Assembly (NCBI GenBank): GCA_946534105.1
Contig: CAMNCG010000015.1
Location: 1-34,649 of the forward strand
DNA from: an uncultured Verrucomicrobiota bacterium
GTDB lineage: Bacteria > Verrucomicrobiota > Kiritimatiellia > RFP12 > UBA3636
Direction: 5' to 3'
DNA length: 34,649 nt
This document shows, one piece after another, positions 1-34,649 of the stretch (positions within the stretch are counted from its first letter, which is position 1; every line of letters begins with the position of its first letter). The notes below the pieces were generated by a model. That model was not told the DNA's origin, ran no database searches, and saw only the letters and a list, made by a program, of their open reading frames with translations. The translations under genes were made by a program, and so were the position numbers.

Positions 1-1
1 A

Positions 2-349
2 GCCGGGTATTTTATGGGAAACTGCGACGTGTACGTCAACGTCGCCGGCGGGCTGCGGATCGACGAGCCCGCGTCCGATCTGCCGGTCGCGCTTTCTCTG
101 ATTTCCAGCTTAAAGGATCAGGTGCTGCGCGAGGATACGATCGCATTCGGCGAGATCGGCCTTGCCGGAGAGATCCGTTCCGTCAGCTTTGCCGAGCTCA
201 GGATCCGCGAGGCGATCCGTTTGGGCTTCAGCAAATGCGTGATCTCATCGCACAATCTCAAAGAGATCCCGTCGGCGCTGAGATCGAAGATCGAGGTCGT
301 GGGCGTAAACAACATACGCAGCGCGTTCGACGAAGCCGCCCGTCGCGGG
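2..349 (+). CDS. radA: DNA repair protein RadA, C-terminal (Lon-protease-like) part; 5' end outside window
   Basis: Frame open from base 2: AGYFMGNCDVYVNVAGGLRIDEPASDLPVALSLISSLKD...FGEIGLAGEIRSVSFAELRIREAIRLGFSKCVIS...IEVVGVNNIRSAFDEAARRG matches the RadA C-terminal domain. The ORF continues in frame into unrelated sequence. The 3' boundary is approximate. Confidence 0.8.
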
Positions 350-1414
350 ATGCTCAACCTCGAATATGTCGGGTGCGCCGACGCCGGACCGTTCCTTCTC
401 AACGCGCGCGGCGAGCGTCTTGTCGGCGTGGGCGACCCCTTCGACCCCGCATTCCGCGAACGGCTGCGGGCCAAGCTCGCCACCGTCGCGCCGGACCTGA
501 ACGCCCGCCCCGCCGTCTTCGGCATCTGCGTCGGCAACGAGGCCCACATCGAAGGCAACTTCGCCGAGCGCAGCTCCTCGGGCTACGTCTATTCCGAGGC
601 GTGCGGCGCCGAGTTCGTCCGCTGGCTCTCGGAGCGGTACGCCGGCGACGTGACGCTGCTTGACCGCGCGTGGTTCGGCGGCCGGACGAACGAATGGTTC
701 TCGTCCTTCGACGAGATCCTCGCGCGCAAGCCCGACCCGCTTGGCGGGTTGCAGCCGTCGCTCGACGACCCCGAATACGTCGCCGCGATGGCGCACCTCG
801 GCCGGACCGCGTCCGCGGCGGCCGGTGGCGCGAAGGGCGCCATGCGGGACGACTTCGACGCTTTTGCGGTCCGCACCGTCGAGGCATACGCCGACGCCGT
901 GCTTTCGCTCATGCGGGAGTTCTTTCCCGGCAAGCTGATCGGTTCCAACCGCTTCCTGGGCGGCGCGACCGAGGAGATGTACCGGTGCTGGCACGGCTAC
1001 GACTTCATCGCCGTCAACTCCTACCCGATGATGGTGCGCGGCGACGCGGTGTTCACCGACAGGCAGATGGAGGCCCTGCGGCTGGCGCACCGCGCCACCG
1101 GGCGTCCGGTGCTGCTCACCGAGTGGGGTGTCCAGGCGCTCGACGTCCGCATGCAGTCGCCATCCGCGCAGCTGCGCACACAGGCCGAGCGCGGCCGCGG
1201 CTACGGCAAGGCGCTGCGGCAGATTGTGGAAAACCTGCCCTTCGTCGCAGGAGTCGTCGATTTCGGCTTTCAGAACCTCGCCGATTCCGAGGGGCAGGGC
1301 TGGGGTCTCGTGGACAACGAGGGCCGCCCCTACCGCGACTATGTCGAAGGCGTGGCCGACGCAGCCCGCTGGCTGGACAAGTGCTTCCAACAACCAGTGG
1401 ACACGCAACCATGA
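350..1414 (+). pseudogene. N-terminally truncated clan GH-A-like glycoside hydrolase (GH42/GH50-like barrel half), in frame behind radA
   Basis: ADAGPFLLNARGERLVGVGDPFDPAFRERL...FGICVGNEAHIEG...FIAVNSYPMM...RPVLLTEWGVQ...GVVDFGFQNLADSEGQGWGLVDNEGRPY resembles the second half of a TIM-barrel glycosidase. The N-terminal half and a start codon are missing. Confidence 0.6.
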
Positions 1415-1845
1415 AAGACGCAACAATGGCAACTTTGAATCCAACGCCGCAGAACAGGATCCGGGTGACCGAAGCCATCCAATCGCAGATTGACGCCGCC
1501 GCGGCGAAGGGTGGCGGGCGGGTGATTGTCCCGAAAGGCATCCACCCCTGCCGCACGCTTTATTTGAAGAGCGGCGTGGAACTCCATCTTGAGGAGGGCG
1601 CCATCATCCTTGGCGGCCCGAAGCCGGAGGACTACGACGACGCGATTCCCGAGGAGATGGTTTACCGCTACGGCGACGCGAACACTGCGCCAACCGTCAC
1701 GCGCAAGGCGCTCGTCTTCGCGGAAAACGCGGAGAACGTCGCCATCACCGGCAAGGGGGCAATCCAAATCGACGGCAAGGCGTTTGACGTGGAACACGCG
1801 CCGGACATTGTCTTCGGGAGCATGGATGTGACCGCGAGGTCGTAA
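1411..1845 (+). pseudogene. N-terminal fragment of a GH28 polygalacturonase-like beta-helix protein
   Basis: RVTEAIQSQIDAAAAKGGGRVIVPKGIHPCRTLYLKSGVELHLEEGAIILGG...NVAITGKGAIQIDGKAFDVEHAPD, then stops after about 145 aa, where GH28 proteins are normally over 400 aa. Confidence 0.6.
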
Positions 1846-1863
1846 GAAACGGATGGACCATAC

Positions 1864-2847
1864 ATGATTACGGCAATACTATTCCTTGTCGTCGCCGGAT
1901 TCAGCTGGGTTTCCGTCGGGGCCGCCGTCGGCCATGTCGAGCGGCAGGGCTACAGTCTTGTGCGCTACCAGTTCCTGGTCTGCGCCGTATGCGTGACGCT
2001 TGGGCTCGTCGGCTGGGTGACCGCGCCGACCGCTTTCTTCCCGCACGACGGATGCCCGGCCATGACCTGGATTCTCGTTGTCGCGGGAATGCTTTTGTGC
2101 GGCGCATTCAACTACCTGATGGCCCTTTTGATGGGATGCGCGATGAAGCGGGGGCCGAACGCCATCGTCTGGGCGATTATCCAGTCGGGCCTGATCTACC
2201 CATTCCTTATGGGGTGGCTGATATTCAGAGTCCCGATGGGACCTCGGCGATTCTTCGGAATCACGCTCATCATTGCCAGCGTCTTCTTCTATGCGCTTCG
2301 GAGTGGGGCGGCGGAAGGGAATGCCTCGTCCGGGGCGCGCGCCCCGCTCCGCGAATGGCTTCCGGCGTCCCTGCTCGGCATGCTCTGCTGTGGCGTCAAC
2401 CAGTGCGCCGCCAACCTGCCATCGTATCTTGAAAAGGGTCGCGATTTTTCGGGCACGTTCCGCACCTTCGCCATGTATTTCGGGTTGCTGATGGCGGCGT
2501 TTGTCCACGTTGGAATCCTGCGCCTGCGCGGCCATCGCGCAGAACCGATACGGCCTGGGGAGTTGCGCTCGCTCGCCGTTTGGGCCGGCTCCGTCGGGCT
2601 TGTATCCTTTTTCGTCGGAAAATATCTTACGTTTCCGGGTCTGGACAGACTGGAACGCCTCGGTGCCGGATCGATGGGGTATCCGGTGATGGTCGCCGCG
2701 TGCATCGTCGGCTTCTTCCTCTACGGGTTTTTCGTTCTGCGCGAGCGCATCAGCGCGTGCCAGGCCATCGGCGCCGTCCTTGGCATCGCGGGCATCCTGT
2801 TCGGATGTCTTGATTCCGCGGGCGGTGAGGTTGCGCTTCCGGGTGGC
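1864..2847 (+). CDS. EamA/DMT-family permease, about 10 TM, lacking its own stop codon
   Basis: Strongly hydrophobic MITAILFLVVAGFSWVSVGAAVGHVERQGYSLVRYQFLV...FFVLRERISACQAIGAVLGIAGILFGC. The ORF continues in frame to 3477. The 3' boundary is approximate. Confidence 0.7.
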
Positions 2848-3229
2848 GTCACAACCTCCGCCCCCGGTTGGACATTCACCGAAGAGGAGGCGTCGGTGTT
2901 TTTCGTGGACCGCGGGGAACGGCAGGCGGACGACGGGAAGATGGAGTGGTGCCTCTTTGACTGGCGCTGGAACGAAGTCAAGCGAGGCGAATGGCCCGCC
3001 GACGGGCGGCTGGAGCTCGCCCCGCTTCCGCCGGGGTACTACCGCATGGAATCCGGTAGGGACGCGCCCACGGCGCGTCCGCGCGAAGACGGACGTTTCG
3101 TGGAAACGTCCCTACCGCCGTTCGACTTCTGCGTGGTGCGCCGCGATCCGTGTCGGAATCCCGACTCCCCCTTCGCCGTCGATTTGGCGCTGTCGCACCG
3201 CGCCGACACCTTCGACTGCCCGTGGTACG
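2848..3229 (+). pseudogene. Duplicate of the N-terminal region of the glycosidase at 6299-8893, fused behind the permease
   Basis: VTTSAPGWTFTEEE...DWRWNEVKRGEWPADGRLELAPLPPGYYRMESGRDAPTARP...FDFCVVRRDPCRNPDSPFAVDLALSHRADTFDCPWY is nearly collinear with 6395-6791 of the full-length gene, including a shared palindromic element. Confidence 0.8.
3054..3117. repeat. Two-hairpin palindromic element inside an ORF (copy A)
   Basis: CGGTAGGGACG (3054-3064) / CGTCCCTACCG (3107-3117) outer arms; inner hairpins GGACGCGCC-cac-GGCGCGTCC (3060-3080) and GGACGTTTC-gtg-GAAACGTCC (3091-3111), all perfect. Confidence 0.9.
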
Positions 3230-3477
3230 GCAGCGTCCAGATCGACCTCCTAATCCAAACGGAGCGCTCCGCCTACCTCGTGGAGATTAAGCGGCAAAAC
3301 CGGATCGGGCGCGAAATCGAAGACGAGGTGGAGACGAAGATGTGGCGACTGCCCGTGCGCCGGGGCGTTTCCATCCATCCCGTCCTTGTCCATCTGGGCG
3401 AAGTGTCCGGCGAAGTTGACGGGGACGGCTTCTTCGACGCCATCATTCCCGCCGAATCCCTGCTGCAATCATGCTGA
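3230..3477 (+). pseudogene. C-terminal fragment of an AAA-ATPase-family protein with a PD-(D/E)XK-like domain
   Basis: VQIDLLIQTERSAYLVEIKRQNRIGREIEDEVETKMWRLPVRRGVSIHPVLVHLGEVSGEVDGDGFFDAIIPAESLL has a D...EIK core, as in C-termini of ATP-binding proteins of the archaeal-ATPase/DUF234 type. It is in frame with the preceding fragment. Confidence 0.55.
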
Positions 3478-3479
3478 CC

Positions 3480-5100
3480 ATGCAAAGCGCCATGAAAGTG
3501 AAAAAAGGCGACTCCAGCGATGCCGTCATCGACATCGGCCCGTGCGACGGCAACGCGACGCCCGCCGTCGTCGCGGCGGCGTCGCGGCTCCGCGACGGCG
3601 GCACTCTCCGCTTCGCCCCCGGCGAATACCACTTCTTCGAGGAGGGGGCGAAGGACCTCTTCCTCGCCTCGCCCGGAAGCTCGACCGGGCCGAAGAAGGT
3701 CGCCATCCACATCGAGGGACGGAAGGACGTGACGATTGACGGCGGCGGCGCCCGCTTCGTCTTCCACGGCCAGACGTTCCCCATCGTCGCGCAGCGCTGC
3801 GACGGCCTCGCCATCCGCAACTTCACCTCGCGCGTCTTCCAGCCCGCGATCGCCGAGTTCACGATTCTCGAGAAGGGCGACGACGGCTTCCTCTGCCAGT
3901 TCGCCCCGGACTCCCCGCCCTACGAAACGACGGACGACGGCACGATCCTCTTCGACACCGACGAGGGGCGCATCGACTCCCATGCGCAGGTGCTCTCAGT
4001 CCACGCGCTTCGCTTCTGCCACATCCAGTATCTTGCGACGCCCAGCTGCCTTCACGACAAGGACACGCTCGCCTCGACGTTCTATTCCGTCGCCGCCGAG
4101 GACCGGGGCGGCGGCAAGGTCTTCTTCCGCTACTGCGGCGACCCCCACCCCAAGAACGCCGGCAAGTGCAGCTACCCCGCGGGCGAGCCGCTCTGCATCC
4201 TCCTCGGATGCGCCCGCACCCGCTCGCTGATGTCGATTTCCGACTGCCGCGACGTTGAGGTCGCCGATGTCGATGTGCGTAGCGGCACCGGCATGGGCAT
4301 CGTCGCGGACCAGTGCGAGAACGTCCGCATCCTCCGCTACAAGGTCCGGCCCGACGAGGGGAGCCTCGTCTCGCTGACGGCCGACACGATGTTCCTCGTC
4401 GATACGAAGGGGCGCATCGAGATCGCGGGATGCGAGAGCAGCTGGAGCCTCGACGACGCCATCAACATCCACGGCAACTACACGGCCCTGGATTCGGTTG
4501 ACGGGCGCCACGCCACGCTGAAGATCCAGCATCACGCCTACGCCGGCTACTTCCCCTACCGCGTCGGCGAGAAGGTGGAGTTCTCGCGCGGTCATGGTAC
4601 CGGAAAGGCAATTCTCGGCCGCGCCGCCGTGGCGGAGTTCCCCGCGCCGGGCCGCGACACGACAAGCGCGCAAATCGTCTTCGACCGCGAAATCCCGCCC
4701 GAATGGGCCGGATGCGACGTGGCGAACGTCTCCCACGTGCCAACGATCTGGATCCACGGCAACCACTTCCACGACTTCCTGCACATCCGCCTCTCCGCCT
4801 TCGCGGACATCCTCTTCGAAAACAACCGGCTCTCCAACGGCCAGAGCGTGATGATGGTGGACGACCTCACGGGCTACTGGGGCGAATGCGGGCCCGTCCA
4901 CAACCTCACCGCGCGCGGCAACGACTGCGCCGACATGCGGCACACCTTCTTCGACTTCCACGTGCCCTTCACCGGGCGGGCGGTCGTCGAGGGCAACAGG
5001 CTTTCCGGCCCCGGCTCGGACAACCCCTTCACCCTCGGCCCCGGCGTCGAGGTCGCGCGGGGGCGGAGGACGCGCCCACGGCTTCTGGCAGGGCCGCGTC
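3480..5100 (+). CDS. Right-handed beta-helix protein, GH110-like (alpha-1,3-galactosidase type), probably 3'-truncated
   Basis: ORF 3471-6302, first about 540 aa: LRDGGTLRFAPGEYHFFEEGAKD...VTIDGGGARFVFHGQTFPIVAQRCDGLAIRNFT...CESSWSLDDAINIHGNY...NGQSVMMVDD. The sequence degrades to GRRTRPRLLAGPRPAHPLRHR at a repeat fragment. Confidence 0.6.
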
Positions 5101-5101
5101 C
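5068..5101. repeat. Partial copy of the same palindromic element at the beta-helix/WbsX junction
   Basis: GGACGCGCCCACGGC (5068-5082) is identical to 15 nt of copies A and B; GGACGCG/CGCGTCC arms span 5068-5101. Confidence 0.6.
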
Positions 5102-5150
5102 CGCGCACCCGCTCCGCCATCGCTTCCTCAGCCGTGCAAGGAAAGATAAA

Positions 5151-6302
5151 ATGGACGTTCTCTGCATCTACTATCCGGAGTGGCACGTCTATCCCGAAGG
5201 CGAGGCGATCTTCGGCAAGGGCCGCACGGAGTGGGACTACGTCGATTCGGCCGTCCCGCGCTTCCCCGGCCACGAGCAGCCCCTGCGCCTCACGGCGGGC
5301 CATCCAGACGACTCCAACCCGGCCGACGTGGCGGGGGAGATCGACCTCGCCGCGGACGCCGGAATCGACGTCTTCCTCTACGACTGGTATTGGGCGGATG
5401 GCCATCCCATCGCGCACGAGGCGCTGGAGCGCGGCTTCCTGTGCGCGCCGAACCGGGGTCGGATGAAGTTCGCGCTCATGTGGGCGAACCACCACCGCTC
5501 CGATGTCTTCCGCACTGCGCCGGGCACCTGCAACGACCGCCTCTGGTGGACCCTCCGCTACGACCGGGAGGAGTTCCTCGACGCGATCGACTACTGCATC
5601 GCCCACTCCTTCGCGGCGCCGGAATACTACCGCAGGGACGGGCGGATATTCCTCTCCATCTACTCGGCGGCCGCGCTCGTCGATGGCCTCCGCGGCCCCG
5701 AGGCGGCGCGGAAGGTCTTCGCCGAGGCGCAGGCGCGGATGGCGCGGGCGGGGCTTCCCCCGCTGCACCTCTCGGCGATGGTGCGCGACCCGGAGACCGC
5801 AGTTCGCATGGCCGATGCGGGCTTCGACTCGACCTCCGCCTACAACGTCACCCCCTACGATTTCGACGATTCTCTGGTCGTGGAGGAGACGGGCGAGCGG
5901 CGGCAGCTCTTCACGCACGAGGAGTTCGCCGACCTGCATGCGACCTTCAACGCTAAAATCGCGGCCGGCTCGCCCGTGCCGTTCATCCCCGTCGTCTCGC
6001 GCGGCTGGGATCCCTCGCCGCGCTGCCGCCTCGACGAGCCGTTCCCGTGGAGGACGCTCCAGTACCCCTACCTCGGCATTATCCGGGACCTTTCGCCGGA
6101 GGTTTTCGGCCGATGCGTCCGCGATGCACTGCGCCTGGCCGCCTCGGACCCGAAGCGCCCTGGCGCGATTCTCGTCAACGCCTGGAACGAATACACTGAA
6201 GGCAGCTACCTGATGCCCGACCTCCACAACGGCGACGCCTACCTCCGCGCCCTCCGCCAGGCCTGTGGCGGCTATCAAGGAAACAGAGGAACTCAAGAAT
6301 GA
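5151..6302 (+). CDS. WbsX / GH99-like (PF14307-type) protein
   Basis: MDVLCIYYPEWHVYPEGEAIFGKGRTEWDYVDSAVPRFPGHEQP...IDLAADAGIDVFLYDWYWADG...GAILVNAWNEYTEGSYLMPD. It has its own ATG with AAGGA-like SD about 9 nt upstream, but is also open in frame from the beta-helix ORF. Confidence 0.65.
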   Translation: MDVLCIYYPEWHVYPEGEAIFGKGRTEWDYVDSAVPRFPGHEQPLRLTAGHPDDSNPADVAGEIDLAADAGIDVFLYDWYWADGHPIAHEALERGFLCAPNRGRMKFALMWANHHRSDVFRTAPGTCNDRLWWTLRYDREEFLDAIDYCIAHSFAAPEYYRRDGRIFLSIYSAAALVDGLRGPEAARKVFAEAQARMARAGLPPLHLSAMVRDPETAVRMADAGFDSTSAYNVTPYDFDDSLVVEETGERRQLFTHEEFADLHATFNAKIAAGSPVPFIPVVSRGWDPSPRCRLDEPFPWRTLQYPYLGIIRDLSPEVFGRCVRDALRLAASDPKRPGAILVNAWNEYTEGSYLMPDLHNGDAYLRALRQACGGYQGNRGTQE

Positions 6303-8893
6303 GAAATCCCAAGGAACGCAAGGGGCTACCCTTCCAGATAATCGTCGCGACCCTCTGCATCGTCCTCTGCGCCGACTCGGCGCTCTCATCTGCGGTCACC
6401 ACGCCCGCCCCAGGCTGGACCTTCACCGAGGACGAATCGCCGGTGTTCGTCCTTTGTCCTTCGTCCTTCGTCCTTGACGGTGGAGGCGCCGACAGCGCCT
6501 TCACCGTCCTCGACTGGCGCGGGAACGAGGTGCGGCGCGGCGAATGGCCCGCCGATGGTCGGCTGGAACTCGCCCCGCTCCCGTCCGGCTTCTACCGCGT
6601 CGAAACTGGTAGGGACGCGCCCACGGCGCGTCCGCAAGGCGGTCGTTTCGTGGAAACGCCTCTACCGGAGGCGGTGGCCCCCTTCGACTTCTGCGTGGTG
6701 CGCCGCGACCCCTGCCGGAACCCCGACTCCCCCTTCGCCGTCGATTCGGCCCTCTCGCATCGCGCCGAGACCTTCGACTGCCCGTGGTACGACGGCGACA
6801 CCTTCCGCGTCGTCTGCGAACTCATGCGCAAGTGCGGCGTCGCGCAGACGCGCGAGCGCATGGTGTGGAAGGGCATGAACCCCGAACCCGGCGTCTTCAC
6901 ATACAGGCGCTGGCTCGACAACGCCGCGCACCTCCGCGCAAACGGCCTCATCACGACCGGCATCTTCGCCGGGACGCCCGCCCACGCCGGCGGCGAGGAG
7001 CCCGGCCGCCGCCAACTCCCGACCGACCTTATGGCGCTCTACACGCTCATGACGAACGCCGTGCCGACCTTCGGCGACGCCTACAACGCCTGGGGCTTCT
7101 GGAACGAACCCGACCTCCAGATGGTGCCCGAACCCGTTTGGGAATACGTCGCGGCGTTCAAGGCCTTCGCCCTCGCCGTGCGGGCGGCGGACCCGGCCAA
7201 GCCCGTCCTGCTGGGCGCGCTCGCCGACGTGCCGGACCAGGACTTCGGCGGCTGCCTCGCCGCGAACGAGTTTCCGAAGTACGCGGACATCTTCAACATC
7301 CACACCTACCTGGAGCCTTCGCGGCTCCCCGGCTGGAACGCCGCGCTCCGCGCCTACCTCGCACAGTGCGGCCGCCCCGACTGGGCCGTGTGGCTGACCG
7401 AATTCGGCACCAACCTCGAAGGCGACTCGACGGCGGAGGGCGTCCGCCCCGGCCTCAAGGCGCATTCGCCGGAGCAGGAGATGGTCTGGGCGGAATGGTA
7501 TCCGAAGGCCGCGATCCTCGCGCAGTCGCTCGGCATCGACCGCTCGTGGCTCTTCCTCTTCGGCTGCTACAACGAGCGCGGCGGGCGCAAGGACTGGGGC
7601 ACGATGCGCCGCGACGGCAGCGTGAAGCCGATCCACGCCGCGATTTCCACGCTCACCGGCGAACTCGGGGATGCGCGGTTCCTCGGCGAAGTGAAGGTCG
7701 GCGAAGGCATCCGCGCGTTTTTGTATGAGAAACCTGGGAGCCCGCGCTCCCAGGAGGGCATCCTGCCCGCAGATGCTGCGTCCCGCCAGACCCTTGTCTT
7801 CTGGAGCGTTTCCGAGATCGACACCGCCACGCAGGGCCCGGTGCATCCGAAAGGCGCGCTGGAGCGGCCGTTATCCCTTCAAGGGGGCGCGGGGGGCGCA
7901 GCCACCCGTCCTTTCCGCCTCACCGACATGATGGGCACGCCCCTTCCGCCGCCCGCGCCCGCCGCCGACGGGACACTCGCGCTCGTCGCTGAGCGCTATC
8001 CGCGGTACCTCACCGGCGATCTCGGCCTCGCGCCCGACATCCCCGCGCCGCCGCGCGGGCGCATCATCCGCTACGAGCCGGCTCCCGGCGAGGACCTCAC
8101 GGTCGTCGTGTGCCCGAAGCTCTCCGCCGATTTCGAGATTGCCGGCCACAAGAGCCGCGCCGAACTCACAAAGGAAACCGGCGCGATTTCCGTCGAACTC
8201 TGGAACTTCTCCGGCGAGGAGAAGCGCGGGCGGCTCGTGGTGGAGGGCGGCACCTTGTCCCGCGCTCCGGCGGAAACGCCGGAGCCCATCGTCCTTCCGG
8301 CGTGGGGCCATGTCTCCATCCCCTACCGCCACGCGCCGTCCGCCGACACTCCTCTCGACGCGACGCTTGCATTTCGATTCGAGTCCGAAGCCGGTGTTTC
8401 CACGCCGGCGCGCGTCCCGGTCTTCGACCGGCACCGCTTCCTCGCCTCGTGCAAGGTCGTGCCGCTCGCGCTCGAAGATCCCGCGAGCTGGCGCCGCAAC
8501 GATTCCGGGCAGACCTACCGCTGCGCCTACGACGAAAAAGAGAAAGCCGTGCGCTTCGACGTGGGCTGGACCGGCGAAACCGGGCCGTGGTTCATGCCGT
8601 GGCACGACCTGAAACTTCCGGAAGAATCCCTCGAAGGCGCGAAGATGATCGAATTCGAGGTGAAGAGCGAGCAGGACAAGGTGGAGAACGACTACAACTC
8701 GGCGGTCTTCCTGCCGACGTGGGCGGACGGCCGGACGCAAAACATCCACTACCCACCGCCGGGGTTCAACTGGGAGGTGCGGCGCGTCGCGCTGCCGCCG
8801 GACGCGGGCGGCATCGTATCCTTCCGCCTCGGCGGCGCGCCGCGCGGGCGGCGCCTGACCTTCTGGATCCGCAACGTGCGGCTCCTGAAATGA
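6299..8893 (+). CDS. Secreted clan GH-A glycosidase (GH39/beta-xylosidase-like), full length
   Basis: Signal-peptide-like N-terminus; AGAGGA-type SD upstream; barrel motifs FWNEPDLQMVPEPVW and VWLTEFGTNLEG (candidate catalytic Glu residues). Confidence 0.65.
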   Translation: MRNPKERKGLPFQIIVATLCIVLCADSALSSAVTTPAPGWTFTEDESPVFVLCPSSFVLDGGGADSAFTVLDWRGNEVRRGEWPADGRLELAPLPSGFYRVETGRDAPTARPQGGRFVETPLPEAVAPFDFCVVRRDPCRNPDSPFAVDSALSHRAETFDCPWYDGDTFRVVCELMRKCGVAQTRERMVWKGMNPEPGVFTYRRWLDNAAHLRANGLITTGIFAGTPAHAGGEEPGRRQLPTDLMALYTLMTNAVPTFGDAYNAWGFWNEPDLQMVPEPVWEYVAAFKAFALAVRAADPAKPVLLGALADVPDQDFGGCLAANEFPKYADIFNIHTYLEPSRLPGWNAALRAYLAQCGRPDWAVWLTEFGTNLEGDSTAEGVRPGLKAHSPEQEMVWAEWYPKAAILAQSLGIDRSWLFLFGCYNERGGRKDWGTMRRDGSVKPIHAAISTLTGELGDARFLGEVKVGEGIRAFLYEKPGSPRSQEGILPADAASRQTLVFWSVSEIDTATQGPVHPKGALERPLSLQGGAGGAATRPFRLTDMMGTPLPPPAPAADGTLALVAERYPRYLTGDLGLAPDIPAPPRGRIIRYEPAPGEDLTVVVCPKLSADFEIAGHKSRAELTKETGAISVELWNFSGEEKRGRLVVEGGTLSRAPAETPEPIVLPAWGHVSIPYRHAPSADTPLDATLAFRFESEAGVSTPARVPVFDRHRFLASCKVVPLALEDPASWRRNDSGQTYRCAYDEKEKAVRFDVGWTGETGPWFMPWHDLKLPEESLEGAKMIEFEVKSEQDKVENDYNSAVFLPTWADGRTQNIHYPPPGFNWEVRRVALPPDAGGIVSFRLGGAPRGRRLTFWIRNVRLLK
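6445..6475. repeat. Heptamer tandem repeat inside an ORF
   Basis: GTTCGTC CTTTGTC CTTCGTC CTTCGTC CTT. Confidence 0.85.
6476..6508. repeat. 14-bp-arm hairpin inside an ORF
   Basis: GACGGTGGAGGCGC-cgaca-GCGCCTTCACCGTC, 13 of 14 arm positions pair. Confidence 0.85.
6608..6666. repeat. Palindromic element inside an ORF (copy B, second hairpin decayed)
   Basis: GGTAGGGACGCGCCcacGGCGCGTCC...GGTCGTTTCgtgGAAACGCCTCTACC; 3 bp shorter than the corresponding segment of copy A. Confidence 0.85.
7733..7768. repeat. Double-hairpin element inside an ORF
   Basis: CCTGGGAG-cccgcg-CTCCCAGG (7733-7754), then GGGCA-tcc-TGCCC (7756-7768). Confidence 0.8.
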
Positions 8894-8956
8894 CGCCGCC
8901 AAACGTTCCGCTGGACGCAGACGGTCGATGGGGGTAAAATTCATTGTCATTGAACC

Positions 8957-9826
8957 ATGAGACCTGAGACTTCCTCCATCGGCGACCCATCGGCGGCCGC
9001 CTTCCAGTGCGACGTGGACGCCACGCCCGCCTCCGCATTCCAGCCGTTCCGCTTCGCCGGGGCTACCCTTGACGAGGCCGCGCGCCTCGCCGCCTACGGC
9101 GCGGCGCCGGCCCTGCGCCGCTATGACGAAGCGTTCGACAAGGTCGTCGCCGAGGTCCGCGCGGCCGAGGTCCCCGACGGCTCGCCTCCGGCCGTGTGGT
9201 TTCTCTACAACATGGGAGTCGTTGTCAAGACGCCTCGCGCCGTTTTCGGAATCGACATCGCGCACCGAAAGGGGACGCTCCTGGCTCCGCTTCTCGACTT
9301 CGCGCTCGTCACGCACAACCACGACGACCATGTCGACGCCCCCTTCCTCGAAGCCATGGACGGCGCGGGCAAGACGGTGGTGTCCAACTTCTTCGACAAC
9401 TACGGCGCGTTCCGCGGAGGCCGCATGCCGGGCGGATACACGCGCGGCGGCAAGACCTTCGAACTCGGCGACGCCACCATTCTCACGGTTTCCTCCGACC
9501 ACAACGGCTACCTCGTGGACTTCACGCTGACATTCGAAATCCGCGTCGGCGACTGGACGCTCTACCACACCGGCGACTCGGCGAATCTCGGCAAGCTCCG
9601 CCCGGCGCGGACGCCCGACCTCTGGTTCGTGCATCCGCGATGCGGCATCGATCCGGCCGAAGCGGCGCAGACATTCCATCCGCGCCGGACCGTCCTCGGC
9701 CACACCTGCGAACTGGGCCACTCGAAATGGCGCTGGACGCTCGCCGACGCCGGCGAAGACGCCGAACGACTCCGCATCGACGGTTTCGAGTCCATGGTTC
9801 CACTTTGGGGCGACAGAATCCAATAG
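8957..9826 (+). CDS. Metallo-beta-lactamase-fold hydrolase (UlaG-like)
   Basis: VTHNHDDHVDAPF metal-binding motif (HxHxDH-like), ILTVSSDHNGYLVDF, LYHTGDSANLGKL, VLGHTCELGH. Confidence 0.65.
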   Translation: MRPETSSIGDPSAAAFQCDVDATPASAFQPFRFAGATLDEAARLAAYGAAPALRRYDEAFDKVVAEVRAAEVPDGSPPAVWFLYNMGVVVKTPRAVFGIDIAHRKGTLLAPLLDFALVTHNHDDHVDAPFLEAMDGAGKTVVSNFFDNYGAFRGGRMPGGYTRGGKTFELGDATILTVSSDHNGYLVDFTLTFEIRVGDWTLYHTGDSANLGKLRPARTPDLWFVHPRCGIDPAEAAQTFHPRRTVLGHTCELGHSKWRWTLADAGEDAERLRIDGFESMVPLWGDRIQ

Positions 9827-9859
9827 ATTCCCGGTCGTCCCAGCCCAAGACATCGCCCG

Positions 9860-10774
9860 ATGACTCCATTTGCCGCATTCCTCATCGTGCTCTCCGCCGC
9901 GCTGCACGCGACGTGGAACATGCTCGTCAAAAAATCGCGCACCGGACTGGCGATCTACGCCACGCTCTGCACCGTGGGCGCCGCCTGGACGTTTCCCGTC
10001 CGGTTCTTCACGCCGCTCGGGTTCTTCTCGCAGCCCCCGGCCTTTTACGGCTGGCTCGCGCTGATGCTCGTCTCGGAATTTTCCTACGCCTACGGGCTGC
10101 TCGCCTCCTACCGCCGGCTCGACATGTCCGTGGCGTATCCCGTCATGCGGTCGCTGCCCATTCTGATGCTGGCCGGGCTGACATCCGCGTTCGGGTTCGG
10201 CAAGCCCCTTTCGCCCACCGCCGTGACGGGAATGTGCATCGCCTTCGCCGGATGCCTCGTTCTGCCGTTCTCCACTTTTTCCGAATTCCGTCTGTCACGG
10301 TATTTCGACAAGTCCTTCGTGTTCGTTTTCTTCGTGGCCCTCGGCACGACAGGATACACGCTCTGCGACAGCCAGGCTCAAAAGGTTCTGGTGGAGGCGG
10401 CGCGCGCGGCCGGCGTCGAAGCGCCGAAGGCCGTCCTTTCGGTGACGTATTATTCCTACCGGTCGCTTCTTCTCGCGGCGGCCATGTGGATAGCCGTCCT
10501 GTGCGGACGGACATCGCGGGCCGAGGCGGCGTCGCTCCTCGAAAACCGGTCATGGACGCCCCTGGTCGCCGGATGCTGCTCCTCGATGACCTACGTCCTC
10601 GTCCTGGTCGCGATGCACTTCGTGACGAACGTGGCCTACGTGCAGGCCTTCCGCCAGGCCGGACTTCTCTTCGGGCTTGCGGAAGCGGTGTTCGTCCTTA
10701 AGGAGCGCTGCACGGCCCCGAAGCTCGTAGGCACGGCCCTGATTCTCACCGGACTCGCGCTCTCCACGCTGTAA
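9860..10774 (+). CDS. EamA/DMT-family permease
   Basis: About 10 hydrophobic segments; duplicated EamA architecture (VAYPVMRSLPILMLAGL..., AEAVFVLKERCTAPKLVGTALILTGLALSTL). Confidence 0.75.
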   Translation: MTPFAAFLIVLSAALHATWNMLVKKSRTGLAIYATLCTVGAAWTFPVRFFTPLGFFSQPPAFYGWLALMLVSEFSYAYGLLASYRRLDMSVAYPVMRSLPILMLAGLTSAFGFGKPLSPTAVTGMCIAFAGCLVLPFSTFSEFRLSRYFDKSFVFVFFVALGTTGYTLCDSQAQKVLVEAARAAGVEAPKAVLSVTYYSYRSLLLAAAMWIAVLCGRTSRAEAASLLENRSWTPLVAGCCSSMTYVLVLVAMHFVTNVAYVQAFRQAGLLFGLAEAVFVLKERCTAPKLVGTALILTGLALSTL

Positions 10775-10831
10775 CACGCGACGGGCGTAGGACAGGCGCG
10801 ACGGTCGGCAGACGCCGATTCGACCTGCGGC

Positions 10832-11062
10832 TCATGGCCGGGATCCGGTCCGAAGGAGGCCGGGCGTCCCCTGGCTCCGGCGGGCGCGGAGCGGCGTCGT
10901 TCCGAACCTCGACTTGAACTGACGCGTGAAATAGCTTTGGTTTGAAAATCCGCTGGCGAACGCGATGTCGGCGATGGAGTCGCGCGTCTCGTGCAGCAGT
11001 TTGAAGGCCTTTTCCAGACGATAGGCGTTGAGATACGCGATCGGACTCTGCCCCATGTGGCG
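10832..11062 (-). pseudogene. AraC-family regulator, C-terminal HTH fragment only
   Basis: Minus strand: HMGQSPIAYLNAYRLEKAFKLLHETRDSIADIAFASGFSNQSYFTRQFKSRFGTTPLRARR is the canonical second AraC HTH; no sensor domain is present. Confidence 0.8.
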
Positions 11063-11064
11063 CG

Positions 11065-11358
11065 GCGCTCGGCTCCGTGAACGACTACGTCTACTGCGCG
11101 GAAATCACCGTTGCCGGTGCGGCGAATGGCGTTTCTCTCGCCAACTTCCCGGCGCTTGTGCGCATTTCGGAATCTCGCATCGACGGTTTCGCATATTCCC
11201 AGCTCTCCTCGCCGACCGACGGCGTCGATCTGCGCTTCACGGACTCGGAAGGACATTTCCTCCCGCACGACATCGACACGTGGGATGGTGCGCCGGACAT
11301 CGGCTGCTACGAATCGACGAACGTGAGGCAGGATGCAACGCTGGTCGTTTTCTGCTAG
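11065..11358 (+). pseudogene. DUF2341-like fragment joined to a DIGCYE-type beta-helix C-terminus
   Basis: VYCAEITVAGAANGVSLANFPALVRISESRIDGFAYSQLSSPTDGVDLRFTDSEGHFLPHDIDTWD resembles DUF2341, then switches to GAPDIGCYESTN. Confidence 0.5.
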
Positions 11359-11385
11359 TATTGGCGACGCATTTTCGCAAGTGAC

Positions 11386-12246
11386 ATGAAAATCGGTCTT
11401 TCCACGCCAGGCGGTGCCGCGAATGCGGCATCCTACATCGATTCGGCCGCGCGCGCCGGAATCGACTGCTTTGAAATCTCTCTTCCCGGCCGCGAATACG
11501 CGGCCATGGACTACGCCGGCTTTGCCGCGAAGTCGCGCGACGCCGGCGTGGAAATCCGCTCGTTCCATCTCCCCTTCTACACGGACGTGGACATCGATCC
11601 GGCATCGCTCGACGCCGCCGTGCGCCGCCGCACGGCCGAGGTCCACGCCCACTACGTCGGCGTGGCCGCGTCGATGGGCGCGCGCCTCGCCGTCGTGCAT
11701 GCCTGCCTGGAGCCGGTGGAGGACGCCGACAGGGCCGAGCGCCTCGCGCGCGCGAAGGAATCGATGGCGGCGCTTGCGGAGGCGGGCGCGCGAGAGGGCG
11801 TGACGATCTGCGTGGAGGACCTTCCGCGCTCGTGCCTTGGCAACACCTCGGAGGAACTTGCCGACATCGTCGCCGCCGATCCGCGCCTGCGCGTCTGCTT
11901 CGACGTGAACCACCTGCTCAAGGAAACGCACGCGCATTTTCTCGCCACGCTTGGACCGAAGATCGCGGCCACGCACATCTCCGACTACGATTTCGTGAAC
12001 GAACGCCACTGGCTCCCCGGCGAGGGGAAAATCGACTGGCCTTCGCTCATGGACGGGTTCGAATCCATCGGCTACGCCGGCGCTTTCAACTACGAACTCG
12101 GCTTCAAGGGCAATCCGAAGACGGTCCGCCGCAGACGCGACCTCACATGCTCCGACATCGTCCGCAACGCGCACGAAATCTTCGCCCGGAAGCCGCTGAC
12201 CGTCATCGGCGAAGGCGGCCTGCCGAACCTTCCCATGTGGCCGTGA
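11386..12246 (+). CDS. Sugar phosphate isomerase/epimerase (AP-endonuclease-2-like TIM barrel)
   Basis: MKIGLSTPGG...GIDCFEISLPG...ICVEDLPRSCLGNTSEEL...VCFDVNHLLKETHAHFLATLGPKIAATHISDYD...YELGFKG. Confidence 0.75.
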   Translation: MKIGLSTPGGAANAASYIDSAARAGIDCFEISLPGREYAAMDYAGFAAKSRDAGVEIRSFHLPFYTDVDIDPASLDAAVRRRTAEVHAHYVGVAASMGARLAVVHACLEPVEDADRAERLARAKESMAALAEAGAREGVTICVEDLPRSCLGNTSEELADIVAADPRLRVCFDVNHLLKETHAHFLATLGPKIAATHISDYDFVNERHWLPGEGKIDWPSLMDGFESIGYAGAFNYELGFKGNPKTVRRRRDLTCSDIVRNAHEIFARKPLTVIGEGGLPNLPMWP

Positions 12247-12263
12247 ACGGTTGAAAGGTTCCG

Positions 12264-12326
12264 CGTGTCGCCTGTCGCGTATCGCGTGTCTCCAGTCGCT
12301 TGTCGCCCGTCGTGTGTCGCCTGCTT
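12264..12326. repeat. Degenerate heptamer array (9 units) upstream of a start codon
   Basis: CGTGTCG CCTGTCG CGTATCG CGTGTCT CCAGTCG CTTGTCG CCCGTCG TGTGTCG CCTGCTT, then ttaccATG. Confidence 0.85.
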
Positions 12327-12331
12327 TTACC

Positions 12332-12727
12332 ATGAAAGTTCGTCCTTTTCTGATTTTCCCGGCCCTGCATCTCGTCGCAATTCTTTCGGCTTGGGCCGAT
12401 GATTTCGCCATCGCGCCGGACGGCAACTTTCTCATCGACGGCGAGGCGTATTTCGGGCACACGCGCGCGAGCCACCGCGCCAAGGTTCTGCTTCAGTATG
12501 CGCGCGGGTTCAACGCAACGTATTACTTCAAGTGGGACCGGCGTCTCGACAATCCCGCGTTCCGCACCCCCGACGGCCCAAGCCGCATGGCCGAGACGTT
12601 CCCATACATGGCGCTCAACCCCGCAGCCACTCCGCCGGAGGCCTTCGCCGGGATGCTGGACGCAAAGCGCGAAATCGCCGACGTGGAGAAGCTCTTCAAC
12701 CCGCGCGGCCGCGGCCGACCGTGCTGA
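12332..12727 (+). pseudogene. N-terminal fragment of a secreted glycosidase-like protein
   Basis: Signal peptide MKVRPFLIFPALHLVAILSAWA followed by DDFAIAPDGNFLIDGEAYFGHTRASHRAK...; ends abruptly after about 130 aa where unrelated GH78-like sequence starts. Confidence 0.45.
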
Positions 12728-12950
12728 CGCTCGCCGTCACGGACGGCTCGTGCCGCGCGTTCGAGACCTTCACGCCGGTGCGCGTCCTCGTGAACGAATG
12801 GGGCGAAAACGTCTACGACTTCGGCGCGAACATCGCCGGATGGTGCGAAACGAGGTGGAGGGCGCGACCGGCGCGAGGGTGCGCATCGACTTCCCACGCC
12901 CCGCGCTAGCGCTGGAATTGCGCTGGAAAAAGTTGAACGCGGGGGAGCCA
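12728..12950 (+). pseudogene. Internal fragment of GH78 alpha-L-rhamnosidase with a frameshift
   Basis: LTLAVTDGSCRAFETFTPVRVLVNEWGENVYDFGANIAGWCE in one frame continues as EVEGATGARVRIDFPRPA in the next (shift near 12847); YDFGxNIAGW is a GH78 hallmark. Confidence 0.6.
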
Positions 12951-12961
12951 TATGGTAGAAT
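12933..12961 (+). promoter_or_regulatory. Sigma-70-like promoter for the SDR gene
   Basis: TTGAAC (12933-12938), 17-nt spacer, TGG + TAGAAT (12956-12961). Confidence 0.6.
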
Positions 12962-12968
12962 CCGTGCC

Positions 12969-13017
12969 GATTTCGACATTTGAATTTCGACTTTTGACTT
13001 CGGACTTTCGACTTTCG
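12969..13017. repeat. Degenerate heptamer array (7 units) immediately before the SDR start
   Basis: GATTTCG ACATTTG AATTTCG ACTTTTG ACTTCGG ACTTTCG ACTTTCG, then accATG. Confidence 0.85.
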
Positions 13018-13020
13018 ACC

Positions 13021-13785
13021 ATGAACGAGACAACGACTTCTTTCGACCATCGCGTGGCGGTTGTGACCGGCGCTGCGGGCAACATCGGCCTGGCCACGTG
13101 CCGGATGCTCTGCGAGGCCGGCGTCCGCGTGGCGGCGGCCGATCTGGACGCCGGAGTCCTCGAAGACCGGATCGCCCCGCTCCGCGAGCGGGGATTCGAC
13201 ATCCGCGCCTACGCTCAGGACGTCTCCGACCGGAAGGCGACCGAAGCCGTTTTCGGGAAGATCATCGGGGATTTCGGCAAGATCGACATCCTCGTGAACA
13301 ACGCCGGCGTGTGGGTCCACCGCGGAGGCAAGGGGCGCCAGCGCTTCGAGGAAATGGACGAGGCCGAAATCCGGCGCATCGTGGAGATCAACCTCTTCGG
13401 CGTCATGCACTGCATGCGCGCCGTCCTCCCCCACATGGCGGAGCGCGGGTACGGGCGGATCGTGAACCTCGGCTCCATCGCCGGCGAGGTCGGGCTGCCG
13501 GGTTTCTCCGACTATGCGGCGTGCAAGGCGGCGGTCATCCGGTTCACGCAAACGCTCGCGATGGAGAACGCCAAGCGCGGAATCACGGTCAACAGCGTCT
13601 CGCCGGGAATGATCCTGCAGAAGGTCGTCCCGCACGACGGGACGTGGCTCGGACGGACGGGCGCACCGGAGGAAGTCGCCCGCGCCATCGTGTTTCTCGC
13701 GTCCGACACGGCGGGATACCTGACGGGCGTGGACGTTCCGGTGGACGGCGGCCGCATCCTCGGCCCGCGCAGCGTCGATTTTTAG
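13021..13785 (+). CDS. SDR-family oxidoreductase
   Basis: VAVVTGAAGNIGLATCRML (Rossmann), NNAGV, S-x-Y-AACK active site (LGSIAGEVGLPGFSDYAACKAAV), SPGM, GVDVPVDGG. Confidence 0.9.
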   Translation: MNETTTSFDHRVAVVTGAAGNIGLATCRMLCEAGVRVAAADLDAGVLEDRIAPLRERGFDIRAYAQDVSDRKATEAVFGKIIGDFGKIDILVNNAGVWVHRGGKGRQRFEEMDEAEIRRIVEINLFGVMHCMRAVLPHMAERGYGRIVNLGSIAGEVGLPGFSDYAACKAAVIRFTQTLAMENAKRGITVNSVSPGMILQKVVPHDGTWLGRTGAPEEVARAIVFLASDTAGYLTGVDVPVDGGRILGPRSVDF

Positions 13786-13908
13786 GCCGACGCCGTGGCG
13801 GAGGCCTGCGGCTACGCCTCGCTCGCCGACTTCCGCCGCGTCTTCAAGAAGCGCGTCGGCGAAACCGTCCGAAAATGGACGAATTCGCAGCGCACCCCGC
13901 CCCGTTAG
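13786..13908 (+). pseudogene. AraC-family regulator, last ~40 aa only
   Basis: Immediately after the SDR stop, in the same frame: ADAVAEACGYASLADFRRVFKKRVGETVRKWTNSQRTPPR*, the C-terminal AraC HTH helix-turn signature. Confidence 0.7.
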
Positions 13909-14040
13909 ACTGGCCGCGCGCCGGCCGGCCCCGTCGCCGGCGATGAAACGACGGATTGCAAGCAACACGGCCTTGGGTTCGGCGCGAGGGGGCGCGGGCG
14001 CGCCCGATGCGGCGGGGGACCTGCTATAGTCTTCCCCCGC

Positions 14041-14265
14041 ATGCTTTCTTTTTCCTTCACCATCCCGTCGCCCTCCGCAGCCCGCGCGGACCGGCTCGTC
14101 ATGGCCTTTGCCCCGAAACCGCCTCCGTCGGGCAAGCAGCTGGTGAAGCCCTCGGCGGAGGAGCCGCAGAGCGCGAAGTCCGGCCCTTGGCCCTGGACAG
14201 GAAGTGCCGGCACCTGGCATTTCGGCGCGGCCGTCAACGACGACGGGACGCTGGACTTCCAATGA
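14041..14265 (+). CDS. Short hypothetical protein
   Basis: 74-codon ORF (...GPWPWTGSAGTWHFGAAVNDDGTLDFQ) preceded by an extended -10-like TGCTATAGT; no recognised family. Confidence 0.3.
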   Translation: MLSFSFTIPSPSAARADRLVMAFAPKPPPSGKQLVKPSAEEPQSAKSGPWPWTGSAGTWHFGAAVNDDGTLDFQ

Positions 14266-14321
14266 TGCCGTCCGCGACCGTCTCCTGCATTCTCTGACAT
14301 TTGCGCCCTGCGGGGGGGGGG

Positions 14322-15569
14322 CTACCTTCTGCTTTTTCGCCAGTCGCGCATCGTGCAGCCGAAACGGTTTCGGAAGAGTTCCTTCAAGTAGCCGGAGCTC
14401 TCGAATCCGCATATCGGGCCGATTTCGCCGATTGGCGTCTGCGTCTCGGTGAGCAGGGTGCGCACGCGCTCCAGGCGGACGTCCTGAATCAACCGGCAGA
14501 CGGTGCCGCCCGTCACGACCTTGAAATTCTTTTCCAGCAGGCTCACCGACGCGAAGACCGCTTTCGCGACGTCCTCGACGTCGATCCCTCCCGTCGCGGC
14601 GTTCGCGCGGATGAATTCCTCGGCGCGGGATACCATGAGCCGCGCCTCGTTGCGGTCGCTGGTGGATTGCCGCGCCACCACGCCGCGTATGCCATGGACG
14701 AGACGGAAGCCCGCGCTTGCGCGGCGTTCCTCTCCCTTTAGCAGTCCCACGAGCGTTTCCGCCATCAGATATCCGCCGCCCTCGTAGTCGAGGACGATGC
14801 TGGAGAGCGTCGGTGGCGTGTCCGGGCAGATGAATTCGTCGTCATCGACGCCCAGTACCAGCGCCGACTGCGGGACGGCGACCCCCGCCGCGAGACAGGC
14901 CTCCAGGACGTTTACCGCCACGTGGTCTCGGGCGGCGAGGATGCCGACCGGCTTCGGTAGCGCCGCGATCCACCTTGCAAGCGCTCTGCGTTCGCGGACG
15001 CCGCCGTTCGGCGCGGCCCGCACCGGCCCGAACGAAGCGTAGGAGCGGCCCGTTTTCGCCGCGCATTCCCGGAAGGCGGCGTCGCGCTCCGCCGACCACG
15101 TCCATTCCGCGCCTCCTTTGCCGGCCATGCGTTCGCCCACGAACGCAAGATTCCTGACGCGGCACGTGGCGAAGTGCTTTGCCGCGCCTTCGGCCACGGC
15201 GGCGTTGTCCACGAAAACGCTTTCCATCCGGAGAGGGACGCCTTTCGGCGGCTCGACGCCGCCCAGCACTGCGGCCCGGACTCCCATCCGCATCGCTTCC
15301 GCCAGCGTCCGCCTTGTCGGGCCTCCCATGATCAATCCGTCGGGACGCCAGTCGCGGAAGTCCTGGAGTTTCGCGCTGGCGGTTCCGGGACCGAAAAGAC
15401 GCACCTCCACGCCGGGATGTGTCGCCGCATAGCGCCGGATGCCCCGCGTTCCCTCGCGCGAGACGCGCGATCTCGCGTCCATGTGCGCCAGAATGCGCAA
15501 GGGGGGGTGGCCCGAAGGGCCGATTACGGCAGTTTTTCCGCATTGAGAGGATACTGACATTGCTTGCAT
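14322..15569 (-). CDS. XylR-like transcriptional regulator: LacI-type periplasmic-binding sensor plus AraC HTH
   Basis: RILAHMDARSRVSREGTRGIRRYA...GILAARDHVAVNVLEACLAAGVAVPQSALVLGVDDDEFICPDTPPTLSSIVLDYE, then LLEKNFKVVTGGTVCRLIQDVRLERVRTLLTETQTPIGEIGPICGFESSGYLKELFRNRFGCTMRDWRK. Start chosen at 15569 because a -10-like box lies 7 nt upstream. Confidence 0.85.
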   Translation of the reverse strand: MQAMSVSSQCGKTAVIGPSGHPPLRILAHMDARSRVSREGTRGIRRYAATHPGVEVRLFGPGTASAKLQDFRDWRPDGLIMGGPTRRTLAEAMRMGVRAAVLGGVEPPKGVPLRMESVFVDNAAVAEGAAKHFATCRVRNLAFVGERMAGKGGAEWTWSAERDAAFRECAAKTGRSYASFGPVRAAPNGGVRERRALARWIAALPKPVGILAARDHVAVNVLEACLAAGVAVPQSALVLGVDDDEFICPDTPPTLSSIVLDYEGGGYLMAETLVGLLKGEERRASAGFRLVHGIRGVVARQSTSDRNEARLMVSRAEEFIRANAATGGIDVEDVAKAVFASVSLLEKNFKVVTGGTVCRLIQDVRLERVRTLLTETQTPIGEIGPICGFESSGYLKELFRNRFGCTMRDWRKSRR

Positions 15570-15576
15570 GGCGGAA

Positions 15577-15582
15577 ATGCTA
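15577..15582 (-). promoter_or_regulatory. -10-like box (TGG-TAGCAT) 7 nt before the regulator start
   Basis: Minus strand: tgTGGTAGCATttccgccATGcaagcaatg. Confidence 0.45.
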
Positions 15583-15600
15583 CCACATTGAGCGGCAAGC

Positions 15601-15628
15601 CGCATGTCGCCCGTCGCGTGACGCATGT
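15601..15628. repeat. Heptamer array (4 units) in the divergent promoter region
   Basis: CGCATGT CGCCCGT CGCGTGA CGCATGT. Confidence 0.7.
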
Positions 15629-15710
15629 CATTATTTTCCGAAAAATCTGACAATCTTTCCGATTTTTTGTATTACGCCATTTCTTGTTTTGCGCGATAAT
15701 GGAAACCGTG

Positions 15711-18700
15711 ATGAGGACAGTAGCAGCGTTCCTTGCTTGCGCCGTCGCCGCAGCGGGCGGCGACAGCGATGCCGTCGTCTGGCGGCTTGGCGTGGCCGAC
15801 GGCTCTTCGGCGGAGTTCCGCCCCTGCCACGCTTGGGAATACGGTCGCGCACCGTGGCTCGCGACGCATCCGTCGATGGACGCCGCCACGCACACGTTTC
15901 GCTACTCCGTCTTGCCGGGGGCGACTCAGCGGCCGGAAATCCCCGCCGAGATTTGCGGTGTCCATGAATGCCGTTTCATGCCCAACGACGAGGTTGTGAC
16001 CGGTCTGGCCCTCTCGTGGGACGAGGACGCTCCCGGCAACCGCCTTCTGCGCTTCGATTGCGCAGCCTTCAGCCATTCGCCCGACAACGGGCGCGGCGGC
16101 GTGGAGTTGTCCCTCTCAGACGGCCGCAAGCGCGTTTTCGACATCCCCGAACGCAACGCGGAGGGGAAACCGTTTCCTTTTGCGATGGAATGCGTCGTTC
16201 CGGTCGCGCCCGGACGCAACGAGGCGACCATCCGCGTTGTTTCCGGCGGAAAGCACGAACGTATCGTCTTCGACGCGATAACCCTCGGCGAAACGGACGC
16301 CGCGCCTGACTTTCCGCCAATCCTAGAAGCGGCGACATCCGACATGGACGGCATTTTCCATCCGGGAACCGACGCGCGGCTGCGCTTTCGGCTTTTCAAT
16401 GCGACCGAGGGCGTCGCCAAGTATGAAGTGTCGGACACCGCCTCGAACGCGGTATTCCGCGGAACGGCCGTTATCGCAAACGGCGTGGGCGAAGCGCCGC
16501 TGCCGACGAACCGCAAGGGCTGGTTCAAGGTCGTGGCAAAACTTCCGGGGCGCGGGTTTCCAGCCGGTGGTGGTGGGGTGGCGATCTCCGGATCGCCAAT
16601 CCCAGCCGGCGGACTGGAGTCCGCCGCCCCTCCGCCCGCGTCCCCGGAGCCTCCTTCCGCCGCAACCGCCTACTGTGTCGTCGAGCCGCCGGAGGAGGGC
16701 TTCCGCGACGATTCCCGATTCGGGTGTCACGCACTGGAAGGAGACGGCTACGAGCGGCCCATGACCGCATTCTCCCGCGAGTGGACCCGCCGCAGCGCGA
16801 GGCGCGCCCGCCTTGCCGGATCGAAATGGGCTCGCCTCCACTACCTCACATGGCCGCTGGCGGAGCCGGAACCGGGACGCTTCGACTGGGACGACCTCGA
16901 CTTCCGCCTTGGAGTGGCCGAGGAGAACGGCCTTCGCGTTCTCGTGAACGTCGCCGGAGTCCCGCGCTGGTGCTCGCCATCTGACGACGATAGCATGACA
17001 TGCACCGGATCGAAGCGCTGGAAGTTCCACCCGCCGAAAGACCATGCCGAGTGGGCGCGTTTCGTCCGCGCCCTCGTCTCGCACTGCCGTGGCCGCGTCT
17101 CGGATTGGGAGATCGGCAACGAACCCGGCTACACGAGCGCCTTCTGGATCACGGGCAGCCCGTCCGACTTCGGCGCATACCTTGCAACGGCTTACGACGC
17201 CGCCCACGGGGCCGACCCGGATTGCCGCATCTATCCCGGCGCGCCAATCGAGCCGGTTTTCATCGAGGAAGCCGTGAAGTCGCTCGGAGGGCGCGCACCA
17301 TGGGATGTTTTCAGCGCCCACTATCTTGGCAACTCGAAACGTTTCTCTCCGAGAACGCGGAGCTTCGCCGAAATGAACGCCTCGTTCGGCAGACCTCCTG
17401 CCATTGTGAATTCTGAAGACATGGGCTGGGTGGGTAGCCGCGGCGAAGGTCCGCTTGCCGTGGCTGCTTCCGCCGTGAAGCTCCATGTCCGGGATGCCGC
17501 GCAGGGCGTGATCCGCACGTTCGCCTTCAGGATTTTCCACTACGGCGGCGGCGAATATCCCTTTTTCACGGCGGAAAGCGTGCCTCTCCCGGCCTTCGCG
17601 GCATACCGGGAGATGACGCACCGCCTTGAAGGTGCCAGATACGTGGGCGACGTATCCACGGCGCAATGCGAGGCTTACGTCTTCGACCGCGCCGGTACGC
17701 CCGTCACCGTTTTCTGGAATGCTCTTTCAGTTCCTGCAACCTTCCGCGCGACGTTTGGCATGGGGCCGTTTTCCGCCGTTGACGAGATGGACAACGAATC
17801 ACCCGCCGTTCCCGGCGCGGACGGTGTTCTCGCGCTTTCCGCCTCCTCGATGCCGCGCTACGTCGAAGGCGGCGACTGGGATGCCATCCAAGCCGCCATG
17901 GAGGCGTCCGCCGCCGAAAGGGCGTCGGACAAGGGCTCGCACCCGCTCGGCGAAAACCTCGTCCCGGAGGAGAAACGCACCCTTTCCGCCAAAAGCCGGC
18001 GTTTCGTGAAAGTCGCGGCCGACGTTCCCGTCGCATACGGCGAGGCTTACGTTCTCGCCGCCACGATCCGCGGGCGCGGCACCCTCGACGGCATCGTGAC
18101 GGTCCGTGACGCGGACGGCACGGAAATCTACCCGCGCCGCCAGGGGCTCAACTGCCTCATGAACCGCCACGCGGAAGAGGGCGAATGGCGCACCGTTTCC
18201 GATGTCTTCACGATTTCCGACGAAAAGGCAGCGTCGCTCACCCTCGTCCTTGTCGCCAATTTCCGCGAGGAAGGCTCCGGATCCGCGCTGGAAGTCCGCG
18301 ACGCCACCGTGGCCCGCATTTCGGAAACGCACTCCGTCTCGAAGGCCCTCCATCGCGGCGTGTTCGGAACGGACGGATTCGGACCGCCCATCGCCATCCC
18401 CGGCGCGACGGCCAGGGTTGCGTTGTCGAGCGGGGATTCGGGGGCGCAGTCCCCGTCGTTCCTAAGACTCCGCTTCGAAGTCGATGACGACGTGTTCGAC
18501 CCGCCGGACGGCCCGGACAACTGCTGGTTCAAGGACTGCATCCAGTTCGCCATCGACCCCGGCGACGACGGCGCGGACTACCTTTCCTTCCGGCTTCTCC
18601 GCACGGCCGCCGGAGATGGCGTCCTCTTCAAGGACCACGACTACGCCACCCCGGAGTTGCCGGACGACATCACCCGCTACGGCGTCATCCGCGATGTCGG

Positions 18701-18983
18701 CATTTCCTTCTCCCTCGCCGACGGCGGCTACGTCTTCGACGTGTCGGTCCCCGTGCGGGAACTTTATCCGCTCAAGGCGGACCAGGACTCCTTCGGCTTC
18801 GACTTCCTCGTCAACGATTCGGATGGCGGCCCCCGCGAGTGGCGGGAGTGGACGGAGGGCATCGGCGGACGCAAGACCGCCGCGCCGTTCGGCCATCTGG
18901 AGCGCGACGGAGGAAGCGAAGAAACGCAAACAACAGCCCAGCCGGACATCGCTCCGGCGTCAACACATGAGACAAATCAATGA
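15711..18983 (+). CDS. Secreted multidomain glycosidase with C-terminal CBM9-like domain
   Basis: MRTVAAFLACAVAAAGG signal peptide; VSDWEIGNEPGYTSAFWI and PPAIVNSEDMGW barrel motifs; C-terminal DDVFDPPDGPDNCWFKDCIQFAIDP...YVFDVSVPVRELYPLKADQDSFGFDFLVNDSD resembles CBM9. Confidence 0.65.
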   Translation: MRTVAAFLACAVAAAGGDSDAVVWRLGVADGSSAEFRPCHAWEYGRAPWLATHPSMDAATHTFRYSVLPGATQRPEIPAEICGVHECRFMPNDEVVTGLALSWDEDAPGNRLLRFDCAAFSHSPDNGRGGVELSLSDGRKRVFDIPERNAEGKPFPFAMECVVPVAPGRNEATIRVVSGGKHERIVFDAITLGETDAAPDFPPILEAATSDMDGIFHPGTDARLRFRLFNATEGVAKYEVSDTASNAVFRGTAVIANGVGEAPLPTNRKGWFKVVAKLPGRGFPAGGGGVAISGSPIPAGGLESAAPPPASPEPPSAATAYCVVEPPEEGFRDDSRFGCHALEGDGYERPMTAFSREWTRRSARRARLAGSKWARLHYLTWPLAEPEPGRFDWDDLDFRLGVAEENGLRVLVNVAGVPRWCSPSDDDSMTCTGSKRWKFHPPKDHAEWARFVRALVSHCRGRVSDWEIGNEPGYTSAFWITGSPSDFGAYLATAYDAAHGADPDCRIYPGAPIEPVFIEEAVKSLGGRAPWDVFSAHYLGNSKRFSPRTRSFAEMNASFGRPPAIVNSEDMGWVGSRGEGPLAVAASAVKLHVRDAAQGVIRTFAFRIFHYGGGEYPFFTAESVPLPAFAAYREMTHRLEGARYVGDVSTAQCEAYVFDRAGTPVTVFWNALSVPATFRATFGMGPFSAVDEMDNESPAVPGADGVLALSASSMPRYVEGGDWDAIQAAMEASAAERASDKGSHPLGENLVPEEKRTLSAKSRRFVKVAADVPVAYGEAYVLAATIRGRGTLDGIVTVRDADGTEIYPRRQGLNCLMNRHAEEGEWRTVSDVFTISDEKAASLTLVLVANFREEGSGSALEVRDATVARISETHSVSKALHRGVFGTDGFGPPIAIPGATARVALSSGDSGAQSPSFLRLRFEVDDDVFDPPDGPDNCWFKDCIQFAIDPGDDGADYLSFRLLRTAAGDGVLFKDHDYATPELPDDITRYGVIRDVGISFSLADGGYVFDVSVPVRELYPLKADQDSFGFDFLVNDSDGGPREWREWTEGIGGRKTAAPFGHLERDGGSEETQTTAQPDIAPASTHETNQ
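16579..16626. repeat. Double-hairpin element inside an ORF
   Basis: TGGCGATC-tccg-GATCGCCA (16579-16598) and CGGCGGACT-gg-AGTCCGCCG (16607-16626), both perfect. Confidence 0.8.
18431..18455. repeat. Hairpin element inside an ORF
   Basis: CGGGGA ... TCCCCG arms around ttcgggggcgcag. Confidence 0.5.
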
Positions 18984-21517
18984 AGAAACGCATGCAAAAG
19001 TTCGCGGCCGCCGCATTCGCCGCAGCCGCGCTGTCCGCCATGGCCGGCAACACGACGATCTCCGCGGACACGACATTCACCTCTGAGCAGAAATACACCG
19101 ACGGCCACGTCTATGTCGATGCCGACGTGACGATCGGATCCGGCGGCCTCATGAACATGGCGAATGGCACGTGGGACAAGCACATCTATCTCCCATACAC
19201 GTCTGGCAAGGACGTGACGGTCACCGTTGACAGAGGCAGCGGCCGCGGCATCCAATTCTACTACCCAGAATCGAATTGCCCGAGTTCCGTCCGCATCGGC
19301 GAAAACGGCGGGAAGGGCCATATCGTCGTGGTCAGCGGCTCGGCGAGATTGAACAAGGTCCATGTCCGCCCGAACGCCGTAGCCGACGCGAGCGGCTACA
19401 TCGACTTCCTGACGCTGAGCGGCAACAGTGCCAACAACGACTATGCCAGCGGAAGTTTTTTCGTTACCAACACCACTGCGACGGCGCGCGTCGTTTTCGA
19501 CGGCGGACACATAATGCCGCCGTACTCAACCAACCCCCAGACCCTTTTCGACATTGGCCCCGGTTCCGGGGTCGCCCTCGAATCGCCGAATGGTTCCGAC
19601 ATCATTGTCGTCCTAAACCACGGGGACAAGCAATCAAACGCGCGGCTCAACGCCGGTTCCGGCGCTTTCGCCACGGCGGGTTCGTGCAATCTGGTCGTTT
19701 GGAGCAGCGGCGGCACCGGATTTCTGCGCTTCTGCGCCGGCGACGACCGCACTACATGGGGGCATTCGGGCGACAGCGTTCTCCGACAGAACGCCAATGC
19801 CATTCTCGACGTGGACCAAGGTCTCCCGCATGGCGCCGGAACCGGAATATTCCGCTTCGCTTCGGACAGCGCTTCAAGCAAGAAGTACCTCGACCTCAAC
19901 GGCCATGCCAGCGCCGTGAACGGCCTCGTTTTCGACTCGACCTCCCTCGCCTCCGCCAACAACTTCGTGACGAACTCCAGTGAATCGGCCGAAGGCGTCC
20001 TGCAGTTCGGCGTGCGCAACGAGGATTCGACCCTCACCGCCGGGACGTTCGGCGGCGACTGCGCCGTCGAGAAGCTCGGATCCGGCACCCTCACCGTGAC
20101 GAAGGCCGTCGCGCCGAAACTCCGCATCCTCGGCGGTACGGTGCGCGTCGCCGGCGCCGGAGTCTCCTTCGACGACATCGTCGTCTCCAACGCCACGCTC
20201 GTCGTCGATGGCGTCGCCCTTTCCTCGGCGAAAGTCGTCTGCATCGACTGCGGGCGCATCTCCCTCGTGAACGGCGGATCGCTCCCGGCAGGCTGCGCCG
20301 TGCGCCGCACCCTCCTCACGTCGGACTATCCCTCCAGGTGGACCGGCTTCAACATCGTGGACTACGGCTACGCCGATCCATTCGCCGCCGGGACGACCGT
20401 TGACATCGTGAAGACGGGAACCGACACCTTCACCTACTTCCAGGCCGCGCCGACCATCGCCGACGTCGATGTGCGCGAGGGGCGGCTCCGCTTCGGCGGC
20501 GTGGCCGACACCGGAGCGTATCCATGGTGGCGCCTCACGATCAGGAAGTCCGGCAAGTCGCTGGAAAGGACCGCATCGGGCGTGACGACGAATCTCCATG
20601 CGGGACTCGGCCGCTGGTGGGTCGTGACGTCGGCGCTCGACGGCGGATCGGACGGTCCGAGCCTGATCTACGGCTCCAGCGCCGCCGTCGGGACGGCTCC
20701 GGCCGACCTCGCCGAAAACCAGTGGACGGCTGCCAAGCCCTGGATCGTCGCAAGCGGCGCTGGATCGTTCGCCGCCGGAGCCGACTGGAAAGCGCCGAAC
20801 ATCCTCGGATTCCCATTCCAGAGCAACTCGTACCAGTACTTCTACTCCCTCGTGTTCGCAAATCAGGCACCCGATCCAGAGGATTCCTCAACGTGGGAGA
20901 CGATTGCGTTCCGTCTCTCGTCCGCCAACGCCGCGAAAACCAAGGGCGGGTATCTGCTGTCGAGGCCGGGTAACTATCCCAACGGCGAGCCAACGGCGTG
21001 GACCGTCGAGGCCTCGAGCGACGGCACGACCTGGACGACGATGGACACGCGCGACGGCGTTGACCTTTCGGATTCGCTTGGCTATTGGATGAACGGTGGA
21101 CGGATGTTCCTCTTCAACGCGAACGCCGCATCCTGGTCCTTCGCGCCCACGGGGATGGTCAAGGTAGCGTCCGGGGCGACGCTCGACCTCACGGAAATCC
21201 CCGACGCCAACGTCTCAATCGCCGGTCTTGAAGTCGATGTCGCGAACGGCGGCGGGACGATTACGCATTTCGCCCCCGCGGCGAACGGGACGCTTGCGCT
21301 CGTCGGCGTGTCCTCATCGCTCCTCGACGCCAACGGGCAGCTGGACGGCTCGCTGGCTCTTCCGCTGACCATCGGGTCGATGGGCGGTGCCGGCAACCTC
21401 GCCACCTGGTCGGTGACCGTAAACGGCGTGGAGCAGAACGGAGCGGCCATTACCGCGTCGGCAACTGGCGGACTCAAGGTCTCGCGGACATTGCCAACCA
21501 CAATCGTCTTAAGATGA
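18980..21517 (+). CDS. Large secreted protein with autotransporter-associated beta-strand-like repeats
   Basis: MKKRMQKFAAAAFAAAALSAMA signal peptide; VEKLGSGTLTVTKAVAPKLRILGGTVRVAGAGVSFDDIVVSNATLVVDGVALSS beta-strand-repeat style; ATGA overlap with the upstream gene. Confidence 0.65.
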   Translation: MKKRMQKFAAAAFAAAALSAMAGNTTISADTTFTSEQKYTDGHVYVDADVTIGSGGLMNMANGTWDKHIYLPYTSGKDVTVTVDRGSGRGIQFYYPESNCPSSVRIGENGGKGHIVVVSGSARLNKVHVRPNAVADASGYIDFLTLSGNSANNDYASGSFFVTNTTATARVVFDGGHIMPPYSTNPQTLFDIGPGSGVALESPNGSDIIVVLNHGDKQSNARLNAGSGAFATAGSCNLVVWSSGGTGFLRFCAGDDRTTWGHSGDSVLRQNANAILDVDQGLPHGAGTGIFRFASDSASSKKYLDLNGHASAVNGLVFDSTSLASANNFVTNSSESAEGVLQFGVRNEDSTLTAGTFGGDCAVEKLGSGTLTVTKAVAPKLRILGGTVRVAGAGVSFDDIVVSNATLVVDGVALSSAKVVCIDCGRISLVNGGSLPAGCAVRRTLLTSDYPSRWTGFNIVDYGYADPFAAGTTVDIVKTGTDTFTYFQAAPTIADVDVREGRLRFGGVADTGAYPWWRLTIRKSGKSLERTASGVTTNLHAGLGRWWVVTSALDGGSDGPSLIYGSSAAVGTAPADLAENQWTAAKPWIVASGAGSFAAGADWKAPNILGFPFQSNSYQYFYSLVFANQAPDPEDSSTWETIAFRLSSANAAKTKGGYLLSRPGNYPNGEPTAWTVEASSDGTTWTTMDTRDGVDLSDSLGYWMNGGRMFLFNANAASWSFAPTGMVKVASGATLDLTEIPDANVSIAGLEVDVANGGGTITHFAPAANGTLALVGVSSSLLDANGQLDGSLALPLTIGSMGGAGNLATWSVTVNGVEQNGAAITASATGGLKVSRTLPTTIVLR

Positions 21518-23682
21518 AGTCAGTATTCTGGAACGGGCGGGCGCTGTGCGCCCACCCGGCGCGGGTCTCCGCGCGGCCTCTGAACAAGGTCTGGAACGGC
21601 GCGCAGCGCCCGGTCGAACAGACGAGGGTCGTCTCTTTTGTCTCTTTCGACATGGACGCGCCGGGGACGCTGGAAATTCGGGATGTCGCTGAATGCGGCG
21701 CTCCCGTGTTCCTCCCCCTCGGTTCGGTGCCGGAGTGGCGGCGGGAGTGTGGCGTCCTGCGCGTCGCCATCGACCGTCCGCGCCAGTTCGTCGTCAGCTT
21801 CCCCGACGGCGAAGCGCTCCACGTCTTCGCGAACCCGCCGTTCGGCGAAGGCGCGGCGACCAGACAGCAGGGCGCCACCGCAGCGCCCCGCAAGATCCGC
21901 CGTTTTGGTCCTGGCGAGCATCACGTCGGCGTGGTGGTCGCTGAGAGCGACGAAACGATCGTGATCGAGGAGGGCGCGGTCGTTTACGGAACGGTTCTGG
22001 TGGCGAACGCCCACGACGTGCGCGTCGTGGGGCGTGGCATCATCGACGGCTCGTTCCTCGACAGGGTGTCGCACGACAGCGCCGCCTTCCGCGCCGCCGT
22101 GGCCGCCGGCATGACGCCGGACCAATACGGCGCGGAGATGGCCGTGAACGGTATCACTGTCTGGAACTCCGAGCGCGTGGCCGTCGAGGGCGTGGTCGTC
22201 CGCGACCCGCCGCGATGGACGCTGATTGTGCGCGGCGGTTCGCGCGACGTGGAGATATCGAACGTCAAGATCGTCGGCTGCTGGCGCTACAACTCCGACG
22301 GCATCAACGTCTGCGCTTCGGAGAACGTCGCAATCCGCGACTGCTTCGTCCGCTCCTTCGACGACTGCCTCGTCGCGCGCGGCAAATACCTCGATGGGGA
22401 CGGCTACGCTACGCGGAACGTCACCGCCGAGCGCTGCGTGCTGTGGTGCGACTGGGGCAAGTGCATGGAGGTCTGGGCCGGACACCTTCCGTGCCTCATC
22501 GAGGGAATCCGCTTCCGCGACATCGCGGTCGTGCATCCGAGCGGCCCCGTATGCGACGTCACGACATGGTTCGCGTCCGACGACACGCGAATCCGGGATG
22601 TCTCCTTCGAGGATATCGAGGTCGATTTTGCGCTGCCGCTCTTCAATCAGGAGATCGACAACGAGAAGAAGAAGGGAATCGGGGGCGTGGAGCCGCGCGA
22701 AGTCCTGGAACTCTTCGTCGCGAACACCGATCGCTACGGCCGCAACCTCGGCAACCAGCATCACGAGGCGGCCACCGATCTTTCTGGTTTCCACGTCCGC
22801 TACGAAAACCTCGCCTTCCGGCGCTTCACGATATTGCGAGGCGCCGTGCCGGCGGCGCCGGCCCTCGTCGCCCGCATCGATGCCACCACTTCGCCGCACA
22901 CCATAGACGGTGTGGCGCTCGAAGGGCTACCGCAGGAACTCAGCCTCAAAATTGCGGGAAGTGTCGCGAACGTTTCCGGCACCGCCCCCGCAGCTCGGCA
23001 GAGCGACGCAGCGCGGATGGGCGCGGAGGCGATGAACCCCGGAACGTCGTTGGGGACTTCGGAGCGTGTTTCCGGCGGCGCCTTCAAGGTGCTGATCTAC
23101 GGCAACTCCATCGCACTGCACCGCCCCAAGGCCGACATCGGCTGGACGTCGGATTGGGGCATGGCGGCGAGCGCGCCGGAGAAGGACTTCGCGCATCTCG
23201 TCGTCGCTGGGTTGGAGGCGAAACGCGGCGAAAAAGCCAACTTCCGCATCCGGAATCTGGCGCCCTTGGAGCGTGACGTTGCGGCCGATCTCCGTGACTT
23301 CCCGGACATCGCCGCCGATATCGCCTGGAAGCCGGACTACGTCGTGATCGCCATCGGCGAAAATGTCCCGCACATCGACGAGGAGCCGGCCACGGTCAAA
23401 GGCTTCGAGCGTCTTCTCGTCTCGCTCGCGAGACCATTCGCCGAAGGCGGGGCGCGCGTCGTCCTCCGAACGCCCTTCTGGCGCAACGAAAACAAGGCCG
23501 GATGCACGAAGCGCGCGGCGGAGAAAACCGGCGTGGCATGCGTCGATGCCGGCCCGCTCGGCGACGACCCGGAAAACAAGGCCATCGGACTTTTCGCGCA
23601 CCGGGGCGTCGCCGCCCATCCCGGCGACCTTGGCATGCGCCGCATCGCGGATTTGATTCTTGAGGCGTTTTGCAAAAAATGA
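21514..23682 (+). CDS. GH28-type beta-helix protein fused to a C-terminal SGNH/GDSL-like domain
   Basis: GVVVRDPPRWTLIVRGGSRDVEISNVKIVGCWRYNSDGINVCASENVAIRDCFVRSFDDCLV is GH28-like; C-terminal VLIYGNSIALHRPKADIGWTSDWGM...VVIAIGENVPH...AAHPGDLGMRRIADLI gives SGNH blocks. Confidence 0.7.
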   Translation: MKSVFWNGRALCAHPARVSARPLNKVWNGAQRPVEQTRVVSFVSFDMDAPGTLEIRDVAECGAPVFLPLGSVPEWRRECGVLRVAIDRPRQFVVSFPDGEALHVFANPPFGEGAATRQQGATAAPRKIRRFGPGEHHVGVVVAESDETIVIEEGAVVYGTVLVANAHDVRVVGRGIIDGSFLDRVSHDSAAFRAAVAAGMTPDQYGAEMAVNGITVWNSERVAVEGVVVRDPPRWTLIVRGGSRDVEISNVKIVGCWRYNSDGINVCASENVAIRDCFVRSFDDCLVARGKYLDGDGYATRNVTAERCVLWCDWGKCMEVWAGHLPCLIEGIRFRDIAVVHPSGPVCDVTTWFASDDTRIRDVSFEDIEVDFALPLFNQEIDNEKKKGIGGVEPREVLELFVANTDRYGRNLGNQHHEAATDLSGFHVRYENLAFRRFTILRGAVPAAPALVARIDATTSPHTIDGVALEGLPQELSLKIAGSVANVSGTAPAARQSDAARMGAEAMNPGTSLGTSERVSGGAFKVLIYGNSIALHRPKADIGWTSDWGMAASAPEKDFAHLVVAGLEAKRGEKANFRIRNLAPLERDVAADLRDFPDIAADIAWKPDYVVIAIGENVPHIDEEPATVKGFERLLVSLARPFAEGGARVVLRTPFWRNENKAGCTKRAAEKTGVACVDAGPLGDDPENKAIGLFAHRGVAAHPGDLGMRRIADLILEAFCKK
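21527..21599. repeat. 63-bp-spaced direct repeat bracketing a palindrome at the 5' end of the GH28-SGNH ORF
   Basis: TCTGGAACGG at 21527-21536 and 21590-21599; between them GGGCGGGCG-ctgtg-CGCCCACCC (21535-21557, 8/9 arm positions). Confidence 0.6.
22972..23076. repeat. 96-bp-spaced direct repeat bracketing the interdomain linker
   Basis: GTTTCCGGC at 22972-22980 and 23068-23076; the intervening segment encodes low-complexity TAPAARQSDAARMGAEAMNPGTSLGTSER. Confidence 0.5.
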
Positions 23683-23724
23683 AACTCTCCTACTCGACAA
23701 AAAAATGAAACTCTCCTACTCGAC
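23674..23724. repeat. 25-bp direct duplication covering a start codon
   Basis: AAAAAATGAAACTCTCCTACTCGAC at 23674-23698 and again at 23700-23724, 1-nt spacer. Confidence 0.95.
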
Positions 23725-24562
23725 GCTCGCCTGTCCCGCCTGGGACATCGGCAAAATCATCGACGCGGCCGTGGCGTCCCGCTACGACGCCATCGACTTC
23801 CGCGGCTACCTCGACTGCATCGAAGTCGTTGACAGCCCGTATTTCAAGGACGGGGCGCTGCGCGAAATCGCGCGTCGCGTCGCCGACGCGGGGCTGGAAG
23901 TCTCGTGCCTTTCGGCAGGCGCAAAGGCCACGGCGGCAGACGGCGCGGTCCGCGCGGCGCAGCTTGACATGATGCGCCGCTACGCAGACCTCTGCGGCGC
24001 CTTCGGCTGCCGCCAAGTAAGGATTTTCGGAGGCGACGACAAAGGCATCGCCGACCCGGTGTCCAACGCCGCCGAAACACTCGTCGCCGCCGCGCCGATA
24101 GCGCGTGCCGCCGGGATCGAGTTCGCGATCGAGACGCACGACTGCTGGCGCGACACCGCCAAGATACGCGCGGCGTTCGACGCAGCGGGTCGCCCAGAGG
24201 GAATCTCCCTGCTCTGGGACGTCCACCACCCATGGGAAGTGGGTCGCGAAGATCCCGAATATTCGGTGCGCAACCTCCACCCCTACATCGGCAACACGCA
24301 CTGGAAGGATTCCGTCCCCAAGGAGGGCGGCGGACGCAGCCACCGCATCCCGGGCAAGGGTGACGTCCCGCTTCGCGAAATCTTTTTCGCGCTGCGGAAT
24401 TCCGGCTATGACGGCTGGTTCACGCTGGAATGGGAGAAACGCTGGCAGCCGGACATCGCGGAGCCGGAGGAAGTCATTCCGGCATTCGCCGTTTTCATCC
24501 GGAATCTCGACCGCGAATGGAAAATCGCTTCCGGCGGCAACGGCAAGGGGGAGCGGCAATGA
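23705..24562 (+). CDS. Sugar phosphate isomerase/epimerase (TIM barrel)
   Basis: MKLSYSTLACPAWDIGKIIDAAVASRYDAIDFRGYLD...IEFAIETHDCWRDTAKIRAAFDAAGRPEGISLLWDVHHPWEVGREDPE...GYDGWFTLEWEKRW. Confidence 0.8.
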   Translation: MKLSYSTLACPAWDIGKIIDAAVASRYDAIDFRGYLDCIEVVDSPYFKDGALREIARRVADAGLEVSCLSAGAKATAADGAVRAAQLDMMRRYADLCGAFGCRQVRIFGGDDKGIADPVSNAAETLVAAAPIARAAGIEFAIETHDCWRDTAKIRAAFDAAGRPEGISLLWDVHHPWEVGREDPEYSVRNLHPYIGNTHWKDSVPKEGGGRSHRIPGKGDVPLREIFFALRNSGYDGWFTLEWEKRWQPDIAEPEEVIPAFAVFIRNLDREWKIASGGNGKGERQ

Positions 24563-25554
24563 AGTCGCGCATGATTGGTTCCGACGCACTTCAACGCGTC
24601 TATCCGTCCGATTTGGTGGAAACCCTTCGCGCCGAGGCGGGACTAGACCCGTCCCCGCTCACAGAGGCCGATCTGCGCGCCGGCGCGGCGGCTGACTGCG
24701 AGGCGATATTCTCGACCTGGGGGATGCCGGCGCTTTCGGAGACTGAACTCGCCGTCGTGCTTCCGCGCCTGAAGGCGGTCTTCTACGCGGCAGGGAGCGT
24801 CCAGTCGTTCGCGCGGCCGCTGCTTGCGCGCGGCATCGCCCTCTACGGCGCATGGGGCGCCAACGCCGTCGCCGTCGCCGAAGTCGCCGTCGCCCAGATA
24901 CTGCTCGCGAACAAGGGTTTCTTCCGTTTCCGTTTCAGCCCCAAGACCCCCGCCGAAACCGAGGCCGAGCGCGCCGAATCCATCGCCTATCCCGGCAACG
25001 TCGGGTGCCGCGTTGGGCTGCTGGGCGCAGGCGGGCGCATCGGGGCGCTCGTTGCGGCAGCCCTGCGCCAGCACCGCGTCGAAGTCCTCGGCTACGACCC
25101 GTTTCTGCCGGACGAACGCGCCGTCGAACTAGGAGTCAGAAAGGCGTCGCTGGAGGAGATTTTCTCGACTTGCCAGACCGTCTCGAACCACCTCGCCGAC
25201 AAGCCGGCAACGCGCGGCCTCTGCAACTTCAACCTCTTCTCCCGGATGCCGCGCAACGCGACCTTCCTCAACATGGCGCGCGGGGCGCAGGTCGTCGAAG
25301 AGGATTTGGCGCGGGCGATGCGAGACGAGCCGGGACGCACCGCCGTGCTGGACGTCACCGACCCCGAACCGCCCGTTGCGGACTCCCCGCTCAGGGCGCT
25401 GCCTAACGTCCTCCTGACACCGCACTTCGCCGGAAGCAACGGCAACGAGGTGCGCCGCATGGGCGAGGCGATGCTTGACGCCTTCCGCGACTGGCGAGAC
25501 GGCCGTCCATCGTCGGCTAGGATTGAGGCCGCCATGCTCGCCACGATGGCCTGA
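24559..25554 (+). CDS. D-isomer-specific 2-hydroxyacid dehydrogenase family protein
   Basis: VGLLGAGGRIGALVAAALRQHRVEVLGYDPF NAD-binding motif; FLNMARGAQVVEEDLARAM...AVLDVTDPEPP...LLTPHFAGSNGNE. GGGGGAG SD; ATGA overlap. Confidence 0.85.
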   Translation: MKSRMIGSDALQRVYPSDLVETLRAEAGLDPSPLTEADLRAGAAADCEAIFSTWGMPALSETELAVVLPRLKAVFYAAGSVQSFARPLLARGIALYGAWGANAVAVAEVAVAQILLANKGFFRFRFSPKTPAETEAERAESIAYPGNVGCRVGLLGAGGRIGALVAAALRQHRVEVLGYDPFLPDERAVELGVRKASLEEIFSTCQTVSNHLADKPATRGLCNFNLFSRMPRNATFLNMARGAQVVEEDLARAMRDEPGRTAVLDVTDPEPPVADSPLRALPNVLLTPHFAGSNGNEVRRMGEAMLDAFRDWRDGRPSSARIEAAMLATMA

Positions 25555-25570
25555 CAGAGGACGCGGCACG

Positions 25571-26506
25571 ATGTCTCCAGATTCGCTCCCGGCATTAGCG
25601 GCAGGAACCGCCTCTGGCATTCTCGCGGCGTTTCTGCAGTCGTGTTCCTACCTCGTTTCGGCGCGTTACGTGCGCCTGTCCGGGCGGGAACCCTGGACGC
25701 TTGTCCCGCCTTCCTACCTGCTGATGACCCCGGCGGCCCTGGTTCTCGCCACCGCCGTGGCGCCGTTCGCGGACGGACCGCTCCCGCTCGCGGAGGTCCT
25801 GAAGCCTGCCGCGCTGGCGACGGCGTTCTGCCTCGCCGCCAACATCTGCATGTTCCGGCTCCTAAAGAGCGTGGATGCCTCCATCGCGTCGCCCATGCTT
25901 GGTCTTAAGGTCCCGATGCTCGCGGCTCTCTACACATTCGGGCTTGGGCGGCCATGCACCGCGGCGCAGTGGATCGCAGTTGCGCTCGTCCTCGCCGCCA
26001 CGGCCGCGCTCACCGCCGCCGGGAGCCGGATGTCCCGGACGTCGTGGTGCTGGACGCTCGCGACGTGCGCCGTCTTCTGCGTTGCAGACTGGTTCATCGC
26101 GGAGACGATTTCCGTCTCCGCGACCGCCTTCCCGTCATTTGGCCCGCGCGCCCTTTTCGCCCTTGCCTCCATCTACATCGTTAGCGGCGTTGTCGCGGCG
26201 GTTTTCCTGCCGTTCTGCCCGCCGATGCCGCACGGCGGATGGATGCGCTGGGCGGTGCCCTACGCGGCCGTGTGGTTCTCTGGCATGGCCGCGTTCTACG
26301 CATGTTTCGCCCTGTGCGGAATCGTCCTCGGCAACATCGTCCAGAACACGCGCGGCCTGATTTCCGTCGCGCTGGGCTGGGCTGTGGCCCGCGCCGGCCG
26401 CACCGAGATAGAGGCCCGCGTGACGCCGGCCGTATTCTTCAGACGCATCGCCGCCGCAATCCTCCTCCTTGCAGCCATAGCCCTCTACGCCTTGGGTGTC
26501 CCTTGA
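25571..26506 (+). CDS. EamA/DMT-family permease
   Basis: Multi-TM hydrophobic protein (ILAAFLQSCSYLVSARYV...VDASIASPMLGLKVPMLAALYTFGLGR...), 16 nt after the preceding stop. Confidence 0.7.
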   Translation: MSPDSLPALAAGTASGILAAFLQSCSYLVSARYVRLSGREPWTLVPPSYLLMTPAALVLATAVAPFADGPLPLAEVLKPAALATAFCLAANICMFRLLKSVDASIASPMLGLKVPMLAALYTFGLGRPCTAAQWIAVALVLAATAALTAAGSRMSRTSWCWTLATCAVFCVADWFIAETISVSATAFPSFGPRALFALASIYIVSGVVAAVFLPFCPPMPHGGWMRWAVPYAAVWFSGMAAFYACFALCGIVLGNIVQNTRGLISVALGWAVARAGRTEIEARVTPAVFFRRIAAAILLLAAIALYALGVP

Positions 26507-26514
26507 TTTTCGTC

Positions 26515-28608
26515 ATGAAAGCGCTTTGGATAGACCTTCCAGCCGACGCAATGAACGTCGCGGCGGCTTTCCGCGTCACCCTCGATTTGCCCGACGGCGG
26601 CGCGACGCTGCGCCTCGCCGCCGCCGACGCCTACCGCCTATGGATTGACGGCCGTCTCGCCGCGCATGGTCCCGCCCGCACCGCGCACGGCTGCGCCCGC
26701 GTGGACGAGATTCCGCTCCCGTCCGGCCATGTCGCCGTCTTCGCCGAGGTTTACTCGGCGCATGTGCCGTGCTTCGACGGCGTGAACCAGGATGCCTTCT
26801 TCGCGGCGGAGGTGTTCGCGGGTGACGGCCGCATCCTGGCCACGACTCCCGACTTCGAGGCGTGGCGAGACCTCACGCTCGTCCAGAAGGTGCGGCGCAG
26901 CAGCTACCAGCGCGGCTTCCTCGAATCGCGCCGCCTTGCCGCCGACCCTGCGGCTTTCCGATGTGGCGGCCCAGCCCCGGAAGGGTGGGCGAGAGTCGCA
27001 ACCGTGCCTAGAACGCTGCCGCGTCTTCTTCCCCGCGGCGTTCCCTATCCGGTGCTCGACTTCCACGACGCTGGCGCGCCAACCGAACGCTTCCCAATCA
27101 CCTTCGACCCGGACGCGACGCCGACGCTGGGCCGCGAAATCACGCAGGTTGGCGACGGACGCGTCAAGGGATTCACCCCTGCCGAATGGGAGGACGACCC
27201 CGCACTGGACGCCGCACGGCTCTCCGCCATCACTTCAACCACGGAACACACGGAACACACGGAAGTTGCCCTCTACGACTTCGGCCGCATCCTAGCCGGC
27301 TTCCTCTCGCTGCGCGTCCGCGCCGCAGCCCCGACAGGCGCGACCATCCTCGTCGTTTACGACGAACTCCTGGCCCCGGGCGGCGCCAGCTTCCCCGTGG
27401 ATCCCTTCCGCGGCGCATGGACGCGCATCGTAAAGTGGCGCCTCGCGCCCGGAGCATACGACCTTCTTGCCTTCCACCCCGCAACAGTGCGCTACGCCGC
27501 CGTCGCCGTGATCGAAGGCAATGCGGAAATCGAAAGGCTCGGCATCGTCGATTTCGAGAATCCCGACAAGTCCCGCGCGGCTCTGCCCTCCACTGGCGAC
27601 GCCACGCTGGATGCCATCGTTGCAGCCGCGCGGGAGACTTTCGCGCACAATGCGGTGGATGTCTTCACCGACTGCCCAGCCCGCGAACGCGCCGGCTGGC
27701 TTTTCGACTCCTTCTTCACGGGCCGCGCCGAAGCGCTCTTCACCGGCCGCAACCTTGTCGAGCGGGCCTTTCTCGAAAACTACGCCCTCGCCCCGCAGTT
27801 TCCGGAACTGCCGGAGGGAATGATTCCGATGTGCTATCCAGCCGAGTCGCCGGGGCGCTCCTTCATCCCCAACTGGTCTCTCTGGTGGCTTCTGGAACTG
27901 CGGGAATACTTTGGCCGCACGGGCGACATCTCCGTCATCGACGCCTCGCGCCCCAAGATCAGGGCGCTGCTAGAATGGTTCCGCAAGTTTGAAAACGCGG
28001 ACGGACTTCTGGAGGACCTCCCCGGCTGGGTATTTGTCGAGTGGAGCCCCTGCAACGACAAAGACCACGTCAGCGGCGTGAACTTCCCCACGAACTTCCT
28101 TTACGCTGAGGCGCTGGAGGCGGCGGGTGCGCTCCTCGGCGACTCCGAGACCGTCGCGCACGGCGCGGCGGTGCGCGAAGCCGCGGCGCGCCTCGCCTGG
28201 AACGGCGAATGGTTCGAGGACAATGCCGTGCGCGGCGACGACGGCGCGTTGCGCCTCGCCGGCCACGTCACAGAGACCGGGCAGTACTACGCCTTCTACT
28301 TCGGCGCGGCAACGCCGGAGACGCGCCCCGCGCTCTGGAAGCGCCTTTGCGCCGAGTTCGGCCCGGGACGCGAATGCTCCGCCGTCCATCCCGGCATCCC
28401 GCCCTCGGACAGCATCCCCGGCGTCTATCTCAGGCTGGAGCTGCTGCTGCGCCATGGCCACGCCGGACAGTGTCTCGACGAATGCCGACGCATCTTCGGG
28501 CCGATGGCGCGCCTGACCGGGACGATTTGGGAGCACATTGCGCCAGGCGACAGCATGGACCACGGCTTTGCCGCCTCCGCGGCCTGCCTCGTTGTCAAAG
28601 CCCTGTGA
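26515..28608 (+). CDS. GH78-like alpha-L-rhamnosidase
   Basis: YDFGRILAGFLSLRVRAAAPTGATILVVYDE...DVFTDCPARERAGWLFDSFFTGRAEALFTG...WSLWWLLELREYFGRTGD...TGTIWEHIAPGDSMDHGFAAS: GH78 barrel hallmarks. Confidence 0.8.
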   Translation: MKALWIDLPADAMNVAAAFRVTLDLPDGGATLRLAAADAYRLWIDGRLAAHGPARTAHGCARVDEIPLPSGHVAVFAEVYSAHVPCFDGVNQDAFFAAEVFAGDGRILATTPDFEAWRDLTLVQKVRRSSYQRGFLESRRLAADPAAFRCGGPAPEGWARVATVPRTLPRLLPRGVPYPVLDFHDAGAPTERFPITFDPDATPTLGREITQVGDGRVKGFTPAEWEDDPALDAARLSAITSTTEHTEHTEVALYDFGRILAGFLSLRVRAAAPTGATILVVYDELLAPGGASFPVDPFRGAWTRIVKWRLAPGAYDLLAFHPATVRYAAVAVIEGNAEIERLGIVDFENPDKSRAALPSTGDATLDAIVAAARETFAHNAVDVFTDCPARERAGWLFDSFFTGRAEALFTGRNLVERAFLENYALAPQFPELPEGMIPMCYPAESPGRSFIPNWSLWWLLELREYFGRTGDISVIDASRPKIRALLEWFRKFENADGLLEDLPGWVFVEWSPCNDKDHVSGVNFPTNFLYAEALEAAGALLGDSETVAHGAAVREAAARLAWNGEWFEDNAVRGDDGALRLAGHVTETGQYYAFYFGAATPETRPALWKRLCAEFGPGRECSAVHPGIPPSDSIPGVYLRLELLLRHGHAGQCLDECRRIFGPMARLTGTIWEHIAPGDSMDHGFAASAACLVVKAL
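27241..27264. repeat. 9-bp tandem repeat inside the GH78 ORF
   Basis: ACGGAACAC ACGGAACAC ACGGAA, encoding (T)TEHTEHTE. Confidence 0.85.
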
Positions 28609-28718
28609 ATCGCCGTCTTGAAGTCGTCCTCTTTCCCGCTCGGTGTCCAAAATCCCGGATTGCAAGCAACAGGTCACACCCACGCCACCATCATGGGCGG
28701 CTCATGCGTCCGGTTTCA

Positions 28719-28727
28719 TGCTATAAT
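28719..28727 (+). promoter_or_regulatory. Extended -10 (TGC-TATAAT) 8 nt before ATG of the LplT-Aas-like gene
   Basis: tcaTGcTATAATtccgcggcATG: perfect TATAAT at 28722-28727, start codon at 28736. Confidence 0.6.
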
Positions 28728-28735
28728 TCCGCGGC

Positions 28736-31700
28736 ATGAAACGCTTGTTTGGAAATAGGGCCGCGGTCCGGATCGGCACCGCCGCCGTCCGGCGCCGGAA
28801 GGAAGCCGCGTTCGCGTGGCTCAACGCCACGCAGTTCCTCGGCGCGCTGAACGACAATTTCTTCAAGATGTTCGTGACGCTGTTCCTCGTGGGACAGCTC
28901 CCGGTGGCGTGGCGCGACACCACGCTTTCGCTCGCGACGATCCTCTTCGCGCTGCCCTTCCTCCTCTTCGCCCCGCTCGCGGGGTATTTCGCGGACCGGT
29001 TTTCCAAAAGCCGCGTGACGGTCGCGCTCAAGTACGCGGAACTCGGCGTGATGGCGCTGGGGCTCCCGGCGTTCTTCTTCTCGTGGCGTCCGGCGCTTTC
29101 GGCGGCGCTGCTGCTTTCGCTGCTGTTCCTCATGGCGCTCCAGAGCGCGCTGTTCGCGCCGACGAAGTACGGGATTGTGCCGGAGCTCGTGAAGCGCGAC
29201 CGGCTCACGGAGGCGAACGCGGTGCTGGTGGCGTGGAGCTACCTCGCGATCATCATCGGTTCCTTCTGCGCGCCGGCGATCGGCGACCTGCTGACCGGGC
29301 CGGCCGGACTAGCGCGGCCGAAGGCGTACACGCTCGCGCAGTGCGTGTGCGTCGCGCTCGCGGCGCTTGGCGTGGCCTCTTCGCTGCGCGTCTGGCTGGT
29401 TCGTCCCGCCAATCCGGGCCTGAAACCCGACTGGCTGTTTGCGCGGCAGCTCTGGCGCACCTCCGGATGGGTGCGGCGCGATCCGCACCTTTTCCTCGCG
29501 ATGGCCGGCACCGCGCTCTTTTCGCTCGTCGGCGCGTACGTCCAGATCGGACTTGTGGCGTACGGCGTGCAGACGCTCGGGCTTTCCGCCGAACGCTCCG
29601 GCTTCCTCTTCTTCTTCCCGGCCCTCGGCATCGCCGCCGGGTCGTGGCTCGCCGGGCGCCTTTCGAAGCGCAACGTCGAGCTCGGCGTGATGCCCGTCGG
29701 CGCCGCGATGCTCGCCGCGGGGCTCCTCTGGGTCGGCGGCGCGGCGCACCGCCCGCCGTTCGGGCTGCTCTTCCCGGTGCTTTTCGGAGCCGGTGTCGGC
29801 GCGGGGCTGTTCGTGGTGCCGCTCGACACCTTCCTCCAGCTCCGGCTCCCGCCGGAGCGGCGCGGCGAGGGGCTCGCGCTCAATTCCTTCCTGTCGTGGA
29901 CGGGCGTTCTCGGCGCCGGGCTTCTCATGCTCGCGCTTTCGCGCGGGTTCGGGCTCGCGCCGGACCGGCAGCTGCTTGCGGTGGGCGCGCTCGCGGTGCT
30001 CCTCTTCACGGGTGCGCTCGTCGCGGTGCGCGACTTCTTCGTGCGCACGGTCGCGACGGCGCTCGTGAAGACGCTCTACCGCGTTCGCGAGAGCGGCATC
30101 GAGAACCTCCCCGTGGACGGTCCCGCGCTCCTTCTGGCGAACCACAGCAGCTACTTCGACGCGCTGCTGCTCTCCGCCACGACCCGCCGGCGGATCCGCT
30201 TCCTCATGGATCCGGCGATGATCGAAAAGTTCCGCTGGCTGAAGCCGCTGCTGCGGCTCTACCGCGTGATCCCGGTCTCCTCGAAAAGTTCCCCGATCAC
30301 GATCGCCCGCGCGCTGCGGGAAGCCCGGCGGGCGCTCGACGAGGGGTACATGGTGTGCGTCTTCCCGGAGGGCGGCGTCACGCGCACCGGCACCGTCCGC
30401 GCCTTCCACCGCGGCTACGAGCGCATCGTCCGCGGAACGGACTACCCGCTCGTGCCGGTCTACATGGGCGGCTCGTGGGGGACCATGTTTGCGTACTACG
30501 GCGGGCAGCTCCTCCGGGACTGGCGGCGGCTCCGGCTCCACCGGTACCGCGTGACCGTGATGTTCGGAAAGCCTCTTCCGGCCCACACCGACGCCTTCCG
30601 CGTCCGGCGCGCGGTGATGGAACTTTCCTGCGACTGGTTCAACTCCCGCAAGGACGAGCACTCGTCGCTCGGCGAAACGACGGTCCGCACCTGCCGTCGG
30701 CACTGGAGGGACCCGTTCGCGGACGACACGAACGGCGTGAAGCTCACGTGGGGGCGGACGCTTGTCGGCGCGCTCGTCATCGCCCGCGCGATCGCGAAGC
30801 GCACGCGCGGCGACCGCCACGTCGGCATCCTGCTGCCGAGCTGCTGCCCGGCGATGCTCTGCAACGTCGCCGTGGCGCTCCTCGGCAAGAGCGCCGTGAA
30901 CCTCAACTTCACCGTCGGAAACGCCGCGTTCGGCTCCGCGATCCGGCAGTGCGGGATCCGGACGGTCCTCACGAGCCGGAAGTTCGTGGAGCGCTTTCCG
31001 GACCTTCCGGTCCCGGAAGGCGCGTACGTCTTCCTCGAAGACCTCATGAAGAAGACCTCGACGGCGTCGAAGCTCAGCGCGCTCCTCCGCGCGAAGTTCC
31101 TGCCGATGCGCTGGATGGTGCGCACCGACCCCACGGGGCCGGACTCCATCGCGATGGTCCTCTTTTCCTCGGGCTCCACCGGCGAGCCGAAGGGCGTGAT
31201 GCTGAGCCACCACAACGTCCTTTCGGAAGTCGAGGCGCTGCGGATGCTTCTCGCCACGAGCACGGCGGACCACATGTGCGCCGTCCTGCCGTTCTTCCAC
31301 TCCTTCGGCCTCATCGGGTGCCTCTGGTACCCGCTCCTCACGCACGTCCGCGCCACGTGCCACCCGAACCCGCTCGACGCCCAGACCGTGATTTCCATCG
31401 TCCGCGAGCACAAGTCCACGCTCGTGTGGGGCACCCCGACGTTTCTCCAGCTCTACCTGCGGCGCGCCACGAAGGAGGACTTCTCCTCCCTCCGCGTCGT
31501 CCTCGCCGGCGGCGAAAAGCTCAAGGATTCGCTCATCCAGGGCTACGTCGAAAAGTTCGGGGTCCGCCCCCTCGAAGCCTACGGCGCCACGGAGATGGCG
31601 CCCGGAATCGCGGTGTCCGTCCCTCCGGGCACCGGCGGCGGCGTCGTGCAGCCCGGCTACAAGGAAGGCCGCACGGGCGTGCCGTGCCCCGGCATCGCGA

Positions 31701-32230
31701 TGAAGATCGTCGATCCGGACACCGGCGAAGAGCTCGGCCCCGACCAGCCGGGGCTCCTGTACCTGCGCGGTCCGAACGTCATGCTTGGCTACCTTGGCCG
31801 GCAGGACCTCACGGACGAGGTGATCGACAAGGACGGCTGGTACTGCACGGGCGACATCGCGTTCGTGGACGAGGACGGCTTCGTCGCGCTCACCGACCGC
31901 CTGTCGCGCTTCAGCAAGATCGGCGGCGAGATGGTGCCGCACCTCGGCGTCGAGGAGGCGATCGTGAGCGCCGCCGGCCTCGAAGAGGGCAAGATCGCTG
32001 TCACCGGCGTGCCGGACGAAAAGAAGGGCGAGAAGCTCGTCGTCCTCTACACGCCCGACTGCGGCGACCCCGCGTGGCTTCAGGAGGCCCTCGCCGGCGT
32101 GGACGGTCTTCCCAACCTCTGGAAGCCCGCGAAGGCCGACTGGCACCGCGTGGACGCCATTCCGCTCCTCGGCACCGGCAAGATCGACCTCGCGGCCGTG
32201 AAGCGCATCGCGCGGAGCTTCGATTCCTGA
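28736..32230 (+). CDS. Trifunctional MFS (LplT-like) + PlsC acyltransferase + AMP-binding acyl-ACP/CoA synthetase (LplT-Aas-like fusion)
   Basis: N-terminal MFS (NATQFLGALNDNFFKMFVTLFLVGQLP); NHSSYFDA and FPEGGVTRTG PlsC motifs; FSSGSTGEPKGVMLSHHN, YGATEMAP, GWYCTGDIAFVDEDGFVALTDRLSRFSKIGGEMV adenylate-forming motifs. Confidence 0.9.
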   Translation: MKRLFGNRAAVRIGTAAVRRRKEAAFAWLNATQFLGALNDNFFKMFVTLFLVGQLPVAWRDTTLSLATILFALPFLLFAPLAGYFADRFSKSRVTVALKYAELGVMALGLPAFFFSWRPALSAALLLSLLFLMALQSALFAPTKYGIVPELVKRDRLTEANAVLVAWSYLAIIIGSFCAPAIGDLLTGPAGLARPKAYTLAQCVCVALAALGVASSLRVWLVRPANPGLKPDWLFARQLWRTSGWVRRDPHLFLAMAGTALFSLVGAYVQIGLVAYGVQTLGLSAERSGFLFFFPALGIAAGSWLAGRLSKRNVELGVMPVGAAMLAAGLLWVGGAAHRPPFGLLFPVLFGAGVGAGLFVVPLDTFLQLRLPPERRGEGLALNSFLSWTGVLGAGLLMLALSRGFGLAPDRQLLAVGALAVLLFTGALVAVRDFFVRTVATALVKTLYRVRESGIENLPVDGPALLLANHSSYFDALLLSATTRRRIRFLMDPAMIEKFRWLKPLLRLYRVIPVSSKSSPITIARALREARRALDEGYMVCVFPEGGVTRTGTVRAFHRGYERIVRGTDYPLVPVYMGGSWGTMFAYYGGQLLRDWRRLRLHRYRVTVMFGKPLPAHTDAFRVRRAVMELSCDWFNSRKDEHSSLGETTVRTCRRHWRDPFADDTNGVKLTWGRTLVGALVIARAIAKRTRGDRHVGILLPSCCPAMLCNVAVALLGKSAVNLNFTVGNAAFGSAIRQCGIRTVLTSRKFVERFPDLPVPEGAYVFLEDLMKKTSTASKLSALLRAKFLPMRWMVRTDPTGPDSIAMVLFSSGSTGEPKGVMLSHHNVLSEVEALRMLLATSTADHMCAVLPFFHSFGLIGCLWYPLLTHVRATCHPNPLDAQTVISIVREHKSTLVWGTPTFLQLYLRRATKEDFSSLRVVLAGGEKLKDSLIQGYVEKFGVRPLEAYGATEMAPGIAVSVPPGTGGGVVQPGYKEGRTGVPCPGIAMKIVDPDTGEELGPDQPGLLYLRGPNVMLGYLGRQDLTDEVIDKDGWYCTGDIAFVDEDGFVALTDRLSRFSKIGGEMVPHLGVEEAIVSAAGLEEGKIAVTGVPDEKKGEKLVVLYTPDCGDPAWLQEALAGVDGLPNLWKPAKADWHRVDAIPLLGTGKIDLAAVKRIARSFDS

Positions 32231-32306
32231 TGCCGTTTCCGTTTTCCCCGTTTCCCCCTTCCTTCCGCTTCCGTTCGTTTTCCATCGCCCCCAAGTCCAC
32301 CGACCC

Positions 32307-34364
32307 ATGCTTCTGCAACCCCGTTTCCCGTTTTTCCTCCACGGCGGCGACTACAACCCCGATCAGTGGCTTCATGTTCCCGGCACCGTCGACGAGGATT
32401 TCCGCCTGTTTCCGCTCGCCGGCGTGAATTCCCTCTCCGTGGGGATTTTCTCGTGGGCGGCCCTCGAGCCGGAGGAGGGACGATACGAATTCGGCTGGCT
32501 CGACGACGTGATGGACCGCGCCGCCGCGCGCGGCATGGCCGTCGTGCTCGCGACGCCTTCCGGCGCGAAGCCCGCGTGGATGGCCGAGAAGTACCCGGAG
32601 GTGCGGCGGATGACCGGCGACGGCGTGCACGAACCCGCCCGCGAACAGCAGTGCCGCCGTCACAACCATTGCCCCACGTCCCCGGTCTACCGCGCGAAGG
32701 TCCGCGCCGTGAACGAGGCGCTCGCCTCGCGCTACGGGCGCCACCCGGCGCTCGCGTTCTGGCACGTTTCCAACGAATACAACGGCGAATGCCGCTGCCC
32801 GCTTTGCCTGGCCGCCTTCCGCGACTGGCTGCGCGCCAGGTACGGTTCGCTGGAGGCGCTCAACGAGGCCTGGTGGACCGGCTTCTGGGCGCACGCGTAT
32901 TCGGACTGGTCGCAGATCGCGTGCATCGACGACTCGGTGGACGGGCTCGTCCTCGACTGGAAGCGCTTCGTCACGCACCAGACCGCCGATTTCCTCCGCG
33001 CCGAGGCCGAGCCCCTGCGCCGCCTCGCGCCCGGCGTGCCCGTGACGACGAACCTCATGGGCTTCTACGAGGGTCTGGACTACATGCGGCTCGCGCGCGA
33101 GCTCGACGTCGTCTCGTGGGACAACTACCCGCAGTACCACGAACGGCCCGGCGAAACGGAGCGCCTCGCGGCCATGACGGGCCTCGCGCACGACTACATG
33201 CGCTCGCTCAAGCCGGGCCGCCCGTTCCTCATGATGGAGTCCAGCCCCGGTCCGGTGAACTGGTACCACCACAACCGCCTCCTCCGTCCCGGGCAGCACC
33301 GCCTCAAGTCCCTCCAGGCCGTCGCGCACGGCGCGGATTCCGTTCAGTACTTCCAGATCCGCAAGGGCAGGGGAGGATCGGAAAAGTTCCACGCCGCGGT
33401 GATCGACCACGAGGGCTCGGAGAACACGCGCATGTTCCGGGAGGTCGCGCAGGTCGGACGCGACCTCGAGGCGCTCCGTCCCGTGCTCGGCTCCGTCGTG
33501 CGCCCCAGGGTCGCGCTCGTCTTCGACCGCGAAAGCGACTGGTCGCAGAAGGCCGCGCAGGGGCCACTCGAATCGATCAAGACGGGGTACGCCGACACCG
33601 TGGCGGCGCACTACCGGCCGTTCTGGAAGCGCGGCGTCGCGGTGGACGTCGTGGACGGAGATTCGCCCCTCGACGGCTATTCGCTCGTCGTCGCGCCGGA
33701 TCTCTTCCTCCTTCGCGACGGTTTCGCCTCCCGCGTGGAGGCGTTCGTCCGCGGCGGCGGCACGTTCGTCGCCACCTGGCTCACCGGCATCGTCGGTCCG
33801 ACCGGGCTCTGCTTCCGCGGCGGATTTCCCGGGCCGCTTCGCAAGGTCCTCGGCGTCTGGGCCGAAGAGACGGACTACCTCTACGACGACGAACGCAACT
33901 CCGTCGAATTCGCCGCCGGCAACCGCCTCGGCGTCTCCGGTTCCTTCGGCACGTCGCTCGTCTGCGACGTTGTGCACGCCGAAGGAGCCGAAACGGTCGC
34001 GACGTACGGTCGCGACTTCTACGCCGGCACGCCGGCGCTCACGGCGAACCGCTTCGGAAAAGGCGAAGCGTGGTATCTCGCGACGCGCGGCGACGAGGCG
34101 CTCCTCGACGCCTTCCACGGCGCGCTCGCGCGCCGCCTCGCGCTGCCCCGCGCGCTCGACGCGGAGCTTCCCGAAGGCGTCTCCGCCCACCTCCGCGAGG
34201 GCGAAGACGGCGCGCGCCACGTCTTCCTCCTCAACTTCGCCTCCGCGCCCCGTGCCGTCGATCTCGGCCCCGCGCCCCGCCGCGACCTCCTCGCCGCCGG
34301 CGCGTCGGTCTCCGGCGCCGTCACCCTCCCGCCCTTCGGGGCGATGGTCCTCGAAGACGCCTGA
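32307..34364 (+). CDS. GH42 beta-galactosidase
   Basis: LHGGDYNPDQWLHVPGTVDEDFRLFPLAGVNSLSVGIFSWAALEPEEGRYEFGWLD...WHVSNEYNGECRCPLCLAAFRDWLRARYGSLEALNEAWWTGFWAHAYSDW...LMMESSPGPVNW. Confidence 0.9.
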   Translation: MLLQPRFPFFLHGGDYNPDQWLHVPGTVDEDFRLFPLAGVNSLSVGIFSWAALEPEEGRYEFGWLDDVMDRAAARGMAVVLATPSGAKPAWMAEKYPEVRRMTGDGVHEPAREQQCRRHNHCPTSPVYRAKVRAVNEALASRYGRHPALAFWHVSNEYNGECRCPLCLAAFRDWLRARYGSLEALNEAWWTGFWAHAYSDWSQIACIDDSVDGLVLDWKRFVTHQTADFLRAEAEPLRRLAPGVPVTTNLMGFYEGLDYMRLARELDVVSWDNYPQYHERPGETERLAAMTGLAHDYMRSLKPGRPFLMMESSPGPVNWYHHNRLLRPGQHRLKSLQAVAHGADSVQYFQIRKGRGGSEKFHAAVIDHEGSENTRMFREVAQVGRDLEALRPVLGSVVRPRVALVFDRESDWSQKAAQGPLESIKTGYADTVAAHYRPFWKRGVAVDVVDGDSPLDGYSLVVAPDLFLLRDGFASRVEAFVRGGGTFVATWLTGIVGPTGLCFRGGFPGPLRKVLGVWAEETDYLYDDERNSVEFAAGNRLGVSGSFGTSLVCDVVHAEGAETVATYGRDFYAGTPALTANRFGKGEAWYLATRGDEALLDAFHGALARRLALPRALDAELPEGVSAHLREGEDGARHVFLLNFASAPRAVDLGPAPRRDLLAAGASVSGAVTLPPFGAMVLEDA

Positions 34365-34409
34365 GGGACGGACGACCCGCGGGGGACGGACCTCCGCGCG
34401 CGGCCCGCG

Positions 34410-34649
34410 TCACCAGCGCTCCGCAGAGCGGCGGACGGCGGGCCGGGCGGGGAGGGCGGCGAGAAGCCCGGAGACCGGCGGGAGGCCGGGAAGCGCGAGG
34501 GAAGGGCGGAGCTCGGCGAGCGGCTCGCAGACGAACCGGCGCGAGGCGATCTGCGGATGGGGCAGGTGCAGGTGCGGCTCGTCCCGGACCGCGTCTCCGC
34601 AGTAGAGCAGGTCGACGTCGATCGTGCGGGGATGGTGGTAGCCGGTGCG
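34410..34649 (-). CDS. folK: 2-amino-4-hydroxy-6-hydroxymethyldihydropteridine pyrophosphokinase (FolK), C-terminal part; 5' end outside window
   Basis: Absent from the ORF track (no start in window). Minus strand from 34649: RTGYHHPRTIDVDLLYCGDAVRDEPHLHLPHPQIASRRFVCEPLAELRPSLALPGLPP...ERW*; PRTIDVDLLY...LPHPxIxxRRFVxEPLAE is the HPPK signature. Confidence 0.88.
   Translation of the reverse strand, partial: RTGYHHPRTIDVDLLYCGDAVRDEPHLHLPHPQIASRRFVCEPLAELRPSLALPGLPPVSGLLAALPARPAVRRSAERW

Follow-up and report, generated by a model that had tools for sequence, protein, structure and literature searches.

The window analysed here is the whole stretch of 34,649 nucleotides of contig CAMNCG010000015.1, from an uncultured Verrucomicrobiota bacterium of the class Kiritimatiellia (genome G000, assembly GCA_946534105.1). 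Its strongest inverted repeat lies at positions 3054–3117, inside the ORF P0002 (1864–3477, forward strand), a chimera that combines an EamA transporter, an N-terminal glycosidase-family fragment and an ATPase-like C-terminus resembling an ATP-binding protein. The repeat, CGGTAGGGACG...CGTCCCTACCG, has perfect outer arms of 11 bp and two perfect inner hairpins of 9 bp, GGACGCGCC-CAC-GGCGCGTCC and GGACGTTTC-GTG-GAAACGTCC. The 64-bp palindrome claimed in the initial annotation was found at the right coordinates, and its folding energy was beyond that of 200/200 shuffled sequences (z = −4.5 as DNA and −6.5 as RNA). It is composed of two units of 26 nt, each with a GGTAG foot, a 9-bp stem and a 3-nt loop, arranged as an inverted pair with GTAG outermost. 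Unit A (3055–3080, forward strand, loop CAC) matched our covariance model, R1, with 44.6 bits and is identical at four other loci of the host genome; unit B (3091–3116, reverse strand), a TTT/AAA variant, matched it with 44.0 bits. As one strand, a single long hairpin is favoured over two small ones, which fits the layout of a REPIN (two inverted REPs, GTAG outside, a single hairpin); the anatomy of the element is that of a GTAG-REP head-head dimer. The proposed in-frame reading within a coding ORF was also borne out: the dimer encodes GRDAPTARPREDGRFVETSLP, with GRDAPTARP from unit A, RED between the units and GRFVETSLP as the gene-strand reading of unit B. A search of the region in Rfam returned no matching family, and a search of a plasmid collection no match. 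Another 11-bp inverted repeat, near 27571, is devoid of inner hairpins and looks like chance.

A second dimer, at 6608–6666, is hosted by P0001 (6299–8893, forward strand), a glycosidase-like protein of 864 aa. As the initial annotation had proposed, this is a paralogous copy: it occupies the homologous protein position and is one codon shorter, with an intact unit A (6608–6633, forward strand, 44.6 bits) and a decayed unit B (6641–6666, reverse strand, 23.2 bits). The idea that the host is a glycosidase held for this copy, which lies in a full glycosidase-like protein, but not for the copy at 3054, whose ORF is chimeric. P0001 had no match in Pfam or NCBIfam, and the label “glycosidase-like” comes from the initial naming and a general look, with no family match behind it. 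Full-length homologues of P0001 are present in genomes G001 (92% identity) and G023 (91%). Within P0001, the segment 7712–7775 carries adjacent small palindromes, CTGGGAGC...GCTCCCAG and GGGCATCCTGCCC, also in frame, and the G023 orthologue differs at this segment. Moreover, positions 2410–9152 of the window, as well as locus L247, are 91–97% identical over most of the stretch to G023, which belongs to another family; the likeness of 2410–9152 probably reflects horizontal transfer or a binning error.

To characterize the repeat family, 40 unit variants were gathered with a GTAG-like pattern in which 2 mismatches were allowed, and stems with fewer than 7/9 matches were left out. The stem co-varies: double-sided changes number 60, compared with 15.5 in shuffles, and the covariation score is 0.406, compared with 0.104 in shuffles. 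The GTAG foot is near-invariant, changes in the mid-stem compensate each other and 97.2% of the cells are paired, although the constancy of the foot and the high pairing arise partly by construction, since the variants were collected by pattern; this does not apply to the covariation itself. The search for further copies that had been suggested as a check found 12 clear units in G000 (one of them decayed), grouped in six dimers, and besides these a weaker solitary unit and a few marginal matches. Five of the six dimers are genic and in frame, in unrelated genes: the ORFs at 3054 and 6608, an esterase (C230) and two large proteins of the secreted-enzyme type (C60 and C17). The sixth is intergenic and follows the CTP synthase gene. 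The unit A stretch is identical across unrelated genes of this genome. Units were detected in 56 of 95 related genomes, order-wide, with up to 129 matches each (about 129 in both G025 and G042), and exact copies of unit A occur in 31 stretches of named MAGs, mostly of uncultured Kiritimatiellae/Verrucomicrobia and many from ruminants. In L211 (around 2059), and also in L134, L219, L222, L095 and L078, intergenic dimers are nested in a composite, MITE-like repeat, a larger palindrome of about 150 bp whose ends are TAGAGCGGTTTCA...TGAAACCGCTCTA.

The comparison with element-free orthologues revealed clean in-frame insertions. The syntenic locus of G023, 97% identical over 5 kb, has no insertion: its sequence there is ELAPLPPGYYRVEPAGFDFCVVRR, against ELAPLPPGYYRMESGRDAPTARPREDGRFVETSLPPFDFCVVRR in the window. 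This allele also differs further downstream, so that recombination between paralogues may have played a part. Homologues of the 6608 protein at 40–50% identity are element-free, and homologues of the C60 protein have about 13 residues fewer at the element site. Compared with solved structures, the unit brings no clear gain in length at a beta-galactosidase site. In related genomes, units were observed in GH2, GH42-like, GT4 and P-type ATPase genes, with the esterase also among the genic hosts. The suggested tie to carbohydrate-active enzymes does not survive this host range, which includes a P-type ATPase, nor the location of the 3054 copy in a chimeric ORF. Codon statistics and homology suggest that the peptides are translated, and we infer that the insertion sites are surface loops in which the inserts are neutral. 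A 1193-aa ORF in G002 (L138, contig C503) appears to contain a HAD-phosphatase-like segment fused in frame to another protein, with a REP unit adjoining; it is a second chimeric ORF close to a repeat.

Reading phase was evaluated at nine independent stop-free sites of the own genus and family f6, taking the gene frame from the flanking codons only and counting orthologous or paralogous copies once. All nine were in the phase that reads GR......P. With three further sites picked by hand, 12/12 independent genic sites share one phase (P about 7e-5 if the open phases were equally used, a value that treats the sites as independent and concerns a phase that had caught attention ahead of the test). 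In genomes of family f3 the rule is looser, with some genic units in other phases; some units end ORFs by the TAG of the foot (L136). The unit spacings in genic dimers of the own genus (7, 10, 13 or 16 nt) all leave a remainder of 1 on division by three; in dimers that lie within the intergenic composite palindromes the spacing is 8.

A candidate for the enzyme that moves these repeats was found in relatives. In G025, a protein of 156 residues matches the REP-associated tyrosine transposase (RAYT) model NF047646 of NCBIfam above its cut-off, as well as TnpAREP of E. coli (4er8) at 1e-8; four head-head dimers lie upstream of its gene and one unit directly downstream. Related RAYT genes accompanied by GTAG hairpins of the same class were identified in G042, G077, G051 and G069, and these five genomes represent other genera of the order. 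It took a scan of the G025 regions with the covariance model to reveal the association; a first set of Y1_Tnp loci had shown no GTAGGGACG flanks. Neither the own genome nor its genus yielded a RAYT with GTAGGGACG repeats beside it: G000, a MAG that is 87% complete, contains only weak RAYT relatives, none with flanking units, and the Y1_Tnp genes of the genus carry other repeats. For this reason, the mover is deduced from the relatives through repeat homology, which suggests that a RAYT could have moved the copies of G000. No target-site duplication was defined for the copies. Other Y1_Tnp genes of the order (L105, L101, L109 and L124) are flanked by different hairpin repeats, indicating that several RAYT–REP pairs coexist in it.

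REP-type hairpin pairs usually lie only between genes. REPs are indeed named for being extragenic, and here most copies of one genome appear to be translated. The initial annotation had considered that such a class might be undescribed; however, in-frame intragenic GTAG-REPs, mostly dimers encoding 20–30 residues, were described in 2013 and are most numerous in the verrucomicrobium Opitutus terrae (Di Nocera et al., PMC3733652), and ORFs ended by the TAG of the foot were reported in other species (PMC3733652). The present repeats resemble those families in the GTAG foot, the stem (6–13 bp there, 9 bp + 3 nt here), the short loop, the head-head and tail-tail dimers, the presence of some in-frame copies within ORFs and the occurrence in the PVC group; they differ in forming a Kiritimatiellae family with GGTAGGGACG-NNN stems, in having 5/6 of the own dimers genic and in using one translational phase in this genus. 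With REPINs (REP doublets, PMC8049555) they share the two inverted REPs, the GTAG on the outside, the single hairpin and, in relatives, the association with RAYT; in contrast, many genic copies here are tail-tail or single units, the copy number is low and a cognate RAYT was not found in the own genome. The Kiritimatiellae family and its near-exclusive phase in the genus appear to be new within the searchable papers.

Taking together the unit anatomy, the covariation of the stem, the dispersal, the in-frame insertion relative to element-free homologues and the RAYT genes that in relatives carry the same repeats alongside, the element is very probably a GTAG-REP dimer (REPIN), a non-autonomous palindrome moved by RAYT that has repeatedly inserted in genes and survives as neutral translated loops of about 20 amino acids. 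The single-stranded hairpins would be recognised by the RAYT, an HUH/Y1 tyrosine transposase, and the recognised palindrome would be copied to other places, in this genus repeatedly into genes. Copies would survive in surface loops or linkers when the insert length is divisible by three and the phase free of stop codons; with survival limited to such sites, the remaining copies would be translated as neutral extra loops. Points against this reading are the low copy number in the own genome, the flanked RAYT not found there or in the genus, the possible recombination behind the G023 allele and the other phases in family f3. Given that many species are available, orthologues with and without the element can be compared directly, making it testable whether mobile palindromes supply usable protein loops and why one phase is kept.

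Other explanations have to account for the same data. The original proposal was a coding palindrome of the Rickettsia type, that is, a selfish class of its own, so far undescribed and specialised for genic insertion. Rickettsia palindromic elements (RPEs), of about 150 bp (PMC10969869), are likewise translated in frame inside unrelated proteins, and the predominance of genic in-frame copies in the own genome (5/6 dimers) and the fixed phase in this genus agree with the proposal. Nevertheless, we consider it very unlikely, because the GTAG foot, the REP/REPIN layout of inverted pairs, with head-head and tail-tail dimers, and the cognate RAYT beside the same repeats in relatives are REP features; RPE-4 and RPE-6 are CGTC-tagged (PMC3733652), whereas the Kiritimatiellae unit has a GTAG foot throughout. 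In addition, there are copies between genes and in composite palindromes, and codon statistics class most of the examined G025 loci as non-coding. It is even harder to believe that the palindrome is a by-product of codons in ordinary conserved protein sequence. The copies at 3054 and 6608 do sit at matching positions of homologous domains, but the homologues at 40–50% identity, which have no such peptide, already contradict it, as do the occurrence of the same DNA in unrelated genes and at intergenic sites and the covarying stems with a constant foot. Neither of the two findings that would have spoken against the initial idea, an absence of other copies and the conservation of the residues in distant orthologues, was obtained.

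An improbable alternative, somewhat less so than the Rickettsia-type class, is that the genic dimers are positively selected, for instance as stabilising mRNA hairpins or useful linkers, and not merely tolerated. In eight orthologous comparisons the elements differed less than their flanks (1.4% vs 3.3%, P 0.015), and insertions are retained in orthologues of several genomes. However, the signal is weak and uneven, since the flanks differ less than the element in C230 and in one w2 comparison; furthermore, the 6608 copy is decayed and the hosts have no common function.

Besides the GTAG-REP dimers, a different palindrome, CACAAAG...CTTTGTG, was observed in frame in the CTP synthase gene of G000 (contig C8; L003, 1149–1200). 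It corresponds to an insert of about 20 residues (SHKEHKGHKVFVDSVSFVAKN) that the best-matching CTP synthase of solved structure does not have; L129, L142 and L309 contain related copies, also in frame. We tentatively raise the possibility, which we regard as rather less than even, that several unrelated palindrome families (GTAG-REP dimers, CACAAAG...CTTTGTG and perhaps others) accumulate in frame, each with one preferred phase, including in the housekeeping CTP synthase. If this were true, there would be a lineage-wide, ongoing supply of translated loop insertions whose phase is fixed by some mechanism or by selection. In the window itself, positions 27238–27264 (CCACGGAACACACGGAACACACGGAA), read as TTEHTEHTE within the ORF at 26239–28608, look like another translated repeat.
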